The translations under genes were made by a program, and so were the position numbers. From the NCBI GenBank assembly GCA_027026255.1, contig JALVOT010000006.1:62001-126000 (forward strand): a stretch of 64,000 nt of DNA, given 5' to 3'. How positions within the stretch are numbered: position 1 is the stretch's first letter; every line of letters starts with the position of its first letter. The notes under the pieces were generated by a model. The model ran no database searches, was not told the origin of the DNA, and saw only the letters and a list, made by a program, of their open reading frames with translations. Source of the DNA: Caldifarciminota bacterium. Its GTDB lineage: Bacteria; Hydrothermota; Tepidihabitantia; SM23-42. Positions 1-64,000 of the stretch are shown here, piece after piece.

Positions 1-62
1 TATTCAAGAATAAAGAGATAAAATTTATTCCTTTATGGAAATGGCTATGCCGATCCAGGTTT

Positions 63-109
63 AAATCTTTCCAGGTAAGTTGATTTCCACTTCGTAAGTG
101 GAAGGTGAT
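63..109. repeat. Dispersed hairpin repeat, copy 1
   Basis: The core TTCCACTTCGTAAGTGGAA (85-103) is an 8-bp perfect stem with a 3-nt loop. AAATCTT (63-69), five variable bases and GTAAGTTG precede it, and GGTGAT follows. The same composite occurs in the same orientation near 6319, 9880 and 10616. This copy lies just past the stop codon of the radical SAM gene. No T-run follows, so it is not a standard intrinsic terminator. Confidence 0.85.
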
Positions 110-126
110 AATTAGTATCGCAGAAT

Positions 127-1584
127 TTAATTAGTGCCTGGTTTATTAAGGTGATCAAAGGCGTTAGGATTTATTTCACATATTGAAACATAAAGTTGTA
201 GCATTTCCTCATAAAAATATTTTGCAAATTGGCAATTAAATCGTTTTTTAGCTATATCTACACGGTGGTTATGTACTACATGCATGTGGCACATATCACA
301 AAGTCTTATTAACCAACAATCGTAACAATCAATATATTGCGCTTTCCTGAATTGGTTCATCACATCAAGCACTTTTTTTACATCTACCCCATTTTCTATT
401 GTTCCAATTTGCATATTCTCATTTCCATCTGTTTTTTCGCAAACAAATAATCTGCCCGCTGTATCTACAAAAAGCTTCCTTGCGCTTGGAATACATATCA
501 GTCTTCTTATAATATTTGATCTATTAAGAGGACTCGTGTCTCGATAATGAATTCTTTTCATGAAAGTTTCAAAAAGGTTATAAACGAATGGGTTACTATC
601 TTTCTTAACTACCTCCCGACTACACTTTTCATAGTAAATTTTTTTCATTTCTTCCCAACCATTGACTTCTGCAGATTTAATATTCTGTATCAAAGTTGAA
701 CCAAAGGATTCAACCCACCGGCACATACATGTTAGTTTGGTCTCCGAAAAAAATGATTTTAATATACAGTAATCAACAGGAGGAGATAGAACGGCATTGC
801 ATATTAATGAATTTCTATAATATTCTTCCGAAAGTTCTCGAATCATTTGTATGTTTCTCCAAACTATATCAAATGTACCCTTGCCACTTTCTTTCAAAAC
901 GCGATTACGATCGTGTATTTCTTTAGGGCCATCAAGACTTATAATTAATGTAATATTATTGTCTATCAGGAGTTCAATAATTTTCTTATTTAAAAGACTC
1001 CCGTTTGTTGTAATAGAATATTGTAGTGTATTATTCTGGCTACCATATTTTTGAATAATGGAGCGTATCAGGCCCCAGCGAAGTAGAGGTTCACCGCCGT
1101 AGAAACTTACCACTCTTGGACGCGTTTGTTTCTGGGAATGATTAAGCAGGTATTCGACCGCTTTTCTTGCAATAGATAAAGACATATTTTTCAAGGAATG
1201 TTTTCTATAATGTTCAAATGACTCTGAATAAATGCAATATTTACATCTAAAATTACACTGCTCTGTTATCCCAAGGGTAATCGAATTCATTTTTGAAGAT
1301 ATCAGTTCATTTACTTCATCTTCATTCCATAAGTAATCATATTCATACCGAGAAATACTCTGAAAGAATCCTAAATTATTAAGTTTATCAATAGTACTTA
1401 AACAGTTTTCGAGTAAATGACTTTCAAATTGCGTAGAGTATTTGCTAAGAAATTCAGTTTTGGAAAGAGAAGACACAGAATCTATAACTTCAAAAAGTGG
1501 TTCACTTACTCGGACAAATTTATTCATTGAAGGTGAATATAGATATTTTTTACCGCTATACGATATTATTTTCTTATAAAACAT
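127..1584 (-). CDS. Radical SAM/SPASM peptide maturase
   Basis: Likely modifies the small Cys/Gly-rich peptide encoded 57 nt upstream, making this a RiPP maturase (inference from position). About 110 N-terminal residues come before the radical SAM core. They probably form a peptide-binding region. The [4Fe-4S]-SAM motif CNFRCKYC (C110, C114, C117) is followed by the SAM-binding stretch FYGGEPLL. The C-terminal Cys-rich part (CEKTDGN..., then CYDCWLIRLCDMC) fits a SPASM/twitch domain carrying auxiliary iron-sulfur clusters. An in-frame TTG lies 15 nt upstream, but ATG at 1584 is chosen because GGAGGT sits at normal spacing before it. The protein is 485 aa. No exporter or protease gene is adjacent. 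The chemistry (thioether, cyclophane or other) cannot be read from the sequence. Confidence 0.85.
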   Translation of the reverse strand: MFYKKIISYSGKKYLYSPSMNKFVRVSEPLFEVIDSVSSLSKTEFLSKYSTQFESHLLENCLSTIDKLNNLGFFQSISRYEYDYLWNEDEVNELISSKMNSITLGITEQCNFRCKYCIYSESFEHYRKHSLKNMSLSIARKAVEYLLNHSQKQTRPRVVSFYGGEPLLRWGLIRSIIQKYGSQNNTLQYSITTNGSLLNKKIIELLIDNNITLIISLDGPKEIHDRNRVLKESGKGTFDIVWRNIQMIRELSEEYYRNSLICNAVLSPPVDYCILKSFFSETKLTCMCRWVESFGSTLIQNIKSAEVNGWEEMKKIYYEKCSREVVKKDSNPFVYNLFETFMKRIHYRDTSPLNRSNIIRRLICIPSARKLFVDTAGRLFVCEKTDGNENMQIGTIENGVDVKKVLDVMNQFRKAQYIDCYDCWLIRLCDMCHMHVVHNHRVDIAKKRFNCQFAKYFYEEMLQLYVSICEINPNAFDHLNKPGTN

Positions 1585-1599
1585 ATATGTTACCTCCAA

Positions 1600-1639
1600 A
1601 AATCAAGTGGGGAGACAAAAATGCCTCCCCACTTGATTT
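1600..1639 (-). promoter_or_regulatory. Intercistronic hairpin between peptide and maturase
   Basis: The 15-base arms 1600-1614 and 1625-1639 are perfect complements around a 10-nt loop. On the minus-strand transcript the hairpin begins 2 nt after the peptide stop codon. A short U-run follows it, and then the maturase ribosome binding site. This layout fits a leaky terminator or an RNA-stabilising processing site that keeps peptide mRNA in excess over maturase mRNA. The structure is read directly; the role is inferred. Confidence 0.75.
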
Positions 1640-1641
1640 AT

Positions 1642-1857
1642 TTATCCAATTAAGCCACCAGCAGCTCCACCGCCCCAACCAGCAACATCGGCAAGAGAGA
1701 CTGGACACTTGCAATCTAAACAAATATCCAAACAATCCAGTGTGCCTCTGGTAGATATCCTTTTGTCTTCTATTTGAGCTTGGAAATTTACAAGCCAAGC
1801 CTGCTCAAGGATGCCGATACCTGGTTCTTGTGGTAGTTTCTTTTTCTTCTCATCCAT
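1642..1857 (-). CDS. Cys/Gly-rich RiPP precursor peptide (71 aa)
   Basis: Small peptide with ATG at 1857, preceded by GGAGG with 6-nt spacing. Residues 1-40 are charged and leader-like (MDEKKKKLPQEP..., including ILEQAWLVNFQAQIEDKR). Residues 41-51 hold four cysteines (DCLDICLDCKC; C42, C46, C49, C51), and the tail is GWGGGAAGGLIG. A Cys-dense segment plus Gly-rich tail immediately before a radical SAM/SPASM gene is the usual layout of a RiPP precursor. I cannot match it to a named precursor family. The mature product, cleavage point and activity are unknown. No promoter is evident directly upstream, so it may be transcribed with the cas-like genes. Confidence 0.75.
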   Translation of the reverse strand: MDEKKKKLPQEPGIGILEQAWLVNFQAQIEDKRISTRGTLDCLDICLDCKCPVSLADVAGWGGGAAGGLIG

Positions 1858-1902
1858 TTTTTACCTCCTTTTTTTTCTTTTTTTATCTTTTTTATTAGAA
1901 GA

Positions 1903-2010
1903 CCCCCGGCGGGTATGCGAAGTTTGGCGTAAGCCAAATTGGGTGAGCAAACCGCATCCCCGCTACCCCGATATGGGCAAGACGCGAAGCACCGCAGAGT
2001 GCCCATATCC
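1903..2010. other. GC-rich tandem-hairpin element
   Basis: This non-coding stretch is much richer in G+C than its neighbours. GCGGGTATGCG (1909-1919) pairs with CGCATCCCCGC (1953-1963) with one G-T pair, and TTTGGC-GTAA-GCCAAA (1923-1938) nests inside. A second hairpin pairs ATATGGGCA (1971-1979) with TGCCCATAT (2000-2008). No T-run follows on either strand. It could be a structured RNA, an RNA-processing site between the Cas7-like gene and the peptide gene, or a REP/MITE-like insertion. Confidence 0.6.
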
Positions 2011-2017
2011 GTCGAAC

Positions 2018-2932
2018 TTACACCTCAATTTTAACATTTACTTTACCACCACCTCTACTTTTTTGCCCTCCTAATAATTTTATATTCTCTATAGCAGGAA
2101 TCATAACTTTCTCAATTAGAGTTTTTGTTCTTTTTGTTTTATCCTTTTCATCCCAGTATTCTAACCATTTATCAATTACTTTATTTCCAAGTTTTCTTGC
2201 ATCACCAAACTGTATCCCCTGCATTTCCAGTATTGGTTCAAAAATTACGATGCTAATACTACCGCTAAATACCGTTCCCGGTTTTACCTGTTCACCATCA
2301 ACTTTTGCACGAGCGGCTGCAGTTCCTATTTTCCTATCGATTCTTATATTTGTTTGATCTATTACGCTACCTTCGCTCTCAGGGTAAAAGTTGCTAAATC
2401 TCAGGAATCCCATAAGCCCTGTAGTTCCCATAAAGTAACATACGGGACAAATGCCAATCTTCTGATCGTTTATTTCGGGAATCAAAATATTTTTGTCATC
2501 AACACTGATTTGGCATCCAGAAATTTCTTTTTTTCCTAGTTTCGCTTTTTTCCTGTATTTTCCTAAGTTGATTAATTCTTCCTCAGCTTTAGATGGGTCG
2601 GGAGATGGAATACAGGGATTTAACAAGTCTTTCTTATCATCAGGTATGTTGAATATCTTGGTAAATTCATCAGCCTTTTCTATGAATAACAATTCTAATT
2701 GATGTCTTAAGGCTCCCTTAAAACTGGTTGCAGGTATAACTGGAATTCGATCCACTTTGAATATGGCACCTTTTTTCTCCGTCAATGGCGAAGGGGCAGC
2801 ACCTATGTGTAGAAAACTTCCTTCTGCAACTTCTATCTTCACGGGCAGTTCCAAAATCTTAATTTTTCCTTCTTCTTTAAATGCAATCTCTTTTGTCTGT
2901 CCATTTATTTCCCGACTTATTTTTTCGCTCAT
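2018..2932 (-). CDS. Csm3-like Cas7 RAMP protein of a type III effector
   Basis: Backbone subunit that would bind crRNA in a type III complex. RAMP features are PATSFKGALRHQLE in the N-terminal third, the Csm3-type Zn-binding and glycine stretch CPVCYFMGTTGLMGFLRFSN, RIDRKIGTAAARAK, and a C-terminal Gly-rich loop GGQKSRGGGKV. The target-RNA-cutting Asp that Csm3 and Cmr4 carry before the S/T-FKG motif is not obvious here (the region reads APSPLTEKKGAIF), so backbone RNase activity may be absent. ATG at 2932 with GGAGGTGA is preferred over an in-frame TTG 15 nt upstream, giving 304 aa. It overlaps the previous gene by ATGA. It is the only Cas7-type gene visible. Confidence 0.85.
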   Translation of the reverse strand: MSEKISREINGQTKEIAFKEEGKIKILELPVKIEVAEGSFLHIGAAPSPLTEKKGAIFKVDRIPVIPATSFKGALRHQLELLFIEKADEFTKIFNIPDDKKDLLNPCIPSPDPSKAEEELINLGKYRKKAKLGKKEISGCQISVDDKNILIPEINDQKIGICPVCYFMGTTGLMGFLRFSNFYPESEGSVIDQTNIRIDRKIGTAAARAKVDGEQVKPGTVFSGSISIVIFEPILEMQGIQFGDARKLGNKVIDKWLEYWDEKDKTKRTKTLIEKVMIPAIENIKLLGGQKSRGGGKVNVKIEV

Positions 2933-3513
2933 TCTATCACCTCCCAATATTTTGTTAGCGAGTTTAATTTTCTTACAAAATAAGCTATCTCTTCAGGAGA
3001 GATTCCAGATATGTAAAGCTCTTTTACGTATTCAAGAACCCTCTCTAACGCTCTATTCTGAGGATAAGAAGTTCTCTTTATTTTATCTACGAAATACTGC
3101 TCAACCGTTGTGATGTTATATCTCTCAATCACCTTACCATAACTGTCCATGTTTGGCAATTTGCACTCTACAAGACCACACCATTCAAGATTTTCAAATA
3201 ATTGTTTTAAAAGATATGGTTTATTATCGAATGCTGATTTTAGCCACTCCCCTCGTTTTTTCAGCTCGTTAATTTTCTCTCGCCGCCAACTATTAGTTCT
3301 TTGTTCTTGATTCTCTATTTCTCTAATTCTACTATCAACTTTACTTATAAACTCGTCTCTTTTGCCTTCATTAAATAACCTTCCCAACTCTTTCCAACTA
3401 TCTTTCTCAAAAAGTTTTGGAATATTATCTCTTTTATTCCTGTCATACGGACTATTGAATATGTCTCTATCATTAAGAACTTTCTTAAATACTTCATCCA
3501 TTTTACTCGTCAT
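2929..3513 (-). CDS. Small helical protein in cas operon (possible Cas11-like)
   Basis: This 194-aa protein is charged and mainly helical by composition, with many E/K/R heptad-like segments and no motif I can assign. It sits between the two RAMP genes. Small-subunit genes (Cas11: Csm2, Cmr5) occupy comparable positions in type III operons, so a small-subunit role is plausible, but this rests on position and composition only. ATG at 3513 has an upstream GGAGGTGA. It overlaps the previous gene's stop region by 11 nt and the next gene by ATGA. No transmembrane segment is seen. Confidence 0.6.
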   Translation of the reverse strand: MTSKMDEVFKKVLNDRDIFNSPYDRNKRDNIPKLFEKDSWKELGRLFNEGKRDEFISKVDSRIREIENQEQRTNSWRREKINELKKRGEWLKSAFDNKPYLLKQLFENLEWCGLVECKLPNMDSYGKVIERYNITTVEQYFVDKIKRTSYPQNRALERVLEYVKELYISGISPEEIAYFVRKLNSLTKYWEVIE

Positions 3514-4129
3514 AATATGTCACCTCCTTTAATAAAACTTCAGGGGTTTTAACCAGACTGCCAGGAAATAGTGCCCTTTTGTATGTTCCACCTATTGAAA
3601 AACTGTCTGGTTGGAAGAGGTATCCATAAATCGGAGATATTCGTTCAATTCCAAAATATTCAGCCTCTCCTTCAAACACCTTAACCTTTAAAATTCCCTG
3701 TTTTATCTCTGATTCAATCTCCTTCACTTCAACTATTTTTGATTTTCCAAATCCTTTGCTTTTCAGAGCGCCAAGTTGGAACTCCGTATTTTTTAGCTTA
3801 TCTTTTAAGTTATCTCCTTTGTAAAAAGGGATATACACTTTCGCTTTGATTTTTTCACTTATTGGTCTTAGATATGTAGTAATTATGGGCATTTTTGAAA
3901 TATTAAAAAACTTATCCTTGACAGAATATGTAAATTCATCAAATTTGTAGGTATTTTCTTCAAAAAATCCAACAGCAGGAACTTCAATACCAAAATAATG
4001 TTTTAATGCTCCCTCAATAGTGGAAGAAGGAATAGTATTCTGGCAGGGTCTGAATATACCACCCTTAACTCTCTCTCCTATGATTACGGAGTCTATTTCA
4101 AGTTTTAACTCCAGCAACTCTTTATTCAT
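3503..4129 (-). CDS. RAMP protein (Cas5/Csm4/Cmr3-like)
   Basis: Probable crRNA 5'-handle-binding RAMP subunit. It has an N-terminal ferredoxin-like segment (LELKLEIDSVIIGERVKGG), a tract IPSSTIEGALKHYFG resembling the RAMP S/T-FKGALR motif, and a glycine-rich loop LGALKSKGFGKSKI. The C-terminal part GYLFQPDSFSIGGTYKRALFPGS is not assigned. At 208 aa it is shorter than usual Csm4 or Cmr3. ATG at 4129 is preferred to an in-frame GTG at 4135. It overlaps the Cas10-like stop by 8 nt, indicating translational coupling. Confidence 0.75.
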   Translation of the reverse strand: MNKELLELKLEIDSVIIGERVKGGIFRPCQNTIPSSTIEGALKHYFGIEVPAVGFFEENTYKFDEFTYSVKDKFFNISKMPIITTYLRPISEKIKAKVYIPFYKGDNLKDKLKNTEFQLGALKSKGFGKSKIVEVKEIESEIKQGILKVKVFEGEAEYFGIERISPIYGYLFQPDSFSIGGTYKRALFPGSLVKTPEVLLKEVTYYDE

Positions 4130-6119
4130 ATTCACTACCTCTTAAAAGCCTGTATAGGTTTAAGAATTTTGATGGCTTTATTCCTTCTGAAAACAACTCG
4201 TAAATTTTGGAATATCTCTCTCTATTATTGAATATCTCAACAGAAATATGAATTTCGGATTGAAGGCTCTCTCCTAACTGAACAAGTTTATACAAGAATG
4301 AACTTGAAGTTTCCACGTTGAGAGCTTTCTCAATGATAACATCCAATTCATCTTTCGTATATTTCTCAGTGAATACTTTATGATAATGCACATTAAGAAA
4401 ACTCTTGTTATTTTCCTCAAAAAAATTCCAGTGATCTCTTATAGGATATTTAATATTAGCAATGGACAACGATATGCTTATAGGAGAATTCTCATTACTA
4501 ATGCAGTCTGAAAAATATTTGCTGAATACAGTACTGAAAGTATCTATAACTTTTTTTGTTAATTCTGGGGAGTATTTGAATACGCCCAGCTCATCGTACC
4601 CAGGAATAGGCTTTTTAATATCATCAACTCTGCTAAACTCTCTCCAGAACTCTTTTAACATTTCTCTGTAATCTTTGTTAAAATCTACTTGTAAAGCAAG
4701 AGATCTAAACTCTTCTTTCAGAACATTTGCTTGTATGAAATTGTACTGGTCAATATATTCTTCAAATGATTTTTGCAACCATTTTTCCAGTTTGTTCTGA
4801 TTTAGAGAGAACTTAAACCAGCAGACTTTAGTCCCCTCTTCTTCCCATACAGTTGCATATTCTCTGAAGGGCTCACCCATGTCTCTTATTTCCTGACACT
4901 TCTCACATATCCACTCTCTTATATTCTCTTTTATTCGTTCTACACCCTGCTTTTGCTGGCATATATCACATATGGGGGGGTATATTTCTTCTGGAAGTTC
5001 AGGCATAAGATATCTCTTATATACTTTAGTAGCCCGATTGGTAAGAACACTTAATCTTGCTTGCTCATTTGTTTGCCTTGCTTGCAGAGTTTTTCTATCC
5101 AGTATCGAGTTTAATATTCCCAAATCGGCTAAGGTTTCCTCTGTTTCTATATAAAAGCCCCAGACAAGAAAAGGTTTGAGTATCTCCTTTAAATCCTGAT
5201 TTGATGGAAGAAAGAATGTAATAAAATCTGAAGTAGCGAATATAACCTCATCTTCGTAATTACCAACAATCAAATCTATGATTTCCTCCCTCTTTCTGAG
5301 AAGGTTTATGTCCTGTAACCTAACGAAGGAGTGGGGGAATTTTATCCTGCATTTTACTAACCTTGCCGGCCATTTGCCCTTGTTTGTATCATTCGTCCCA
5401 GTTGTTCTTTTACCTCCTTCAGCTTCTTTTATTGTTTTTACTTTTATTCCGTTATATTCAATTGCTATTGAACCATCGGCTTCTATAACTATCTCTGTGT
5501 TTTTCTCAAGAACTCTGTATATTTTGCCTGCCAGTTCAACATGCGTATAAAGAGTGGTTACATTCCTCGGAATAGATTTATCTTCAGGTGTTAGCATAAG
5601 ATGTTCCCTATACTTATTCAGAAATTTACTCCCAGATTGGCAATTCTGAATTTCATTAAATAGTGTTTTTAAGTCATTAACAATTTTGAATGCTGCCCAA
5701 TATTTCCCATTTTGCGCTTTATTTTGGTAAAAATCCCTGTTCCATAGTTTTAAAACTCCGGGTTGTTGACTCTGTATCTTTCCCAATTCCAAAGTTGCCC
5801 TGGATACCGACGAAGCCAAATGGTCAGCAATTATTAACAAAAAGAGATGATATTTATCCACAGGTGAAGTAATGTTCCCAAGACTATCTCGTAAATTCCA
5901 CTGGTTTATATCTTTGTTTAATTCTGAGATTTCATGATGATATTGTCCCCACCAGGAGGAAGAAGCTGGTTGCGGGATTCCAGACTTTTGAAAATCAAAT
6001 TTAACAAAGACATGCCCTTTCCACGATTGTCCGATTTGATTTTGTAATTGAACTTTAACCTGATCATCAACTAATTTACCTATATCGTGTAGTTCCGGAA
6101 TGAATTTTTTATTGGTCAT
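4122..6119 (-). CDS. cas10: Cas10-like large subunit with HD motif, no visible GGDD
   Basis: Large subunit of a type III CRISPR effector, 665 aa. The N-terminal HD-nuclease signature is HDIGK (H11, D12), then YHHE (H61/H62) and ADHLAS (D99, H100). A central Zn finger CDICQ...CEKCQ (C384, C387, C405, C408) matches the Cas10 treble-clef. The palm-like regions (EVIFATSDFITFF; PISISLSIANIKYP) lack a GGDD-type cyclase motif, so cyclic oligoadenylate synthesis is not expected. An HD-active, cyclase-inactive Cas10 with a single Cas7 recalls derived subtypes such as III-C or III-F. The subtype is inferred. ATG follows GGAGGT. The gene heads a four-gene overlapping operon behind its own promoter at 6259-6286. 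Confidence 0.85.
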   Translation of the reverse strand: MTNKKFIPELHDIGKLVDDQVKVQLQNQIGQSWKGHVFVKFDFQKSGIPQPASSSWWGQYHHEISELNKDINQWNLRDSLGNITSPVDKYHLFLLIIADHLASSVSRATLELGKIQSQQPGVLKLWNRDFYQNKAQNGKYWAAFKIVNDLKTLFNEIQNCQSGSKFLNKYREHLMLTPEDKSIPRNVTTLYTHVELAGKIYRVLEKNTEIVIEADGSIAIEYNGIKVKTIKEAEGGKRTTGTNDTNKGKWPARLVKCRIKFPHSFVRLQDINLLRKREEIIDLIVGNYEDEVIFATSDFITFFLPSNQDLKEILKPFLVWGFYIETEETLADLGILNSILDRKTLQARQTNEQARLSVLTNRATKVYKRYLMPELPEEIYPPICDICQQKQGVERIKENIREWICEKCQEIRDMGEPFREYATVWEEEGTKVCWFKFSLNQNKLEKWLQKSFEEYIDQYNFIQANVLKEEFRSLALQVDFNKDYREMLKEFWREFSRVDDIKKPIPGYDELGVFKYSPELTKKVIDTFSTVFSKYFSDCISNENSPISISLSIANIKYPIRDHWNFFEENNKSFLNVHYHKVFTEKYTKDELDVIIEKALNVETSSSFLYKLVQLGESLQSEIHISVEIFNNRERYSKIYELFSEGIKPSKFLNLYRLLRGSEYE

Positions 6120-6206
6120 TGTTTATTACCTCCATGTTGACTGGCTTGGGTATTACACATAACTTGTTCATATACACGCGGATATGCTCATCCTGAATGT
6201 TACCCG

Positions 6207-6227
6207 GATTCTGTCTCCAGTTTCGTG
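6207..6227 (-). promoter_or_regulatory. Shared 5' leader box, copy A
   Basis: A 21-nt sequence identical to 10497-10517. In both places it lies 30-60 nt downstream of the same TTGACA/TATACT promoter and upstream of the first gene (Cas10-like here, zincin there). Its conservation inside otherwise different leaders suggests an RNA or DNA regulatory site. Confidence 0.7.
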
Positions 6228-6258
6228 GAGATTTCCAGAATTCTACAATCATAGTATA

Positions 6259-6286
6259 AGTATACCCACCTACGCCGTGCTGTCAA
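6259..6286 (-). promoter_or_regulatory. Promoter of the cas10-like operon
   Basis: On the minus strand TTGACA (6281-6286), a 16-bp spacer and TATACT (6259-6264), with a second TATACT at 6253-6258. The 20 bp covering the -10 region (6246-6265) are identical to the promoter at 10573-10600. The start codon is about 140 nt downstream. A hairpin-repeat copy lies 33 bp upstream of the -35. Confidence 0.8.
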
Positions 6287-6318
6287 TGCCCGATTTAAAA
6301 AGAGGCAGTCCTATGCTT

Positions 6319-6360
6319 AAATCTTAGCATATAAGTTGATTTCCACTTCGTAAGGAGCAA
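6319..6360. repeat. Dispersed hairpin repeat, copy 2 (degenerate right arm)
   Basis: AAATCTT (6319-6325), five variable bases, ATAAGTTGATTTCCACTTCG and a decayed right arm (AAGGAGCAA instead of AAGTGGAA). Same orientation as the other copies. It stands immediately upstream of the cas-like promoter, so copies 1 and 2 enclose the whole RiPP plus cas-like block. Confidence 0.8.
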
Positions 6361-6459
6361 ATTCGGGGTCAGGCCTGGAAATTAGAAATTAATGACGGGA
6401 CGGGTTTCATCTCTGAATATTGGACAAAAAGTATATTGACATAAATGTTTTGTAGGAAA

Positions 6460-6984
6460 TTATAAAAAAGGTATTTTCTCTTTGAGTGTCAGTATAAACA
6501 ACCCATATCTTGAATATTCAAATTTCTCTTTTTTACAATTTTTATATATGACTAAGGTTGGAAAACTTGATTCGTTAAAATCATAATTTTCTAAGCTGTC
6601 ATGTAAGTCTTTTCCTTCCGGATGATGGTAATCAATGATGAAAAAAAGTTTATCTTTATTGGTTTTTGCAAGACCGATAAAGTATTCTTTTACATAAATA
6701 CATGGAATACAATATTTGCTACAATAAGCAACAGTCATGGGAGTCTTGGATTTTATGCGGGCAATAAGTTTTTTCCAGCTGTCACCTTTCGGCTGCCTTA
6801 CAATATACAGATTTGAATAGGGGTAATTTTTTATTAAGTCATTATTATATTGGATTTGTTGTTCTAAATTTCTTTTTGCTATTGGCGATTCGTTAAGATA
6901 ATCTATGAACTTTGGAGTTAGTGCTAATAATATCGCCAATCCAATTCCTGCCCCTATTATGAACAAAATTCGATTGATTTTTAT
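6460..6984 (-). CDS. Membrane-anchored thioredoxin-like protein, probable ATA start
   Basis: Redox protein facing the periplasm. The N-terminus (MKINRILFIIGAGIGLAILL if ATA initiates) is a single signal anchor. It is followed by a thioredoxin fold with YCSKYCIPCIYVKEYF, where CIPC is the CxxC pair, and the cis-Pro region SSFPTLVIYKNCKKEKF...YG. No ATG lies near the 5' end. An AGGAGG at 6989-6994 is 4 nt before an ATA codon at 6982-6984. The other choice is TTG at 6966, which lacks a spaced Shine-Dalgarno and would cut off the basic N-terminus of the anchor. Length is 174 aa from ATA or 168 from TTG. Substrate unknown; the disulfide-prone RiPP core nearby is only a positional hint. Confidence 0.75.
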   Translation of the reverse strand: MKINRILFIIGAGIGLAILLALTPKFIDYLNESPIAKRNLEQQIQYNNDLIKNYPYSNLYIVRQPKGDSWKKLIARIKSKTPMTVAYCSKYCIPCIYVKEYFIGLAKTNKDKLFFIIDYHHPEGKDLHDSLENYDFNESSFPTLVIYKNCKKEKFEYSRYGLFILTLKEKIPFL

Positions 6985-7149
6985 TTTTCCTCCTAATTTA
7001 TTATCTGATTTTAAATTTTAATAATTTAATAATATCTTATTTTGGAATGATTGTCAATATGAATTTTTGTTCTAAATAAAATAGGCAATCAGTCTGGGCA
7101 ATGTCAGGATGATTCAGATTTAAGGTTTATTAATTTTCTTTTTTAAATA

Positions 7150-7428
7150 TTATTTATATGTGCGATATCCTGACATTGATTTATAAGGGTCAGGAAACTC
7201 GTCATCAATGGGTTTAAGTAATCGTGCTAAGGTGACGCCAAGACCATCAGCAATCAATTTCAGATTGAGGATTCCAATATTTTTTTCCGCGCGTTCAATC
7301 TGTCCGATATAGGCACGGTGCAGATTGGTTCGGCGCGCCAATAATGCCTGGGTAATATTCTTTTCCTGTCTGATTTTTTTGATGGTTTTGCCCAATAGCA
7401 CATTAATCTGATTTTTTGATTTCTTCAT
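7150..7428 (-). CDS. XRE-family HTH repressor
   Basis: A 92-aa DNA-binding protein made almost entirely of one lambda-repressor-like helix-turn-helix: LGKTIKKIRQEKNITQALLARR, then the recognition region TNLHRAYIGQIERAEKN and LKLIADGLGVTLARLLK. The start is ATG 6 nt after a TAAGAT -10 box, so the mRNA should be leaderless. A perfect palindrome at 7470-7485, adjoining the promoter, suggests autorepression. It is transcribed away from the ClpX-like gene and may control it as well. Confidence 0.85.
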   Translation of the reverse strand: MKKSKNQINVLLGKTIKKIRQEKNITQALLARRTNLHRAYIGQIERAEKNIGILNLKLIADGLGVTLARLLKPIDDEFPDPYKSMSGYRTYK

Positions 7429-7434
7429 ATGAGA

Positions 7435-7462
7435 ATCTTATCTATTCTGAGGTATATGTCAA
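7435..7462 (-). promoter_or_regulatory. Leaderless promoter of the XRE gene
   Basis: TTGACA (RC of 7457-7462), 16-bp spacer, TAAGAT (RC of 7435-7440), then 6 nt to the ATG at 7428. Confidence 0.8.
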
Positions 7463-7469
7463 TAAATTT

Positions 7470-7485
7470 GATACCAATAGGTATC
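7470..7485. promoter_or_regulatory. Palindromic operator GATACC-N4-GGTATC
   Basis: A perfect inverted repeat with 6-bp arms and 4-bp spacing, ending 7 bp upstream of the -35 of the XRE gene. This is the size and position expected for binding of its dimeric HTH product. Part of the arm (GGTAT) recurs at 7451-7455 inside the promoter spacer. Confidence 0.6.
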
Positions 7486-7678
7486 GTAATATCGTAATAA
7501 GTCCTGTAATTTAAAGAGTTTTTAATGAACTACTAAAATTTTGAGCCGAAATTCCGTATATAGTGGTAAGGGAAAAATTTAGGGTGCGATGAGTGATACT
7601 TATAGGTAGCAGATTTTTATAAAAACCCATTAGGTTTTAAGGGCTTTTCTAAAGGCCTTATTCTAATTTAGGCTTTTT

Positions 7679-7763
7679 GCGTTAATTTAATTATAGAAAT
7701 GAGGTGAATCAGATGTATGGAGTTTGCATTTATCGGGAGATAGAAGCGTTAATTTAATTATAG
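7679..7763 (+). repeat. 18-bp direct repeat framing a short leader ORF
   Basis: GCGTTAATTTAATTATAG occurs at 7679-7696 and again at 7746-7763. Each copy is followed within a few bases by a G-rich ribosome-binding-site-like tract (GAGGTGAATCAG-ATG and GAGGTGAAT-ATG). The segment appears to be a small duplication carrying a second ribosome binding site and start codon. Confidence 0.7.
7713..7757 (+). CDS. Possible 14-aa leader peptide before the AAA+ gene
   Basis: ATG at 7713 follows GAGGTG with normal spacing and encodes MYGVCIYREIEALI, ending at TAA 7755-7757. That stop lies 5 bp before the AGGAGG of the ATPase gene. It may be an upstream ORF coupling translation to the downstream gene, or a by-product of the 18-bp duplication. 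No homology can be claimed. Confidence 0.3.
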   Translation: MYGVCIYREIEALI

Positions 7764-7772
7764 GAGGTGAAT

Positions 7773-8909
7773 ATGAAATTTAGAAAGAACAAAGAAAAGA
7801 AATTATGGCTACCACCGAGGGTAGAATCTACTCCGGCAAGCTATCTCTTGTCTATGCCGCAATATTCACCCCGGGAAATCAATGAAAAACTGAGCGAGCT
7901 GGGCTACTTTGGTCAGGAGCAGGCACGTCGCGCTGTTTGTCTATGTGCATATCAGCACATAAAGCGTTTGCAAAGAATATATCTGGACAAAATACCTGAG
8001 TATACGCTTCCGAAACGCACCAATATGTTGTTAATGGGACCAACCGGGTGTGGTAAGACTTATCTTATTGAACTTCTGTTTGGGAAGATACTGAGGATTC
8101 CTTATGTAATTGTAGAGATGACCAGGTTCACAGAAGTCGGGTATGTTGGTGATAATGTAGATAATATTATCAATCAGTTGATTGATGGGGCACACGGATG
8201 CGTTGACATTGCTGAGTGTGGAGTCGCTGTTCTTGATGAGTTTGACAAGATAGCAGCGGGTAGTGGTAATATCCGGTTTGGTGGTGGTTCATTTAAAAAT
8301 GTTTCGGGTAGGGGTGTACAGCGCGAACTTTTGAAGATGCTTGAAGGTGCGGATATTTGTGTATCCCCTGAATATTTCTTGAGATTCAGTAATACACGGA
8401 ATATGATATCTACGCGCAATATCACTTTTATTGCAATGGGTGCTTTTAGCGGTTTCCAGGAAGATGGATTTGGCATTAAGAATGTGGGTTTTAACCGGCA
8501 AATCAAAAACCAACACCGGATTGCATATAGGTTGAACAAAAATAATACTGATGATTTAATGAATTTCTACTCATACGGATTCCTACCAGAATTGATTGCA
8601 CGGTTCACACATATTGTTCCTTTACAACCCTTAGATGCAAAAACGCTTATGATGATTCTAAACAAAAAAATAAAGGATTACCAGAATGAATTCAGGTATG
8701 AAGGATTTAATCTTGAGATTGATATGAGTGTGCGTAAGACAATTGTTGAGGCAGCACTTATGCGTCAAACCGGGGCGCGCGGTCTTGATAACTCACTTGT
8801 TCAACACCTGCAGAATATCGGTTTTGAATATTTCGGCCGGCATAAAACCGGAAGGGTATTGTTGAAAATCAGAAAAGGTAAGCTGCATACCCGGGTCAAG
8901 GTTTCTTGA
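7773..8909 (+). CDS. Orphan ClpX/HslU-like AAA+ ATPase
   Basis: A 378-aa hexameric unfoldase-type ATPase. Walker A is GPTGCGKT (89-96), Walker B VAVLDEFD (151-158), and the ClpX/HslU signature RFTEVGYVGDNVDNIINQLI lies between them. RGVQRELLKMLEG and the sensor-2 region GARGLDNSL follow. The N-terminal Zn domain of ClpX is missing and replaced by about 35 unrelated residues (KKLWLPPRVESTPASYLLSM). No ClpP or HslV gene is in the window, so it may be a stand-alone remodeller. ATG at 7773 is preferred to an in-frame GTG at 7767 because AGGAGG lies 5 nt before it. The gene is divergent from the XRE repressor and next to a YD-repeat-like gene. Confidence 0.85.
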   Translation: MKFRKNKEKKLWLPPRVESTPASYLLSMPQYSPREINEKLSELGYFGQEQARRAVCLCAYQHIKRLQRIYLDKIPEYTLPKRTNMLLMGPTGCGKTYLIELLFGKILRIPYVIVEMTRFTEVGYVGDNVDNIINQLIDGAHGCVDIAECGVAVLDEFDKIAAGSGNIRFGGGSFKNVSGRGVQRELLKMLEGADICVSPEYFLRFSNTRNMISTRNITFIAMGAFSGFQEDGFGIKNVGFNRQIKNQHRIAYRLNKNNTDDLMNFYSYGFLPELIARFTHIVPLQPLDAKTLMMILNKKIKDYQNEFRYEGFNLEIDMSVRKTIVEAALMRQTGARGLDNSLVQHLQNIGFEYFGRHKTGRVLLKIRKGKLHTRVKVS

Positions 8910-9017
8910 TGAAGTGATGAGTCTGATGTTAAATATTTTGGATTGCCGGGTGCGGTTCTTGGATTTAAAGATAAAAATAATGGCTATTTAATTGGGCCAG
9001 AAATAAGGAGGTTAATC

Positions 9018-9869
9018 ATGGAAAGGATTAAGAAAAAAACCATCTATTTTTATAGGTTTTATTTTTTGAAGGATAAAGGTAAGTATAAAAAGAAGTTAGA
9101 TTGTAAATTTGTCTATTTCTATGATCGGCAGGGCAGAAGCTCTAAAACCCTATATTTCGATATATACGGCAAAAAAAAATTGATGCTGGCGCTTACTGAA
9201 ATATTCAAATACAATGCAAAGGGTCAACTTGTAGCTCGAGAATATTATGCTGCGAAAGGCTGGTTAAAGGAAAGGGTTGTGTATAAGTATAACCAGGTAG
9301 ATAACACAAAGCAGATCGAATCTGTGCGATATGATTACTGGGGTAGGGTAAAGAATAAATTCAGAGGCTTGTTGCGATACGATAAATCGGGAAATTTAAT
9401 CTGGGAAAGATGGACAAGACAGGGCACATACTATCTAACCACATACGAATATGATAAAAAAAACCGCTTAATAAAAAAGAAATACGAGACTCGATTGAAA
9501 GAGACCTGTTATGTTCATGAGTATAAATATCAGGGCGTACGCGTAATACAGATTGTCAGGAATGATAATGAATATATGTTTAGCAGGGAATCTTATATTG
9601 ATGTAGACGGCAGGGAGATAGAGGTGGAAAAACGGATTGGTGAAGGTAATCAAATTAAATCACTGAGGTGTCGATATAAAGAAAACAGGGTGACCTTTGA
9701 GATTCACAAAGAATTTAACTATGACGGCTCGTTACAAAGAATAGGTAAGGGAAGATACAATAAGTATGGACATATAATATATCAGGAAGAGATAAAATAC
9801 TACTGCGATTGCACCGGGGTTGAAATGTATCCGGGTTTATTAGGCACTTATGAGTATGAATATTATTAA
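9018..9869 (+). CDS. YD/RHS-repeat-like protein of unknown function
   Basis: A 283-aa protein, very rich in Tyr, Lys and Arg, with irregular repeats of the type YDxxGxLxxExxY (FYDRQGRSSKTLYFDIYG, KYNAKGQLVAREYY, RYDKSGNLIWERW, EYDKKNRLIKKKYE, NYDGSLQRIGKGRYNKYG). These resemble YD/RHS or MORN-type strands. No signal peptide, toxin tip or transmembrane segment is seen. ATG at 9018 follows AAGGAGG with 6-nt spacing. The in-frame stretch upstream to 8943 has no ribosome binding site. It lies 108 bp after the ClpX-like gene, so the two may form a module. I cannot assign a function. Confidence 0.65.
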   Translation: MERIKKKTIYFYRFYFLKDKGKYKKKLDCKFVYFYDRQGRSSKTLYFDIYGKKKLMLALTEIFKYNAKGQLVAREYYAAKGWLKERVVYKYNQVDNTKQIESVRYDYWGRVKNKFRGLLRYDKSGNLIWERWTRQGTYYLTTYEYDKKNRLIKKKYETRLKETCYVHEYKYQGVRVIQIVRNDNEYMFSRESYIDVDGREIEVEKRIGEGNQIKSLRCRYKENRVTFEIHKEFNYDGSLQRIGKGRYNKYGHIIYQEEIKYYCDCTGVEMYPGLLGTYEYEYY

Positions 9870-9879
9870 ATGTGCGCTC

Positions 9880-9926
9880 AAATCTTCGTATGTAAGTTGA
9901 TTTCCACTTCGTAAGTGGAAGGTGAT
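9880..9926. repeat. Dispersed hairpin repeat, copy 3
   Basis: AAATCTT (9880-9886), five bases, GTAAGTTGA, the perfect hairpin TTCCACTTCGTAAGTGGAA (9902-9920) and GGTGAT. It matches copy 1 except in the 5-nt variable part. It marks the left border of the zincin block. Confidence 0.85.
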
Positions 9927-10014
9927 TATTTGTATTTAAAAATATAGTCATCGTTTTGCGGATAAAAGAGGTTGTCGAAGGCAATTTGGGTGAAGCGCAG
10001 CTGGATGTTCCGTG

Positions 10015-10407
10015 TTATCGGATGTTTCGATGGTTTTTCAAAAAGGCTTTTGTTAGGTGCTCTACAGTAGATTCAAGTTTTTCCATATATTGTCCGTGTT
10101 TGCCTTTTAATTTTGTTTTGGAATTTTCCAAAGCCAGTTTCTCGCTAAAAATATCAAAGTCCCATAAAATAAGATGAACTAATTCATGAACTAAAACGCT
10201 TTCTTCGTTTCGAAATGGATTGTTGGTTAACAAAACAACCGCCTTCTTTTTTCTCGGAAAAACTTTAATATCACCGCTTTGCTTATAGTCTTTACGTTTA
10301 AATTCGACAATCCTGATGGATAGATCCCAATTATTTAACAAAAGTCTTTTCTGCCAGAATTTTAATAATGAATTCAGCTCTTTTATTGTAAGTCCTTTTT
10401 TGTTCAT
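10015..10407 (-). CDS. Small HExxH zincin-like metallopeptidase
   Basis: A 130-aa soluble protein with the zinc-protease motif SVLVHELVHLIL (HELVH) in the middle and ESTVEHLTKAFL downstream, where E or H could supply the third ligand. Size and motif recall the small zincins of phages and mobile elements (ImmA/IrrE- or SprT-like). Exact family membership is not clear. It is the only gene of a repeat-bounded block (9880-10660) and is read from the same promoter type as the cas10-like operon. Its substrate is unknown; a proteolytic switch or anti-toxin role is conceivable but unproven. Confidence 0.65.
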   Translation of the reverse strand: MNKKGLTIKELNSLLKFWQKRLLLNNWDLSIRIVEFKRKDYKQSGDIKVFPRKKKAVVLLTNNPFRNEESVLVHELVHLILWDFDIFSEKLALENSKTKLKGKHGQYMEKLESTVEHLTKAFLKNHRNIR

Positions 10408-10496
10408 TTTATTTTATGGTGAAATTTCCGATAATTCATAGATATACGAAATACTTCTATAATTATACATCCCTCTGGGTGGACTTCCCAATCTTC

Positions 10497-10517
10497 GATT
10501 CTGTCTCCAGTTTCGTG
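10497..10517 (-). promoter_or_regulatory. Shared 5' leader box, copy B
   Basis: A 21-nt sequence identical to 6207-6227, in the leader between the promoter and the zincin gene. The bases around it differ from copy A, which points to selection or recent copying of this box. Here a partly complementary tract (CTGTCTCC... versus GGCAGACAG at 10532-10540) follows and could form a hairpin. Confidence 0.7.
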
Positions 10518-10572
10518 CCTGCTTGTATTCTGGCAGACAGAGAAACTTTAAAAATTTTTCAATCATAGTATA

Positions 10573-10600
10573 AGTATACACACCCGCACTGTTTTGTCAA
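10573..10600 (-). promoter_or_regulatory. Promoter of the zincin gene, twin of the cas10 promoter
   Basis: TTGACA (RC of 10595-10600), a 16-bp spacer and TATACT (RC of 10573-10578). The 20 bp at 10560-10579 are identical to 6246-6265. The first start codon is about 165 nt downstream. Confidence 0.8.
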
Positions 10601-10615
10601 TGCCGACCTGGGCTT

Positions 10616-10660
10616 GAATTTTCGTAATATAAATGATTTCCACTTCGTAAGTGGAAGATG
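10616..10660. repeat. Dispersed hairpin repeat, copy 4 (diverged flanks)
   Basis: The perfect hairpin TTCCACTTCGTAAGTGGAA lies at 10638-10656. The flanks are related but diverged (GAATTTT for AAATCTT, ATAAATGAT for GTAAGTTGAT). It lies upstream of the zincin promoter, matching the place of copy 2 upstream of the cas10 promoter. Confidence 0.8.
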
Positions 10661-10757
10661 AATCCTTGGATTTTCATAAAAATCCCGTTTTTTTTCTGTA
10701 TACCACAAATCTCTCAGAAAATCAAGGCAAAAAGTGTAAAATCAGCGCAGGCCAGGG

Positions 10758-10785
10758 TTGACATATTAAAAAAATGGGATAAAAT
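10758..10785 (+). promoter_or_regulatory. Leaderless promoter of hutI
   Basis: TTGACA (10758-10763), a 16-bp spacer and TAAAAT (10780-10785), then AGAAGA and the ATG at 10792. There is no Shine-Dalgarno sequence. Confidence 0.8.
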
Positions 10786-10791
10786 AGAAGA

Positions 10792-11991
10792 ATGGCGATT
10801 TTGATTAATGAAGCCTCTCAGGTTCTGACAATGCGAAGGGGTTTAGGTATTATCAGAAATGGTTCAATTCTAATTGAGGATGGAATAATTAAAGAGGTCG
10901 GAAAGTTCAAGTCTAAACGAAGAAATGCCTCTTTAATCGACGCCCGCGGTTGTGTTGTATGCCCGGGATTTGTTGATTCACACACCCATCTCGTTTTTGC
11001 CGGTTACCGTGAAAAAGAGTTTGCTATGAGAATGGAAGGTCTGGATTATCAGACAATCGCCCGTCGGGGTGGAGGTATTACATATACGGTTAAACATACA
11101 AAGCGCGCAACCAGGAATCAGCTGCTTGAACTTGCTAAAAAAAGAATAAGCGATATGATTAAACACGGGACAACCACAGTGGAGATAAAGTCAGGATATG
11201 GAGTTTCCATGTCCGGTGAATTGAAGATGCTGCAGGTCATTAATGAACTTAAGAAGGTATCTAATCTGGATATTGCAGCAACACTTCTTATCCATATTCC
11301 TCCCGGGGATATGTCGCGTAGTGAATATCTTAAATATGTGCTTGAAGAGATTATTCCTGCGGTCGGTTCAAAGAAACTTGCCCAATTTTGTGATGTGTTC
11401 TGCGACCGTATTGCGTTTACAAGAAAAGAATCAGAGAAAATTTTATCCTGTGCAAAGCGATTTAAACTCAAATTGAAGATTCATGCGGATGAGTTGACCT
11501 ACAGCGGCGGGGCAAAATTGGCGGCAGGTTTGGGCGCTGTTTCTGCAGATCATCTGCTATATACAAAAGCTGAAGACTTTCAGGCAATGAAGAGTGCCCG
11601 GGTTGTTCCGACATTACTGCCTGGCACGACATTTTTTCTCCAACTGAATAAAAAACCGGATATCAATGCCCTGCGCCGAATAAACTTAGGTGCGGCGATT
11701 GCCTCGGATTATAATCCGGGTTCCTGTATGATTTATGCGATGCCCAAGATCATTTCCCTGGCCTGTCTGGTTTATCGAATGTCAGTGAAAGAGGCATTAC
11801 TCGGTGCGACAATATATGGTGCCCGTGCTCTGGCAATGGCCGACAGAATCGGGAGCATTGAGGTTGGTAAGCAGGCAGACCTTGTAATCCTGGGTGTTAA
11901 TAATTATCAGATGATTCCATATACCTTTGGTGAGGATATTGTAAGATATACTATAAAGAAAGGGAGAGTTATCTATGGAAAAAATAATTGA
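10792..11991 (+). CDS. hutI: Imidazolonepropionase
   Basis: Hydrolyses 4-imidazolone-5-propanoate to N-formimino-L-glutamate, the third step of histidine breakdown. It is a cytosolic amidohydrolase of 399 aa. Visible signatures are the metal site DSHTHLVFAG, the family block YREKEFAMRMEGLDYQTIAR with RRGGGITYTVKHT, the HADE region (IHADELTYSGG), and SDYNPGSC near the C-terminus. The start is fixed by the family N-terminus (ILINEASQVLTM) and by a -10 box only 6 nt upstream. Its stop overlaps ftcD by 17 nt. hutH and hutU are not in the window. Confidence 0.93.
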   Translation: MAILINEASQVLTMRRGLGIIRNGSILIEDGIIKEVGKFKSKRRNASLIDARGCVVCPGFVDSHTHLVFAGYREKEFAMRMEGLDYQTIARRGGGITYTVKHTKRATRNQLLELAKKRISDMIKHGTTTVEIKSGYGVSMSGELKMLQVINELKKVSNLDIAATLLIHIPPGDMSRSEYLKYVLEEIIPAVGSKKLAQFCDVFCDRIAFTRKESEKILSCAKRFKLKLKIHADELTYSGGAKLAAGLGAVSADHLLYTKAEDFQAMKSARVVPTLLPGTTFFLQLNKKPDINALRRINLGAAIASDYNPGSCMIYAMPKIISLACLVYRMSVKEALLGATIYGARALAMADRIGSIEVGKQADLVILGVNNYQMIPYTFGEDIVRYTIKKGRVIYGKNN

Positions 11992-13480
11992 GTGTATTCC
12001 AAATTTTAGTGAAGGAAGGGACAAAGAAAAGATTGAAAAGATTATTGCTGAAATAAAGAGTGCCGGGGTGGAATTGCTTGATCAGGAGATGGATTCAGAC
12101 CATAACCGTGCAGTAATCACATTTGTGGGCACCCCGGATGCAGTTTTAGAAGCAGCATTCAGAGGAACAAAAAAGGCTGCGGAGTTGATTGATTTGAATA
12201 AGCATAAAGGTGAACATCCGCGTATTGGTGCAACTGATGTCATTCCATTTGTTCCCATCAGTAATGCGACAACCTTGGAGTGTGTGGAACTGGCAAGACG
12301 TCTGGGCAAGAGGATTGCTGAAGAATTGAAGATTCCGGTCTATCTTTATGAGGCGGCAGCAACAAGGCCGGATCGACAAAATCTTGCAAATATTAGAAAG
12401 GGTGAATTTGAAGGCCTGAAGGAGGAGATCGAAACCAATCCTGATCGGCATCCGGATTTTGGTGAACCGAAGATTCATCCTACAGCCGGAGCAACGGTTG
12501 TGGGCGCAAGATTTCCCCTTGTCGCATATAATATAAATCTCAATACACCGGATGTCAGTATTGCCCAGAAGATCGCGCGGGTAATTCGCTTTGGCGGCGG
12601 TGGGTTCAGGTATTGTAAGGCATTGGGTTTTGAGTTGAAGAAAGAGGGTCTTGTCCAGGTGTCCATAAATATGACAAATTATACAAAGACTCCGCTTTAT
12701 CGTGTCTTTGAGGTGGTGCGGCGCGAGGCCCAGCGGTATGGAGTGAATATTAAGGAGTCTGAGATTGTTGGTCTGGTTCCAGAAAAGGCACTTATCGATG
12801 CTGCAATCTACTTTCTGCAACTTGACCGATTCAATGAAGAACAGATTTTAGAATACCGACTTCATGGAAAGGGCGGTAAGCAGTCATTAATGGATTTTCT
12901 CCATACCCTGGCATTAGCACGACCCACCCCGGGTGGGGGAAGTGTATCAGCACTGATGGCTGCCTTGGGCACCGCACTTTTGTCGATGGTTACCGGAATT
13001 ACTGTTAAGAAGACTAAAGATACAGAATTGAAATCATTCCATGGGTTTTTAAAGATTGAGACTTATGAATTCTACCGTGCGATTGATCAGGACCGTGATG
13101 CCTTTGACCAGGTGATGGCGGCATATAAACTGCCTGAGACCAATGATCAGGAAAAACAGAAAAAGAGAGATGAGATTCAAAGGGCGTTGCGTGATGCAAC
13201 AATGGTGCCGTTTGATATTTGTAAGAAGGTGTTACTGATCTATCCTTATGCCCGTAAATTAGCAGAAAAGGGTTTGAAAAGTGCACTGTCAGATGTCGGG
13301 GTTGCGCTGTCTGCTTTACACAGCGGATTTGCCGGTGCCCGGCTGAATGTCCTGATTAATCTCAAGTCAATAACCGACAAGGAATTTATCGAGCGGATTA
13401 CAGTTGAGCTTGGTTCCTTAGAGAAACAGGAACAGGAGCTATATAATGAAGCCGAGAAGATATTCTTGACAAATTTCTGA
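11975..13480 (+). CDS. ftcD: Glutamate formimidoyltransferase / formimidoyl-THF cyclodeaminase
   Basis: A bifunctional folate enzyme. The N-terminal transferase (residues 1 to about 300) moves the formimino group of formiminoglutamate to tetrahydrofolate; ECIPNFSEGRD and HPRIGATDVIPFVPI are its hallmarks. The C-terminal cyclodeaminase (from about 305; SLMDFLHTLALARPTPGGGSVSA) releases ammonia and gives 5,10-methenyl-THF. At 501 aa it has the full fused length of the animal-type enzyme and many bacterial homologues. It is directly coupled to hutI and uses the product of HutI. A GGGAG tract precedes ATG 11975. Confidence 0.92.
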   Translation: MEKIIECIPNFSEGRDKEKIEKIIAEIKSAGVELLDQEMDSDHNRAVITFVGTPDAVLEAAFRGTKKAAELIDLNKHKGEHPRIGATDVIPFVPISNATTLECVELARRLGKRIAEELKIPVYLYEAAATRPDRQNLANIRKGEFEGLKEEIETNPDRHPDFGEPKIHPTAGATVVGARFPLVAYNINLNTPDVSIAQKIARVIRFGGGGFRYCKALGFELKKEGLVQVSINMTNYTKTPLYRVFEVVRREAQRYGVNIKESEIVGLVPEKALIDAAIYFLQLDRFNEEQILEYRLHGKGGKQSLMDFLHTLALARPTPGGGSVSALMAALGTALLSMVTGITVKKTKDTELKSFHGFLKIETYEFYRAIDQDRDAFDQVMAAYKLPETNDQEKQKKRDEIQRALRDATMVPFDICKKVLLIYPYARKLAEKGLKSALSDVGVALSALHSGFAGARLNVLINLKSITDKEFIERITVELGSLEKQEQELYNEAEKIFLTNF

Positions 13481-13493
13481 AAACAGGTATAAT
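13466..13493 (+). promoter_or_regulatory. Promoter of the TPR/ATPase gene set
   Basis: TTGACA (13466-13471), a 16-bp spacer and TATAAT (13488-13493). It begins inside the last codons of ftcD. The ATG at 13507 is 13 nt downstream, so the leader is very short with little room for a Shine-Dalgarno site. Confidence 0.75.
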
Positions 13494-13506
13494 TTACAGG
13501 TAGGTT

Positions 13507-15330
13507 ATGATGGTAGCAATTGAAAAAGGGAGACAATTTATCCGGGAAGGTGAGTTCGAGAAGGCGCAGATTATCTTGAGGCGTGCTTTGAAGGAGAATC
13601 CTGAGCAACCAGAGGTTATGGAACTTTCCGGAGACCTCTCTGCCCGGGTGGGTAGAGTTGATGAGGCGATTGTGCGGTATGAGCAGGCGGTTGATGTTTA
13701 TAAACAGCAAAACCTCTTAGCCGATGCAATAATTTGTCTGGAAAAGATTATCCGTCTGAAGCCGACAAACAGTGGGCCGTTTTTTCAGCTTGCTGATACC
13801 TATCGCGATTATGGACTTTTGAATGAAGGGATCAACCGAATTCTGAAATTCTGTGTATGGACGCTTGAAAACAGAGATGAGGAGCAGTTTATTGAAGGCT
13901 TAAAAAAGATTTTAGAGTTACAGCCGGATAATTATCGTTTAAGACTTGCCTTTGTTAAAATCCTGTTTTCACTAAACCGAAATCAGGAGGCGGAAAAGGA
14001 ATTGCAAAGTTTGAAATCAATGGCGGTAGAATCGGGACAGGATGACATTGTTGAAGAGATTAATAAACTCCTGCCTCAGACCGATGGCGGTGAGGAACTT
14101 GACCCCAAGAGCCGGGTGGAATTGGGTAATCTTCTGTATGAGATCGGCTCCAAGGAAGAGGCGATTACTGAGTTTAAACAGGCAGTTGAAGATTTAATTG
14201 CAGCAGGCGAGACCGATGAGGCAGAAAAGATTTTAGAGCGAATCATTGAAATTGACCCTGACAACCAGGAGGCGATAAATAAACTTAATGAATTGAAACC
14301 CGGGGTGAAAAAGATTGAGAAAGCGGTTGAGGAAAAAGAAGGGGCAGAGGTTTCAGAAACCGAGGTTGAAAAAGAGCCGTCAGTAAATGAATCGGCATCA
14401 TTGGAAGCAGAGGTAAGACCTGCAGAACCGGCATCAGAGGAATCAGAAGAGGAGGAGGGTGAATCATTTGAGGATGTGAAAAAGGAGGTGGAAGATTTTA
14501 TCCCGGCTGATAAGGCGGCACAGGAGTTTGTGTTGGAAGAGAAAGAAGAAGAGAGGGAAGAAACTTCCCGGGTTGAAGCCCAGACTGCAGATATTAATCC
14601 TCCGCTGCAAGAGGCAGAGGTGCCTGCTGCTTCGGGTTTTGAACTTGCCGGGGTCTTTAATGATTTTCGCTCAGATATCGCCTGGACAGCTGATGACCCG
14701 GGGAAAAGGCTTGAGCTGGCGAAAAAGGCGTTTGATGCAGAGATTTTCGACCTTGCCCTGAAATTTGCTGAAAAGATAAGGGATGATAAATCAACCTGGC
14801 CAACATCCATAGAGATTACCTGTGCATCCCTGGTGAAATTGGGGCAATATAATGAGGTGATTAAAATCGCCGATTCTTCAGTATTTGAGGATATACCCGG
14901 GGATAAGAGTATTGAGCTGCGTTATATATTGGCTATGGCTTATGAAGGTATCGGTGATTTTGAAAATGCAATGCGCGAGATTGAGCACATAATGAAGATT
15001 AATCCTGATTATAAAGATATTAAAGAACATTATCGGTTAATGGGTGGAGAGATTGAGGTTGAGGTTTCCTTCGAAGAGAAGGTTGAAGAAGAAAAAGCGG
15101 TTGCAGAAGTGGAACCTGTTTCACAAATCCCGGAGCATAAACTTGGACCGGATATACCTCCTCCATCTGAGCCCAGCCCGGAATCCAGGGAAGAATCGCC
15201 ATTTGAATCATTCCCGGAACAGGGTTACCCATCGATAATCGAAGGTGAACCTGAGAAAAAGAAACCACCAGAGCTCATATCAGATAGACCTCCTGAAGAG
15301 AAGGAGGGTGAAAATATTACATTTCTTTAA
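13507..15330 (+). CDS. TPR-repeat protein with acidic linker
   Basis: A 607-aa soluble scaffold-type protein. Residues 1 to about 260 hold consecutive TPR units (REGEFEKAQIILRRALKENP, GRVDEAIVRYEQAVDVYK, GSKEEAITEFKQAVEDLI). A Glu-rich low-complexity linker (about 265-375) follows, then a second helical repeat block (about 380-510; KINPDYKDIKEHYRLMGGE) and an acidic Pro-rich tail. No signal peptide is seen. It pairs with an ExeA-like ATPase 15 bp downstream, and the same pair recurs immediately after (16167-18857), so both sets probably serve a common multiprotein machine such as pilus assembly, secretion or motility (inferred). Confidence 0.8.
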   Translation: MMVAIEKGRQFIREGEFEKAQIILRRALKENPEQPEVMELSGDLSARVGRVDEAIVRYEQAVDVYKQQNLLADAIICLEKIIRLKPTNSGPFFQLADTYRDYGLLNEGINRILKFCVWTLENRDEEQFIEGLKKILELQPDNYRLRLAFVKILFSLNRNQEAEKELQSLKSMAVESGQDDIVEEINKLLPQTDGGEELDPKSRVELGNLLYEIGSKEEAITEFKQAVEDLIAAGETDEAEKILERIIEIDPDNQEAINKLNELKPGVKKIEKAVEEKEGAEVSETEVEKEPSVNESASLEAEVRPAEPASEESEEEEGESFEDVKKEVEDFIPADKAAQEFVLEEKEEEREETSRVEAQTADINPPLQEAEVPAASGFELAGVFNDFRSDIAWTADDPGKRLELAKKAFDAEIFDLALKFAEKIRDDKSTWPTSIEITCASLVKLGQYNEVIKIADSSVFEDIPGDKSIELRYILAMAYEGIGDFENAMREIEHIMKINPDYKDIKEHYRLMGGEIEVEVSFEEKVEEEKAVAEVEPVSQIPEHKLGPDIPPPSEPSPESREESPFESFPEQGYPSIIEGEPEKKKPPELISDRPPEEKEGENITFL

Positions 15331-15345
15331 AGTAGGAGGATAGGT

Positions 15346-16167
15346 GTGGGATATCAGGAATTTTATAATTTAAAGGCGGAACCATTTACAAATCATCCTG
15401 ATCCAAAATTTTATTATGATTCACCCCAGCATGCTATTGCCCGAGAATATTTACTGCATGCGGCACGAGGAACCCGGGGACTGGCAGTTCTGCTGGGCGA
15501 GATTGGAACAGGTAAGACAACATTGGTTCGAAAGATATTGAGTGAACTCTATGCCCAGGGAAAGTATCAGGTTGGTCTTATTGTGCTGACCCATTCGGAA
15601 TTTACTCCAGCCTGGTTATACACAAGGATTGCAAACCTTATCGGTCTCAGGGATTTAGGGACTTCAACAACTGAAATCATTTCGAGGATATCCCAGCGGT
15701 TGAATGAAATCCACCATCGCAATGAAAAGACCGTAATCATAATTGATGAGGCGAATAAGATTAATGCCCCGGAAATTTTAGAGGAAATCAGAGGACTTTT
15801 GAATTTAGAGGTTGGTGATACTCGCCTGCTCTCATTTATCCTCAGTGGTCTTCCCGGTTTAGAACATTTCCTTGCTTCCAACCGGGCACTTTATCAACGG
15901 ATTGCAGTCAAGATAAAATTGAAATCGATGGATGCAGATACAGTAAGGGCGTATATTGCGCATCGTCTGAATATTGCCGGAGGAAATCATGAAATATTTA
16001 CTCCCCATGCAGTTGATCTTATCTGCCGTTATTCTGAAGGTAGACCAAGGCTTATCAACATTATTTGTGATAACGCTCTGTTAGAGGGCTATGTTCAGAA
16101 AAAATCGAAGGTTGATGAATTTGTAATTGAAAGAGTGATCAGAAATCTGGGTTTGAGGTTTGAATAA
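15346..16167 (+). CDS. ExeA/GspA-type AAA+ ATPase (first copy)
   Basis: A 273-aa P-loop ATPase: Walker A GEIGTGKTTLV, Walker B VIIIDEANKI and the conserved block EEIRGLLNLE. The N-terminal FYNLKAEPFTNHPDPKFYYDS is characteristic of ExeA-like ATPases of general secretion loci. The peptidoglycan-binding and transmembrane parts of full ExeA are missing, so it is cytosolic. The start is GTG with AGGAGG 6 nt upstream. The stop overlaps the next ATG (TAATG). It is clearly paralogous to the same-length ATPase at 18036. Confidence 0.87.
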   Translation: MGYQEFYNLKAEPFTNHPDPKFYYDSPQHAIAREYLLHAARGTRGLAVLLGEIGTGKTTLVRKILSELYAQGKYQVGLIVLTHSEFTPAWLYTRIANLIGLRDLGTSTTEIISRISQRLNEIHHRNEKTVIIIDEANKINAPEILEEIRGLLNLEVGDTRLLSFILSGLPGLEHFLASNRALYQRIAVKIKLKSMDADTVRAYIAHRLNIAGGNHEIFTPHAVDLICRYSEGRPRLINIICDNALLEGYVQKKSKVDEFVIERVIRNLGLRFE

Positions 16168-18029
16168 TGTCGGGACTCGGTGATATAAAGAGAAAGGTTG
16201 CTGAGTACGAAGCCCGGGGTAATTTGAAAAAGGCGGTTGAGGAGCTGGAAAAGGCGGTACAGACTTTTTCTCAGGAGGGGTCTTTATTTAATAAGCTGGG
16301 TGATTTGTATATCAAACTTAATCGGAAAGATGAGGCGTTGGCGATTTATGAAAGAGGTGCCAGGGTCTTTAAAGAAGAAACATATTATCCCAATGCAATC
16401 GCCCTGTGTAAAAAGATCCTGCGGCTGGATAAAAACAGGACAGAGGTCTATAAACTTCTCGGTGACCTGCATCGGGAACTGGGTCAGCGAGGCGAGGCAG
16501 CAAATTATCTGCTTCAATATGCAGATCGCAAGATGAAGGAGAATGACCTTGAGACTGCACTGGAGACCTATAATACAGTTAAAGAATTGGTGCCGAATAA
16601 TCCCAAGATATTAAAAACCATATCGGCAATCTATGAGAAGGTGGGCAGGGAAGAGAATGGAGAGGTGCTGTTAGAAGAGGCGGCGAAGATTGAGACCGAG
16701 CAGGAAAAGATTAAAGAGTCAGTGCTTGAAAAACAGGCAGAAAAGGAAACCGTTCCAGAAGAGAGACCAGAAGAAAAACCAGAGGCGAAAGCTGAAGAGA
16801 AACCAGAAGAGAAGGCTGAGGCGAAGTTAGCGGAGAAACGCGAAGAAAAAGCCGAGGAAAAGTCTATTCCGAAAGTTGAAGAAGTATCAAAAGAAGAAAA
16901 ACCAGCACCTGAACCGGAAGTAATTTCTTCTTCGATTGAAAGGGAGCTCGGGTTAAAAGAAATTGTCTTACCAGAGGCTGGTGAGTCTAAAAAAGAAGAG
17001 GTGGTGCCGGAACCCAGGGAAGAGAAACCGGGTAAAGAGGCAGTGGTTGAGGAGAAGGGTGAAACAACCGAGACGATTTCTGAGGTTGATAGGACTGCGG
17101 AACTGGGTGAGTTATATCTCAGTCTTGGTTCTGAAGAAGAGGCGATTGACTGTTTCCGGAGGGCAGCGCGCGAGGCACAGCAGCATAAGAATTTTAAACG
17201 CGCCCTGGAGTTGAATAAAAAGATTGCCGATCTCCGACCATTTGATTTAAAATCCCGGCAGCGTATGGTGGAGATCGCCAACGCGATGAATGATAAAAAA
17301 TTGAAGGTCAGTTCTTTACTTGAGCTTGCTGAATCCCTTGCCCGTCGGGATGCCAAGACCGAGGCACAGCGCCTTTATGAGGAGGTTTTGAAGATCGACC
17401 CCGAGAACCCGATTGCCAAGGAGATGCTCGCTACAATTGGAAAGTCCCGGGAATATGTTGACCTGGGTGCGGTTTTGAAGAGTGAAATTGAGGGTGGAGA
17501 GAAGACGCCGGGGCTGCAGAGTATTGATGAGCTGATTACAGAATTCCGGCGCGAGGTATTTGAATCGATCGGTGAGAGTGATTTTCGTTCCCATTATGAC
17601 CTCGGAGTAGCATATAAAGGAATGGGACTTTATCAGGAGGCGATTGAGGAGTTTGAGATTGCTGCCAAGGATGAGGAGATAAGGCTGAAGGCATATGAAA
17701 TGATTGCTTCTTGTATGCTGGAGCGGAATAAGGTTGATGATGCAATTCGTATTTTGAATGAAGGACTGAAGTTTAGTGGTCATCCCAGGTCTGAATATTT
17801 TGGTCTCTATTTTTTGCTCGGTAATTGTTATGAGCAGAAAAATGATTTTAAAAACGCCCTGCGCGCCTATGTTAATGCCTATAATATTGATAAATCGGTT
17901 CCTGATTTGATTAAAAAGATAACAAAACTTAAAGATAAGGTGACAGCACTTATAAAGAAGAAACCTGCAAAACCTCAACCCACCAAGGTACAGGTGGGCA
18001 CAAAAAAGTCGAAGATTACATATCTCTAA
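16167..18029 (+). CDS. TPR-repeat protein with charged Glu/Lys linker (second copy)
   Basis: A 620-aa protein with TPR units in residues 1 to about 175 (GNLKKAVEELEKAVQTF, NRKDEALAIYERGARVF). A long Glu/Lys/Pro repeat tract (about 180-310; units like EEKPEEKAEAKLAEK) and further TPRs (about 315-590; LGSEEEAIDCFRRAAREA, GLYQEAIEEFEIAAKD) follow, and a basic tail ends it. The layout repeats that of the 607-aa protein, indicating duplication of a TPR-ATPase pair. Both neighbours are transcriptionally coupled to it. Role unknown beyond scaffolding. Confidence 0.8.
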   Translation: MSGLGDIKRKVAEYEARGNLKKAVEELEKAVQTFSQEGSLFNKLGDLYIKLNRKDEALAIYERGARVFKEETYYPNAIALCKKILRLDKNRTEVYKLLGDLHRELGQRGEAANYLLQYADRKMKENDLETALETYNTVKELVPNNPKILKTISAIYEKVGREENGEVLLEEAAKIETEQEKIKESVLEKQAEKETVPEERPEEKPEAKAEEKPEEKAEAKLAEKREEKAEEKSIPKVEEVSKEEKPAPEPEVISSSIERELGLKEIVLPEAGESKKEEVVPEPREEKPGKEAVVEEKGETTETISEVDRTAELGELYLSLGSEEEAIDCFRRAAREAQQHKNFKRALELNKKIADLRPFDLKSRQRMVEIANAMNDKKLKVSSLLELAESLARRDAKTEAQRLYEEVLKIDPENPIAKEMLATIGKSREYVDLGAVLKSEIEGGEKTPGLQSIDELITEFRREVFESIGESDFRSHYDLGVAYKGMGLYQEAIEEFEIAAKDEEIRLKAYEMIASCMLERNKVDDAIRILNEGLKFSGHPRSEYFGLYFLLGNCYEQKNDFKNALRAYVNAYNIDKSVPDLIKKITKLKDKVTALIKKKPAKPQPTKVQVGTKKSKITYL

Positions 18030-18035
18030 TCAATT

Positions 18036-18857
18036 ATGGGATACGAAACTTTTTATGAACTGAAAGAGCATCCTTTTAGTTTTGCTGCAGATGAGAAGTT
18101 TTATTATAACTCTCCACAGCACTCGAAGGCCCTGGTCAAGCTTTCTCATGCAGTCGGAACCGAAAAGGGATTGGCTCTATTGATTGGCAATATCGGTACC
18201 GGTAAGACAACCCTTTCCCGAAGGCTTCTTGACCAGCTGATTGAAGATAATATTGAGGCGACCCTGCTCGTTATTGTCCATTCAGAGATAACATCACTGT
18301 GGTTTTTAAAGAAGGTCGCCCTGATGCTGGAGACCCCGATCGAGAGCGAAAATAAGATCGACATTATTACTGCAGTGTATCATCGTTTGATTGATTTGAA
18401 TAACAAAAACAAAAAAGTGGTAATTCTGATTGATGAGGCAAATATGCTGCAGCGTAAAGAGATTATGGAGGAGATCAGGGGACTTTTGAATTTAGAGTCG
18501 GAAAAGGGTAAACTTTTAAATTTCATCCTTTTCGGCCTTCCTGATATGGAAGATTATTTGAAATTAGACCCTCCGCTTTATCAGAGAATCGCAGTTCGCT
18601 GTGTGCTCGAACCGCTCGATGAAAGGGCGACCTATAATTATATTATTCATCGTTTAAGGGTGGCTGGTTGTGCCAGACCTCTATTTACAAAAGAGGCCCT
18701 TAAGGCGATATATATCTACTCAAAGGGTATTCCGCGAACCATTAATGCCATCTGTGATAACGGTCTTTTAGAAGGCTTCCTTTTGAAAAAAGAGATTGTG
18801 GATAGAAAAGTCATTGAGGATGTAAGTTCCGATCTTGGGCTCTCTGGCCAGGGTTGA
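18036..18857 (+). CDS. ExeA/GspA-type AAA+ ATPase (second copy)
   Basis: 273 aa, the same length as the ATPase at 15346 and alignable throughout (MGYETFYELKEHPFSF, GNIGTGKTTLSRRLL, VVILIDEANMLQRKE, EEIRGLLNLESE, PLYQRIAVRC). Walker A and B are intact, so both copies should hydrolyse ATP. ATG 18036 follows the TPR stop by 6 nt. The gene's last codons overlap the PHP gene's TTG start. Confidence 0.87.
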   Translation: MGYETFYELKEHPFSFAADEKFYYNSPQHSKALVKLSHAVGTEKGLALLIGNIGTGKTTLSRRLLDQLIEDNIEATLLVIVHSEITSLWFLKKVALMLETPIESENKIDIITAVYHRLIDLNNKNKKVVILIDEANMLQRKEIMEEIRGLLNLESEKGKLLNFILFGLPDMEDYLKLDPPLYQRIAVRCVLEPLDERATYNYIIHRLRVAGCARPLFTKEALKAIYIYSKGIPRTINAICDNGLLEGFLLKKEIVDRKVIEDVSSDLGLSGQG

Positions 18858-19720
18858 TTCAGGATAATTTGACGATTTCGAAAAAATCCTCTGAACAAGA
18901 AATTTATGCTGACCTCCATATTCATACAAATGTTTCAGATGGACTTTTGAGTCCAGAAAAGATTGCTGAGTTGTGCCACAATGTGGGACTTCACACAATC
19001 GCCATCACTGACCACGATGCGATTGATGGTATTGAACTTGCCCGGAAAGGTGGTGTGGATATTGAGGTTATTCCGGCATTGGAATTCAGTGCCAATCAGG
19101 GGACAATGGATATCCATATCCTTGCCTATCTTATTGACTATAAGAATGGCGGTTTAAAAGAATACCTCGATGATTTTTGTCAGTACCGGATGGCTCGTAT
19201 CTATAAGATTTGTAAAAATCTCACCCAGATAGATATAAAATTGGACCCTGAAGAAATCATTAAAACGGCGGGAAGTAATGCCTTAGGTCGACCCCATATC
19301 GCCCGGGCATTACTGAAGTATGGTTATGTCAATTCCATCAAGGAGGCATTTATAAAATACCTCGGTGGTCATTGTCCATATTATGTGCCCAAAAAAGAGA
19401 TACACCCCAAAGAGTTGATTAAAATGATTAGAATCTGGCAGGGGATTGCCGTTATCGCCCATCCGGGTATATTAAATAGTGATGAATTGATTCTTCGCTT
19501 GATTGAATACGGTGCCCAGGGTATTGAGGTGTGGCATCCCGAGCATAGACCATCGCAAATAAAAAAATATTATGAGATGGCAAAAGGGCATCATCTCGTT
19601 ATGACCGGAGGTTCAGACTTTCATAGTTTTCTCGGGATATATAATCAGATTGGTCAATCCGGCTGCAGTGAAAAGGAGATTGTTGCATTAAAGTCTCGAT
19701 GGACGAGTTTATATTCATAA
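18854..19720 (+). CDS. PHP-domain phosphoesterase
   Basis: A 288-aa metal-dependent phosphoesterase of the TrpH/YciV type. The PHP metal ligands are visible: DLHIHTNVSDG near residue 20, ITDHDAIDG, IPALEFSAN, AVIAHPGIL and GGSDFHS. These enzymes remove phosphate from nucleotides, pAp or 5' RNA ends; the substrate here cannot be told. TTG 18854 is taken as start because it overlaps the ATPase stop (TTGA), although a second TTG five codons later is possible. It closes the TPR/ATPase gene set. Confidence 0.82.
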   Translation: MIQDNLTISKKSSEQEIYADLHIHTNVSDGLLSPEKIAELCHNVGLHTIAITDHDAIDGIELARKGGVDIEVIPALEFSANQGTMDIHILAYLIDYKNGGLKEYLDDFCQYRMARIYKICKNLTQIDIKLDPEEIIKTAGSNALGRPHIARALLKYGYVNSIKEAFIKYLGGHCPYYVPKKEIHPKELIKMIRIWQGIAVIAHPGILNSDELILRLIEYGAQGIEVWHPEHRPSQIKKYYEMAKGHHLVMTGGSDFHSFLGIYNQIGQSGCSEKEIVALKSRWTSLYS

Positions 19721-19730
19721 AGGGGGTATT

Positions 19731-20150
19731 GTGAAGATGGATATTGAGGCAATCAAAAGAATTCTGCCTCATCGAGAACCATTCCTCTTTGTCGATGAGG
19801 TTTTAGAGATTTCCGAAGAGAGGATTGTTACAAAACGGGAAATCCGAAGAGAGGATTTCTTCTTTGCCGGGCACTTTCCTGAGGAACCGATAATGCCCGG
19901 GGTTTTGATGATTGAGGCCCTGGCTCAGAGTGGTGCGGTAATGCTTTTGCAGAATAATCCAGGGGCGATTCCCCTGTTTATGGGTATCGACCGAGCCCGT
20001 TTTCGTAAGATTGTCAGGCCCGGGGATTGTCTTGTTATGGAGGTAAAACTGCTCCAGAGCCGGGCTGGTGTAGTAAAGATAAGCGGCATCGCCCGAGTGG
20101 GTGATAGTGTAGTATGTGAGGCAACGATAATTGCGGGATTGAAAAAGTAA
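19731..20150 (+). CDS. fabZ: 3-hydroxyacyl-[ACP] dehydratase FabZ
   Basis: Dehydrates beta-hydroxyacyl-ACP in fatty-acid elongation. The hot-dog fold signatures are ILPHREPFLFVDEV and the active-site stretch GHFPEEPIMPGVLMIEALAQ (catalytic His and Glu). 139 aa is normal for the family. The GTG start at 19731 is preceded by AAGGGGG; an ATG two codons later is the alternative. It sits immediately before lpxA, linking acyl-ACP supply with lipid A synthesis. Confidence 0.92.
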   Translation: MKMDIEAIKRILPHREPFLFVDEVLEISEERIVTKREIRREDFFFAGHFPEEPIMPGVLMIEALAQSGAVMLLQNNPGAIPLFMGIDRARFRKIVRPGDCLVMEVKLLQSRAGVVKISGIARVGDSVVCEATIIAGLKK

Positions 20151-20155
20151 GATTA

Positions 20156-20920
20156 ATGAAAATTATTGCAGAGGGTGCAAAAATCGACCCGACAACCAGG
20201 ATCGGGCCATTTTCCATTATTGAGGATGGGGTGGAGATCGGGCCGAATAATATCATCGGTGCCGGTGTAATCATTAAACAGGGAACGATAATCGGTGAGG
20301 AAAATATAATCTATTCCGGGGCACAACTTGGTGTTGCACCTCAGGATTATCATTTTCAGGGTGAGGCGTCATTCTGTATTATCGGTAATCACAATATCAT
20401 CCGGGAATATGCAACGATTTCCCGTGCTACCGGAGGGGGTGAAAAGACAATAGTCGGTGATAGAAATTTTATTATGACCTATGTCCATATTGCCCATAAT
20501 GTTAAAATGGGAAATAATATTATCATCGCCAGCGGGACGCAGATTGGCGGATATGTCGAGATTGAAGATTATGCTACAATCGGCGGACTCGCCGGTATCC
20601 ATCAATTCTGTCACATCGGTAAATATGCAATGCTCGGGGCAAAATCCTATCTTAATAAAGACCTTTTACCCTATCTCCTTGCCAGTGGAAATCGAGCCTG
20701 CGTCTATGGGGTTAATACCAGGGGTATGCAGAATCATAATTTTGGATGGCCGGAAATAGATGAGATTAAAAGGCTGTTTAAGATCATCTATCAAGTAAAA
20801 AATCTTGATGAATGTAAGAAAAGATTGAATGATGAATCAGGTAATTATGCCCTTGAATTTTTAAATTTCATAAAAAAGATGAAACGGGGTCTATGTAATC
20901 TGCCCCGTTTTAAGACATAA
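20156..20920 (+). CDS. lpxA: UDP-N-acetylglucosamine acyltransferase LpxA
   Basis: First step of lipid A synthesis: transfer of a 3-hydroxyacyl chain from ACP to UDP-GlcNAc. Left-handed beta-helix hexapeptide repeats fill residues 1 to about 185. The catalytic His lies in VHIAHNVKMGNN, and the LpxA block HQFCHIGKYAMLGAKS with SGNRACVYGVNTRGM is present. 254 aa is typical. This gene supports an outer membrane with lipid A. lpxB, C, D are not in the window. Confidence 0.93.
   Translation: MKIIAEGAKIDPTTRIGPFSIIEDGVEIGPNNIIGAGVIIKQGTIIGEENIIYSGAQLGVAPQDYHFQGEASFCIIGNHNIIREYATISRATGGGEKTIVGDRNFIMTYVHIAHNVKMGNNIIIASGTQIGGYVEIEDYATIGGLAGIHQFCHIGKYAMLGAKSYLNKDLLPYLLASGNRACVYGVNTRGMQNHNFGWPEIDEIKRLFKIIYQVKNLDECKKRLNDESGNYALEFLNFIKKMKRGLCNLPRFKT
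20882..20912 (+). terminator. Possible terminator at the lpxA end
   Basis: AAACGGGG (20882-20889) pairs with CCCCGTTT (20903-20910) at the end of the lpxA reading frame. The T-tract is short. It may work in both directions between the convergent lpxA and the small basic gene. Confidence 0.35.
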
Positions 20921-20929
20921 CAAATTATT

Positions 20930-21025
20930 TTACCTTAATTTTTTCTTATGACGATCTCTTTTTCGTCTTTTCTTCAGTTTATGTTTTTTTATCTTTTTTC
21001 TTTTTCGCTTTCGACCACAGGGCAT
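20930..21025 (-). CDS. COX24/AURKAIP1 (mS38)-like small basic protein, 31 aa
   Basis: ATG at 21025 follows GGAGG with 7-nt spacing. The product begins MPCGRKRKRKKIKKHKLKKR and is almost wholly Lys/Arg. The MPCG-[KR]-KRKR...HK..KRR.R.RHKKK pattern matches the tiny bacterial proteins of the AURKAIP1/COX24 C-terminal domain family, related to mitoribosomal mS38. In that family the peptide is thought to be a small-subunit ribosomal protein (established for mS38, inferred here). It lies 27 bp after ahcY in the metK-ahcY set. Confidence 0.8.
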   Translation of the reverse strand: MPCGRKRKRKKIKKHKLKKRRKRDRHKKKLR

Positions 21026-21052
21026 ATAATTACCTCCTTTTAAATTTTATCT

Positions 21053-22294
21053 TTATGTCCCTATTTCCCAGGATGAAAGATATCGTTTCTGCTCCGGGGT
21101 GAGTTTGTCAATTTTGATTCCCAGAGACTTTAACTTCAGTCGTGCGATTTCCTGATCCAATTTCTGGGGAAGACAATAGACCCTATTTTCTAAACCGGGA
21201 TTATTCAGGATGAACTCAACGGCCAGGGCCTGATTTGCAAAGGACATATCCATTACCATTGCCGGATGTCCTTCAGCCGCAGAAAGGTTCACCAGTCTTC
21301 CCTGGGCAAGGAGATAAATCTTACGTCCGTTGCGCAGGGTATATTCCATACAGTATTTTCGGACCGGCCTTTTCTTTTTGGTGATCTTATTTAGACCCGG
21401 TTTATCAATTTCCGCATCGAAATGTCCGGCATTACCGATTATTGCACCATTCTTCATCTTCAGCATATGCTCTCGGCGAATTACATTGATGTCACCGGTA
21501 ACGGTTATAAAGATATCACCGATCTTTGCTGCTTCAATCATAGGCACCACTGTATATCCATCCATCCGTGCCTCAAGTGCCTTTACCGGATCAACTTCCG
21601 TGACAAAGACATTGGCCCCCATCCCCCTGGCGCGCATTGCCAGACCACGACCACACCAGCCGTATCCGGCAACGACAAAATTGGAACCGCTTATCAATAC
21701 ATTGGTTGCCCTCAGGATGCCGTCAATTGTCGATTGACCCGTGCCATAGCGATTGTCAAAGAAGTGTTTGGTCTGGGAATCGTTTACTGCAATGATGGGA
21801 AATCTCAAGACAGCTTTTTGCTCCATCTGTTTTAACCTTATTACTCCGGTGGTGGTTTCTTCGGTGCCGCCCAGAACGCCCGGTATCTTTTTTTTGTGCA
21901 CAGTGGAGATTAAATCTGCACCGTCGTCGATTATTATCTCAGGTCGGTTTTTTATTACCTGAGACATATTTTTATAATATTCGCGGCGCGATTCTCCTTT
22001 TACGGCAAAGACCGCAATGCCCTCACCTGCTAAGGCTGCGGCAACATCATCCTGGGTGGACAAGGGATTGGATGCAGTAAGGAAAACCCGGGCACCCCCG
22101 GCCTTTAATGTTTTTAAGAGATTTGCGGTTTCGGTTGTAACATGCAGACAGCATCCGATGCGTCTATCTTTTAAGGGTTGCTCTTGGATAAATCTTTTGC
22201 GTATTAATCTTAAGACCGGCATCATTGATTCTGCCCAGGCGATTCTTCTTTTTCCCTGGGGGGCGAGTTTTTTGTCTTTTATATTATATTTCAT
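21053..22294 (-). CDS. ahcY: Adenosylhomocysteinase
   Basis: Splits S-adenosylhomocysteine into adenosine and homocysteine, clearing the by-product of SAM-dependent methylation. Signatures: [26 protein letters not shown], the hinge [14 protein letters not shown], and the NAD-binding Rossmann loop [21 protein letters not shown]. 413 aa fits the shorter archaeal/thermophile-type enzymes. It follows metK by 12 bp with a Shine-Dalgarno, so SAM synthesis and SAH removal are co-expressed. Confidence 0.93.
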
Positions 22295-22306
22295 CTTTTC
22301 CCCTGA

Positions 22307-23452
22307 TTATTCGATGCCCAGTTCTTGCCGCAGGGGTGTCACCATATCACAGATTTCCCAGGAAAAGCCATCTTCCTCACGGCCGAAATGTCCATAACAC
22401 GCGGTGCGCCGGTAGATTGGTCGTCGGAGATTAAGCTTGTCAATAATCCCCTGGGGTGTAAAGTCAAAGAGTTTTTTCAGGGCGGAAACAATCTTTTCAT
22501 CATTAACCTTGCCGGTTTTGAATGTATCGACCGCGATTGAAGTCGGTTCGGCTACACCGATTGCATATGATAGTGAAACTTCCACCCGTTCACAGACACC
22601 GGCAGCAACAAGATTCTTTGCGACATAGCGTGCCATATATGATGCAGAGCGGTCCACCTTTGTCGGGTCCTTACCAGAAAAACAGCCGCCGCCATGATGA
22701 CCAATACTGCCATAGGTGTCAACCATAATCTTTCTTCCGGTTACACCGGTATCACCGTGCGGACCACCGATTACAAATCTACCGGTGGGATTAATCAGTA
22801 TCTTGGTGTTTTCATCAATCAATTCTTTGTCGACAATTTCATCGATGACCAGCTTCTTTAAATCGGTATGAAGTTTTTCATTGCTGACATCGGGATGGTG
22901 CTGAGCCGATAAAATAATCGTATCGATGCGCCGGGGTCGGGCGTCTTCATATTCGACTGTTACCTGACTCTTACCATCAGGGTGGAGATATTGAACAATA
23001 TTGGATTTTCTGATTTCGGTTAGCCGACGCACCAATTTGTGGGCAACCATTATAGGCAGGGGCATAAGTTCTGGTGTCTCCCGGGTTGCATATCCGTACA
23101 TCATCCCCTGGTCACCGGCGCCGCCGATATTCACTCCCAATGCGATATCGCTGGACTGTTCCTGTATTGCAGAGATTACTGCACAGGTCCGGGCGTCAAT
23201 TCCCATATCGGAATCTGTATAGCCTACTTCATATAGAAGGGCGCGAACAATTTCGGGGATTTCAACATAACAGGATGTAGATATTTCCCCGGCGACAAAG
23301 ATCATACCCCGGGTTGCCAGGGTCTCACAGGCAACCCGACCAAAAGGGTCTTTGTCTAAGATTGCGTCCAGGATTGCATCTGATACCTGGTCACAGACCT
23401 TATCGGGATGACCTTCGGTAACCGATTCTGAAGTAATAAAATATCTTGCCAT
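22307..23452 (-). CDS. metK: S-adenosylmethionine synthetase
   Basis: Makes SAM from methionine and [20 protein letters not shown], the block [17 protein letters not shown] and the glycine loop [19 protein letters not shown] are conserved. 381 aa is full length. ATG follows AAGGAGG and has its own promoter at 23469-23496. The 55-bp leader is too short to hold a SAM riboswitch. Confidence 0.95.
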
Positions 23453-23468
23453 TTGCCTCCTTTCTGGA

Positions 23469-23496
23469 ATTATAGCGAGAATTTCGTAAAAATCAA
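23469..23496 (-). promoter_or_regulatory. Promoter of metK-ahcY
   Basis: TTGATT (RC of 23491-23496), a 16-bp spacer and TATAAT (RC of 23469-23474). Transcription would begin about 10 nt upstream of the metK ATG region, which has a Shine-Dalgarno site. Confidence 0.75.
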
Positions 23497-23507
23497 GGGT
23501 GTCATAT

Positions 23508-24615
<1,108 letters not shown>

Positions 24616-24619
<4 letters not shown>

Positions 24620-25740
24620 CGCATTACCTCCCGATCGGAAAAGTCCCGGGTGAGTGAAAAACTGCTCAAATCATACGGCACTCCAGTCCCGGTAATGAAT
24701 TGTGAAGTCAGCCAGCCTATTTCTGGACCGAGCATAAATCCATGGCCACACATACCACCGACGATATAAAGGCCGTTGATATCAGTATGGTCAAGAATCG
24801 GATTACCATCCGGGGTCATAGAGTAAGAACCTGACCACTGTCTGATGATTTTAAGATTGCGCAGTTTTGGCATAAGTCTTGCCATCCTGCGTCCCATCTC
24901 TTTTAAGAATAGAAATGAAGAGCCGAGGTCAAGACCGGGGACATTGGGTTTTGGTGTGTAGCAACCGATTATGCTTCCGTTATTGAATTTTTGATTGAAG
25001 TAGCATCCATCATCACGATAATCGACAATCATCGGATCAAAGAAACGCTCAACCGGTTCAGTTATCAATGCCTCATGCCTTTCTGGATAGATGGGGATAT
25101 TGAGGCCGAATTGGGCACTGAATTTTTTTATAAAAGGTCCGGTTGTATTTACCACGATGGGTGCATAATAGACTTTATTGTCCTGTGTCTTTACAGAAAC
25201 GACCCGGTCCTTTTCGATATTCAGACCGGTAATTTCGCTTGCGGTAAATACCCCGCCCCGGCTTTTTATCCTCTGGGCATAGGCATCAACAACAAGAAAT
25301 GGATTCGCCTGACCGTCACTTTGACAATAGACACCACCCAGGAGGTCCCGGGTATTGATTCCGGGAACAATTTCGGTTATCTGTTTAACATCAACAAATT
25401 CAACATCCAGACCAGAACTTTTCTGAAGGGCAATAAGCTTTTTATAGGTGGTGACCATTTCTTCAGTATGGGCCAAAAAGAGATATCCACCCTGATAGAA
25501 TTCAATATCATACTCTTCCTGAAGTTCTTTAAACTTCTTTACCGATTCCATTGCAACCCGAATACTCAATTCAGTAGAAAATTGCTGTCGGATTCCACCA
25601 ATACATCTTCCTGTAGAGCCGGCCGTGAGATAATCTTTCTCAAAGAGATATACCTTTAATCCCTTTTTTGTAAGATAATAACCTGTTGCACAACCTATTA
25701 TGCCGCCGCCGATAATGATTGCATCTGCAGTATTATCCAT
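24616..25740 (-). CDS. FAD-dependent amine oxidoreductase (DAO family)
   Basis: A 374-aa flavoprotein of the D-amino acid oxidase/sarcosine oxidase beta/glycine oxidase fold. It has the FAD dinucleotide motif DAIIIGGGIIGCATGYYL at the N-terminus, STGRCIGGIRQQFS typical of sarcosine-oxidase-beta-like proteins, and the C-terminal flavin contact GLYIVGGMCGHGFMLGPEIG. It probably oxidises a secondary amine or amino acid such as sarcosine, glycine or proline. Its place after tdh and kbl hints at glycine-related metabolism, but the substrate is not decided. No clear Shine-Dalgarno precedes ATG 25740. Confidence 0.8.
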
Positions 25741-25757
25741 TTTTTTATTGTTATTCT

Positions 25758-27005
25758 TTAATAACCATACATCTGGATAATCGCTTCTTTGGTTTTTCCG
25801 AGGATTTTATATTTCTCCCCGATTTTCGTAAATGCCTGGATTGCCTTATCCAGGTGCTCCATTTCATGGGCTGCAGAAATCTGAACGCGAATCCGTGCCT
25901 GACCCTTAGGCACGACCGGATAGGAAAATCCGATTACATAGATGCCTTCATTATAGAGGTCGCGTGCCATATCCTGGGCGAGTTTTGCATTGTATAGCAT
26001 AATGGGAACAATCGGATGCACACCGGGCTTGATATCAAATCCAGCTGCGGTCATCTTCTCCCGGAAATATTTTGTATTCTTTTCGAGTTTGTCACGCAGG
26101 GCAGTAGAACCGAGGAGCAGGTCAACCGCCTTGATGGCGGCCGCGACGACCACGGGGCAGACCGTATTTGAAAAGAGGTAGGGTCGGGAACGCTGTCTCA
26201 GGGTTTCGATAATCTCTTTTCTTCCTGAGGTGCAGCCGCCGGATGCGCCGCCCATTGCCTTACCCAGGGTTGTCGTTATGATATCGATTCTTCCCATTAC
26301 GCCGCGGTACTCATGTGAACCCCGGCCCGTCTTACCCAGAAATCCTGTAGCATGGGAATCATCCACCATAACTAAGGCATCATATTTTTCCGCCAGGTCG
26401 CAGATTTCATCCAGTTTTGCAATATCTCCGTCCATTGAAAATACACCATCCGTGGCAATCATCCGGAACCGCGCCCCCTGGGTCTGCTTGAGATGTTCTT
26501 CCAAATCTTTCATATCATTATGCTTGAATCGGTGGCGCTGCGCCTTGCATAATCTGATACCGTCAATGATTGAGGCATGATTCAATTCATCCGAGAGTAT
26601 GGCATCTTCTTCTTTAAGCAGGGCTTCAAATAGACCGCCATTGGCATCGAAACAGGAGGAGTATAATATTGTATCATCCGTGCCTAAGAATTCCGAAAGT
26701 TTCTTTTCCAGCTCCTTGTGGATATCCTGGGTTCCGCAGATGAATCGCACTGAAGACATTCCATAACCGCGTTCTTCCAATCCCTTTTTTGCTGATTCAA
26801 TCAGCTCGGGATGGCTGGATAGCCCCAGATAATTATTGGCGCAAAAATTTATTACACCTTTAATTTCAGCACCGGGTGGGTATTCCACCTTTATATCGGC
26901 GGCCTGGGGTGAACGGATATACCGCTCCTCTTTATACAGGCCGCTGTTTTTTATTTCTGAAAGTTGGTCGGCGAGGAATTTTTTTATCTTTTCAGTGTAG
27001 GCCAT
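25758..27005 (-). CDS. kbl: Glycine C-acetyltransferase (2-amino-3-ketobutyrate CoA ligase)
   Basis: PLP enzyme that cleaves 2-amino-3-oxobutyrate with CoA to glycine and acetyl-CoA. Signatures of the alpha-oxoamine synthase family: [50 protein letters not shown] and the PLP-Lys stretch [13 protein letters not shown]. 415 aa is slightly longer than the E. coli enzyme. It lies 91 bp after tdh and completes the two-step threonine-to-glycine route. 8-amino-7-oxononanoate synthase is a related alternative that the tdh neighbour makes unlikely. Confidence 0.92.
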
Positions 27006-27096
27006 TTTAACCTCCTTTTCTCAACAAATTGCTGTGCGCTTGAAAAATAAATTTTCTTCATCCATACTGGATAAAATTTTCAATTTGAATAAGGGA

Positions 27097-28137
27097 TTAA
27101 GGTGATAAAAGTATCTTACCACAATTTCCCGAACGCATCAGTTCCATCCCCTTTTCAAATTCTTCTAAAGAAAAGTGATGGGTAATTATGGGATTGATAT
27201 TGAGTCGATGTGACGCCAAAAATCTTGTTGTTTGAAACCAGGTCTTATACATCAATCGGCCGTTTATCCCATTGACATTTGCATATTTGAATACGATGCC
27301 ATTGGTGATATCAATTGTAACGGGCTTGGACGGGATGCCCAGAATCGAGTATCTGCCCCCGGGTCTAAGAACCTTGAAGCCCTGGTCTATTGCCTCAGGG
27401 TGGCCGGACATCTCCAGCACGACATCAACGCCCAGGTTGCGGGTTTCTTTAAGCACGGTTGCAACGATGTCGGTTTCTATAGGATTAAGCACAATGTCGG
27501 CACCGACCTCTTTTGCCAGTTCCCGACGAAAATGGTTTATCTCCGTGGCGATTATTCTGGTTGCTCCGCAGGTGCGTGCGACCGCGATGCTCATCAGTCC
27601 GATCGGACCGCAGCCCGTAATCAGGACAACCTGACCCGCGATTTCTCCAGAGAGGACAGTATGTATGGCGTTACCCAGGGGTTCCATAACCGAAATCAGT
27701 TCTTTCGGGATATCTTCTTTTATTACCCAGGCATTTTTCGCCGGCACCACAGCATATTCAGCAAAAACACCGTCGATATCGACTCCAAAGATTTTGACAT
27801 TCTGGCAGATATGTTTATTACCGGTAAGACACTGAAAACAGTGGCCGCAGGCGATATGGGTTTCAGCAGATATTATATCACCGATATTTATATGGCGGAC
27901 ATTAGAACCGGTCTCAAGCACCTGGCCACAGAGTTCGTGGCCCATTATCTGGGGTAAATTTTTTATCCGCTGCTTTGCCCATTGATTCCATTCGTAGATG
28001 TGGAAGTCAGTTCCACATATTGAAGTAGATAAAACCTTTACCAGAACTCCATCGGGTTTTATTTCTGGAACATTAACATCCATCAATTCCGCCCCGGGTT
28101 CGGGTCTTGTTTTGACCACCGCCTTCATCTTTTTCAT
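27097..28137 (-). CDS. tdh: L-threonine 3-dehydrogenase
   Basis: Zn-dependent medium-chain dehydrogenase that oxidises threonine to 2-amino-3-oxobutyrate with NAD+. Catalytic Zn stretch STSICGTDFHIYEWNQWA and GHELCGQV. The structural Zn cysteines are in CGHCFQCLTGNKHICQN. The Rossmann motif is VLITGCGPIGLM. 346 aa matches the family. It has its own promoter with a leader of about 12 nt and heads the tdh-kbl-oxidoreductase-tgt set. Confidence 0.92.
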   Translation of the reverse strand: MKKMKAVVKTRPEPGAELMDVNVPEIKPDGVLVKVLSTSICGTDFHIYEWNQWAKQRIKNLPQIMGHELCGQVLETGSNVRHINIGDIISAETHIACGHCFQCLTGNKHICQNVKIFGVDIDGVFAEYAVVPAKNAWVIKEDIPKELISVMEPLGNAIHTVLSGEIAGQVVLITGCGPIGLMSIAVARTCGATRIIATEINHFRRELAKEVGADIVLNPIETDIVATVLKETRNLGVDVVLEMSGHPEAIDQGFKVLRPGGRYSILGIPSKPVTIDITNGIVFKYANVNGINGRLMYKTWFQTTRFLASHRLNINPIITHHFSLEEFEKGMELMRSGNCGKILLSP

Positions 28138-28149
28138 CGCCTGATTTCT

Positions 28150-28177
28150 ATTATATCTATAAACTGACTGAAGTCAA
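28150..28177 (-). promoter_or_regulatory. Promoter of tdh-kbl
   Basis: TTGACT (RC of 28172-28177), a 16-bp spacer and TATAAT (RC of 28150-28155). The ATG is 12 nt past the -10. A small hairpin CACCTC-TTAC-GAGGTG (28178-28193) sits directly upstream, between this promoter and the ychF stop. Confidence 0.75.
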
Positions 28178-28202
28178 CACCTCTTACGAGGTGAAAATTA
28201 AC

Positions 28203-29225
28203 TCAGCTGCGGCGATTTGACCCCGGACGGAATTTTATTAATATTATATCTCCATCCTGGATTATATATTCCCGGCCCTCAATCTTTGTCAGTCCCTTTT
28301 GTTGAGCCTGGGTGAAATCCGGTGTCGATATAAAATTACTAAAATTTAAAACCTCGGCTTTGATAAATCCCTTTTGTATGTCAGTATGAATCATCCCCGC
28401 GGCATCAAAGACCCGGGTTCCTTTTTTTATCGGCCAGGCACGGGTTTCATCCCCTTTGATTGTATAAAAAAGGATTATCGCTAATTTTTTAAGTGCGAGT
28501 TGGATCAATCCGGTAATCCCTTTTGGATTCAACCCTGCTTCCTGCCTTAGTTCCTCTTTCTCTTTTTCCGGAAAGTCTATGATATCCTGTTCCAGTTTTA
28601 CGGAAATTCGATATCCGGGTATTGGAGCCGGGAATTTTCCATCCTCATCGATGTTTAATACTTTAATCTCGGGTTTGGTTGACAGGAGCGGTAGATTATT
28701 GGGTTTTGTTCGGGGGATTTTACCTTTACTTAAATCTTCTTTTATTGATAATAAGACATTTAATTCCTTTCTCAATTCCACCTTTTTGTAAATTTTTTCA
28801 ATCCTCCTTTCGGTAATTTCAAGGTCTGAAAGGAGGAGTTCGGTGCGGATAATTTCATAATCAGATGTCGGGTCGATTTGACTCCGGGTGTGGGGAATAT
28901 CCGGTTCTCCAAAACAACGCAGGATATGGAGAATCAAATCTACATCCCTGATATGGGCAAGAAATTTATTACCCAGACCTTCGCCCTGGTGTGCACCTTC
29001 TATTAATCCGGCAATATCCACAAACTCAACGGCGGCATAACGAAATTTCCGGGGTTTGGTGATTTCAACAATCTTATCCAGACGCTCGTCAGGAATTGGC
29101 GCCATCCCGATATTGCGGTCGATTGTTGTAAAAGGAAAGTTTGCCACCTGGGCATTGCTTCGGGTTAAGAGGTTGAAAATGCTCGATTTGCCGACATTGG
29201 GAAGGCCCACGATTCCAATCTTCAT
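28203..29225 (-). CDS. ychF: Obg-family GTPase/ATPase YchF
   Basis: A 340-aa ribosome-associated nucleotide hydrolase. G1 is GLPNVGKSSIFNLLT, G3 DIAGLIEGAHQGEGLGNKFL, and the C-terminal TGS domain (TRAWPIKKGTRVFDAAGMIHTDI) is typical of YchF/OLA1. Its start overlaps the pth stop (TAATG), the pth-ychF pairing common in bacteria. It is the last gene of the rlpA-to-ychF operon. Confidence 0.92.
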   Translation of the reverse strand: MKIGIVGLPNVGKSSIFNLLTRSNAQVANFPFTTIDRNIGMAPIPDERLDKIVEITKPRKFRYAAVEFVDIAGLIEGAHQGEGLGNKFLAHIRDVDLILHILRCFGEPDIPHTRSQIDPTSDYEIIRTELLLSDLEITERRIEKIYKKVELRKELNVLLSIKEDLSKGKIPRTKPNNLPLLSTKPEIKVLNIDEDGKFPAPIPGYRISVKLEQDIIDFPEKEKEELRQEAGLNPKGITGLIQLALKKLAIILFYTIKGDETRAWPIKKGTRVFDAAGMIHTDIQKGFIKAEVLNFSNFISTPDFTQAQQKGLTKIEGREYIIQDGDIILIKFRPGSNRRS

Positions 29226-29791
29226 TATCGGCCTTCGGTGATGATATTTATTGAGTTGATGTAATGCTGTCCTGCAACAAAACCTTTTTTGAAAAGGAGC
29301 TTCAGTCCTTTGATTCCTTTTTCAATCACCGCCTTTAAAATTTTTTTCTCCTTCGGAGTGAATTTCTCCAGGACATATGATACTACATCGTTGTTATAGG
29401 GTCGGTCAATGCCAATCCTTAATCGGGGAAAGTCTTCTGTTTTTAAAGTGTGAATGATTGATGCTAAGCCTTTATGCCCGCCGTCACTACCCCGTGCCTT
29501 CAGCCTTATTTTTCCGAGGGGGAGATTTATATCATCAAGAACTACTAAAAATTTCTGGTTATATTCTTTTATTAGCTGGGCAACCCTTATGCCTGATTCA
29601 TTCATCCAGCATTGGGGTTTAATAAGGATTATCTTTCTGCCATAGGTTTTTAATCGTGCCATCCGATATCCTCGGTGCGGGTAAAAACGGCTTTTGTACT
29701 GGCGTGCCAGATAACTGACGAATATGTATCCGGCATTGTGCCGTGTCGCACGATATTTTATACCTGGATTGCCCAGGCCGATGATGATCAT
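29225..29791 (-). CDS. pth: Peptidyl-tRNA hydrolase
   Basis: Frees tRNA from stalled peptidyl-tRNA. The N-terminal IIGLGNPGIKYRATRHNAGY contains the catalytic His and the conserved Asn. ...QCWMNESG, VLDDINLPLGKIRLKARGSDGGHKGLASI and FPRLRIGI are further family blocks. 188 aa is usual. It overlaps the rplY stop by ATGA. Confidence 0.94.
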   Translation of the reverse strand: MIIIGLGNPGIKYRATRHNAGYIFVSYLARQYKSRFYPHRGYRMARLKTYGRKIILIKPQCWMNESGIRVAQLIKEYNQKFLVVLDDINLPLGKIRLKARGSDGGHKGLASIIHTLKTEDFPRLRIGIDRPYNNDVVSYVLEKFTPKEKKILKAVIEKGIKGLKLLFKKGFVAGQHYINSINIITEGR

Positions 29792-30465
29792 TTTTCTTTG
29801 CCGGTCTTCTCTTTCGTCTCCTTTCCTTCGGATTTTTCCTCAGCCGCCTTTTCTTCTTCAGAGATTTTCTTCACCTCGGCGCCCGCTTCAACGACTTCCG
29901 CTTTTGGTTCTTCAACAACCTTTGGTTCAAGCACCGATACCACCGGGGTGTCTGGGGTTAGTTCAAATTCGAGGTCCTTATAGGGAAGGTCTTTCAGGTG
30001 TATCGTTTCACCCAGGTCTAATTCGCTGACATCCACATCAATATGGGCCGGAAGTTGGTCCGGTAGACATCGCAGCGTTACCTCGTGGAGATTCTGGTCA
30101 AGAATTCCACCCTTTTTAATACCCTTTGCCTCGCCAATCAGATGGATGGGTATGCTTGTCTTGATCTTCTCTTTTTTATGGATATGCTGAAAATCAATAT
30201 GAAGGAGATTGGAAGTGATCGGATTGTGCTGGATTGATTTTATGACACATAGATGCTTTTTGCCCTCTAATTTGAGATTCACCAGGACCATTTCTTCCTG
30301 CATCAATTCGAGCACCTCTTTAAAATCCTTCATCTCGATATAAAAACTTTTTGTCTTTTCTTTATGTCCATAAAGGACGGCAGGTATCTTGCCCTGCTTT
30401 CTTAACCGTTTAACATCTCCCTTGCTTTTTGATTGGAAAGGGAATGCCTGAAGTTCGATTTTCAT
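29788..30465 (-). CDS. rplY: 50S ribosomal protein bL25, long CTC form
   Basis: Binds 5S rRNA. The N-terminal L25 domain (FKRLRKQGKIPAVLYG-type sequence: DVKRLRKQGKIPAVLYGHKE) is followed by the CTC/TL5 beta domain (SIPIHLIGEAKGIKKGGIL, LPDQLPAHIDVDVSELDLGETIHLKDL). An acidic/Lys-rich tail of about 45 residues ends it. 225 aa is the long form. The order prs-rplY-pth is a widely conserved cluster. It overlaps the prs stop by ATGA. Confidence 0.93.
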   Translation of the reverse strand: MKIELQAFPFQSKSKGDVKRLRKQGKIPAVLYGHKEKTKSFYIEMKDFKEVLELMQEEMVLVNLKLEGKKHLCVIKSIQHNPITSNLLHIDFQHIHKKEKIKTSIPIHLIGEAKGIKKGGILDQNLHEVTLRCLPDQLPAHIDVDVSELDLGETIHLKDLPYKDLEFELTPDTPVVSVLEPKVVEEPKAEVVEAGAEVKKISEEEKAAEEKSEGKETKEKTGKEK

Positions 30466-31415
30466 TTTTTAACCTCCCTGAATAATGAACTTATTGATTC
30501 GGCGCGATGGATACGGAGGATTGCTTCACCCAATAACTTTGCCACTGAGAGGATTTTTATCTTTTTAATCGTCTTCTCAGGGGGGAGTAGAATTGTGTTG
30601 GTGACGACCAATTCTTTTATCGGCGAATCCATAATGCGCTGGGGTGCATTTTTTGATAACAGCGGGTGGACAGCACAGGCATATACCTCATGTGCACCCT
30701 TTTCTGATACCGCCTTGGCGGCGTCAACCATTGTTCCACCGGTGTCAAGCATATCATCATAGATAATGGCATTTTTATTTTTAACATCACCGATTACATT
30801 GACGACCGTTGATTGATTGGGTCCGGTGCGCCGCTTGTCAACGATGGCAATAGGGATTTCCTTGCTCAGCCGACGGGCAAATGCCCGGACCCGGTTTGCC
30901 CGACCCGCGTCCGGTGAGACAACTATCCAATTTTTAAATTCCATTTTTTGATAGTATTCAATAAACACCGGAGTAGCATAGAGGTGGTCAACCGGAATAT
31001 CGAAGAATCCCTGAATCTGCTCGGCATGAAGGTCCATTGTTAAAACCCGATTTGCTCCACTTTTTGCTAACAGGTCAGCCATCAATTTAGCCGAGATGGG
31101 AACCCTGGGTTCATCCTTACGGTCCTGACGGGCATAGCCAAAATATGGTATGACCGCAGTAATCCGACTTGCCGACGCCCTTTTTGCTGAGTCTAAAAAA
31201 AGAAAGAGCTCCAAGATATTATCCGTGGGTGGATGGGTTGATTGGATGAAGAAGACATCCCGGCCCCGAATGTTTTCTTCTATTTTAATCTTTAATTCAC
31301 CATCGGCAAAGCGGATTAATGAACTCTTGCTGATTGGAATACCGGTTGTTTTAGAGATTTCCTTCGCTAAATTTTGGCTCGCACTTCCGGCAAACAGTTT
31401 TATCTCTTTTTGCAT
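30462..31415 (-). CDS. prs: Ribose-phosphate pyrophosphokinase
   Basis: Makes PRPP from ribose 5-phosphate and ATP for nucleotide, His and Trp synthesis. Conserved: RFADGELKIKIEENIRGRDVF, MDLHAEQIQGFFDIPVDHL and the PRPP-binding loop IYDDMLDTGGTMVDAA. 317 aa is normal. ATG 31415 follows AAGGAGG and lies 27 bp after the embedded tRNA. Confidence 0.95.
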   Translation of the reverse strand: MQKEIKLFAGSASQNLAKEISKTTGIPISKSSLIRFADGELKIKIEENIRGRDVFFIQSTHPPTDNILELFLFLDSAKRASASRITAVIPYFGYARQDRKDEPRVPISAKLMADLLAKSGANRVLTMDLHAEQIQGFFDIPVDHLYATPVFIEYYQKMEFKNWIVVSPDAGRANRVRAFARRLSKEIPIAIVDKRRTGPNQSTVVNVIGDVKNKNAIIYDDMLDTGGTMVDAAKAVSEKGAHEVYACAVHPLLSKNAPQRIMDSPIKELVVTNTILLPPEKTIKKIKILSVAKLLGEAILRIHRAESISSLFREVKK

Positions 31416-31442
31416 TAAACCTCCTTATAGTAATCAGATAAC

Positions 31443-31513
31443 CTGGGGCGGGAGGATTCGAACCTCCCCGTCAGGATCCAAAATCCTGTGTCCTGCCACT
31501 AGACGACGCCCCA
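31443..31513 (-). tRNA. tRNA-Gln (anticodon TTG)
   Basis: A 71-nt cloverleaf. Acceptor arms TGGGGCG and CGCCCCA pair perfectly with the U1:A72 pair of glutamine tRNAs. The anticodon stem CAGGA/TCCTG holds loop TTTTGGA with anticodon TTG (31479-31481). The T arm contains GGTTCGAATCC, and the discriminator is G. CCA is not encoded. The 5' end lies 1 nt after the ispE stop codon, so the tRNA must be cut out of an mRNA that continues into prs. Confidence 0.95.
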
Positions 31514-31514
31514 A

Positions 31515-32348
31515 TTACTGAACAGTTACCACCTCAAAGAACCGGGCTCCGATAGATTCCAGGTAGCTGACCACCTTTTTTCTTATACCTTCATCCACAA
31601 GGGTGAAGAGACAGGAACCGCTTCCTGACAGCGAGACAAGAAAAGCACCACGGCCAAGCAGACCCAGTTTGACATCAAGTAAATCAGGATGCTTTTTAAA
31701 AACAACCTTTTCAAAATGATTCTCTAAATTGAATCCCGGTTTTACCTTCTTCTTTTTCTCAAATCCAATTCTATCCAGAGCAGGTGTCGGTGTCAATAGT
31801 TCTTTATCATATTCTTCATATGCCCAGCGGGTTGAGATTCCATAGCCCGGATAATAGATGATTAATGACATCTTGGGAAGTTTGAAGAATTTCAGTTCAT
31901 CGCCTTTCCCTCTGGCATAGGCGGCGCCGCCTTTTATGAAGAAAGGAACATCACAGCCGATCTCCTTTGAAATTTCTTCAAGTATCTTATCATCCATCGA
32001 GGGGTTGAAGAGTCGGCGCATTCCTTTCAGGACCTCGGCGGCATCCGATGAACCACCACCCAGACCACCACCTACTGGAATATTTTTAATTAATTTAATC
32101 TTCACCCCTTCGGTTATGTCGAATCTTTTCTTGAAGATGTCTGCAGCCTTATAACACAGATTTTCTTCGGCGGGGATATTCAGGTCTTCGGCTTCAACCA
32201 CAATACCCCTGTCAAGTTTTTCCATTTGCACTGAATCCGCAAGGTTTATTGTGGCGAGGGTGGTTTCTATATTATGATATCCATCGGGTCTTTTGCCCAA
32301 AATCTTCAGACCCAGATTGACCTTTGCCCTTGCCCACAGGGTAATCAT
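31515..32348 (-). CDS. ispE: 4-diphosphocytidyl-2-C-methyl-D-erythritol kinase
   Basis: GHMP kinase of the non-mevalonate isoprenoid pathway. ARAKVNLGLKILGKRPDGYH and the ATP loop PVGGGLGGGSSDAAEVL are diagnostic, and the C-terminal LVSLSGSGSCLFTL fits the family. 277 aa. The start overlaps the rlpA stop (ATGA), and the stop is followed after one base by tRNA-Gln. Confidence 0.93.
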   Translation of the reverse strand: MITLWARAKVNLGLKILGKRPDGYHNIETTLATINLADSVQMEKLDRGIVVEAEDLNIPAEENLCYKAADIFKKRFDITEGVKIKLIKNIPVGGGLGGGSSDAAEVLKGMRRLFNPSMDDKILEEISKEIGCDVPFFIKGGAAYARGKGDELKFFKLPKMSLIIYYPGYGISTRWAYEEYDKELLTPTPALDRIGFEKKKKVKPGFNLENHFEKVVFKKHPDLLDVKLGLLGRGAFLVSLSGSGSCLFTLVDEGIRKKVVSYLESIGARFFEVVTVQ

Positions 32349-32692
32349 TTTATGACTTCAATTTTTACCTTTACTACACCGTATTTGAGCAAACCGATCT
32401 TTTTTGCTGCGGCATAGGAGAGGTCAATTATTCTTCCTTTGACCCAGGGACCGCGGTCATTGACCCGAACGATAACCGATTTATGATTCTTGAGATTGGT
32501 GACCCGGAGTCGAGTTCCAAAGGGAAGGGTTTTATGGGCACAGGTAAAATCCCATTTATTAAATCGTTCACCTGAGGCGGTCTTTTTGCCCTGGAATTCA
32601 CCTCCATAATAAGAGGCAAAACCATACTGGACATAGCCGGAGTGTGTGCCCCCAAGGCAACAGCAGGAAATAAGTATTAATAAGAGATTCAC
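32345..32692 (-). CDS. rlpA: RlpA-like septal-ring protein
   Basis: Exported double-psi beta-barrel protein that binds or cleaves peptidoglycan lacking stem peptides. The N-terminal MNLLLILISCCCLGG is a signal peptide with a possible lipobox Cys. The RlpA domain follows: GFASYYGGEFQGKKTASGERF, FTCAHKTLPFGTRLRVTN, VIVRVNDRGPWVKGRIIDLS. The SPOR domain is missing (115 aa). GTG 32692 is chosen because a perfect promoter ends 6 nt before it; the in-frame TTG 18 nt upstream would overlap the -10 box. It heads the operon running to ychF. Confidence 0.87.
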   Translation of the reverse strand: MNLLLILISCCCLGGTHSGYVQYGFASYYGGEFQGKKTASGERFNKWDFTCAHKTLPFGTRLRVTNLKNHKSVIVRVNDRGPWVKGRIIDLSYAAAKKIGLLKYGVVKVKIEVIK

Positions 32693-32698
32693 TTTTGT

Positions 32699-32726
32699 AT
32701 TATATACCAAAAAATATTGTTGTCAA
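32699..32726 (-). promoter_or_regulatory. Leaderless promoter of the rlpA operon
   Basis: TTGACA (RC of 32721-32726), a 16-bp spacer and TATAAT (RC of 32699-32704), then 6 nt to GTG 32692. Confidence 0.85.
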
Positions 32727-32900
32727 TGAAGATTTTTGTAATAAATTGTTAACAGATATTTCGTTAAATTTTTATTATTGAGCCGTATGATTTTAAAGAA
32801 ATAAATGAGTGTTTCGGGCATACGCTTCGGGATAAGATGCTGGTTGAGGTTCGGGAGTTGGTGAAGGTGAAAAAATGGCGGGGCTTAATAAAATATTATA

Positions 32901-32928
32901 TTGACATCCGATATTTTATGATTATAAT
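32901..32928 (+). promoter_or_regulatory. Promoter of the membrane protein-era set
   Basis: TTGACA (32901-32906), a 16-bp spacer and TATAAT (32923-32928). The GTG at 32956 has AAAGGAGG upstream, so this mRNA has a normal leader. Confidence 0.85.
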
Positions 32929-32955
32929 TCAAAATAAATTGAGAAAGGAGGCGAA

Positions 32956-34182
32956 GTGACAACATTGCACTTCAATTATAAAGATATTTTCCGTGCTGGT
33001 AGACTTGGCTTCAGTGCCAAGAAGATATGGATTTCATTCCTTGGTTTACTAATTGCCTTTATTGGTTATGGGATACTGTCCTATATTGCCTATCTTTCCG
33101 GTGGTGTGGAATTTGGCGAGGTCTGGGACACATTTCGTCTGGTGCCAACCTATCCGAGCGGTCTTCCCTGGTTTTCCTGGATAATCTGGGTTGTTGCATT
33201 AATCTGGTGGATATGCGTCGCCTTGATATCCGGGGTTGCGGTTTCCAAAATTACCTATGAACAGTTAAAGGGTGATGAGTTTTATGAGATTAAAGAGGCA
33301 TTGAAATTTGCCCTTAAACACAGTAAATCTGTGATTCTCGCGCCGGTGGTTCTCATTCTTTTTGTTATCGCCCTTCTGGTGATGGGGATAATCCTCGCCC
33401 TTATTACCTGGGTTCCCTATTTCGGCCAGCTCTTTCTTGCCGTGATGGCTGTCCCGGCATTTGCGGTTTCTCTCTTCATCCTTTATCTGGCAGTTGTTGC
33501 TGTGGTCTGTTTGATTATTGGACCATCAATTGTTGGAGAGACCGGCAATGACACATTTGATACCCTGTTTGAATCATTTTCAGTTATAAATGACCAGCCC
33601 TGGAGATTTATCGGCTACGAAATTCTCTTGAAGATTGTTATTGTAATCGGGGTTGTGATTTTGGGATTCTTTGCCGCCAAGGCGATCTTCCTGGGGCATA
33701 CGGTTCTGGGTATTGTAGTTCCGGTCGATAAACTTGATAATATATTTACAAACGCTGCGTATTATGTGAAGATTACCGTTCCTCCAATCTGTCCGGAATG
33801 GTGGAATAATTTTGTAACTGGATATCTGGACTGGATTGGTATGCCCAATATTCTATTTCCACCTGATTATATGACCGCTTATGAATCCTGGTCCGGGGCT
33901 ATCTCTTCTTTCATAATGGGCATCACTTACTATTTAATCATCCTGTTCGTGGTATCCTTAGGTGCTGCTATATACTGGGCCGGAAACACCCTGATATTTA
34001 CAGTCCTGGTGAAGAAAAAGGATGATAAGAATCTTTTAGAGATAAAAGAAGAGACCTTTGAAGAACCTGAGGCGGCGGTTAGCGAACCAAAACCTGAACC
34101 GGAGAAAAAAGAAGAGAAGCAGACAAAGAAGACCCGGAAGAAGGAAACTGAAAAGAAGTCTGAACCAGAAACGGAGAATTGA
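32956..34182 (+). CDS. Polytopic membrane protein with charged tail
   Basis: A 408-aa inner-membrane protein of unrecognised family. About six hydrophobic segments are visible (IWISFLGLLIAFIGYGILSY; WIIWVVALIWWICVALISG; a long pair around VILAPVVLILFVIALLVMGI; ILLKIVIVIGVVILGFFAAK; GITYYLIILFVVSLGAAIYW). A Glu/Lys/Pro-rich cytosolic tail of about 60 residues follows. The start is GTG with AAAGGAGG. It is transcribed with era 38 bp downstream. Function unknown; no transporter motif is visible. Confidence 0.75.
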   Translation: MTTLHFNYKDIFRAGRLGFSAKKIWISFLGLLIAFIGYGILSYIAYLSGGVEFGEVWDTFRLVPTYPSGLPWFSWIIWVVALIWWICVALISGVAVSKITYEQLKGDEFYEIKEALKFALKHSKSVILAPVVLILFVIALLVMGIILALITWVPYFGQLFLAVMAVPAFAVSLFILYLAVVAVVCLIIGPSIVGETGNDTFDTLFESFSVINDQPWRFIGYEILLKIVIVIGVVILGFFAAKAIFLGHTVLGIVVPVDKLDNIFTNAAYYVKITVPPICPEWWNNFVTGYLDWIGMPNILFPPDYMTAYESWSGAISSFIMGITYYLIILFVVSLGAAIYWAGNTLIFTVLVKKKDDKNLLEIKEETFEEPEAAVSEPKPEPEKKEEKQTKKTRKKETEKKSEPETEN

Positions 34183-34220
34183 GAATCGGGGGATGGTAAA
34201 GTTCCCCTTTTCCTGAAATT

Positions 34221-35087
34221 TTGAAGGCTGGATATATTTCAATCATTGGTAACCCTAATGTGGGTAAATCGACATTACTCAATCGTTTGATTGGACTTAA
34301 ACTTTCTGCAGTAACAAAAAAACCTCAAACGACAAGAAATAGAATTCTTGGTATTTTGACCGAGGGTGATTGTCAATGCTATTTTCTTGATACCCCGGGG
34401 TTGATAAAGCCTGAGTATGAACTTCAGAGATTGATGGTGGAAGAGATTTACATTGGAATACGAAGTGCAGATATAGTGCTCTGGATGACTACACCATGGT
34501 TTCGAGAATCTGAATATCCAGGCGAACTTTTTAATAAAGTAAAACCACCCGTATTACTGGCGGTGGTCAACAAAATTGATCTTGTGAAGAAAGATGAATT
34601 ACTGCCGGTTATGGAAAAGATTAAAAGCTTCAAGCCAGACGAGATTTTATTGATATCCGCCTTGAACGGGGAAGGGATCGATGAACTTAAAAAGGTGATA
34701 TTCAACTATTTGCCTGAAGGTCCATTTCTTTATCCTGAAGATGACCTGTCAGACCGTCCGGAAAGATTCTTTGTCGCTGAATTGATTCGTGAGGAGATCT
34801 TCAAAAGATTTAAAGATGAGGTGCCTTATGCGACCTGTGTGGTGATTGAAGATTTTAAAGAAAGAGAAAAGGGTAAAGATTATATTCGGGCTGTAATATA
34901 TGTGGAGAAAGAGTCGCAGCGTAAGATTATTATTGGTAAAAACGGAGAGGGGATAAAGAATCTTGGCGCCAATGCACGCAAGTTGATTGAAGAATTCCTG
35001 GATCGTTCGGTTTATCTTGAACTCTGGGTGAAGGTTAAACCCAAGTGGCGGAAGAATAAGCGATTTCTTAGGGAACTAAATTATTAA
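34221..35087 (+). CDS. era: GTPase Era
   Basis: Assembly factor for the 30S subunit that binds the 3' end of 16S rRNA. N-terminal G domain: G1 [15 protein letters not shown]3 DTPGL, G4 NKID. The C-terminal KH domain has [19 protein letters not shown] and [14 protein letters not shown]. 288 aa. The start is TTG, set by the family N-terminus ([10 protein letters not shown]). No Shine-Dalgarno is seen. Confidence 0.92.
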
Positions 35088-35101
35088 ATCAGGAGGTTTG
35101 C

Positions 35102-35590
35102 ATAGAGGTTAAAAAGATAAAGGTCAGTCCCGAATCCGGGGTTAATGTCATCTGCGGACAGAGCCATTTTATCAAAACCGCGGAGGACCTTTATGAGATT
35201 TTGATGAATAGTGCACCGGGCATTAAGTTCGGTCTGGCATTCTGTGAGGCATCGCAGGAATGTTTGGTGCGTTATGAAGGCAATGATGAGGAACTGGTGA
35301 AGCTGGCGCAGCGGTATGCCTTAGAAATCGGGGCAGGCCATTTCTTTATAATCTTTATAAAAAATGCTTTTCCCATAAATGTTCTGCCCGGCATCAAGTC
35401 CTGTCCAGAGGTATGTAATATTTTTTGTGCTACTGCAAATCCGATTGAGGTGCTCTATGTGGAAACTGAACAGGGACGGGGTGTTGTTGGTGTAATTGAT
35501 GGTTTCCGACCAAAGGGGATTGAGGGTGAAGATGATCGGACAAAGCGGTATAAATTTTTACGGGAGATAGGGTATAAAAAGGGCGGTTAG
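35102..35590 (+). CDS. Adenosine-specific kinase family protein (DUF355), apparent ATA start
   Basis: A 162-aa protein of the DUF355 family (an archaeal member was described as an adenosine-specific kinase). The conserved N-terminal part [20 protein letters not shown] and then [26 protein letters not shown] and [20 protein letters not shown] are all present. Only an ATG at 35204 and a TTG at 35201 would be conventional starts, and they would delete about 33 conserved residues. The frame upstream is open to an ATA at 35102 preceded by AGGAGG (35091-35096) with 5-nt spacing, so AUA appears to be the start. It lies 14 bp after era and its stop overlaps the miaA stop (convergent). Confidence 0.8.
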
Positions 35591-36495
35591 AAGGATTTCA
35601 GTTTTTCAATAATCACCTTAACAATATTTTCATCTCCGGGGTCATACCATTCTAAACCCGGGACGGCTTTAAACCAGGTAATCTGCCGGCGTGCAAAATT
35701 TCTTGTTCGCTGTTGGGCACGGGCGACCGCTTCCTGCAGAGAACATTCACCCTGTAGATACTGAATTATCTCTTTATAGCCGATTGTCCTTAAGGCGCTT
35801 AATTGAGGAGAAAATCCTTTTTTAAGAAGAGACTCTGTCTCCTCGATTAATCCATCTTCAATCATCTTTTTAAAGCGCTGATTGATACGGTGGTAAAGAA
35901 GCGGTCGGGGTAGATTGATGCCTATATAATATGGAAGAAATTTCGCTTTCTGGGGGGTTGATTTGAGAAACTCAGTCAGTGGCTGACCGGTCATCTCGTA
36001 TACCTCAAGTCCCCTGAGGATACGCTGTCGGTCTTTGGGGTTTACCCGAATCGCCCAGTCAGGGTCGAGCTTCTGCAATTTCTGGTAGAGGTATTCCAGG
36101 CCTTTTTTCTCGACTAATTTTAAAAGGTGGTTGCGTATCTGTTTATCGGAAGGGGGTAGATTATGGAATGGATTGAACAGGGCGCGAATGTATAGACCGG
36201 TTCCACCGCAGACAATGGGTATCTTGTTTTTCGTTAAGACCTCTGATATTTTTGTCTCGGCGTCGCGTGCAAATTGGCCGCTTGAATATGTATCCCGGGG
36301 ATCGACAAAGTCGATGAGATGAAAAGGGACCTTTTTTCTGTCATCCGGAGAAGGCTTGGCAGTACCGATATCAAGATATTTGTAGACCTGGCGTGAGTCT
36401 GCAGAGATAATCGCAGCGGGAATCTTTTCAGCCACCTTCATGGCAATTGCGGTTTTACCTGCTGCAGTGGGACCGACGATGGTGATGATTTTCAC
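35587..36495 (-). CDS. miaA: tRNA dimethylallyltransferase
   Basis: Transfers dimethylallyl to A37 of tRNAs reading UNN codons. P-loop [34 protein letters not shown], the [12 protein letters not shown] block, [11 protein letters not shown] and RRQITWF are family motifs. GTG 36495 ([11 protein letters not shown]...) gives 302 aa. The longer open frame to 36579 overlaps pilD and lacks family sequence. It follows pilD by 10 bp. Confidence 0.92.
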
Positions 36496-36505
36496 ATCAA
36501 GATTA

Positions 36506-37273
36506 TTAAAGGATATTGGTGTTATACAATAATGCAGAAATTTGAGTTTTGAACAGAAGGGCAAGGATTGCACCGACACTCAAAAACGGCGCAAAGGGGA
36601 TCGGAACATCCCGGGACTGATGGGTTGCCGTGATATAAAGGATGCCGAAGATTGCCCCGATCAGCGCAGCAATGAAGATTGCCGTGATGACCAGAGGGAA
36701 TCCGATAAATGCGCCGATCATTGCGGTAAGGTAAACATCGCCCAAACCCATAACCTCTTTTTTGTAAACCCGTCCGCCGATTACTCTTATTAAAAGTATT
36801 AAACCACCACCGAATCCCAATCCGATAACGCCGATTAATAAATTTTTTGTTAAAATCTGTAGTATTATTCCCAGCGCAATGCCGGGTATCGATATCAAAT
36901 CAGGAATCAATTGATGGGTAAAGTCAATTCCGGAGATTACAATCAGGGCACAGAAAAAAAATGAATAGAAAAAGAAGGGAATATTCAATTGGTAATTGAC
37001 ATAAGCGTAGTAGATAAGAAGGCCGGTTATCAATTCAATGATTGGGTAATGGATACTGATTCGCTCCTTACAACCGACACATCGGCCCCTGAGGATGATA
37101 TAACTGAGAATCGGAATATTTTCATACCACCTGATCGGCCGATGACATCGGGGACAGAATGAATTCGGTCTGACAATGGAAATTCCCCGGGGTATTCGGT
37201 ATATGAGGACATTCAGGAAACTTCCGATTGCTGCACCAAAGATAAATATAAATATTTTAAAGATTAGTTCCAA
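36506..37273 (-). CDS. pilD: Prepilin peptidase / N-methyltransferase
   Basis: Integral membrane aspartyl protease that trims and N-methylates type IV prepilins. GSFLNVLIYRIPRG and the methylase Zn cysteines CPRC and CVGC are at the N-terminus. The catalytic Asp residues lie in SGIDFTHQLIPD and GLGDVYLTAMIG. About eight hydrophobic segments; 255 aa. The TTG start immediately follows the stop of the upstream gene, suggesting coupling. It complements pilMNOPQ at 48.6-52.9 kb. Confidence 0.92.
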   Translation of the reverse strand: MELIFKIFIFIFGAAIGSFLNVLIYRIPRGISIVRPNSFCPRCHRPIRWYENIPILSYIILRGRCVGCKERISIHYPIIELITGLLIYYAYVNYQLNIPFFFYSFFFCALIVISGIDFTHQLIPDLISIPGIALGIILQILTKNLLIGVIGLGFGGGLILLIRVIGGRVYKKEVMGLGDVYLTAMIGAFIGFPLVITAIFIAALIGAIFGILYITATHQSRDVPIPFAPFLSVGAILALLFKTQISALLYNTNIL

Positions 37274-37693
37274 TTATTTTGTATTTTTAAGTTTGAAATA
37301 TACCGCGAATAAATCGAGGCACTTATGGAGGTCATCGATGCTTCCTTTTATGATTTCGATAATATTGTCATATCCACTGTTATTGAGGCGGGGTAACACG
37401 ATTACCGCCTTTTTTACACCGGGCACAACTGAGTGTAATATTATTCCATTCTCGGCAAGGCTGATAAAAACATCAGCCCTGTTCAGCGGATCGCGGAAAT
37501 CATTTTCCAGAACAATACTATGACCGATATCAATTAAGGATTTGGTCAGACTATAAAAAAGATATTTTAATCTTTCCATCAATGTTACATTCGCCGTTTC
37601 CTTAAGGATGTTGTCTTTTTTTATTGTTGATTTTATCTCTTCAATATTTTTGGTAAGATTTTTATAGAGGGCAGTAAAGTCATCCGCGTTCAT
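37274..37693 (-). CDS. HepT/DUF86-like protein with degenerate active site
   Basis: A 139-aa all-helical protein. The central part TKSLIDIGHSIVLENDFRDP then FISLAENGII resembles the DUF86/HepT core (helix with a conserved small/His/Asp face, then an [AE]E-G-[IV] turn). The catalytic RX4-6H segment of HepT RNases is not recognisable (LPRLNNSGYDNIIEIIKGSI), and no MntA nucleotidyltransferase is next to it. It may be a non-catalytic homologue. The ATG is 5 nt after a perfect -10 box (leaderless). It heads the set with pilD and miaA. Family call tentative. Confidence 0.5.
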   Translation of the reverse strand: MNADDFTALYKNLTKNIEEIKSTIKKDNILKETANVTLMERLKYLFYSLTKSLIDIGHSIVLENDFRDPLNRADVFISLAENGIILHSVVPGVKKAVIVLPRLNNSGYDNIIEIIKGSIDDLHKCLDLFAVYFKLKNTK

Positions 37694-37698
37694 AATCC

Positions 37699-37726
37699 AT
37701 TATAACCATCTCTTTTTAATTGTCAA
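37699..37726 (-). promoter_or_regulatory. Leaderless promoter of the HepT-like/pilD/miaA set
   Basis: TTGACA (RC of 37721-37726), a 16-bp spacer and TATAAT (RC of 37699-37704), then 5 nt to ATG 37693. Confidence 0.85.
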
Positions 37727-37814
37727 TATAATATATCAACAATTTTCAAGAAAAGATGACGGCGCTGCAGTTTGATGTTTTGGTTGTTATTGATTGAGAA
37801 AAAATAATTTGTAG

Positions 37815-37846
37815 TAAAAGAGAAGGGGGATAATATCCCCCTTCTC
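37815..37846 (-). terminator. Intrinsic terminator of the 41-aa peptide gene
   Basis: Perfect 11-bp stem GAGAAGGGGGA (37820-37830) with TCCCCCTTCTC (37836-37846) and loop TAATA. A U-tract follows on the minus-strand transcript. It begins 8 bp after the peptide stop. Confidence 0.85.
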
Positions 37847-37854
37847 AGGACAAC

Positions 37855-37980
37855 TTATTTTCTTTTCTTAGTCGTCTTTTTCTTTTTGGTTGTTTTAGTT
37901 GTTTTGGTTGATTTTTTAGTTTTAGTTGACTTGGTTGTCTTTTTCTTTTTGGTTTTCTTTTTTGAACCGCACTTGCGCAT
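37855..37980 (-). CDS. 41-aa Lys/Thr-rich peptide with N-terminal MRKCG
   Basis: ATG at 37980 follows GGAGG with 7-nt spacing, a consensus promoter and, downstream, a strong terminator. It is therefore a dedicated monocistronic gene. The product is MRKCGSKKKTKKKKTTKSTK followed by similar Lys/Thr/Ser repeats, about half Lys, with one Cys. It resembles histone-H1-like or nucleic-acid-binding basic tails. The short length and single MxxCG start recall the 31-aa MPCG protein at 20930. Function unknown; nucleoid or ribosome association is a guess. Confidence 0.7.
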   Translation of the reverse strand: MRKCGSKKKTKKKKTTKSTKTKKSTKTTKTTKKKKTTKKRK

Positions 37981-37999
37981 TATTACCTCCTTTGTGGTA

Positions 38000-38027
38000 A
38001 TTATAATCATAATTTAAAATTTGTCAA
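38000..38027 (-). promoter_or_regulatory. Promoter of the 41-aa peptide gene
   Basis: TTGACA (RC of 38022-38027), a 16-bp spacer and TATAAT (RC of 38000-38005). A leader of about 14 nt contains AAAGGAGG. Confidence 0.85.
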
Positions 38028-38152
38028 GGGATAAATGCATCTAAAAACAAAAAAATTTGATTGAGTTGAAAATTATTTGTAGTGTATAAAAAATGTAGAT
38101 TCAATGGGATTATTGGCTTTTCCGTTAATAGTAGTAGTATATATTTTTATTG

Positions 38153-38180
38153 TTGACATTATAAAAAATATGATTAATAT
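38153..38180 (+). promoter_or_regulatory. Leaderless promoter of the nfeD-like operon
   Basis: TTGACA (38153-38158), a 16-bp spacer and TAATAT (38175-38180), then AAATT and ATG 38186. Confidence 0.8.
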
Positions 38181-38185
38181 AAATT

Positions 38186-39445
38186 ATGAGTCCATTTCTG
38201 GTGTTATTACTTTCGCTCAACGCCAATGTCGTATATGTTACAGAAATGGATGGAGTGATCAGTCCCGCCAGCAGTTCTTACATTGTGAGAACAATTAATA
38301 TTGCAGAAAAGAATCAGGCGGAATGTTTGATTATCAAACTTGATACCCCGGGCGGACTTGATGAATCAATGCGTATGATTACAAAGAGAATTCTCAGCAG
38401 CCGAATTCCAATTGTTGTCTATGTAGCACCAAGGGGGGCGCGTGCTGCATCGGCCGGGGTCTTTATCCTTTATGCCAGTCATATCGCCGCGATGGCTCCG
38501 GGCACCAATATCGGAGCAGCCCATCCGGTGTCTATGGGGCAGCAGAAGATGGATAGTGTAATGCTGGCAAAGGTTACCAATGATGCGGTCGCCTATCTGA
38601 AGGCGCTCGCCAAAACCCGGGGAAGAAATTTGAAATGGGCTGAGGATGCGGTAAGGAAGAGTGTATCGGTTGATGCCGAGACTGCGCGCAAACTTGGTGT
38701 GTGTGATATTATTGCGGAGAATGAGACTCAGCTGTTAAAGAAACTGAACGGCAGAAAGATTGAGATTGACGATGAAAATATTGTCCTTTATACCAATGGA
38801 CTGCCGATTCGAAAGATTAAGATGACCCTGCGGGAGAGGTTGCTGCTGCTTTTGACAAATCCCAATATTGCCTATATACTTTTACTCCTGGGCATCTACG
38901 GACTGTTTTTTGAACTTCAGAATCCCGGGGCAATATTTCCCGGGGTGGTGGGTGGAATATGTTTGATTTTAGGTTTCTATGCACTGCATCTTCTTCCGGT
39001 CAATTATGCCGGGGTGGCCTTGATTTTTCTTTCCGCCATATTGTTTATTCTGGATATTTACATAACTTCACACGGCCTTCTTACTATCGGGGGTGTGATA
39101 TCATTGGTTCTGGGTTCCTTGATATTATTTGAAAGTGATGTTCCCTATCTAAGAATATCCTGGGAGGTGATTATGATAGTTGTTGTTATCGTTGTTGGTT
39201 TTGTTGTTTTTATATTAACCCTGGGTATTCGTGCACAATTCAAAAGAAGGGTTACCGGCCAGGAAGGATTGATTGGTGAATTTGGAGTTGCCAAGACAGG
39301 GGTTGATTCCCGGGGGGGGACGGTATTTGTGCGGGGGGAATTCTGGAGTGCGGTTAGTGATAAGGTGATTAAAAAAGACCAGAGGGTTGTTGTTGTCGGT
39401 GTTGAGAAGATGCTGTTGAAGGTGGAACCGGCATCTAAAGAATAA
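38186..39445 (+). CDS. NfeD1b-type membrane-bound ClpP-class serine protease
   Basis: A 419-aa membrane protease/stomatin partner. A short signal peptide precedes a ClpP-class domain: LDTPGGLDESMRMI, the nucleophile Ser in RAASAGVFILYASHIAAMAPG, and Lys in DAVAYLKALAKTRGRN. Then come several transmembrane helices (PNIAYILLLLGIYGLFFELQ onward) and an NfeD OB domain (GEFGVAKTGVDSRGGTVFVRGEFW). This is the full-length form that works with stomatin-like proteins in membrane quality control. No stomatin gene follows; instead two envelope-protein genes and DedA are downstream. Confidence 0.88.
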   Translation: MSPFLVLLLSLNANVVYVTEMDGVISPASSSYIVRTINIAEKNQAECLIIKLDTPGGLDESMRMITKRILSSRIPIVVYVAPRGARAASAGVFILYASHIAAMAPGTNIGAAHPVSMGQQKMDSVMLAKVTNDAVAYLKALAKTRGRNLKWAEDAVRKSVSVDAETARKLGVCDIIAENETQLLKKLNGRKIEIDDENIVLYTNGLPIRKIKMTLRERLLLLLTNPNIAYILLLLGIYGLFFELQNPGAIFPGVVGGICLILGFYALHLLPVNYAGVALIFLSAILFILDIYITSHGLLTIGGVISLVLGSLILFESDVPYLRISWEVIMIVVVIVVGFVVFILTLGIRAQFKRRVTGQEGLIGEFGVAKTGVDSRGGTVFVRGEFWSAVSDKVIKKDQRVVVVGVEKMLLKVEPASKE

Positions 39446-39448
39446 CCT

Positions 39449-40171
39449 TTGAATATGCCGATAATTCTTTTTGCTGCTTTTGAATCGTTTTTATTTCCGC
39501 CCGGATATTTTTTGGAAACGCAGTTCAACCCGGCGCACCTTGTGGAGGGCAGGATAGCAATTTTGTTCAACGGCGAAAATAAATTCAGTATCCCCGGTCT
39601 TAATAAGTATACCGCCTTTTTACAATTTAATAATTTAGGGATTAAATTGATAAGTTTCGGTAATGATTATTACCGGGAAAATCTGTTGGGTCTGGGCTGG
39701 GGATTGCGGGTTGCAGAAAAACTGGCGCTTGGTCTTGATGTTTCGCTGCTGAATTACTGGATTGAAGACGGCGATAATGAATTGAGTTACACCTTGAAAA
39801 TAGGAGGTAAATATGGCGGGGGGCCGGTAAGGATTTATCTATGGCTCAACAATATCAATCTTCCACGATTTAAGGGTCTTAACCGCCTTCCTGTAAATTA
39901 CGAAGTGCTCACCGATTTTTCGGGTAGTCCACAATTATCATTCTATTTTGCTGTGCGTGGGGTTGAAAGGGATTTTCCCTTTTTCAATTTCGGTTTCCAT
40001 TATCATCCGCATAAAGCGATAAAAATACTTTTGGGGGTAAATACCGAACCCTTAATGCCGGAATATGGAATGACAATGCAATTTGGTAAACTGGAAGTTC
40101 GATATTCAGGTAATAGCCACCGTCAATTAGGTCTTACCCATTCCCTGGGACTCGGTTTTCAAATTCGGTGA
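39449..40171 (+). CDS. Predicted outer-membrane beta-barrel protein
   Basis: A 240-aa protein with a hydrophobic N-terminus and then alternating polar/aromatic strands (TAFLQFNNLGIKLISFGND, LALGLDVSLLNYWIED, GGPVRIYLWLNNINLP, GLTHSLGLGFQIR). It ends in Arg after an aromatic strand. The pattern resembles small barrels such as the PorV/UPF0164 type, but I cannot assign a family. The start may be TTG 39449 or ATG 39455; neither has a strong Shine-Dalgarno. It overlaps the next gene's GTG start, so co-translation is likely. Confidence 0.6.
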   Translation: MNMPIILFAAFESFLFPPGYFLETQFNPAHLVEGRIAILFNGENKFSIPGLNKYTAFLQFNNLGIKLISFGNDYYRENLLGLGWGLRVAEKLALGLDVSLLNYWIEDGDNELSYTLKIGGKYGGGPVRIYLWLNNINLPRFKGLNRLPVNYEVLTDFSGSPQLSFYFAVRGVERDFPFFNFGFHYHPHKAIKILLGVNTEPLMPEYGMTMQFGKLEVRYSGNSHRQLGLTHSLGLGFQIR

Positions 40172-41901
40172 TTCTACTTTTATTATTTATTAATAGTTTA
40201 AATAAAACATCAATCTTTGAGACCGATAATCCATATAACTTTGAGGTTATCCTGAAGGATTTAGAGGACTTGAGAAGGAACCCGATTGACCTGAACAGTG
40301 CAGGTCTTAAGGAATTATTAAAGATTCCCTATCTTACTCCGGGTGATGCACTTAAGATTATAGATTATCGCCGCCGATTTCATTATTTTAATGCCCCGGC
40401 TGACCTTTATAAAATTCCCGGATTTGATAAAGAGTTAATTGAATTAATCCAGCCGTTTATTACGGTCGGTAAGGGTTCTGGAGAATTCAAGAAATTTAAT
40501 ACCCGTTTCAGGATCCAGGATGAACTACCATACAGTTATTCCGGATGTCGGTTTTATACACGGACACAGGTCTGGACTGATCAATATCATCTTTTTCTTG
40601 TTACTGAAAAGGACCCTGATGAAGAAAATTTTTTTGATTATTTCTCTCCCGGTTTCGTGATTGACGAAGGTTCAAGAAGATTCGCCTTGGGAAGGTATAA
40701 TCTTGATTTTGGAAATGGCATCGTGCTTTCTCCGTTAGGTTCATTTTTTAATGTCTATGATTTTCATCTCCTCATAAATGAACGCGGGGTTATGCCCTAT
40801 ACATCGGTAATGGAAAATAACGGATTTTTTGGGGCCGCAGTTAGTGATTCGATTTTTGTTCGAACCACTATCTTCTATTCGCATCAGAAACTTGACGGCA
40901 GGATTGATTCCGCTGGTTTTGCCCGTTCCTTTGATCCGGATGGTGAACATACCGATTCCCTCTCCTTTTCCAGGATGGACCAAATCGATGAAGAAATCTG
41001 GGGATATGATTTGTGTTATAAGAAGAGTTCATTTTCCTTGGGAAACCGTTTTTATCGGTGTTATTATAATCCACCCTTCGCCAGTGATGATTCCCTTACC
41101 GGTTTCTACGGCAGAAAATTCTGGATGTCATCATTCAATATAAAATATACCACCGGTAATTTTTTTCTTTTTGGTGAATCAGCCCGGACCTTTCATAACC
41201 GCTGGGGTGGTATATTTGGATTTACCAGTACATTTCCGCTGTGCGATTTTAATCTTGCCGGCAAGTTTTTCCCCCGGGGTTTTTATTCACCCAAGGGGTC
41301 GGTGGTTGAAGAAGATTATGCCGGTGGTGTTCTGGCAATCAAAAATATTTCACGCATCGGAAGATTTGAATTTATATTTGGACTTGATAATGAATTAACA
41401 TCCGATACCATACAGAGAGTATTTAGACTGAATTTTGAAAAGAGACTGGCTATGATGGATGCACATTTACAATACCGATGGCGTTGTACAGAAGATATCA
41501 GAGACCTTTACAATTACAAGATCTTTTTGCGAATCGGACCCGGTTCCAGGGTTTTCTTTGATATTCGTTTTAACGGGAGATATGTATTGGATGATGAAGA
41601 GGGGTGGGAGAAGGGGCTGTTTTTCAGCTTGGAGGGTGTTTATAAAACAAGGAGGATTGATCTTCGCCTGAGGGGCGGCCGCTACATTACTGATTCCTAT
41701 GATTCCCGGGTCTATGTTTATGAGATTGACCTGCCCGGTGTGATTAATAATCGTCCATTTTATAATCGGGGTTATTATGGATTTATTTATGTTGCTGTTA
41801 AACCCTTCAGTATTTTGAAATTGACTTCGAAATATAGTGTGCAGTTTAAAGAAGATGAGCGGATAAAAAAAATCGGTGCACAACTGGATATTGAATTTTA
41901 A
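40168..41901 (+). CDS. Helix-hairpin-helix plus beta-barrel envelope protein
   Basis: A 577-aa exported protein. After a short signal peptide (ILLLLFINSL) residues about 20-95 hold two ComEA-type HhH motifs (NPIDLNSAGLKELLKIPYLTP; APADLYKIPGFDKELIELIQPF). The remaining 480 residues are long alternating strands rich in Phe, Tyr and Arg with repeated FFLFG/FGRY-type turns, ending SVQFKEDERIKKIGAQLDIEF, as in outer-membrane barrels. HhH-barrel proteins of this design occur in Bacteroidetes-like bacteria. A role in DNA binding at the cell surface or uptake is possible, given the pilus and dprA genes, but unproven. Confidence 0.65.
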   Translation: MILLLLFINSLNKTSIFETDNPYNFEVILKDLEDLRRNPIDLNSAGLKELLKIPYLTPGDALKIIDYRRRFHYFNAPADLYKIPGFDKELIELIQPFITVGKGSGEFKKFNTRFRIQDELPYSYSGCRFYTRTQVWTDQYHLFLVTEKDPDEENFFDYFSPGFVIDEGSRRFALGRYNLDFGNGIVLSPLGSFFNVYDFHLLINERGVMPYTSVMENNGFFGAAVSDSIFVRTTIFYSHQKLDGRIDSAGFARSFDPDGEHTDSLSFSRMDQIDEEIWGYDLCYKKSSFSLGNRFYRCYYNPPFASDDSLTGFYGRKFWMSSFNIKYTTGNFFLFGESARTFHNRWGGIFGFTSTFPLCDFNLAGKFFPRGFYSPKGSVVEEDYAGGVLAIKNISRIGRFEFIFGLDNELTSDTIQRVFRLNFEKRLAMMDAHLQYRWRCTEDIRDLYNYKIFLRIGPGSRVFFDIRFNGRYVLDDEEGWEKGLFFSLEGVYKTRRIDLRLRGGRYITDSYDSRVYVYEIDLPGVINNRPFYNRGYYGFIYVAVKPFSILKLTSKYSVQFKEDERIKKIGAQLDIEF

Positions 41902-41903
41902 TA

Positions 41904-42515
41904 ATGATTGACTGGCTTACCAACCGACCGGCAATTCTTATTTATGGATTTTTACTCTTTAATGCATTTTTTGAGAGTTTCTTTCCACCCTACCCATCCG
42001 ACGCCCTGGTATTGGTGTTTTCATTTATTGCCGGGCAGGGAGCCTGTAGTGTCTATATTGTTTATTTCTGCACTGTTATCGGCAGCATTACGGGGATTAT
42101 GGTGATTTATTATTTGGGAAAGACCCGGGGTGATGCATTGATAAATTTTCTTGCCCGCTCATTTTTGGGAAGATTTATCCCGGTCAGATTGATTGAAAGG
42201 GCGAAGGTGAAATTTCATCATCGCAGTGGTATGGTCGTATTTTTAAATCGTTTTATACCGGGAATGAGGGCGCCGATCTGTTTTGCTGCCGGGCTGGTTG
42301 GTGTTGAAGGTAATACATTCTTTCTGTTTAGTAGTATAAGTGTTTCACTGTGGAATTTTTTTCTGGTATTGGCCGGTTTCTATGTGGGGACAAACTGGGA
42401 GACGGCGCAGAGTTTCTTAAAGACATATAATTTAATCATCGCATCGCTTATTATTTTTATTGTTTTAATTGTTACAGTAAGCTATTTTATCAGAAGAAAA
42501 AGAAGACCGTTATGA
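41904..42515 (+). CDS. DedA-family membrane protein
   Basis: A 203-aa polytopic protein of the DedA/SNARE-associated (VTT) family, implicated in lipid scrambling and envelope homeostasis. Signatures: NAFFESFFPPYPSDALVLVFSFIAG with re-entrant loop residues, GKTRGDALINFLARSF, and FLNRFIPGMRAPICFAAGLVG. Four to five membrane helices. ATG lies 2 bp after the previous stop, and its end overlaps the convergent kinase-helicase gene. Confidence 0.87.
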   Translation: MIDWLTNRPAILIYGFLLFNAFFESFFPPYPSDALVLVFSFIAGQGACSVYIVYFCTVIGSITGIMVIYYLGKTRGDALINFLARSFLGRFIPVRLIERAKVKFHHRSGMVVFLNRFIPGMRAPICFAAGLVGVEGNTFFLFSSISVSLWNFFLVLAGFYVGTNWETAQSFLKTYNLIIASLIIFIVLIVTVSYFIRRKRRPL

Positions 42516-45035
42516 TTTATTTTTTCGGAACATATCAATCAGGAATCTTGATGGCCTTTGATACCTGCCGGCACACCATTTGGGGTATAAAAGATAGAGT
42601 TTTTTTCTTGCCCGGGTAAGGGCAACATAGCAGAGCCTTCTCTCTTCTTCCAATTCCCTGGGGTCGGTGAGTTTTCTTGTCATAGGAAAGACATCTTCAA
42701 TCAGGTCGACAATAAAGACCGCAGGAAATTCAAGACCCTTGGCGCTATGAATGGTCATCAGTTTTACTGTATCCTGATTCCAGTCTACTAAATCAAGGTC
42801 CTGAATCAGGCGCACTTCATTCAAAAAATTCGAAATTGCAGAGGCCTCATAACCCCGGGCAAATGATTTTAATTCTTTAATGGAGTCGTCCTTTAATTTA
42901 AGGGTCCGGGAGATTTCATCGATTATATTCACGGGTGATAGTCGTGCGCCATTATGGAAATGGTATTCCAGAATTTGGTTAATCTTTTTTGTCTTCTTCT
43001 TAATATGGAAGATTGCCCGGGCGCGTCCGATAAAGTCTTCCGGTGATAATTTTTTTGTATTTAATGAATCGATTAGGCCAAGATAATCGAGCAGTGGTTT
43101 AATATCGACCCGGTCGTAGAATGATATCTTGCCGATGATAGTATAGGGAATGCGTGCCCGGTTAAATGTCTCTTCATAGATTTTTGAAAGATAGTTCATT
43201 CGATATAATACTACAATATCACGGAATCTGAAGTTCTCTTTTTTCAGTTCCTTTATCTGGCGGACAACAAAATCTGCTTCGTCCTTCGGGGACTTTGCAG
43301 TGTAGACTGCAATATCCGCAAAATCGAGATTGGCAAGCGCTGTGCCGGGTCGATGCATTAGATTATTGGCAATTTCAAGAATTTCCTGGGGCAGACGAAA
43401 ACTCCTGTTGAGGGTATAAATTCTGGTGCCTTTAAAATCCCTGGGTACCTGATAGATTAATTCGCGCCGGGCACCACGCCAGCCATAGATTGTCTGGTCC
43501 TCGTCTCCGGTGAAGAATATGTTTTCTTTATAGATTAGCGAAATTAATTGGTACTGGGCATAGTTTATATCCTGGAGTTCATCGACAAATATATATTTAA
43601 ATAAGTTCTGATAATATGCCCTTATATCTTCGTGGTTCTTTAGAAGTTTTACCGCATAGAGGAGTAAGTCATCATAGTCAAGGAGATTACTTTCTTTCAG
43701 GAGATTTTGATAATCAAGATACACCTTTGCACAGTACCGCTCCCAGCTGTTTTTCGGTTCAAATTGTTCGGGAAATATACATTTTGCCTTTAATTTTCGG
43801 ATTGTTTTCATTATCGCCCGGAGCTGGTATTTACCGGATTTTAATCCCATTTTAAAAAAGATTTCTTCCGGCTCGATAATCGTGAAATCCTGGTCAAAAT
43901 CGAGACGCTCGGCATCCCGGCGCAGCATCCTCATCCCCAAGGTATGAAATGTCCCCACCCACAAATCATAAGGGGATACGGGAATCAATTCCTTGATGCG
44001 GTTTCGAATATCATTCGCCGCCTTATTTGTGAATGTGCCGACAAAGATTCTATCTGGGGCTATACCTTTTTTTATCAGGCTGACCACTGCATAGGTGAGG
44101 GTTGTTGTCTTTCCGCATCCGGCCTGTCCCAGTACCAGGATCGGCCCATTGATTGATTCAATAATCTCTTTCTGGACGGGTGTGAGTTCAAGTTCGGCGC
44201 TTTTCCTTTCCGGCATAGAAATGGGTTTTTTTATTACAACGGAACGTTTCTTTTGGGTCAACCATTCCAAGGCAGTCTGGGCGTCGGGCCTTGAATCAGG
44301 AGCAACCTCAAGGCATTGGTGGATGACTTCTTCAATGTAATCAGGAATACCCGGATGTAGTATTGAAGGAACCAGATAATTATTTTTCGCAATCTTTTTT
44401 CTTATACCATCAAGGCTGGCATCAAGAAACGGAGGCACTCCGGTGAGCAGTTCATACAGAATTACGCCCACACTCCAGATATCGGATTTTTCACTGTAAT
44501 TACCGGTCCAGGATTCTGGCGCCATATAGATCGGGGTACCGGCGATCGAGGCCGAGATTGTCTTTGATTTGATAAAGAGGGCAAGACCAAAATCGCTTAT
44601 CTTTACACTGTCCCGTGCTATCCTTCCATCAATGAGAATATTTTCCGGTTTTAAATCTCTGTGGAGAACCCCTTTTCTATGGGCATAGTTTAATCCATCA
44701 AGGAGCTGGCTTGTGATACTTATCGCAAGTTCAATATCAATACCCTGATCAGTGATTATATCACGCAAGGTCTTCCCCTGGATATATTCCATCACCAGAA
44801 CAAATTTTTCATCGATAAAGTCGATGTTGTAGAATCTTACTATGTTCGGATGATTAAGTGAGGCAAGAAGTTTTGCTTCATCCCGAAGCATCAACATTTC
44901 CTCTTTTTTCATACGCGATATCTTGAGGGCAAAATTCTGTTCAACAATGGTGTCTCGAGCCAGAAATACATCACCGAATCTCCCTCCACCCAGCCATTCG
45001 ATAATTTCGTATTTACCCAATCTTTTTGAAAGCAC
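42510..45035 (-). CDS. Ser/Thr protein kinase fused to a UvrD/Rep-type helicase
   Basis: One uninterrupted 841-aa frame. Residues 1-260 form a complete Hanks kinase: glycine loop LGGGRFGDVF, Lys38, HRDLKPEN (HRD 125-127), DFG 148-150, APE 172-174. After a linker of about 25 residues an SF1A helicase begins: GQAGCGKT (303-310), GTFTNKAA, Walker B FVDELQD (485-489), GDEDQTIYGWRGA (510-522), SFRLPQEILEIAN, MTIHSAKGLEF and VALTRARKKLYLL. All catalytic residues of both halves look intact. Kinase and UvrD domains are not normally joined, so phosphorylation may control DNA unwinding or sense damage or phage. The start is GTG, 3 nt after the ARPP-1-like gene stop, indicating tight coupling. Confidence 0.9.
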   Translation of the reverse strand: MLSKRLGKYEIIEWLGGGRFGDVFLARDTIVEQNFALKISRMKKEEMLMLRDEAKLLASLNHPNIVRFYNIDFIDEKFVLVMEYIQGKTLRDIITDQGIDIELAISITSQLLDGLNYAHRKGVLHRDLKPENILIDGRIARDSVKISDFGLALFIKSKTISASIAGTPIYMAPESWTGNYSEKSDIWSVGVILYELLTGVPPFLDASLDGIRKKIAKNNYLVPSILHPGIPDYIEEVIHQCLEVAPDSRPDAQTALEWLTQKKRSVVIKKPISMPERKSAELELTPVQKEIIESINGPILVLGQAGCGKTTTLTYAVVSLIKKGIAPDRIFVGTFTNKAANDIRNRIKELIPVSPYDLWVGTFHTLGMRMLRRDAERLDFDQDFTIIEPEEIFFKMGLKSGKYQLRAIMKTIRKLKAKCIFPEQFEPKNSWERYCAKVYLDYQNLLKESNLLDYDDLLLYAVKLLKNHEDIRAYYQNLFKYIFVDELQDINYAQYQLISLIYKENIFFTGDEDQTIYGWRGARRELIYQVPRDFKGTRIYTLNRSFRLPQEILEIANNLMHRPGTALANLDFADIAVYTAKSPKDEADFVVRQIKELKKENFRFRDIVVLYRMNYLSKIYEETFNRARIPYTIIGKISFYDRVDIKPLLDYLGLIDSLNTKKLSPEDFIGRARAIFHIKKKTKKINQILEYHFHNGARLSPVNIIDEISRTLKLKDDSIKELKSFARGYEASAISNFLNEVRLIQDLDLVDWNQDTVKLMTIHSAKGLEFPAVFIVDLIEDVFPMTRKLTDPRELEEERRLCYVALTRARKKLYLLYPKWCAGRYQRPSRFLIDMFRKNKS

Positions 45036-45038
45036 CGA

Positions 45039-45914
45039 TTAATTGGGGAATATTGATAAATGTATCAATGAATTTTTATGTGCTACGGCCTGACCAAAGA
45101 ATGTTTTCTGCCTTATTCTGAAATGTTTGACATCTTTTCGGGGATTGAAGTGTTCAAAGAAATAACAGAGACCTTTAAAGAATTCATTGATGTCAGAATT
45201 GTTCGATTTTATATGTTGATACTCGATTGCATCCAGTGCGTAGGCACGAAGGAGTTTCGGCTCGAATCTTTTGTAGATTTTGGGATTTAAAAATATATCA
45301 CAACTGAGGATATGATTTTTTGCACAGCCGATAAATCCGATTATATTGTCGTCGAGACCTTTGAAGTCTTCAATATAGCGTTCAATTTCATTGTTCAGGG
45401 TGGTATAAATTTCGTGCATTGATGAAGTCGCCGACGAGACCCGGGTTGTTGTCAATTTGCGTTTTATTTCATTCCATACCCTGTGCTGGAGGTCGGTTCT
45501 TTTATGCGATTTCTGGGAGAGGATGGCGCGAATCTTTGGATATGAGCAGAAGCCGGTCTTAAATCCGCCGATTTCATTCCATCTTCCTTCCTCGGCACAA
45601 AATACCGCCACCCTTTCTCTGGTTCTTTCCGGAATCAGGGTTGAACAGGCAATGATACGGTTTTGAAGGGAACCGATTACTTCTTCACCATCCAGCATCA
45701 GGAGAGGTGTTCGCCCCTGGTTTTCAATCTCTAAGTTATCAATTTGGGGTTCATCAAGTTCACTAATATCGGCAATTTTTTTCTTCAGGGCTTCTTCAAT
45801 GTTTATTGCTTCAAAGCCATTTTTGTTTTTTCCGGCGATAGGATAGATTGTTAAATTTCTTAAAAAAATCGGTTCTTTATAATTTGTAATTTCTGGTAAT
45901 TTCCATCTTTCCAT
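45039..45914 (-). CDS. ARPP-1-like domain protein
   Basis: A 291-aa soluble protein. FLRNLTIYPIAGKN, the block TPLLMLDGEEVIGSLQNRII, STLIPERTRERVAVFCAEEGRW and ...HEIYTTLNNEIERYIEDF match the ARPP-1 domain pattern (ARG and rhodanese-phosphatase-associated protein). The biochemical role of that domain is not established as far as I know. It lies between a TonB-dependent receptor (8 bp) and the kinase-helicase (3 bp), so the three should share one transcript. A partnership with the kinase-helicase is inferred from this. Confidence 0.75.
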   Translation of the reverse strand: MERWKLPEITNYKEPIFLRNLTIYPIAGKNKNGFEAINIEEALKKKIADISELDEPQIDNLEIENQGRTPLLMLDGEEVIGSLQNRIIACSTLIPERTRERVAVFCAEEGRWNEIGGFKTGFCSYPKIRAILSQKSHKRTDLQHRVWNEIKRKLTTTRVSSATSSMHEIYTTLNNEIERYIEDFKGLDDNIIGFIGCAKNHILSCDIFLNPKIYKRFEPKLLRAYALDAIEYQHIKSNNSDINEFFKGLCYFFEHFNPRKDVKHFRIRQKTFFGQAVAHKNSLIHLSIFPN

Positions 45915-45922
45915 TTATACTT

Positions 45923-48481
45923 CTATCTGAGGGCGATATTTATACCCAGGCGCGCCCTTCTCGGCGCGGTATATGCATTCACCCAATCATCGCTGTTTTT
46001 GGCGAATTCCCGCATTGCAATAAATTCTTCATAGGGTGTAATCAGGCCATCGTGATTTCTATCTCCGGCCGGATTGTAATATGCAGAATTTTTAGATATA
46101 TCAATATACGGTGGTGGATGGTCAAAGTCTTCTATCTTTATATCTTCCAGGGCGATAACTGGATAATGGGGAGCGATCTCGTATCGTTCATCAAGGAGAT
46201 TGATGATTTCAATATTGAAGCTGATTTTAGTTTGATTGATTTTAAAACTCCGTGATATCATACAATCGATCTGACGCTGGAACGGCAGTTGGAGGATATT
46301 ACGTTCTTCATATTTCCCTTCAGGACCGGGTGGGGTATAAGGAAAGCCATTTCCAAAGAAGGCAAATAGAGTCAATTCTGCACCCAGAGGAAGTTTTGAA
46401 GTTCCCTGGACAAAGATACGATGGCGCTGGTCAAAGTCGAGATAATATTCTTGGGTGGGAGGCACAAAGCCGGTATCCGGGTTTTCATAATAATAACGAT
46501 AATAGACCTCTTCAGCATATGAGCTTGTGCCCCGGGCCCAGGAAAGGGTGTATGATAGCTTGCCCCTGAATAGAGAATTTTTGAATTCCAGAATCGTTTC
46601 TATTCCTTTGACATTTGCATATTCAACATTAAAATATGTAACATAATTATGGGGTGATGTCTTTACCAGTTTTGTCCCCAAGAGGTCGGAGATATCTTTA
46701 AAAAAGGTGTTTACGGTGATTAATAGGTCTTTTTTCACTTCACCCTGAAGCCCGATTTCCAGGGCGATTGTCTTTTCCGGGCTGAGATCAGGATTGCCGA
46801 CAAGCGGAATCTGGGTTATATATGATGGAAAGGGTAGAAGATTATAGTAGTCATACATCTGATTATAAAGAGGCGGTTGAGTATACTGACCGACATTGGC
46901 ACGAAACAGAAATTTTTCAGTAACCATAAAAGAAAAACCGAAACGGGGGGAAATGGTGGTTTTTGGTTTTATATCCTGAATACCATTTGTAAAATAGTCA
47001 TATCGGACGCCGAGCTTTGCGAATAATCCTTTATAATCAATATTATCCTGAACAAACAGGGCAATTTCCCGGGGACAGTGGTTGTATTCGTCAATAAGCT
47101 GATGTGCAGTGTCACTGATGAAATAGGTGAAGTTTTTTAAATCCAGGAGATTATACTCAATCCCGGTTTTTAATTCTTGATATTGATGAATCTGCAAGTC
47201 GGTATTGAAACTGGTTCTTAAAATCCGTGATGTTCTATTCTGATATTCATAATAATCTCCTTCAAATGGAATGTTCGGTATATTTACACCGAATGGGTTG
47301 TTAACACCTCCATGGGGCCATTGTAAGGTGGAATAGTCACGAAAGGTGAAATCTTTAAATTGACCGCCGCTGCTTTTTACACCAAACTGTTTTCCGGTAT
47401 ATAATCTGCTCACCGTCAGATTGAAGAAATTTCTCGGGTTGGGTAAAAAGTTTATATTTAAAATCTCCAAGTCACCTTTTCTCATATCAGAACGGTAGTG
47501 TTCAAGGTTGTATTTCCATTTGCTATTATATCGTTCAAACTGACTCCTTGACTTCGCCCCGCTGAAACTGAGGTTAAAATTTCCTGAAGGTGAAAAGATG
47601 AATTTTGAGTAGAGGGTATAATCATCGCGTTTTTTATGGGGAAGAATATAGAGCCGCGGATCCCAATCATTGGTGTGCATTAAATCAAAATTGAAATATG
47701 TCTTTAATTTTTTATTCAAAGGAATGTGAAGGGAAGATTGATAATTTTCATAACCAAAATCATAATAAAAGGGCATAATCCTTTCGGTTTTACCGAAAAA
47801 TCTTCCATTCGGTTTTTGTGCGGGATGTTCGGTGATAAGATTGATCACCCCGGACATTGCCCGACCATACTCAGCATCAAAACCTCCCGGCAAAAAGATG
47901 ACCTGATTTACTGCCCCCCGGGAAATATTTATTGCGGGTTCACCGGTCTGGGGATCGAGAATGGGGACATTATCTATCATATATAATACCTCGGTTGACC
48001 GACCGCCTCGAACATGGATTGCGGTATCAGAACGCGCCACTGATGGCTGGAATGCCACAATATTCATTGAATAGTCAATGGGTATATTTAAAATATCATT
48101 TCTCCTCACGATATAGGTTGCGCACACCATATCCTTTTTTACTGAAGGTATCTTACTGGTTACGACCAGGGGGGGGACTTCAATATATGACTTCTTTAAG
48201 GCTATTTTAAGGCGCACTGTCTGGTCGATATTCACATTGACATTTCGGATACGCTTGGTTTGATATCCAATAAATGAAACTTCTATATCATATTGTCCGG
48301 GGGGGACATTTAGTATATAGAATCTACCCTGCTCATCAGTCGCTGCACCCATTTCGCTGTTTAGAATAATGACATCGGCATAGGGGAGTGGTTCTTTGGA
48401 CTCTGCGTCCTTTACAGTGCCTTGAATCTTTCCGGTGAGACCTTGAAAAAGACCGATTGTAATTAAAATACCTGCTACCAT
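45923..48481 (-). CDS. TonB-dependent outer-membrane receptor
   Basis: An 852-aa ligand-gated outer-membrane channel. Signal peptide, then a carboxypeptidase-regulatory-like domain (GKIQGTVKDAESKEPLPYADVIILN; DEQGRFYILNVPPGQYDIEVSFIGY), a plug domain (VRGGRSTEVLYMIDNVPI; GGFDAEYGRAMSGVINLIT), and a 22-strand-type barrel with KPKTTISPRFGFSF and YTQPPLYNQMYDYY. Near the C-terminus DRNHDGLITPYEEF looks like an EF-hand/dockerin Ca2+ loop. The cargo is unknown. ATG 48481 is 5 nt after a consensus -10 (leaderless). TonB/ExbBD are not in the window. Confidence 0.9.
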   Translation of the reverse strand: MVAGILITIGLFQGLTGKIQGTVKDAESKEPLPYADVIILNSEMGAATDEQGRFYILNVPPGQYDIEVSFIGYQTKRIRNVNVNIDQTVRLKIALKKSYIEVPPLVVTSKIPSVKKDMVCATYIVRRNDILNIPIDYSMNIVAFQPSVARSDTAIHVRGGRSTEVLYMIDNVPILDPQTGEPAINISRGAVNQVIFLPGGFDAEYGRAMSGVINLITEHPAQKPNGRFFGKTERIMPFYYDFGYENYQSSLHIPLNKKLKTYFNFDLMHTNDWDPRLYILPHKKRDDYTLYSKFIFSPSGNFNLSFSGAKSRSQFERYNSKWKYNLEHYRSDMRKGDLEILNINFLPNPRNFFNLTVSRLYTGKQFGVKSSGGQFKDFTFRDYSTLQWPHGGVNNPFGVNIPNIPFEGDYYEYQNRTSRILRTSFNTDLQIHQYQELKTGIEYNLLDLKNFTYFISDTAHQLIDEYNHCPREIALFVQDNIDYKGLFAKLGVRYDYFTNGIQDIKPKTTISPRFGFSFMVTEKFLFRANVGQYTQPPLYNQMYDYYNLLPFPSYITQIPLVGNPDLSPEKTIALEIGLQGEVKKDLLITVNTFFKDISDLLGTKLVKTSPHNYVTYFNVEYANVKGIETILEFKNSLFRGKLSYTLSWARGTSSYAEEVYYRYYYENPDTGFVPPTQEYYLDFDQRHRIFVQGTSKLPLGAELTLFAFFGNGFPYTPPGPEGKYEERNILQLPFQRQIDCMISRSFKINQTKISFNIEIINLLDERYEIAPHYPVIALEDIKIEDFDHPPPYIDISKNSAYYNPAGDRNHDGLITPYEEFIAMREFAKNSDDWVNAYTAPRRARLGINIALR

Positions 48482-48486
48482 AATTT

Positions 48487-48514
48487 ATTATAATAAAAAT
48501 ATTTGATTTGTCAA
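48487..48514 (-). promoter_or_regulatory. Leaderless promoter of the TonB-ARPP1-kinase/helicase operon
   Basis: TTGACA (RC of 48509-48514), a 16-bp spacer and TATAAT (RC of 48487-48492), then 5 nt to ATG 48481. It is divergent from the pilM promoter. Confidence 0.85.
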
Positions 48515-48578
48515 CTGGCTATAATTTTATACAGGAATTGACACCAGGTAAACTATCCGCCCCGGATGTATTTAACCC

Positions 48579-48606
48579 TTGACATATTCATAATTATATA
48601 TATAAT
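48579..48606 (+). promoter_or_regulatory. Promoter of pilMNOPQ
   Basis: TTGACA (48579-48584), a 16-bp spacer and TATAAT (48601-48606). An AT-rich leader of about 35 nt ends in AAAGGAG before ATG 48649. Confidence 0.85.
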
Positions 48607-48648
48607 TAATAATTAAAATTTAAAATTTGAAAATAAAAAGGAGTGATT

Positions 48649-49689
48649 ATGTTCGGGAAAAAGAAAAAGGTAATTGGGCTTGATATTGGTTCAAGCCAGA
48701 CCAAAATGGTGGAACTGAGTTCAGGCAAGGGTAAAAAATTATTAAACTATGGTGTTGCTAAGGTCTTGCCTGATGCAATTGTTGAAGGAGAAATAATCGA
48801 TCGGGAAGCCGTTTTGGATTCAATCAGGACACTGATTGAAACGAAGGGCTTTACGACCAAGGATGTGGTTATCGGCCTTGCCGGACGCGATGTAATAATC
48901 AAACGGATTACGATGGACCGAATGAGTGAATCTGATACGCGTGAGCAGATAAAATGGGAGGCTGAACAGTATGTTCCATTTGATATAAATGAAGTGACCC
49001 TTGATTTTGATATTGTCAATCCAAACTTTGGAGAAAACCAGCAGGAGGTAATCCTTGTTGCGGCAAAGAATGAACTTATCAATAATTTAACCTCACTTTT
49101 AAAAGAATTGAATTTGAGACCAACGATTATCGATACTACTGCATTTGCACTACAAAATGTTTTTGAATTTAATTACCAGACTTCACCAGATGAGATTGTT
49201 GGTCTGATCCACATCGGTGCGGGAATGATGGTTATCAATGTTATAAAAGGTGGTTCCTGTCTTTCCGCCCGCGATGTCTATTACGGTGTGAATGCCTTCA
49301 TAAGTAAACTTCAAAAAGAGGTCGGTTTCAATTATGAGGATGCTGCAAACGCTGTAAAGGGAACAATCCCGGTCGGTGCTTCTCAGGATTCAATCCAGGG
49401 TGTGTTCGAATCATTTGTTAATGATCTCAGCACCCATATCGAAAGGAGTCTACAGTTTCTTTCCAGTGTTACTGGCGAGGAGAAAATTAACCGAATGTAT
49501 CTTTCCGGGGGTGGAGCATTAATTTCTAATCTCTTAGAATATCTCAAGCGGCGCTTTAATATCCCGATTGAAATTCTCAATCCCCTGAAAAATATAGTTT
49601 ATGACCCAACCATATTTACGCCAGAAGGGGTTGATGTTACAGGACCAATTTTGGCGCAAGCGATTGGTTTAGCATTAAGGGGGGAATAA
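48649..49689 (+). CDS. pilM: Type IV pilus inner-membrane platform protein PilM
   Basis: Actin-like ATP-binding protein that caps the cytosolic end of PilN. N-terminal GLDIGSSQTKMVEL is the actin-fold phosphate-1 loop. WEAEQYVPFDINEVTLDFDIV is a PilM signature, and LSGGGALISNLLEYLKRRFN the phosphate-2/adenosine region. 346 aa from ATG 48649 (AAGGAG 6 nt before); an in-frame GTG at 48643 is less likely. First gene of pilMNOPQ. Confidence 0.92.
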   Translation: MFGKKKKVIGLDIGSSQTKMVELSSGKGKKLLNYGVAKVLPDAIVEGEIIDREAVLDSIRTLIETKGFTTKDVVIGLAGRDVIIKRITMDRMSESDTREQIKWEAEQYVPFDINEVTLDFDIVNPNFGENQQEVILVAAKNELINNLTSLLKELNLRPTIIDTTAFALQNVFEFNYQTSPDEIVGLIHIGAGMMVINVIKGGSCLSARDVYYGVNAFISKLQKEVGFNYEDAANAVKGTIPVGASQDSIQGVFESFVNDLSTHIERSLQFLSSVTGEEKINRMYLSGGGALISNLLEYLKRRFNIPIEILNPLKNIVYDPTIFTPEGVDVTGPILAQAIGLALRGE

Positions 49690-49690
49690 A

Positions 49691-50299
49691 ATGATAAAAA
49701 TAAACTTAGTACCAACGGCAAAAAGAGGTCGGGCTCCAAGAGCAAAATCGATAAAGGGACCTCGCCCGAGTATTAAGCTTCCTTCAATTCAGGCAAGTGT
49801 TGTCTATATTGTGGGGATTGTGATCTTCGTGCTGGTGGTGGCGATTCTTCTGATTGCACAATCTTCCAAGATGAACAGCCTCAATAAGAATATTGCCCAA
49901 TTGTCCAGTCGATTGGAGGAACTGAAGGTTTATAAGGCAGCGGTGGATAGTTTGGAGAAGAGGGAGAAGGAACTGGCATCGCTGATTGACCCGATCAAAG
50001 AACTTAATAAAAATCGTTTCTTTATTGCACATATTCTCGATGAGATTTCTTCACGCATCCCCGAGTTTACCTGGCTTACATCCTTGGATGTTAATAAATC
50101 GAATCTTGGATTGAAGGGTATTGCGGCTTCAAATCTTTTGGTTGCCGATTTTATGAATCGATTGGAAGAATCTTCTTATATTCATAATGTTGACCTTACT
50201 GTTTTAGAAAAGAAGGCGGTAAAGAAACAGGAAATGATGCAGTTTACACTTACGGCAAATGTTGGGTTGGAAGATACCTTAGCCGGGAGGCAAAAATGA
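49691..50299 (+). CDS. pilN: Type IV pilus alignment protein PilN
   Basis: A 202-aa bitopic protein. The cytosolic N-terminus MIKINLVP is the conserved PilN motif that binds PilM. One transmembrane helix (VVYIVGIVIFVLVVAILLIA), a coiled coil (NSLNKNIAQLSSRLEELKVY) and a periplasmic ferredoxin-like domain (ISSRIPEFTWLTSLDVNKSNLGLKG) follow. It starts after a GGGGG tract and overlaps pilO by 4 nt. Confidence 0.9.
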   Translation: MIKINLVPTAKRGRAPRAKSIKGPRPSIKLPSIQASVVYIVGIVIFVLVVAILLIAQSSKMNSLNKNIAQLSSRLEELKVYKAAVDSLEKREKELASLIDPIKELNKNRFFIAHILDEISSRIPEFTWLTSLDVNKSNLGLKGIAASNLLVADFMNRLEESSYIHNVDLTVLEKKAVKKQEMMQFTLTANVGLEDTLAGRQK

Positions 50300-50874
50300 A
50301 TCTCAAGGAATCAAAAGGACAGCAATTAATTATTTTTATTGTTATCTTGGTGGTATTACTGATTCTCTTTTTTAGATTTCCCTATAGATCAAACAGCGAG
50401 AAGATTAAACAGTTAACCCTGCAAAGGGATTCCCTACAGATTGAGGTCCAGAAGGCTGAGGCGGCGCGAGCCAGACTTCCAGAACTCCAGGCAAAGATTG
50501 CCCGTCTTGAAAAGGAATGGGAGAAGGCAAAAAAGATGTTGCCGAAAGAGAAAGAAATACCATCGCTTATTCAACAGATTTCAAATTCTGGAACCAAGGC
50601 CGGGGTTAGTTTTATACTCTTTAAGCCGAGTGGTCCTAATCCCAGGGAAAAGTATGCAGAAATACCTGTTCAAATAAAAGTGGCATGCGGTTATCATCAA
50701 CTCGGCAGTTTCCTGTCGAATATTGGTAATCTGGCACGGATTGTCAATGTTCCTGCCGTAAAGATAAAACAGAGTTCCAAAGAAAAGTCGGTTGAGGCAG
50801 AATTAAGGGCGATTACTTATACAGTTGCAAAAAGAAGGGAGGTGAATCGTGGTGTTCCACCTCGTCGTAGGTAA
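50296..50874 (+). CDS. pilO: Type IV pilus alignment protein PilO
   Basis: A 192-aa bitopic protein: one transmembrane helix (LIIFIVILVVLLILFFRF), a coiled coil (LTLQRDSLQIEVQKAEAARA) and a periplasmic domain (SLIQQISNSGTKAGVSFILFKP... YHQLGSFLSNIGNLARIVNV) typical of PilO. GGGAGG precedes ATG 50296. The last 26 nt overlap the next gene. Confidence 0.9.
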   Translation: MNLKESKGQQLIIFIVILVVLLILFFRFPYRSNSEKIKQLTLQRDSLQIEVQKAEAARARLPELQAKIARLEKEWEKAKKMLPKEKEIPSLIQQISNSGTKAGVSFILFKPSGPNPREKYAEIPVQIKVACGYHQLGSFLSNIGNLARIVNVPAVKIKQSSKEKSVEAELRAITYTVAKRREVNRGVPPRRR

Positions 50875-51265
50875 TTTTCTCTGCATGATGATACTGTTTA
50901 ATCAGAGTCCCAGTGCACCATCTGCAGATACAGATACCATGTTTCCGGTAGAAAAATGGCATTATGCAGCAAAGGGAAGGCGTGATCCCTTTGTTCCTTT
51001 GTTAGGCACTGAATTATCCCAGGGTGGTAAGACAAGTCATCTCAGTGTGGAAAATCTTACCCTGATTGGAATTCTCTGGGGAGATAAAGGATACTATGCA
51101 TTGGTTAAGGATGGTTTGAATAATGGTTATATTCTCAGGAGAGGTGATCCGGTTGCTGGTGGTAAGGTTGCGGACATAAATCGGCGGGCGGTTATTTTTC
51201 AGATTGTTCACGCCGGCGTTGTGACAAAATATAAATTGCCACTCAAAGAGAAAGAAAGGAGGTAA
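50849..51265 (+). CDS. Small PilP-like pilot/linker protein
   Basis: A 138-aa protein with an N-terminal hydrophobic export segment (FHLVVGNFLCMMILF) and a beta-rich C-terminal part (RRDPFVPLLG, NLTLIGILWGDKGYYALVKD, GYILRRGDPVAGGKVADINR). RDPF followed by an L-x-L-x-G-I-x-W strand is the PilP homology region that links PilNO to the secretin. GTG start with GGGAGG 6 nt upstream. Position between pilO and pilQ supports the call. Confidence 0.8.
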   Translation: MVFHLVVGNFLCMMILFNQSPSAPSADTDTMFPVEKWHYAAKGRRDPFVPLLGTELSQGGKTSHLSVENLTLIGILWGDKGYYALVKDGLNNGYILRRGDPVAGGKVADINRRAVIFQIVHAGVVTKYKLPLKEKERR

Positions 51266-51269
51266 AATT

Positions 51270-52865
51270 ATGAGGAATATGTTTATCTTCGCATTATTGA
51301 TTTCTGTGGCAGGTGGTGCAGTTATAAGTGATCTGGCAGTGGTTCCAGAAGAGGGTAATACAAAACTTATTATTAAGTCTGATGCACCATTCGTTGCCAG
51401 TACATTTACCCTTAAAGACCCGGCACGGATCGTGGTCGATTGTTCCGGGGTCTCAAGTGCTCTGGTTGGAAAGACATTTCCGGTGAATGCCGGTGGAATA
51501 AAAGAATTGGCAGTTACCGGATTTAGTGAACAGCCTGATTTAATTAGAGTAGTAGGAAAATTGGACCGTGATTATTCATTCCTTACTTCAACTGTAGATA
51601 ATGACTTTGTCGTTACCCTTCTTACGGGCAGCTCAGCATTTCCTGAGTGGCTGGCTTCGGCAAGCACTGCGATTCCAACTGCTCCAGCCCCGACGACACC
51701 GCCGGTAACCCCGACCCCGAAGCCTGCGGCGACAATAACGGGCAGGCCAATTTCTATTGATCTGGAAAATGCGGATATCCTTACTGTATTGAGGGCACTT
51801 TCTGAGTATGCCGGGGTTAATATTGTTGCTGGTAAGGATGTGAAGGGAACGGTTACTGTAAGACTTCATAATATCCCCTGGCGTCAGGCTTTAGAGATCA
51901 TTCTTAAGGCATCAGGCTATGCCTATCGTGAGGATCCCGGGGTTATCAGGGTTGATACTGCCGAGAATCTGGATAAACAGGACTATGACCTTCCGACGAC
52001 CTCCAAAATCTATAAATTGGAATTTGCCGATCCCCGGAAACTGTTGAATAAGGTTCAGGCGATGCTTTCGCCCAAGGGTAAGGCAAATGTAGATATCCGG
52101 ACAAATTCTATTGTTGTAACCGAAGTCCAGCCGATTCATGATAAGATAAAGCAACTTGTGAGATTACTTGATACACCTACACCGCAGGTTGAGATAATGG
52201 CCAAGGTTGTTGATATTGATGTTTCTGCATCAAGGGGTCTGGGTATAGACTGGACCTTAAAAGGTCTGGAAAGCAGGATTGTCAGGGCAGATATTGCAAG
52301 TAATGTAAATCCTACAATTGCCGGCTATGGAGTTTTTAATGTCGGAACAGTTCCTTCGTTGGCACAGATTAATGCAACCATCAATATCCTGGAAGAGAAC
52401 GGCAAGGCGCATACGATATCGGCACCGCGGGTAACTGCAGTCGATAATGAAAAGGCGCGGGTTCTTGGTGGTCAGCGTTTCGGTTTTCCGACCCGGGATA
52501 TGTCAGGGAATACTGTAATTCAGTTCTATACTGTAGGAACGAAACTTGAGGTTACGCCTCATATCAATTCCCTGGAAGAGGTGACAATGGAAATTCATGC
52601 TGAGGTTAGTGAACTCGATAAGGCTTCCGCCCTTGCCGGAAGGCCGATTGTTACTACATCTGAGGCTGATACCAAGGTGCTTGTGAAGGATGGAAATACT
52701 GTGGTGATCGGCGGCTTTATACGAAAGAAAAAGACAAAGTCGGTTCACGGGATTCCTATTCTTAAAAGCATACCTATTCTGGGTGCGTTGTTCAGGGAGA
52801 CAACAACCTCGATTGAGGATCGCGAGCTTCTGATCTTCCTTACCCCGACTATTATTAGACATTGA
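51270..52865 (+). CDS. pilQ: Type IV pilus secretin PilQ
   Basis: Outer-membrane secretin channel of the pilus or competence machine, 531 aa. Signal peptide, N-terminal AMIN-type domain (DPARIVVDCSGVSSALVGKTF), a Pro/Thr linker, the STN domain (ISIDLENADILTVLRALSEYAGVNIVAGKDV), the N1 domain (IRTNSIVVTEVQPIHDKIKQLVRLLDTPTPQVEI) and the secretin core (TISAPRVTAVDNEKARVLGG; VKDGNTVVIGGFIRKKK; VHGIPILKSIPILGALFR). ATG follows AAGGAGG. Confidence 0.93.
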   Translation: MRNMFIFALLISVAGGAVISDLAVVPEEGNTKLIIKSDAPFVASTFTLKDPARIVVDCSGVSSALVGKTFPVNAGGIKELAVTGFSEQPDLIRVVGKLDRDYSFLTSTVDNDFVVTLLTGSSAFPEWLASASTAIPTAPAPTTPPVTPTPKPAATITGRPISIDLENADILTVLRALSEYAGVNIVAGKDVKGTVTVRLHNIPWRQALEIILKASGYAYREDPGVIRVDTAENLDKQDYDLPTTSKIYKLEFADPRKLLNKVQAMLSPKGKANVDIRTNSIVVTEVQPIHDKIKQLVRLLDTPTPQVEIMAKVVDIDVSASRGLGIDWTLKGLESRIVRADIASNVNPTIAGYGVFNVGTVPSLAQINATINILEENGKAHTISAPRVTAVDNEKARVLGGQRFGFPTRDMSGNTVIQFYTVGTKLEVTPHINSLEEVTMEIHAEVSELDKASALAGRPIVTTSEADTKVLVKDGNTVVIGGFIRKKKTKSVHGIPILKSIPILGALFRETTTSIEDRELLIFLTPTIIRH

Positions 52866-52902
52866 TGGCTGCGGCTCAGAAATTAGTCTTTCAATCCCTT
52901 AA

Positions 52903-53433
52903 TTGAGGATAATAGGAGGATGTAATCGGGGTCGGAAGCTAAGGATAGCAAAAAGAGGCATCAGGCCAACCAAGTCAATTGTTCGTAGTGCGATCTTTAA
53001 CATAATCGGTTCAAGGATTGTCGGAGCGCGGGTACTTGATATATTTTCGGGTTCAGGTGCCCTCGGAATAGAAGCGATTTCGCGCGGTGCCCGGGAATGT
53101 GTTTTTATTGAAAAGAAACCAGTCATACTATTAGCGAATATTAAAAGTCTTAAGGTTACGGCAGGTGCAAAGGTTCTGAAAGGGGATTATCGTTCGGGAT
53201 TGAAAAAGCTTTCATCGGAAAAATTTGATGTTATCTTTATGGACCCTCCTTATGAAAAGGGATATCCTGAGAAGGTTTTAAGATTGATTGACAGATATGC
53301 CCTGTTAGAAAAAGACGGCATTGCAGTTATCGAGCACAGTCCAAAAGAGAATTTCTTGCTTCCTCCAGATTTCGCCTGCTGGAAAAGTCGGCGTTATGGC
53401 AATACTTCATTAACTATGGTTATTAAAGAATAA
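52903..53433 (+). CDS. rsmD: 16S rRNA (guanine966-N2)-methyltransferase
   Basis: Methylates G966 of 16S rRNA. MRIIGGCNRGRKL is the family N-terminus and fixes the TTG start. RPTKSIVRSAIFNIIG, the SAM motif VLDIFSGSGALGIEAISRGA and the catalytic DPPY (VIFMDPPYEKGY) are intact. 176 aa. No Shine-Dalgarno. It is followed after 1 bp by coaD, the usual rsmD-coaD pair. Confidence 0.92.
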   Translation: MRIIGGCNRGRKLRIAKRGIRPTKSIVRSAIFNIIGSRIVGARVLDIFSGSGALGIEAISRGARECVFIEKKPVILLANIKSLKVTAGAKVLKGDYRSGLKKLSSEKFDVIFMDPPYEKGYPEKVLRLIDRYALLEKDGIAVIEHSPKENFLLPPDFACWKSRRYGNTSLTMVIKE

Positions 53434-53434
53434 A

Positions 53435-53914
53435 ATGAAAAGGGCATTATACGCAGGCACCTTTGACCCCATAACCTTTGGCCATATTGATGTGATTTCA
53501 AGGGCGACCAAGATATTTGACCAGATAATTATTGGAGTTAGTGCCGGGCCCAAGGAAACACTCTTTACACAGCGGGAAAGGATTAATTTGGTGGAGCAGA
53601 TTTTTTCGAATAATGACAGGGTAACAGTTATGGGATTCGACTGCCTCCTGGTTGATTTTGCAAAAAAGATTCATATCCATACTATAATTCGTGGTATGAG
53701 GGCGGTGTCAGATTTTGATTATGAACTTCAACTCACCTTAATGAATCGAAAACTAAATCCCAGGATAGAGACAATATTCTTGATGCCTTCTGAGAGGTAT
53801 ATATTTATCAGTTCTTCATTGGTTAAGGAAATTGCGTCTATGGATGGTGATGTCTCACGACTTGTTCCCAGGGTTGTGGTTAATGCATTGAAGAGGAAAT
53901 TGAAGAAGAGCTGA
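53435..53914 (+). CDS. coaD: Phosphopantetheine adenylyltransferase
   Basis: Penultimate step of CoA synthesis. The nucleotidyltransferase motif ALYAGTFDPITFGHIDVI (T/HxGH) and the C-terminal SERYIFISSSLVKEIASMDGDV are diagnostic. 159 aa is standard. Last gene of the run from pilM or rsmD; about 200 bp without a gene follow. Confidence 0.94.
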   Translation: MKRALYAGTFDPITFGHIDVISRATKIFDQIIIGVSAGPKETLFTQRERINLVEQIFSNNDRVTVMGFDCLLVDFAKKIHIHTIIRGMRAVSDFDYELQLTLMNRKLNPRIETIFLMPSERYIFISSSLVKEIASMDGDVSRLVPRVVVNALKRKLKKS

Positions 53915-54119
53915 ATCCAATCCTTGAGGTTTGAGTTTTTTATGAATTAGGCCAATACATCTTCCATAAATCTGGTTTCTCCGGGTTTTTTCATATCGGT
54001 ATATTTAAAATTCCCGCTTCACCGCTCGGTTATCCGGTTTTTTGTTTTTAATTACCCTGGTATGCTGTCAGAGCTGCGGTATTGAAAGGAAAGCGGCGAG
54101 GAGCCAGTCTCAGAAGATA

Positions 54120-54147
54120 TTGACTCTAATGGAAAATTTGCTATAAT
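54120..54147 (+). promoter_or_regulatory. Leaderless promoter of obgE
   Basis: TTGACT (54120-54125), a 16-bp spacer and TATAAT (54142-54147), then 5 nt (TTTTA) to ATG 54153. Confidence 0.85.
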
Positions 54148-54152
54148 TTTTA

Positions 54153-55097
54153 ATGAAATTCATAGATGAAGTAACAATTACAGTAATTGGTGGTGATGGT
54201 GGAAATGGTTGTATCTCATTTCGCCGCGAAAAATTTGTCCCAAAAGGCGGCCCGGATGGTGGTGATGGCGGAGCAGGAGGGTCGGTATATCTCATTGGTG
54301 ATGCCCGATTAAATACCCTTTTTGACCTTAAAATTCGGCCCCATTATCGGGCAGGCAGGGGTGGTCATGGTAAGGGAAAGAAGATGACCGGTGCCCGGGG
54401 AAAGGATGTTTATATCCGGGTTCCACTGGGCGTTGTGGTTATGAATCAAAAGGGGATAATCGGGGAAATTCTTAAGGATAAAGAGCGATTGCTTGTTGCC
54501 CGGGGTGGTAAAGGCGGTCAGGGTAATTATCATTTTGTTTCTTCAACCAACCGTGCACCCCGATATGCAGAACCCGGGGAACCGGGTGAAGAGCAGAAGT
54601 TAAAGATTATTCTCAAACTCATTGCGGATATCGGCATTGTCGGTCTGCCCAATGCCGGTAAGTCCACCCTTTTAGAGGCAATCACCGATGCCAAGCCCCG
54701 GGTTGATCACTATCCCTTTACCACACTCAGTCCCAATCTTGGAATAATAAAATCAATACATAAGAATATTGTTATTGCCGATATTCCAGGCATCATCGAT
54801 GGTGCGCATAAAGGAAAGGGGCTGGGATTAAAATTTTTACGGCACATCGAAAGGACGCATTTTTTAATTATTCTGATTGATATCAATACAGACAATCCAT
54901 TGGACCATTATCGGTGTATAATGGATGAATTTAATGCATACAATCCCGCCCTTTTGAAAAAACCGAGGATTGTCGTATTTAATAAAATTGATTTGCTGAA
55001 GCAAATTCCAGAATTTGACCTTCAGGAAAAGACATTTTATATTTCGGCATTAAGGGGCGACGGAATAGATAAACTGGTTAAATTTTTGAGCCGATGA
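54153..55097 (+). CDS. obgE: GTPase Obg (short form)
   Basis: Ribosome-associated GTPase. The glycine-rich Obg fold (VIGGDGGNGCISFRREKFVP; KGGPDGGDGGAGGSVYL) is followed by the G domain: GLPNAGKSTLLEAIT, DIPGIIDGAHKGKGLGLKFL, NKID. 314 aa, lacking the C-terminal OCT domain found in some species. ATG is leaderless. It overlaps the HEAT gene by ATGA. Confidence 0.93.
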   Translation: MKFIDEVTITVIGGDGGNGCISFRREKFVPKGGPDGGDGGAGGSVYLIGDARLNTLFDLKIRPHYRAGRGGHGKGKKMTGARGKDVYIRVPLGVVVMNQKGIIGEILKDKERLLVARGGKGGQGNYHFVSSTNRAPRYAEPGEPGEEQKLKIILKLIADIGIVGLPNAGKSTLLEAITDAKPRVDHYPFTTLSPNLGIIKSIHKNIVIADIPGIIDGAHKGKGLGLKFLRHIERTHFLIILIDINTDNPLDHYRCIMDEFNAYNPALLKKPRIVVFNKIDLLKQIPEFDLQEKTFYISALRGDGIDKLVKFLSR

Positions 55098-55618
55098 AGA
55101 TAAAATTTCAACAGGACCGAGAAACGATCCTGAAGATTCTTGAATCGGCAAGTATTACGAGGAAATTGAGGATTTTGGACAAGTTGAATGGCGTTAATGA
55201 AAAGGATAGCATAAAAATTTTATTCAAGGTGCTGGAGGATAAATCCTGGTGTCTCAGGGAAAAGGCGGCATACAAACTTGTCCAGTATGGGAAAAAGGTG
55301 GTTCCCAGGTTGAACCGTCTTCTTAAAAAGGGATATTGGTTTACCCGTGCCTCGGCCTGCATAACGATTGGTGAGATAGGGGATATAAGGGCACTGTATT
55401 CAATCGTTATGCTTTTATTGAATGACGATAATCCAACGGTTATTAAGGAAGCAAGCACGGCTCTGGTAAAGATTGCTCAAAAAAATCCTTCAGAGTTCTC
55501 AACTGTTCTGAAAGAAATGACCCTTGAGCAAAATTCATTGTCACGAATCTTGAAAATTATCGAACAAAGAGATGCTGGATTATATCAGGAGATAAAATCT
55601 ATAGTTTTAGATGAATGA
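55094..55618 (+). CDS. HEAT-repeat protein
   Basis: A 174-aa all-helical protein with two to three HEAT-like units (DSIKILFKVLEDKSWCLREKAAYKLVQYG; ASACITIGEIGDIRALYSIVMLLLND; PTVIKEASTALVKIA). It probably acts as a protein-binding scaffold. It overlaps obgE (4 nt) and dprA (8 nt), so it is co-translated with both. No enzymatic motif. Confidence 0.75.
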   Translation: MKIKFQQDRETILKILESASITRKLRILDKLNGVNEKDSIKILFKVLEDKSWCLREKAAYKLVQYGKKVVPRLNRLLKKGYWFTRASACITIGEIGDIRALYSIVMLLLNDDNPTVIKEASTALVKIAQKNPSEFSTVLKEMTLEQNSLSRILKIIEQRDAGLYQEIKSIVLDE

Positions 55619-56696
55619 GATCATAGATTTTCTTGACCTTCTCTCAATAAAGAAATTGAGTGAGACAAAACTTTATCTTCTGTTAGAAAGATATAAATCA
55701 CCCGGGGCAATAAAAGATGCCGATAAAAGAGAACTTTCATCTCTGGTGGGCCGGGGAATCGCCGATTTGATAAAAAGTGCGGCGATAGATAATAAAAACC
55801 GAGAGAGATATAAAACCATAATTGAAAAACTCCAGATTGAGTTGATACCATATTATTCAGATAAGTATCCGGTTTGGTTAAAACATATCCCACATTTTCC
55901 TCCGGTTATCTTTGTGCGGGGTGCGATTCTGCCTGAGGATGAGATATCGGTAGCAATAATCGGTACCCGGGGGGCGACGGTTTATGGGAAGGAGATTGCC
56001 CGGGATTTTGCATCCAGGTTTGTTGATTGTGGAGTAACCGTGGTCAGTGGAATGGCAAGGGGTATTGACACCCAGGCACATTGGGGTGCATTGAAAAAGG
56101 GCGGAAGGACTATTGCGGTTCTCGGATGTGGAATTGATATCTGCTATCCACCGGAAAACCGTAAGTTGATGAGTGAAATAATTAAAAATGGTGCGGTGAT
56201 TTCTGAATTCAGTTTGAATACACCGCCTTTGGCCCAGAATTTTCCCAAAAGAAATCGAATCGTTTCAGGACTCGCCCGGGCTGTAGTTGCGATTGAGGCG
56301 CGTGAGAAGAGCGGGGTGATGAATACGGTGAGATGGGCACTGGATCAGAATAAAGAGGTTTTTGCCATTCCCGGGAATATATATGCAAGGACATCAAAGG
56401 GAACAAATTTTTTAATCAAAGAAGGGGCGATTCCTGTAACTTCAGCAGATGAGGTGCTGGAATATTTAGGTATTCAATATACAAAGGTTGAAAAAAAGGC
56501 GAAAGAGATTTTGCTTGATAAAAAGGAGCAGGTCGTCTGGCAGGAACTTTCTTTTGAACCAATCTACTTGGATGTTCTTTCCGAACGTCTGAATCAGTCT
56601 ACCGGTTCGATTCTCGAGGTTCTGCTGGGTCTGGAGATGAAGGGGTTGGTAAAACAGCTGCCGGGAATGATGTTTGTGAAAAATTTTGATGTCTGA
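55611..56696 (+). CDS. dprA: DNA-processing protein DprA
   Basis: Binds incoming single-stranded DNA and loads RecA during transformation. The Rossmann-like core contains SVAIIGTRGATVYGKEIARD, VVSGMARGIDTQAHWGAL, TIAVLGCGIDICYPPENRKL, and FPKRNRIVSGLARAVVAIEA. A C-terminal winged helix (QELSFEPIYLDVLSERLNQS) is present. 361 aa. With pilMNOPQ, pilD and the HhH-barrel protein it suggests natural competence. Confidence 0.92.
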   Translation: MNEIIDFLDLLSIKKLSETKLYLLLERYKSPGAIKDADKRELSSLVGRGIADLIKSAAIDNKNRERYKTIIEKLQIELIPYYSDKYPVWLKHIPHFPPVIFVRGAILPEDEISVAIIGTRGATVYGKEIARDFASRFVDCGVTVVSGMARGIDTQAHWGALKKGGRTIAVLGCGIDICYPPENRKLMSEIIKNGAVISEFSLNTPPLAQNFPKRNRIVSGLARAVVAIEAREKSGVMNTVRWALDQNKEVFAIPGNIYARTSKGTNFLIKEGAIPVTSADEVLEYLGIQYTKVEKKAKEILLDKKEQVVWQELSFEPIYLDVLSERLNQSTGSILEVLLGLEMKGLVKQLPGMMFVKNFDV

Positions 56697-56703
56697 TACT
56701 ATA

Positions 56704-56731
56704 TTGATTTTCTTAAGAATCTATTTATAAT
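56704..56731 (+). promoter_or_regulatory. Leaderless promoter of the Nudix-SbcD-YhaN set
   Basis: TTGATT (56704-56709), a 16-bp spacer and TATAAT (56726-56731), then 6 nt to ATG 56738. Confidence 0.8.
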
Positions 56732-56737
56732 TGTTCT

Positions 56738-57133
56738 ATGAAATATCGTAATCCCATACCTACCGTAGACATAATTATTGAAACAGAAAAAGGGATTGTC
56801 CTTGTGAAACGGAAAAATCCGCCGTCCGGCTGGGCAATACCGGGCGGGTTTATTGATTATGGTGAATCTGCAGAACAGGCAGCAGTGCGTGAGGCGTTAG
56901 AGGAGACCGGTCTGGAACTTGAAGATTTAAGGCAGTTTCATACCTATTCAGCCCCGAACCGGGATCCCCGACACCACACCATCTCGGTTGTGTTCACCGC
57001 CCGCTCTAAGGATAAACCAGAGGCCGGGGATGATGCCGAGGAAATCGGGATATTCACCCGGGATAATCTACCGGATAATATCGCCTTTGACCACCGCAAA
57101 ATCTTAGAGGACTATTTCAATAAGAGATATTAG
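56738..57133 (+). CDS. Nudix hydrolase
   Basis: A 131-aa nucleoside-diphosphate-X hydrolase. The complete Nudix box is [20 protein letters not shown] then ETGLEL. The N-terminal [20 protein letters not shown] and the [18 protein letters not shown] stretch resemble ADP-ribose/8-oxo-dGTP-type enzymes. The substrate is not decided. Leaderless ATG. It is followed after 3 bp by the SbcD-like gene, hinting at a DNA-maintenance set. Confidence 0.88.
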
Positions 57134-57136
57134 ATA

Positions 57137-58177
57137 ATGCGTTTCTTACACACCGCAGATGTGCATCTGAAAAAGACAGGACCTGAAAGACGCAAGATTC
57201 TGGAATGGTTGATTGAAAATCTTGTTCGATTCAAGGCCGATGCCCTGGTGATTGCTGGCGACCTTTTTAATGATGATACAGAATCCACGGTATTAAGACC
57301 TGAGGTGCAGGGCATTTTTCAGAGGACCAGGGCACAGATAATAATTATCCCTGGTAATCATGATAAAAATTCATACGGTGATGATTTCGACTATGGAGGG
57401 AATGTTATTCAACTTACCCGGAAACCTTTTGAGCTTATTGAATTACATAATATCCGGATTGCCGGGATTCCCTATCAGGAAGAAAGATTCAGTACCTGTA
57501 TTCAGAACCTGCCCAAAGATATTGATCTGCTCATCGCCCACGGCACACTTTATGATGAATCTTTTATCTTTAACTATATTGAAGATAAAGAGACCCAATA
57601 TATGCCCATCTTTCCCCAGAATTTGGCCGGATTGGCCCGGTATATCGCCCTCGGTCATATCCATTCCCGAAGCATTGAAAAGAAATATAATAATACCCGG
57701 GTTGTCTATCCTGGTTCTCCGATTGCCTTAGATATTAAGTGTGTCGGGCCGAGATATGTATATCTGGTTGAATTGAGTAAGACCGAATTAAGGATAAAAC
57801 CTGTTTTGATTGAAATATCACCCTACTGGATAATAAAGGAATTTTTTCTGTTTCCCGGTGTTGAGGATGCGGTTGTTAAAGAAATAGATACCTTTCTTAA
57901 CGATATCAAAAATAAAAATGTGATGGTCAATATTACAATCAGGGGTTTTTGTGAAGAGAGTGATAAGGATTTTAATGAACGGATTGAAGAGACAGAAGAA
58001 AAATGGCGGGAGAGATTTGTTAAGCTGGAGATTATTAAAGATATTCAATCCTGGACATCCCTGCTTCAGAATAACCAGATTAAAAAGTTTATTGAACATA
58101 CCAGAGGGATTGAACAAAATCTGCGAATGAAGATTTTAGAACTCAGTCTGCCGATATTCAGTAAGATGTTAAGATGA
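57137..58177 (+). CDS. SbcD/Mre11/YhaO-type metallophosphoesterase
   Basis: A 346-aa nuclease subunit. The calcineurin-like metal motifs are FLHTADVHLK, IAGDLFNDD, IIPGNHDKNSYG, LLIAHGTL and ALGHIHSRS, all with intact metal ligands. It works with the ATPase encoded immediately downstream (ATGA overlap) as an Mre11-Rad50-like complex. It closely resembles the YhaO branch, which fits the YhaN-like partner. Confidence 0.87.
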   Translation: MRFLHTADVHLKKTGPERRKILEWLIENLVRFKADALVIAGDLFNDDTESTVLRPEVQGIFQRTRAQIIIIPGNHDKNSYGDDFDYGGNVIQLTRKPFELIELHNIRIAGIPYQEERFSTCIQNLPKDIDLLIAHGTLYDESFIFNYIEDKETQYMPIFPQNLAGLARYIALGHIHSRSIEKKYNNTRVVYPGSPIALDIKCVGPRYVYLVELSKTELRIKPVLIEISPYWIIKEFFLFPGVEDAVVKEIDTFLNDIKNKNVMVNITIRGFCEESDKDFNERIEETEEKWRERFVKLEIIKDIQSWTSLLQNNQIKKFIEHTRGIEQNLRMKILELSLPIFSKMLR

Positions 58178-60255
58178 GGCTGAAATCGATAAGGCTGAAA
58201 AATTATGGACCGATTAAGAACCTTCAATTACAGCCGAGTAATTTTGAACTAATCTTTGGATTGAATGAATCAGGTAAGACCGCCTTGCTCGAGGCGTTGA
58301 TATGGTTGCTCTTTAAAAAGGACCCCAGGAATTTAAGGTATGGCAAACCGGAAAATATAGAAATAGTAATTGAAGAGGGGGAAAATAGTTATATCCTGCC
58401 AGCACGAAAGAGGCATCTTAAATTACCGACAAGTAATATTGCCGGTCTTTTATATGTGAGGGCTTCGGAATCAGCGGTTTTTGATGATAGAAAGACTAAG
58501 GATAATTTCTGGGATGAGATTAAAAGGGTGATGAGCCAGATGGACAAAGGGGTATCACTTAAAAAATTGGAAACGAAGATTATCGAAAGTGTAGGTCTTA
58601 CTCCGGAAAGGGCGGATTGGAAGGAGAATAAGGTTCAAAAGATCAAACATGAGAAAGAGAGGCTGGAAACCTTAAAGAGTTATTTAGAGCGTATCAGTGA
58701 GATTGCAAAGAATGAGGTTTATTTAACCCGGCTTCAGAATCGATTTTCTCTTTTGAAGAAAAGATTGTCCCTGGTTGAAAAGGCAAAACAGTATAAAAAT
58801 TATAAGGACCTGAAAAATTTATACCGGCAATTTTCAGAGATAAAAAGCCGGCTTCAGGACTATGAGCGTTATAAATACGAGTATCAGACCCGATGGCAGA
58901 AGTTATTGATAGAGAAAGAGGGTTTGATAAAGACGGAGAAAGAGAGGTCCCGGACCGAAGCTGAGATAGAGAACCTAAAACGGGAATTGAGCGAACTGGC
59001 GGAAAAAGAAAGGGTGATTGAATCTTCAGGACTTAAAAAGTCCCTTGGGGAGGTTTCTGAAAAGAAGAAGGTGCCGGATATACGGTATTGCGGTCTTATC
59101 TTTTTAATCACCGTGGTTTTACTTTTTATATCTTTTATTTACGCATTTCCCAGGGCAATCTCAATTCCTCTGTTTTTATTGGGCCTTGGGCAGTTTGTCT
59201 ATTTTTTATATAAGAGAAAAGAGGTGCGTGATATTCAATCAAGGCGAGAAGAGCTTTTTAATCAGGTAAAAAAGTTCTTTCCCCGGATTGAAAATCTCGA
59301 CCAGTTTGATGAAAAGGTTCAGGACTTATATGAAGAAAGGATGAAGAAACAGGCGGTGCTTGAGGAGAAAGAAAAGTTTTTAAAACACTTTGTTAACACG
59401 ACCTCCATTGAAGAGATTGAAAAGGAGATTGGCGAGTTGAGGAATAAGACCGGGCTTGCCGAGATTGGAGACCTTATAAAGAAGATAAAAGAGAAGAGAA
59501 TGCTTGATGAGAATCTTGCCCGACTTCGGGCACATATTGGTGAAAGATTAAGGGAAAAGAATGAAAATAGGTGGTCAGGAATAATTGATATGTTGCGGGT
59601 TGAACCTCCGGACCAGAAGGTCGACATTGAACAGGAAGATATGATAAGAGAACAGGTTGAGAAGTTAGACCGGGAGATTGAAAAGATGATGCGGGAGATG
59701 AAGACATTACGGGCAATTCAGAAATCCATTCATAATATTTCTGATGACTATAGTGCATATCTTGAATATCACCGTCTGAAAAAAACTTTAGAAAACTACG
59801 ATTTAGAAAGAAGAGCGGTACTTAAGATTAAAGAGATACTGGAAAAGATGAGTGATGAACTTGACCAGTTTATTGAAGATATTGTCAGCGGCGATAAAGG
59901 ACTGAGTAGATATTTTAATTTAGTGACCGGCCGTTATGACCGAGTTGCCGTGGTCAATAAAAATTTTGTTGTTTATGATAAGGAGAGCCATTTTGAACTT
60001 GAGGATTTGAGCAGCGGTACCCAGGATCAGCTTCTCTTCTGTTTTCGGGTCGCCGCTTTAGAAAAGATTTATCCTGAAGGTTTTTTTATGCTGCTTGATG
60101 ATGCCTTTATCTTTGCAGACTGGCCAAGACGGGAGAATCTTGTTAAGCTGTTAAAAAGTTGTGTGGAAAATGGTAACCAGATAATCTACCTCAGTTCAGA
60201 TAATCACACACGGGACCTTTTTAAAGAGTATGGAGCAGGGATAATTAAGTTATAA
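58174..60255 (+). CDS. SbcC/YhaN-like SMC-type ATPase with central membrane segments
   Basis: A 693-aa Rad50-like ATPase. Walker A is FGLNESGKTALLEALI at the N-terminus. Long coiled coils surround a hydrophobic pair (CGLIFLITVVLLFISFIYAF and ISIPLFLLGLGQFVYFLY, about residues 308-348). C-terminally come the ABC signature (LEDLSSGTQDQLLFCFRVAA) and Walker B (FFMLLDDAFIFADW). Membrane helices in place of a zinc hook mark the YhaN branch, so the complex with the SbcD-like protein may be membrane tethered. It processes DNA ends in related systems. Confidence 0.85.
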   Translation: MRLKSIRLKNYGPIKNLQLQPSNFELIFGLNESGKTALLEALIWLLFKKDPRNLRYGKPENIEIVIEEGENSYILPARKRHLKLPTSNIAGLLYVRASESAVFDDRKTKDNFWDEIKRVMSQMDKGVSLKKLETKIIESVGLTPERADWKENKVQKIKHEKERLETLKSYLERISEIAKNEVYLTRLQNRFSLLKKRLSLVEKAKQYKNYKDLKNLYRQFSEIKSRLQDYERYKYEYQTRWQKLLIEKEGLIKTEKERSRTEAEIENLKRELSELAEKERVIESSGLKKSLGEVSEKKKVPDIRYCGLIFLITVVLLFISFIYAFPRAISIPLFLLGLGQFVYFLYKRKEVRDIQSRREELFNQVKKFFPRIENLDQFDEKVQDLYEERMKKQAVLEEKEKFLKHFVNTTSIEEIEKEIGELRNKTGLAEIGDLIKKIKEKRMLDENLARLRAHIGERLREKNENRWSGIIDMLRVEPPDQKVDIEQEDMIREQVEKLDREIEKMMREMKTLRAIQKSIHNISDDYSAYLEYHRLKKTLENYDLERRAVLKIKEILEKMSDELDQFIEDIVSGDKGLSRYFNLVTGRYDRVAVVNKNFVVYDKESHFELEDLSSGTQDQLLFCFRVAALEKIYPEGFFMLLDDAFIFADWPRRENLVKLLKSCVENGNQIIYLSSDNHTRDLFKEYGAGIIKL

Positions 60256-60496
60256 AAAGTTTAGACCATCTCACTATTCAGTATTAATCAGGGCACAAAT
60301 ATATGCAGCGGGACATCTGTAATCTCAATGCCCTGCTGATATTAGGGACGGTATGGACATCAGCCCCGGGCTCTCTCTTTCAAGATTTTTGAGGGAATGA
60401 ATAGTATGCTGCATATCCGACCTTTGCTGGAGTTTCATCCGGGATAAAGTCATAAATCAAAAATTTAAATTTTTTTATGCAAACAGATGTCCGAAT
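60256..60496. other. Gene-free convergent intergenic stretch with possible RNA hairpins
   Basis: 241 bp between the YhaN-like and tpiA stops. CAGGGCA (60289-60295) and TGCCCTG (60329-60335) are complementary, and GCAGCGGG/CCCTGC can pair alternatively. An AAAAATTTAAATTTTT palindrome lies near 60460. No ORF or T-tailed hairpin of note is seen. Confidence 0.5.
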
Positions 60497-61228
60497 TTAT
60501 CTTTTTGATTCGAATTTTATAATTCGGGCAAAACTTTCAGGTTTCAGTGATGCCCCGCCCACAAGCACACCATCAATCTCTTCTTCCTGCATAAGCGCAT
60601 CAACATTCTCAGGCTTTACACTTCCACCGTACAGTATGGTAACGGGTTTTTTTAGTTTACTCCGAATAAATTTATGGACCTCAGCAGCCGATTTCGGGGT
60701 TGCGGTTTTTCCGCTGCCAATTGCCCAGACCGGCTCATAGGCAATAATCATCTTATGCACCTCGTTCTCAATTCCCCTGAGTCCTTGATTCAACTGCCTT
60801 TCAATAACCTGTTGGGTCATTCCCTGTTCCCGTTCCTGGGCGGTTTCACCAACACAGAAGATGGAGATCAATCCAATGTCAAGCGCGGTCTTCAATTTCC
60901 GGTTAAGCCATTCATCTGGTTCGAGCATAATATGTCTTCTTTCTGAATGGCCGATGATTACATATTCGCAACCCAGGGATTTGAGAAATAGCCCTGAGAT
61001 TTCCCCGGTATATGCACCGCCTCGTTCCCAGTGCATATTCTGGGCGCCAAGTTTTATTTTTGTATTGCACAGGACCTCGGCAACACCAGGAAGTGAGGTA
61101 AAGGGTGGAATTACAATAATTTCCCGGTTCTGGACATCACTCACGAGCTGGAGTAATTTTATAACCAGTTCCCGTGATTCACCAGGGCCCATATTCATCT
61201 TCCAGTTTCCAGCAATAATTGGTTCCAT
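60497..61228 (-). CDS. tpiA: Triosephosphate isomerase
   Basis: Interconverts DHAP and glyceraldehyde 3-phosphate. PIIAGNWKMN (catalytic Lys), VIIGHSERR (His), AYEPVWAIGSGKTATP (Glu and loop 6) and YGGSVKPENV are intact. 243 aa. The start overlaps the pgk stop (TAATG). Last gene of the gap-pgk-tpiA operon. Confidence 0.95.
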   Translation of the reverse strand: MEPIIAGNWKMNMGPGESRELVIKLLQLVSDVQNREIIVIPPFTSLPGVAEVLCNTKIKLGAQNMHWERGGAYTGEISGLFLKSLGCEYVIIGHSERRHIMLEPDEWLNRKLKTALDIGLISIFCVGETAQEREQGMTQQVIERQLNQGLRGIENEVHKMIIAYEPVWAIGSGKTATPKSAAEVHKFIRSKLKKPVTILYGGSVKPENVDALMQEEEIDGVLVGGASLKPESFARIIKFESKR

Positions 61229-62409
61229 TATTTCTCCTTCAGCACTTTAATTCCTGGTAATTCTTTTCCTTCAAGGAATTCCAATGACGCCCCTCCACCG
61301 GTTGAGATGTGGCTGAAGCTGTTTAACATATTAAATTTTTTCAGGCTGGCTAAGGTGTCACCGCCACCCACTACAGATATCGCCCCTTTGACAGTGGCAT
61401 CGGCGATTGCCCGGGCGATTGCCCGGGTTCCTTTTGAAAATTCATCAATCTCAAATATACCCATTGGACCGTTCCAGAAAATGGTTCGGGCATTATTGAT
61501 GAGTTGAATTATATCATTGATTGACTGTGCACCGATATCTACACCATAATAGTTGTCAGGGATCTCTTTGGCACCAACCTCTTTAACCTCATAACCGGGT
61601 TTTAATTCCCGGGAGACTACAACATCCACAGGAAGATATAGTTTTTTATCATCAAGAAGGGATTTTGCCTCCTCCAGGCAATCATCTTCACACAGTGATT
61701 TGCCGATCTGATATCCCTTTGCCTTGTAGAATGTAAAACACATCCCGCCACCAACAGCAAGATTCTCAATGACCTTTAAGAGATTTTTGAATACACCAAG
61801 TTTTGTTGAAACCTTTGCTCCACCAATGATTGCAAGTAATGGTCTGGCCGGATGTTTCAAAACCTTTTCCAGATAACTGATTTCCTGTTCCATCAGAAAT
61901 CCTGCCGCCGGTTCTTTAAAATAATGGGCGATCCCCTCAACCGATGCATGGGCGCGGTGTGCAACCGCAAATGCGTCATTTATAAAGAGGTCAGCAAGGC
62001 TGGCAAGTTGCCGGGCAAACTCAGGGTCATTTGATTTCTCTTCAGGATGGAAACGGGTATTCTCAAGAAGCAGGATATCTCCTGGTTTCAATCCCTGGAC
62101 GACTTTCTTAACCTCCTCGCCCACACAATCTGGAACAAATTTTACCTTGCGATTCAGTAATTTCTCAAGGTGTTTTGCAACTGGAGCCAGACTTAGTTTT
62201 GGCACAACCTTTCCCTTTGGTCTACCTAAGTGGCTGGCGATGATGGGGGTACCGCCATTTTCAATAATATATTCGATGGTGGGCAATACGGATTTTATCC
62301 TTGTATCATCGGTTATCATCTGATTTTCATCGAGTGGAACATTGAAGTCTACCCTTAAAAATACCTTCTTGCCTTTTAGAGCCAGGTCTCTGACTGAAAG
62401 TTTGGGCAT
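61228..62409 (-). CDS. pgk: Phosphoglycerate kinase
   Basis: Transfers phosphate from 1,3-bisphosphoglycerate to ADP. KVFLRVDFNVPLD, SHLGRPKGK, LLENTRFHPEEK, the hinge AIIGGAKVSTKLGVF and the C-terminal VVGGGDTLASLKKF are conserved. 393 aa. Coupled to gap by TAATG. Confidence 0.95.
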   Translation of the reverse strand: MPKLSVRDLALKGKKVFLRVDFNVPLDENQMITDDTRIKSVLPTIEYIIENGGTPIIASHLGRPKGKVVPKLSLAPVAKHLEKLLNRKVKFVPDCVGEEVKKVVQGLKPGDILLLENTRFHPEEKSNDPEFARQLASLADLFINDAFAVAHRAHASVEGIAHYFKEPAAGFLMEQEISYLEKVLKHPARPLLAIIGGAKVSTKLGVFKNLLKVIENLAVGGGMCFTFYKAKGYQIGKSLCEDDCLEEAKSLLDDKKLYLPVDVVVSRELKPGYEVKEVGAKEIPDNYYGVDIGAQSINDIIQLINNARTIFWNGPMGIFEIDEFSKGTRAIARAIADATVKGAISVVGGGDTLASLKKFNMLNSFSHISTGGGASLEFLEGKELPGIKVLKEK

Positions 62410-63416
62410 TATTTTCTCCTTATTATATATTCAAGCAGATCAATAAGTCGGTTTGCATAACCCCATTCATTATCATACCAGGCGCAGACTTTTATAAAGT
62501 CGGCCTGGACATTGGTCAGTTCGGCATCAAAGATTGATGAGTACGGATTACCGATAAAATCAGATGAAACTAAGGGCTCTTCACAGTACTGAAGATATCC
62601 TTTGAGACTTGTCTCTGATGCCTGCTTAAATGCCCTGTTTACTTCATCCCGGGTTGTCTCTTTCTCAGCGATGACAACAAAATCGACGATTGAAACATCA
62701 GCGGTAGGAACCCGGATTGCGATTGCATCGATTCTTCCCTGTAATTCCGGGAATATGGCGATTATCGCCTTTGCTGCTCCGGTTGTTGTGGGAATCATTG
62801 AAAGACCAGCCGCCCTTGCCCGGCGCAGGTCTTTGTGTGGTAAATCAAGAATTCGTTGATCATTTGTATATGAGTGGATTGTTGTCATAAAACCCTTTTT
62901 TATCCCGAAATTTTCCTTGAGCACTTTGACCAAGGGAGCAAAGCAGTTTGTTGTGCATGAGGCATTGGAAATAATTAAATCTTTTTCCGGGGTATATTCC
63001 GCTTCATTTATACCCATAACAAATCCCGGAATCTTCGGTTCACCCTTACCCGGTGCCGAGATGATAACCCGCTTTGCCCCGGCTTTTAAATGAAGCTCTG
63101 CCTTTGAATATTCCCTGAATCTTCCCGAGCATTCAAGGATATAGTCTATTTCTAAATTCTTCCAGGGTAGTTTTGAGGGGTCCTTTTCTGAGAATATCTT
63201 ATATTCTCTTCCATCAACCAGGATTGCGTCTGACTTTGTCTCAACCCGGGCATCAAATGTTCTGTGGACGGAATCGTATTTTAATAGATGGGCAAGGGTT
63301 TTTGCGTCGGTAATGTCATTTATTGCGACAATCTCAAAATTTTCATTTTTATAGCCGACCCGAAATGCAAGGCGGCCAATTCTTCCAAATCCGTTTATTG
63401 CCACCCTTGGTTTCAT
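62409..63416 (-). CDS. gap: Glyceraldehyde-3-phosphate dehydrogenase
   Basis: NAD(P)-dependent glycolytic dehydrogenase. INGFGRIGRLAFR at the N-terminus, the catalytic Cys in SNASCTTNCFAPLVKVL, and WYDNEWGYANRLIDL at the C-terminus. 335 aa. GGAGG precedes ATG 63416. It heads gap-pgk-tpiA, whose leader contains a terminator-like hairpin. Confidence 0.95.
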   Translation of the reverse strand: MKPRVAINGFGRIGRLAFRVGYKNENFEIVAINDITDAKTLAHLLKYDSVHRTFDARVETKSDAILVDGREYKIFSEKDPSKLPWKNLEIDYILECSGRFREYSKAELHLKAGAKRVIISAPGKGEPKIPGFVMGINEAEYTPEKDLIISNASCTTNCFAPLVKVLKENFGIKKGFMTTIHSYTNDQRILDLPHKDLRRARAAGLSMIPTTTGAAKAIIAIFPELQGRIDAIAIRVPTADVSIVDFVVIAEKETTRDEVNRAFKQASETSLKGYLQYCEEPLVSSDFIGNPYSSIFDAELTNVQADFIKVCAWYDNEWGYANRLIDLLEYIIRRK

Positions 63417-63488
63417 ACGACCTCCTTATTTTTTATTATCAGAATAATCTTTTTAACCAATAAATCCGGTTATGCACTTTTCAGATAT

Positions 63489-63535
63489 AAAAAAGCGGTG
63501 GATTAAAATATTGCTCCTGATAAATTGAATCCACC
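63489..63535 (-). promoter_or_regulatory. Putative attenuator in the gap-pgk-tpiA leader
   Basis: On the minus-strand transcript GGTGGATT (RC of 63528-63535) pairs with AATCCACC (RC of 63497-63504) around a 23-nt loop. Two bases later comes a run of six U (63489-63494). It lies about 73 nt before the gap start codon and about 22 nt after the -10, so it could stop transcription early. Confidence 0.55.
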
Positions 63536-63556
63536 CAACCTATAAATAATGTAAGT

Positions 63557-63585
63557 ATTATATTCAAAAACATTCAATCCGTCAA
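63557..63585 (-). promoter_or_regulatory. Promoter of gap-pgk-tpiA
   Basis: TTGACG (RC of 63580-63585), a 17-bp spacer and TATAAT (RC of 63557-63562), with a leader of about 130 nt. The 17-bp spacer differs from the 16 bp used elsewhere. Confidence 0.7.
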
Positions 63586-63589
63586 TGGC

Positions 63590-63887
63590 TAAATTTTTTG
63601 CTTTTTTTATATCAGGATATTTGGGGCACGGCATCTGCCATTCTGTTATCTGATTTATTCGGTTTGTTCGGGCTTAGATTTGAAATTCCGTTAGCTTTTA
63701 TCCCGGGTCGGGATTGATTCTTTATTACAGCGAGTCATATACAGGATGAAGTGCGTTCCATAGAGTATGTAGTATTTGTTACAATAGAATATGCATCGGG
63801 GCGTAGTTTCTCTTTGCTGCATTGCAACTTACATATTTCATAAAAAATCTAAGAGTGGGGCTGAAGAGGAGCTGGTTTTACCGTATC
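63590..63887. other. Gene-free divergent intergenic stretch
   Basis: About 300 bp between the gap promoter and the next plus-strand promoter. No ORF, RNA gene or clear repeat is recognised. Confidence 0.5.
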
Positions 63888-63915
63888 TTGACTAATCCAA
63901 TTTTTTTGCTATATT
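63888..63915 (+). promoter_or_regulatory. Leaderless promoter of the edge gene
   Basis: TTGACT (63888-63893), a 16-bp spacer and TATATT (63910-63915), then AATAT and ATG 63921. Confidence 0.75.
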
Positions 63916-63920
63916 AATAT

Positions 63921-64000
63921 ATGGGTCCATTCAATATCCCCTGGCTTACATTTACTGCAGTAATCGTTATCTTTTGCGGAGTCATATTTTCCATTATCTG
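63921..64000 (+). CDS. Membrane protein, N-terminus only (cut by window edge)
   Basis: The first 26 codons read MGPFNIPWLTFTAVIVIFCG and continue VIFSII, a hydrophobic first membrane segment or signal anchor. The gene is recognised by its leaderless promoter and open frame to the window end. The family cannot be told. Confidence 0.65.
   Translation, partial: MGPFNIPWLTFTAVIVIFCGVIFSII

Follow-up and report, generated by a model that had tools for sequence, protein, structure and literature searches.

In the radical SAM/SPASM class of RiPPs, the maturase cleaves SAM, abstracts a hydrogen and forms a bond to a Cys sulfur near an auxiliary cluster; as a class, radical SAM/SPASM enzymes also catalyse C-C cyclophane formation and epimerisation. 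Several described systems stand close to the locus presented here. In the CcpM/CLI_3235 system (TIGR04068, TIGR04065), a short Cys-rich peptide is encoded just upstream of the maturase, and the relatives of the CcpM type have CxC-rich cores and polar tails. The SCIFF peptides have CteB as their maturase (TIGR03974, PDB 5wgg; we take this structure to be CteB), and the ranthipeptides of PapB (NF047865) bear interleaved Cys and Asp residues in the core. Ruminococcin C, the product of RumMC (NF035951), has four Cys, paired in two hairpins. In the type I hairpin sactipeptides (thuricin CD, thurincin H), a Cys arm is followed by an acceptor arm rich in small residues; the known hairpin sactipeptides have been reviewed in an article that also prints the SPASM spacing of RumMC (PMC8172795).

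The stretch of DNA analysed here (the window, 64,000 nt) corresponds to positions 62001-126000 of contig 6 in a 2.1-Mb genome that is 99% complete. Near its beginning, the minus strand carries a two-gene unit, in which a short gap separates a 71-aa precursor ORF (1857 to 1642) from the downstream maturase ORF, which ends at 127; a GGAGG stands a few bases ahead of each gene (Table 1). Very probably, these genes encode a Cys-rich peptide and a radical enzyme tying it into sulfur-bridged rings. A previous sequence-only reading had described a 71-aa peptide with four Cys in DCLDICLDCKC and a GWGGGAAGGLIG end, directly before a CX3CX2C/SPASM enzyme, and the ORFs and ribosome sites confirm this description. 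The four Cys occupy positions 42, 46, 49 and 51, and of the window's eight ORFs of 30-120 aa that are led by GGAGG, only the precursor ORF has four Cys within 12 residues. For the maturase, the ATG at 1584 is preferred over the listed TTG at 1599 because of the position of the GGAGG at 1593-1597.

Table 1. Features of the precursor-maturase locus and of the adjacent CRISPR effector set (coordinates of the window)
Feature	Position	Strand	Basis
Precursor peptide gene, 71 aa, TAA stop	1642..1857	-	ORF and ribosome site; no family match
Ribosome-binding site of the precursor, GGAGG	1864..1868	-	Sequence
Leader, residues 1-40 (Lys-rich start, AQIED, TRG)	1738..1857	-	AQI[ED]D and T[RK]G also in the L025 precursor; boundary putative
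Cys cluster, residues 41-51 DCLDICLDCKC, predicted cross-link donors	1705..1737	-	Sequence
Tail, residues 52-71 PVSLADVAGWGGGAAGGLIG, predicted cross-link acceptors	1645..1704	-	0.55 Gly+Ala, rank 2 among 38 precursors
Strong intergenic RNA hairpin, probably an attenuator	1600..1639	-	Inverted repeat and folding
Ribosome-binding site of the maturase, GGAGG	1593..1597	-	Sequence
Radical SAM/SPASM maturase, 485 aa (490 aa from the mechanical TTG start at 1599)	127..1584	-	ORF, profiles, model, motifs
N-terminal domain b-b-b-a-a-a, probably leader-binding, RRE-like	1375..1584	-	Predicted secondary structure; function putative
CX3CX2C motif, Cys 110/114/117 (485-aa numbering)	1234..1257	-	Sequence
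SPASM Cys set 364/382/420/423/429/432/451	232..495	-	Sequence and alignment
Type III-F CRISPR effector set Cas7f, Cas11f, Cas5f, Cas10f	2018-6119	-	PADLOC; upstream of precursor

The larger gene product is a radical SAM/SPASM maturase by its CX3CX2C motif, its Radical_SAM domain (63.3 bits, gathering threshold 29.5) and its set of seven SPASM Cys spaced CX12GX4CX37CX2CX5CX2CX18C. In an alignment of 59 sequences, the window enzyme included, both the CX3CX2C motif and the seven SPASM Cys are fully or almost fully conserved. The predicted structure (mean pLDDT 91.6) starts with three strands and three helices, and the solved structure closest to it, PDB 5wgg (E 3.2e-22), is also the closest by sequence. 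PADLOC offered only viperin models for this protein (59 bits); they matched over the radical SAM core, which fits the core common to both enzymes. No match to the maturase was found in viral contigs.

When compared to the curated families, the maturase scored best against CcpM (TIGR04068), reaching 303.6 bits vs. a cut-off of 500, followed by RumMC (NF035951, 216.8 vs. 720), lachnocin (NF038170, 203.2 vs. 550), PapB (NF047865, 164 vs. 340) and SCIFF (TIGR03974, 122 vs. 425). Assignment to any of these five families was rejected, as every cut-off was missed. The tests of the CcpM type can be passed: the maturase of a CcpM-type relative, L032, reaches 548.7 with TIGR04068, and the precursors of L032, L041 and L048 match TIGR04065 at 28.8-33.1 (cut-off 26). 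The likeness to the CcpM/CLI_3235 system lies in the best maturase score, the short Cys-rich peptide just upstream and an intergenic hairpin seen in several loci, whereas the window precursor does not match TIGR04065 and differs from the CxC-rich cores and polar tails in relatives of that type. With RumMC, the enzyme shares a nearly equal SPASM spacing and the peptide shares the number of Cys, but here they form one cluster. Just as in the type I hairpin sactipeptides, the Cys arm precedes an arm rich in small residues; however, the Cys spacing is 4,3,2, the acceptors would be mostly Gly and Ala, and an alpha linkage is merely putative. The interleaving of Cys and Asp is reminiscent of the PapB substrates, yet the window core has no CX3D. 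CteB provides the closest solved fold, although the precursor is unlike SCIFF.

The sequence-only reading had placed the precursor of this radical SAM RiPP pair outside the recognised families, and the profile searches bear this out: there was no match in NCBIfam, Pfam or PHROGs. Furthermore, searches of its own genome and of 199 related genomes returned only the peptide itself. No homologue was found on plasmids, nor in viral contigs with either the peptide or a two-row alignment with its L025 counterpart (see below) as a query. Literature searches, which cannot query sequences, brought up no paper on the peptide. We regard the precursor as a real undescribed family within a known kind of system.

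A neighbourhood comparison had been proposed as a check; related maturases lacking a conserved Cys/Gly peptide upstream would speak against the pair. Relatives of the maturase were collected from 100 related genomes (12 with E <= 1e-40, own included), from 147 genomes of the same phylum (8 with E <= 1e-58, own included) and from a genome contig collection (the best 80 of 582 relatives). This gave 93 loci, or 87 after removal of six duplicates, and flanks of 650 nt on either side were available for 78 of them. An ORF of 30-120 aa that is led by a ribosome site and contains three or more Cys was found upstream of the maturase in 37 of the 78 loci and downstream in 14, vs. two and none, respectively, on the opposite strand. 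The rest had no Cys-rich ORF by this rule, and a few of the hits (e.g., L042, L057, L070, L076) are likely chance ORFs. The comparison thus did not refute the pair. Among the collected loci, six from the same phylum (L003, L005, L006, L007, L008, L011) and one from Gemmatimonadota (L019) encode peptides with a short leader bearing W-G or W-S, followed by a CxC-rich core; none of them reaches an NCBIfam cut-off, and they look like another unnamed precursor family. In a genome of the Aminicenantes phylum (L118:1-3362), two tandem Cys-rich precursors stand ahead of a CcpM-like maturase.

In the window precursor, the stretch after the Cys cluster is the second highest of 38 precursors both in Gly+Ala content and in the summed content of Gly, Ala, Ser, Val, Leu and Ile (0.85). 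The other eight precursors highest in Gly+Ala (at least 0.30) belong to L067, L052, L063, L025, L097, L077, L014 and L089. All of these loci but L025 fall into one maturase clade (SH-aLRT 97) in a quick tree of 89 rows, which leaves out the six duplicates and L071 with its odd 759-aa frame; the part of this clade included in a careful tree of 40 rows is supported there at 100/99. Four other members, L012, L054, L086 and L094, have lower Gly+Ala values. The window maturase itself stands beside this clade in the 40-row tree (88/47) and with L025 and L038 in the 89-row tree (SH-aLRT 84), neither position being firm. The order of a Cys arm and a Gly/Ala arm is the layout of hairpin sactipeptides, so the arrangement of the precursor points to a sactipeptide-like hairpin, which the tree does not contradict or prove. 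The Cys spacing of 4,3,2, vs. 4,4,4 in L063 and L089, and the offer of mostly Gly and Ala as acceptors count against the hairpin.

One distant relative of the window precursor was found in Bacteroidales AS08sgBPME_89 (L025), whose precursor scored highest against it among 3138 small ORFs of the gathered loci. This score was reached by 2 of 2000 whole shuffles and by 16 of 2000 shuffles that keep the composition of leader and core. Aligned end to end, the two peptides are 32% identical over 79 columns, sharing AQI.D, T.G..DC and AGG, or AQI[E/D]D...T[R/K]G..DC...AGG as a joint motif; GGAGG precedes the L025 precursor as well. They are likely members of one small family. Constraining the window and L025 maturases to be sisters raised the fit by 4.57 log units over that of the free tree; the two trees are indistinguishable (p-AU 0.574), so kinship is allowed but not proven, and a firm tree position for the window maturase was rejected as unproven. 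A two-row profile gave four matches in 395 genomes of the L025 phylum, one being L025's own; the other three, which contain stops or are fragments, were rejected. The L025 maturase was its own only match when 393 genomes of its order were searched for closer relatives.

Between the two genes, an 18-nt inverted repeat (1600-1617/1622-1639) folds into a hairpin of -30.8 kcal/mol (z -8.19), and none of 200 shuffles was as stable. Across 36 loci with precursors picked by eye, of which the window is one, the stretch of 70 nt starting at the precursor stop folds at z <= -2 in 19 cases and does not in 17, vs. 0 of 36 for control stretches taken about 100 nt upstream. The L025 locus also has a strong hairpin 3′ of its precursor (z -5.91). 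Most likely, the hairpin lets more precursor than enzyme be made. Upstream of the precursor, the stretch 1895-2016 was checked as a structured RNA (z -1.63 for a slightly longer stretch, with 14 of 200 shuffles as good) and had no Rfam match, the only one in the window being a tRNA; a repeat search gave a single partial match of 36 nt at another place in the genome, and nothing was made of this stretch.

From these data, we infer the following course of maturation. The charged leader would be bound by the N-terminal domain of the maturase, and SAM cleaved at the CX3CX2C cluster, the resulting radical taking hydrogen from acceptors in the Gly/Ala-rich tail (residues 52-71). The four Cys thiols (residues 42, 46, 49 and 51), which are probably positioned at an auxiliary SPASM cluster, would close up to four thioether bridges, with a mass loss of 2 Da per bridge and 8 Da in all. 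The preferred topology would be that of sactipeptides, a hairpin in which the N-terminal arm carries the Cys and the C-terminal arm the acceptors. Leader removal and export may be ensured by genes elsewhere, and the product might act against competitors or as a signalling peptide. On balance, a minimal two-gene unit making a thioether-bridged RiPP, preferably with this N-terminal-Cys-arm hairpin, explains the locus best, although no transporter or peptidase was seen among the neighbouring genes. The shifting position of the enzyme between the two trees and the lack of a close precursor homologue in the genomes, viral contigs and plasmids searched also count against it. The product itself is most likely a thioether-bridged RiPP, the carbon position and the Cys pairing not being readable from the sequence. 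The suggestion of the sequence-only reading that the ring chemistry may be new was not borne out: known kinds of thioether cross-link are what the family of the enzyme, its CteB-like fold and the Cys/Gly-Ala layout shared with a clade of relatives point to, and chemistry new in kind is improbable.

The product could instead be a ranthipeptide, as with PapB, in which the thiols are attached at a beta- or gamma-carbon; the likeliest partners would be the Asp residues of the cluster (C42-x-D44, C46-x-D48, C51-x5-D57). That PapB is among the better-scoring maturase families and CteB the nearest solved fold argues for such linkages, as does the reported acceptance by PapB of Cys-Xn-Asp with n of 0-6 (PMC9413430); Asp-Cys motifs have also been reported in radical SAM clusters left unassigned (PMC9062424). 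However, the PapB cut-off was missed, the core lacks CX3D/E, the L025 core has no Asp after Cys, and the Gly/Ala tail would be left without a role, so we regard a ranthipeptide as a serious but rather unlikely alternative to the hairpin. Doubtful, in turn, is the proposal that the window and L025 precursors are the founding pair of a thioether RiPP family not described before, recognisable by the leader-core joint AQI[E/D]D...T[R/K]G..DC, where an Asp-Cys-rich cluster is bridged to the Gly/Ala-rich tail in an undescribed ring topology, for instance, with several glycine alpha-carbons as acceptors or with Cys-Asp and hairpin bridges combined. The enzyme might also install another modification, such as a C-C cyclophane at the single Trp of the tail or an epimerisation, both established for its class, leaving the Cys for disulfides or metal binding. 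Yet the top-scoring families act on Cys-rich peptides, Cys-rich ORFs are the common feature of the relatives, and the aligned tails have no conserved Trp, which makes this improbable.

A link to the neighbouring type III-F set was weighed as well, in which the pair would be an accessory effector of the CRISPR module within one repeat-bounded cassette. The pair lies on the same strand, 160 nt after Cas7f, both stand between near-identical 38-nt repeats (61-98 and 6317-6354), and the region is rich in defence genes. In G039, another member of the phylum, the type III-F genes lie near a CRISPR array, but this locus (L110) has no adjoining radical SAM gene among its listed ORFs of at least 100 aa, inspected by eye, and the genome no maturase match at 1e-40. 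Moreover, the III-F systems covered by one survey are reported to lack cyclase motifs and effectors (PMC11229360), and the Cas10 here has HD and none of the listed cyclase motifs. We therefore take the pair and the III-F set to share a location and not a function, an effector role being very improbable; probably, the pair sits beside the set in a defence island by co-location. Neither the window nor the 20 kb preceding it (L015) yielded a CRISPR array.

The 38-nt repeat, which bounds gene modules of the island and may mark cassette ends, occurs at 61-98, 6317-6354, 9878-9915, 10609-10673 and L015:18652. The genome has six copies within three mismatches, four of them within 11.3 kb here, and 13 occurrences of the hairpin core TTTCCACTTCGTAAGTGGAA (none in the read-backwards control). 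Upstream of the window, beyond the maturase, PADLOC detected a type I methyltransferase, an AbiU-like protein, a UG21 reverse transcriptase and a PDC-S01 ATPase (L015:7044-19999), and some 240 nt are present there in two diverged copies (10606 and 16017). Just outside the repeat-bounded module lies a gene (6460-6966, minus strand) whose product weakly resembles thioredoxin, bears a CIPC motif and has a hydrophobic N-terminus. A ClpX-like AAA+ protein (7767-8909, plus strand) scores 224 bits where the ClpX cut-off is 359, matches the profile only from position 60 and apparently has no N-terminal zinc domain.

Peptides of this sort easily stay without a name in annotation, as the scores of the enzyme and its closest relatives fall short of the curated cut-offs. 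Should the prediction be true, the locus would provide a substrate-enzyme pair for asking how a single SPASM enzyme selects several acceptors along a Gly/Ala tail with hardly any features, and cross-linked peptides would be added to the predictions for an uncultivated phylum.

What the first reader, a model, noticed from the sequence alone, without database searches (positions are those of the whole stretch)
20930..21025. 31-aa COX24/mS38-like ribosomal peptide
The MPCG...RHKKK peptide is easily missed in annotation, yet has a good ribosome site and family pattern related to mitoribosomal mS38. Its presence here may inform the bacterial origin of mS38.
Basis: partly seen in the sequence, partly recalled or inferred. 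Interest (0 to 1): 0.5.

Follow-up and report, generated by a model that had tools for sequence, protein, structure and literature searches.

The report
bS22 ribosomal mini-protein in WOR-3 bacterium
The short, very basic peptide is real and conserved, and it is almost certainly bS22, a known but often unannotated protein of the bacterial small ribosomal subunit, so it is an ordinary new member of a known family.

Summary
The ORF exists: minus strand, 21025 to 20930, 31 aa, ATG start, AAAGGAGGT ribosome-binding site. It is a conserved gene: 54 of 60 related genomes match, and with a profile 129 of 147 genomes of the phylum, own genome included. Eight relatives encode the identical peptide although 13-18 of 31 codons differ, so selection acts on the protein. 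0 of 20,000 shuffles of its residues score as high against a profile built only from other phyla. The best solved relative is Borrelia bS22 of the 30S subunit (E 1.7e-5; profile E 4.6e-8); mitoribosomal mS38 matches weakly. The right name is therefore bS22, the published bacterial counterpart of mS38. The organism belongs to candidate division WOR-3 by inference. Likely function, inferred from relatives: a helix in the 16S rRNA pocket of h2/h27/h44/h45 that also touches 23S rRNA. Small new points: the gene is widespread in this phylum, PF08213 misses it there, and in many loci it follows an HU gene.

The parts
20930..21025 (-). bS22 gene, 31 aa, ATG start at 21025, stop codon included
21031..21040 (-). 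Shine-Dalgarno sequence (AAAGGAGGTA), five bases before the ATG
   Evidence: sequence; unique in window; SD-like motif of 4 nt or more in 50 of 55 loci, background rate 0.125
21053..22294 (-). adenosylhomocysteinase gene, ends 27 nt upstream of the bS22 start; probably the same transcript (inferred)
   Evidence: Pfam PF05221 and PF00670; this neighbour is shared only with G001 of the same genus among 97 loci
20156..20920 (+). LpxA-type acyltransferase, convergent neighbour, not part of the gene
   Evidence: Pfam PF00132 and PF13720; convergent neighbour in 22 of 55 whole-genome loci, all in the same family or order

Best explanation
This is the gene for ribosomal protein bS22 of a candidate division WOR-3 bacterium. 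Shown here: a conserved, selected reading frame with a strong ribosome site, sequence homology to solved bS22 chains, and a predicted single helix (residues 3-30, mean pLDDT 89). Inferred from solved relatives: the peptide sits as a basic helix in the 16S rRNA pocket formed by h2, h27, h44 and h45, reaches 23S rRNA (H67/H68) when the subunits join, and so steadies h44 near the decoding centre and adds a subunit bridge. Co-expression with the gene upstream is inferred from the 27-nt spacing.
For: Best PDB matches are bS22 chains: 8fmw_V (Borrelia 70S) E 1.7e-5, 7jil_5 0.0018, then 9i5v_10 (AURKAIP1/COX24 domain protein) 0.011; with profile A1: 4.6e-8, 8.4e-6, 0.001. Conservation: 55 of 61 genomes including its own, 129 of 147 in the phylum including its own. 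Eight relatives have an identical peptide from 8 distinct DNA sequences with 13-18 codons changed. SD-like motif of 4 nt or more in 50 of 55 loci, of 5 nt or more in 47, against background rates of 0.125 and 0.044; start ATG in 53 and GTG in 2 of 55. Single copy. Homologues in 42 named loci of a capped scan, from WOR-3, Neomarinimicrobiota, Zixiibacteriota, Latescibacterota, Edwardsbacteria, Omnitrophota, Elusimicrobia, Spirochaetes and Bacteroidetes among others. Shuffle control 0 of 20,000. Helix prediction. Pocket and contacts: passages of PMC10618245 and PMC10085706.
Against: PF08213 is below cut-off and there is no NCBIfam match. 18 of 147 phylum genomes have no match, 11 of them at least 90% complete and at most 5% contaminated, two of these (G004, G011) in the window's own family. 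One of the 18 (G057, 86% complete) is a copy cut off by a contig end. A second profile found no credible copy in the 11 fairly complete ones. The congener G001 has a frame break. No structure or proteomics of a WOR-3 ribosome was available. Very basic peptides inflate similarity scores, although the shuffles control for this.
Confidence: 0.96

Rival explanations
1. A conserved basic peptide of bS22 ancestry or look that works mainly outside the ribosome, for example as a nucleoid or antimicrobial peptide; the frequent HU neighbour hints at nucleic-acid packing.
For: HU gene upstream in many loci; C. acnes bS22 inhibits growth of other bacteria in vitro (passages of PMC10085706).
Against: The bS22 sequence pattern is kept over the full length; in the window and in G001 the neighbour is adenosylhomocysteinase, not HU.
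Confidence: 0.03
2. A chance AT-rich, lysine-rich open frame.
For: 31 aa is short, and the local DNA is A-rich on the coding strand; below the Pfam cut-off.
Against: Identical peptide with 13-18 changed codons in 8 relatives; 0 of 20,000 shuffles; only significant hit in the whole genome.
Confidence: 0.005

Closest known systems
bS22 of Borrelia burgdorferi (PDB 8fmw chain V)
   Same: MPCGRKRK start, K/R content, ungapped alignment of residues 1-28, E 1.7e-5; entry identified
   Different: Some residues (STHKRKK against KKHKLKK) and a three-residue longer tail here than in the PDB chain; GUG start in Borrelia against ATG here
bS22 (PDB 7jil chain 5; that this entry is Flavobacterium johnsoniae is recalled, no call shows it)
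   Same: Similar length and layout, residues 1-29 aligned, E 0.0018
   Different: MPSGKKRK instead of MPCGRKRK
Mitoribosomal mS38 / COX24 (PF08213)
   Same: Same ribosomal site as bS22 according to the papers; short core alignment
   Different: Weak sequence match (8a22_BC E 0.07; 8om2_1 E 2; 5mrc_11 E 2.6), Pfam cut-off not met; mS38 is longer
Actinobacterial bS22 (M. smegmatis, C. acnes)
   Same: Same pocket and function according to the papers
   Different: The M. smegmatis entry 5O61 (named) is not among the PDB matches at E up to 10; PF08213 is over its cut-off in one of 14 control genomes (those that rang were Corynebacterium glutamicum and two archaea) but in 0 of 60 genomes of this phylum

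Membership tests
Bacterial ribosomal protein bS22 | Sequence homology to a solved bS22 chain over its whole length | tested here: met
   phmmer E 1.7e-5, residues 1-28 to 1-28 of 8fmw_V; profile 4.6e-8
Bacterial ribosomal protein bS22 | About 28-33 aa with very high K+R content | tested here: met
   31 aa, 21 of 31 K/R; Borrelia 61% K/R (PMC10618245)
Bacterial ribosomal protein bS22 | Alpha-helical | tested here: met
   Prediction only: helix 3-30, mean pLDDT 89, pTM 0.45; the bend seen in solved bS22 was not assessed
Bacterial ribosomal protein bS22 | Bound in the 16S h2/h27/h44/h45 pocket of the 30S subunit | not testable with these tools
   needs cryo-EM or 30S proteomics
COX24_C / mS38 (PF08213) | Score above the Pfam gathering cut-off (23 bits) | tested here: not met
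   13.8 bits, E 0.055; 0 of 60 phylum genomes over the cut-off
COX24_C / mS38 (PF08213) | Sequence homology to solved mS38 | tested here: inconclusive
   8a22_BC E 0.07 and 0.021; 8om2_1 E 2 and 5mrc_11 E 2.6

The most novel reading that the evidence does not exclude
bS22 is an old ribosomal protein of a broad bacterial group (WOR-3, Neomarinimicrobiota, Zixiibacteriota, Latescibacterota, Omnitrophota, Elusimicrobia, Spirochaetes, Bacteroidetes), anciently linked to an HU gene and missed by PF08213-based annotation; mitochondrial mS38 and actinobacterial bS22 would be branches of the same family.
Probability: 0.4. Interest if true: 0.35.

Novelty: new member of a known kind. Interest (0 to 1): 0.2.

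Why it matters
It adds an uncultured phylum to the bS22 map and shows that current family models (PF08213 below cut-off, no NCBIfam match) miss this branch. It does not by itself settle the origin of mS38.

Tried and rejected
PF08213 and NCBIfam searches did not reach a cut-off. PF08213 on 60 genomes of the phylum gave only sub-threshold places, 14 in 13 genomes. Genomes without a match were searched again: 6 of them plus G001 with profile A1, and 11 fairly complete ones with profile A2. G057 turned out to be cut at a contig end. The short partial hits in G011 and G137 look like chance matches on inspection. LpxA was not found in G004, G010 and G011 at E 1e-20 (no positive control in that call), so their equivalent neighbourhood could not be inspected. 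No plasmid match at E 0.01. No Rfam family at gathering score in 18000-24500. Promoter and terminator patterns were uninformative. A survey of Proteobacteria for the source of mS38 could not be run and was dropped. Searches for bS22 with WOR-3 or with candidate phyla found no paper (open-licence PMC papers only).

Full report
What is there. On the minus strand from 21025 to 20930 lies a 31-aa ORF with an ATG and a strong ribosome site. It follows minus-strand genes for SAM synthetase (22307-23452) and adenosylhomocysteinase (21053-22294), the latter ending 27 nt before it. It converges with an lpxA-type gene (20156-20920, plus strand).

It is a gene. With the peptide alone, 55 of 61 genomes match at E up to 0.1, its own included. 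With a 21-row profile, 129 of 147 genomes of the phylum match at E up to 0.01. Among the 129, G136 is a contig-edge fragment (residues 1-13) and G001 a broken frame. Of the 18 misses, 11 are in genomes at least 90% complete and at most 5% contaminated, and one (G057) is a copy cut at a contig end. I extracted the gene from the 55 matching genomes. Eight relatives have exactly the same peptide encoded by eight different DNA sequences, with 13, 15, 15, 15, 17, 17, 18 and 18 of 31 codons changed and no second-position change. SD-like motifs of 4 nt or more precede 50 of 55 starts, against a background rate of 0.125 in the same loci; the 5 without are L023, L034, L036, L037 and L048.

It is bS22. 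The best solved matches are ribosomal bS22 chains; 8fmw is the Borrelia 70S ribosome. A profile made only of other phyla (A2, 18 rows) finds this place in the whole genome at E 1.0e-7, the next place being at 0.13. Because such basic peptides score well by composition, I shuffled the residues 20,000 times with the start M fixed and scored them with the composition correction off: real 67.9 bits, shuffled mean 22.3, sd 3.5, maximum 46.7. PF08213 gives 13.8 bits against a cut-off of 23, and among the 18 homologues of A2 only 4 match it at E up to 1, the best at 0.29. So the Pfam family built around COX24 misses this branch.

Organism. Same-family genomes coincide with named records by position of the match: G016 (L007) with JACUUY010000053.1, G006 with CP070705.1, G018 with CP070802.1 and G020 with CP070686.1, each titled candidate division WOR-3 bacterium. 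The window's genome is placed in WOR-3 by inference from these.

Neighbourhood. The convergent lpxA neighbour is found in 22 of the 55 whole-genome loci, all in the same family or order. These are 22 of the 24 loci from those two families; the other two, L011 and L014, show none, and L014 holds only about 160 bases beyond the gene. The adenosylhomocysteinase neighbour is found only in the window and in G001 of the same genus, among 97 loci with flanks of about 1.5 to 5 kb, some of them shorter. In other families of the same class and in several other phyla the gene upstream is often HU-like: a simple motif flagged 34 of 97 loci, some of which are the same place fetched twice. Of 10 upstream ORFs that I chose from the 97 for Pfam, 9 are PF00216, five of them not flagged by the motif, and one, from Omnitrophota, is HisG. 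All 13 Omnitrophota loci show the same HisG-like C-terminal string upstream.

How it works. From passages of PMC10618245 and PMC10085706: bS22 sits in a 16S rRNA pocket of h2, h27, h44 and h45, contacts 23S H68 or H67, forms a subunit bridge, and occupies the site of mS38 and eL41. PMC6582356 (12 of 14 passages) describes mS38 as constraining h44, cites bS22 as indicating a common origin with mS38, and holds that eL41 and mS38 could be convergent. The helix prediction (residues 3-30, pLDDT 89) fits. None of this was shown for WOR-3 itself. The genome also has bS21 (67.3 bits). The papers describe bS22 together with bS21 in Borrelia and Flavobacterium, and bS22 without bS21 in M. smegmatis.

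What is known. bS22 was found in M. smegmatis (2017 paper, seen here through citations only), then Flavobacterium, C. acnes and Borrelia. [quoted passage not shown] The finding is thus a new member of a known kind.

Limits. Alphaproteobacteria were not surveyed. In the PF08213 control search of 14 genomes three rang at E up to 1 (C. glutamicum, M. jannaschii, S. acidocaldarius). Caulobacter and Bacteroides, in the control set as named (taken to be the same 14), did not ring. Since Bacteroidetes are known to hold bS22, PF08213 silence shows little. The papers were read as passages, not whole.

Noticed in passing
window 23508-24619 (-): The queuine tRNA-ribosyltransferase gene appears split into two overlapping ORFs (24008-24619 and 23508-24119) in different frames (the second has Pfam TGT profile positions 168-354; the first was not scanned). 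A frameshift or an assembly error.
   Followed up: partly
L047 (G001:C57, about 15817-15911): In the one same-genus genome (53% complete) the bS22 frame breaks after about codon 9, and residues 8-31 continue in another frame; a sequencing error and a real loss cannot be told apart.
   Followed up: partly
L022-L027, L030, L032-L038, L041, L043-L046, L048-L055, L066, L068, L070, L071, L073, L075, L078 (motif); L010, L067, L069, L072, L079 (Pfam): An HU-type gene lies just upstream of bS22 in many loci of the same class and in Neomarinimicrobiota, Zixiibacteriota and Latescibacterota; HisG takes this place in the 13 Omnitrophota loci.
   Followed up: partly
window genome C13:113064-113222 (L104): A bS21 gene is present, so bS21 and bS22 occur together in this genome.
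   Followed up: yes

Follow-up and report, generated by a model that had tools for sequence, protein, structure and literature searches.

The kinase-UvrD gene and its surroundings

The window, a 64,000-nucleotide stretch of a Caldifarciminota genome, contains on its reverse strand (as are all features given below) a single open reading frame with a GTG start (42510..45035), whose 841-residue product joins a Ser/Thr kinase to a UvrD-type helicase. The gene upstream of it (45039..45914) encodes a 291-residue ARPP-1 protein, and its TAA stop codon is separated by 3 nt from the GTG start of the fusion gene. Both the uninterrupted 841-residue frame and the 3-nt spacing to an ARPP-1-like gene, which a preliminary description of this DNA had noted, were confirmed by open reading frame and Pfam analysis, and the neighbor was identified as a member of PF20208. 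Pfam domains covered residues 9-257 (PF00069, E 6e-58), residues 284-535 (PF00580, E 4e-66) and the C-terminal part of the fusion (PF13361, E 8e-47). The motifs HRD, DFG, APE, GQAGCGKT, DELQD, GDEDQTIYGWRGA and MTIHSAKGLEF were all present in the translation.

The immediate neighbors of the fusion gene in the window are ARPP-1 and a VTT-domain gene. A gene for a TonB-dependent receptor, recognized as an open reading frame and by Pfam, lies 8 nt upstream of ARPP-1 (45923..48481), and upstream of the receptor gene is a candidate operon promoter (48487..48514), a perfect TTGACA-N16-TATAAT that was identified by match to the consensus only. In the window's family, the receptor is probably carried on one transcript with ARPP-1 and the fusion. 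It was considered as a third member of the module and rejected, since it adjoins the pair in families f1-f2 only.

The kinase domain (44265..45011) appears active from its sequence. Its catalytic core is complete, as stated in the preliminary description, with the catalytic Lys, C-helix Glu, HRD, DFG and APE all in place, and K38, E53, H125, D127, K129, N132 and D148 were invariant in the family alignment. This core is common to bacterial Hanks kinases of the PknB type (PF00069), and PknB is among the closest solved bacterial kinases, with a similar fold; however, the fusion has no PASTA, TPR or other usual tail, and carries a DNA motor instead. Between kinase and helicase, a flexible linker of about 20 residues (residues 262-281; 44193..44252) was disordered in an AlphaFold2 model, with pLDDT below 50, and the relative placement of the two halves was not confidently predicted (pTM 0.55). 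The linker sequence is not conserved among family members, and no conserved phosphosite was identified in the fusion.

SF1A motor motifs were apparent in the helicase half from both Pfam and invariant columns, with Walker A, DExQD and GDxxQxIYxxRG in the N-terminal motor (residues 284-535; 43431..44186) and H.AKG.EF and EERRL.YVA.TR in the C-terminal motor (residues 719-817; 42585..42881). All motor motifs of the PcrA, UvrD and Rep helicases (TIGR01073; PDB 1PJR, 2IS4) are present, and these proteins gave the best sequence and fold matches. In contrast to them, the fusion has an N-terminal kinase, a clade of its own that contains all fusion helicases of the family, and a short 2B region (residues ~639-762; 42750..43121) that lacks the GIG motif and is about 50 residues shorter than in PcrA (L002), which the host genome encodes separately. 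A pattern search found a GIG-like motif in none of 55 fusions, versus 24 of 29 comparators. The complete SF1A helicase of the preliminary description is therefore complete in its RecA-fold motor motifs but not in 2B. The fusion scored 429 bits against the PcrA equivalog model, below a cut-off of 911 that the host's own PcrA, at 787 bits, did not reach either, and it scored lower still, again below the cut-offs, for the UvrD and Rep equivalogs. The contact between 2B and duplex DNA has a regulatory role in UvrD helicases (PMC13238157), and DNA is not unwound by GajB, a UvrD-like protein that has no GIG motif, gating helix or pin (PMC10681800).

Conservation of the fusion and its pairing with ARPP-1

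One full-length copy of the fusion was found in each of 64 of the 147 Caldifarciminota/WOR-3 genomes, including nearly all genomes of the window's own family. The junction between kinase and helicase was in one frame in 63 of these 64 genomes, and also in four assemblies of a second phylum. A frameshift or chimeric join at residues 260-290, against which the preliminary description had cautioned, was not found, and recurrence of the same junction in 62 other assemblies from this phylum and in four from another excludes an assembly chimera at the window. Both catalytic centers were invariant in members whose identity to the window's protein ranged from 31 to 77%, and in close pairs dN/dS ranged from 0.01 to 0.21 in the fusion and from 0.11 to 0.20 in ARPP-1. 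The catalytic residues of both halves are thus conserved by purifying selection. This fusion family had a single origin, its tree reflecting mostly vertical descent. Given these intact junctions in two phyla, the strong purifying selection and the conserved pair with ARPP-1, it is exceedingly improbable that the gene is a chimera or recent accidental fusion with ARPP-1 nearby by chance.

No full-length fusion was found in 247 genomes of the phylum of G148, in 237 genomes of the phylum of G165, or in 200 Gemmatimonadota genomes. The Gemmatimonadota run shows that helicases are picked up by the search, but few candidates per genome were scored, so that rare members could be missed. When contigs were scanned with a profile of the fusion alignment, the best 80 loci were all helicase-only, ordinary PcrA. 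A kinase-UvrD fusion with the same domain order as that of the window occurs in G450, from the phylum of an Aminicenantes genome (L237), but its helicase falls outside the family clade and its ARPP-1 is on a different contig; this is probably an independent fusion event.

The ARPP-1 protein matched PF20208 over its whole length (E 3e-62; 211 bits against a gathering threshold of 27). It belongs to ARPP, the ARG and rhodanese-phosphatase associated protein family (PMC9503650), and has an invariant Cys and Gln. In an alignment of 44 rows, G76, G81, Q84, R86, C106, E108 and R111 of a conserved core (residues 76-112; 45579..45689) were invariant, and Q143 was invariant as C106 and Q84 are. This set of invariant Cys, Glu, Gln and Arg residues suggests that ARPP-1 is an enzyme, and others have predicted that it acts on ribose moieties. 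Fold searches in PDB and among viral models yielded no hit for ARPP-1 at E <= 0.001, and no structural match pointed to its chemistry. The contexts described for ARPP are ARG systems, HIRAN, WYL and PF01522, with no mention of a kinase-helicase partner (PMC9503650). Neither an ADP-ribosylglycohydrolase nor a rhodanese-phosphatase was found among the neighbors profiled, so the locus does not have the makeup of an ARG/ARPP conflict system.

ARPP-1 proteins of the cytosolic clade, in which the window's protein was placed, accompanied the fusion in 61 of its 64 genomes and occurred otherwise in about two; the three fusion genomes with no detected ARPP-1 include one that is 98% complete. In 37 pairs the genes were adjacent on the same strand, with ARPP-1 upstream in 35, often with 4-nt overlaps, and ATGA or TTGA stop-start overlaps were seen in distant lineages. 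The gene order is reversed yet tight in two families, and an overlapping ARPP-1/fusion operon was present in all four fusion genomes of the second phylum. In addition, the groups of the ARPP-1 tree, compared by family group, matched those of the fusion. Strict co-occurrence, a conserved coupling of translation, the agreement between tree groups and the recurrence of the pair in a second phylum together indicate that ARPP-1 is functionally coupled to the fusion, as the preliminary description had proposed. The search for PF00069-UvrD homologs that it recommended yielded fusions that ARPP-1 often adjoins, and not halves that are always separate.

Possible functions of the gene pair

The preliminary description had also raised the possibility of a phage-responsive switch. 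As an anti-phage system, the fusion would combine a GajB-like UvrD sensor with a kinase effector, comparable to single-kinase defense genes, and ARPP-1 would be an accessory with a role modeled on proposed ADP-ribose-centered conflict systems. PADLOC models for GajB and the PD-T4-6 kinase did match the two halves, but these models hit UvrD proteins and kinases in general, and ARPP-1 had no PADLOC match. ARPP has been predicted in conflict systems (PMC9503650). Like GajB of Gabija, the helicase half is UvrD-like and lacks GIG (PMC10681800); unlike Gabija, it is fused to a kinase and distributed as a core gene, and no adjacent GajA (OLD/TOPRIM) gene was present at the window locus. Nor does the fusion show the patchy, mobile distribution of defense islands. 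It is single copy, near-universal within whole families and mostly vertical in descent, its neighbors are housekeeping rather than defense genes (in the second phylum they include rpsG-fusA and EF-P), and searches of 50,697 phage records and 72,556 plasmid records found no match over 80% of the protein. A phage-defense cassette is thus disfavored, and we consider it quite improbable. A separate Gabija-like pair is located at another place in this genome.

We tentatively favor a two-gene module for signaling the state of DNA, in which a DNA-sensing kinase-UvrD fusion acts together with ARPP-1. The UvrD-type part would be a motor powered by ATP, loading onto DNA that is single-stranded or broken, as at gaps and stalled forks. 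Loss of the GIG duplex contact leads us to propose that this motor is mainly a single-stranded DNA translocase or sensor, with the housekeeping helicase role left to the separate PcrA. DNA engagement, clustering of motors, or both, would allow the flexibly tethered kinase domains to meet and switch on, and the kinase would then modify downstream proteins. ARPP-1, produced at levels coupled to those of the fusion, would be a partner enzyme with its Cys/Glu/Gln/Arg set. It might process the lesion, or a nucleotide signal, on the DNA that the motor engages, or it might be a regulated substrate. We infer in this way a DNA-controlled kinase activity, the ARPP-1 chemistry and a role in DNA damage or replication stress. 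It is also possible, though on the unlikely side, that the fusion is a checkpoint-like bacterial kinase, a Hanks kinase that its attached DNA motor turns on. ARPP-1 would then be a dedicated enzyme whose target is either a nucleotide signal or damaged sugars in DNA, for instance at ends that are abasic or ADP-ribosylated.

In the open-licence literature searched, as in the preliminary description, no characterized kinase-UvrD fusion was found. A signaling kinase and a DNA motor, normally at different levels of control, are here in one ancient conserved gene, and ARPP-1, a family without known function, gains a fixed partner. If DNA engagement does lead to Ser/Thr phosphorylation, it would be a bacterial parallel to the eukaryotic DNA-damage kinases; if the checkpoint reading is true, WOR-3 bacteria would have in this pair a core pathway for DNA stress that has no equivalent in model organisms. 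WOR-3/Caldifarciminota is a poorly studied bacterial phylum.

Control could instead run from kinase to helicase, the direction suggested in the preliminary description, with autophosphorylation or ARPP-1 gating the motor of a regulated accessory or repair helicase and replacing regulation by 2B and GIG. The presence of kinase and motor in one chain with a short disordered linker is consistent with this, as is the GIG loss, which takes away the usual brake; on the other hand, the kinase could equally act in trans, and the fusion offers neither a conserved phosphosite nor a conserved linker. GIG loss and a conserved kinase fit control of the kinase by DNA at least as well, and we regard control of the helicase by the kinase as conceivable but rather unlikely.

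A further account, which we consider unlikely, makes the pair a stress-signaling node. The signal sensed or processed by ARPP-1 would be a nucleotide or ribose; together with the kinase, ARPP-1 would tie second-messenger state to DNA replication, and the helicase part would mainly bring the kinase to DNA. It counts against the favored DNA-state module that many lineages have ARPP-1 and the fusion at separate loci among unrelated genes, and that no conserved DNA-repair neighbor was found among the lineages compared. Where apart from the fusion, ARPP-1 is an operon neighbor of RelA/SpoT in f18 and f19, of CdaA in f20 and f21 and of a GGDEF-AAA-TPR protein in f26, all of which would favor a stress node, as would an FHA-GGDEF gene beside the pair in the second phylum, which also counts for the favored module. 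In other lineages, however, ARPP-1 is beside asparaginase, OTCase, ABC-transporter or epimerase genes, so the second-messenger pattern is perhaps partly chance, and we downgraded this link as the main account. The FHA-GGDEF protein is a possible phosphothreonine reader.

Anatomy and conservation of the kinase-UvrD fusion

The fusion gene (42510-45035, minus strand) is a single open frame of 841 codons with a GTG start, and the ARPP-1 gene on the same strand (45039-45914) ends in a TAA stop 3 bases ahead of that start. Pfam places a full kinase domain at residues 9-257 and the N-terminal part of UvrD at 284-535, together with the UvrD C-terminal part, while PF20208 spans the ARPP-1 protein end to end; the domain assignment and gene spacing of the preliminary description were correct. 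The AlphaFold2 model of the fusion (pLDDT 83.6, pTM 0.55) comprises, according to fold comparison, a PknB-like kinase and a UvrD-like motor with a disordered linker (262-281) between them, the mutual placement of the two in this model being unreliable.

The genome (2.1 Mb, 99% complete) is placed by inference in the Caldifarciminota, the name that NCBI now gives to the lineage published as WOR-3 (PMC12285271). We found the fusion, in single copy per genome, in 64 of the 147 genomes and 34 of the 79 genera of this phylum, using a cut-off (E < 1e-75) that excludes almost every stand-alone helicase or kinase. Within the window's own family, every listed member except one carries the fusion or a fragment of it. 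A chimeric assembly around residues 260-290, which the preliminary description had named as a possible artefact, is excluded by the 63 extracted copies, all of which share the in-frame junction; the 64th, in G092, is a C-terminal fragment at a contig end. Catalytic residues of both halves are kept in at least 98% of 57 nearly complete copies. Among 28 diverse members, K38, E53, H125, D127, K129, N132 and D148 are invariant in the kinase, as are G308-K309-T310, D485-E486, Q488-D489, G510-D511, R520, H763, K766-G767 and R808 in the helicase, and dN/dS is 0.01-0.21 in close pairs.

The helicase half is a non-standard UvrD. Its 2B region in the window has 124 aa, whereas that of the separate host PcrA (628 aa, 787 bits to TIGR01073) has 175 aa. 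In a pattern test, as distinct from a structural one, the GIG-like motif was found in 0/55 family members versus 24/29 comparators. In UvrD enzymes the 2B-duplex contact is regulatory and monomers translocate on single-stranded DNA (PMC13238157). GajB, the UvrD-like protein of Gabija, does not unwind DNA and, like the fusion helicase, lacks GIG (PMC10681800).

ARPP-1 as partner of the fusion

ARPP-1 is a real partner of the fusion. The adjacency on which the preliminary description built recurs, on the same strand, in 37 of the 64 fusion genomes, with ARPP-1 upstream in 35 and downstream in 2; the remaining lineages have both genes at separate places. Spacing is mostly 3-5 nt in the window's family, distant lineages (L038, L067, L037, L233, L236) show a stop/start overlap of 4 nt, and the reversed order has a 3-8 nt gap with an AGGAGG-type site.

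In the phylum, PF20208 is present in 81 genomes out of 147, among them 61 of the 64 fusion carriers. Its tree has two clades, one with signal-like N-termini, which also occurs in genomes lacking the fusion, and one cytosolic (280-310 aa in most), which is restricted to fusion genomes except for G021 and probably G047. The resulting table of fusion versus cytosolic ARPP-1 (61/3/2/81) gives a Fisher p of about 5e-35, a value that includes fragments in G020, G047 and G092 assigned to a clade by context, not by tree, and that overstates independence because the genomes are related. Every one of the 19 fusion-carrying families includes at least one genome with cytosolic ARPP-1, and G077, a fusion-less member of the window's family, has ARPP-1 genes solely of the exported kind.

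The ARPP-1 model is confident (pLDDT 92.9), and no match to it was found at E <= 0.001 among solved and viral structures. G76, G81, Q84, R86, C106, E108, R111, R129, Q143, W147 and G193 are invariant, a set that agrees with a published proposal (PMC9503650) of ARPP as an enzyme whose substrates contain ribose. Three lineages have ARPP-1, away from the fusion, next to RelA/SpoT, CdaA or GGDEF genes; others have it next to metabolic genes.

Further neighbours of the pair vary between families. The TonB-dependent receptor gene upstream of ARPP-1, 8 nt away in the window, is conserved in families f1-f2 only. Before it lies a predicted sigma-70 site, a perfect TTGACA-N16-TATAAT match (48487-48514, minus strand), divergent to a second such predicted site (48579-48606, plus strand). 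The former stops 6 nt short of the annotated receptor start, a distance hinting that the transcript may be leaderless or that the real start may lie further downstream.

Several observations concern ARPP-1 relatives. Cytosolic members that do not adjoin the fusion lie next to RelA/SpoT, CdaA or GGDEF-AAA-TPR genes at L186, L187, L188, L191-L195 and L198-L201. Signal-like members of about 315-396 aa lie apart from the fusion (L040, L041, L206, L208 and relatives), and the divergent ARPP-1-like proteins of family f22, about 450 aa long, match the profile in parts only (L222:1980-3332; G034:C164).

Occurrence in a second phylum

A profile search of 247 genomes from the phylum to which an Aminicenantes genome belongs (presumably the Acidobacteriota) revealed four full-length fusions of the window's family. 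ARPP-1 lies immediately upstream, overlapping, in all four; since most ARPP-1 carriers among 149 genomes of this phylum lack the fusion, the linkage does not stem from a ubiquitous ARPP-1. One pair, that of L236, sits on a 771 kb contig, flanked by rpsG-fusA on one side and by genes for EF-P and an FHA-GGDEF protein on the other. The ARPP-1 partners fall within the cytosolic clade, and the helicases are nested in the fusion clade beside families f28 and f29. This helicase placement suggests transfer of the pair between phyla, a point on which the ARPP-1 tree gives no resolution. No full-length fusion was found in 200 Gemmatimonadota genomes or in 247 and 237 genomes of the phyla of G148 and G165, respectively. 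Another kinase-UvrD fusion of 962 aa (L237:5923-8808, minus strand), in the 6.5-Mb genome G450 of the Aminicenantes phylum, falls outside the clade and is not adjacent to ARPP-1, indicating that the architecture arose at least twice.

Proposed function and other loci in the genome

The reading that best fits the observed anatomy, conservation and ARPP-1 pairing of the fusion is a DNA-responsive kinase. We infer that the motor half would engage DNA and would signal via the kinase tethered to it, and that ARPP-1 would be the coupled enzyme partner of the fusion. The main rival is reverse control, in which the kinase would govern the motor. The phage-responsive role suggested in the preliminary description is unlikely, because the fusion is single-copy, descends mostly vertically, has housekeeping genes as neighbours and is absent from the phage and plasmid records searched.

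Elsewhere in the same genome, the locus L006:1489-3903 shows a kinase that precedes an ATPase-like region, the open frame measuring 1632 aa. A Gabija-like pair lies about 13 kb to the left of the window (G000:C6:45.8-49.1 kb; L005:59-3300); in it, the gene for an AAA_15/OLD-TOPRIM protein of 469 aa is overlapped by that for a UvrD-like helicase of 611 aa.
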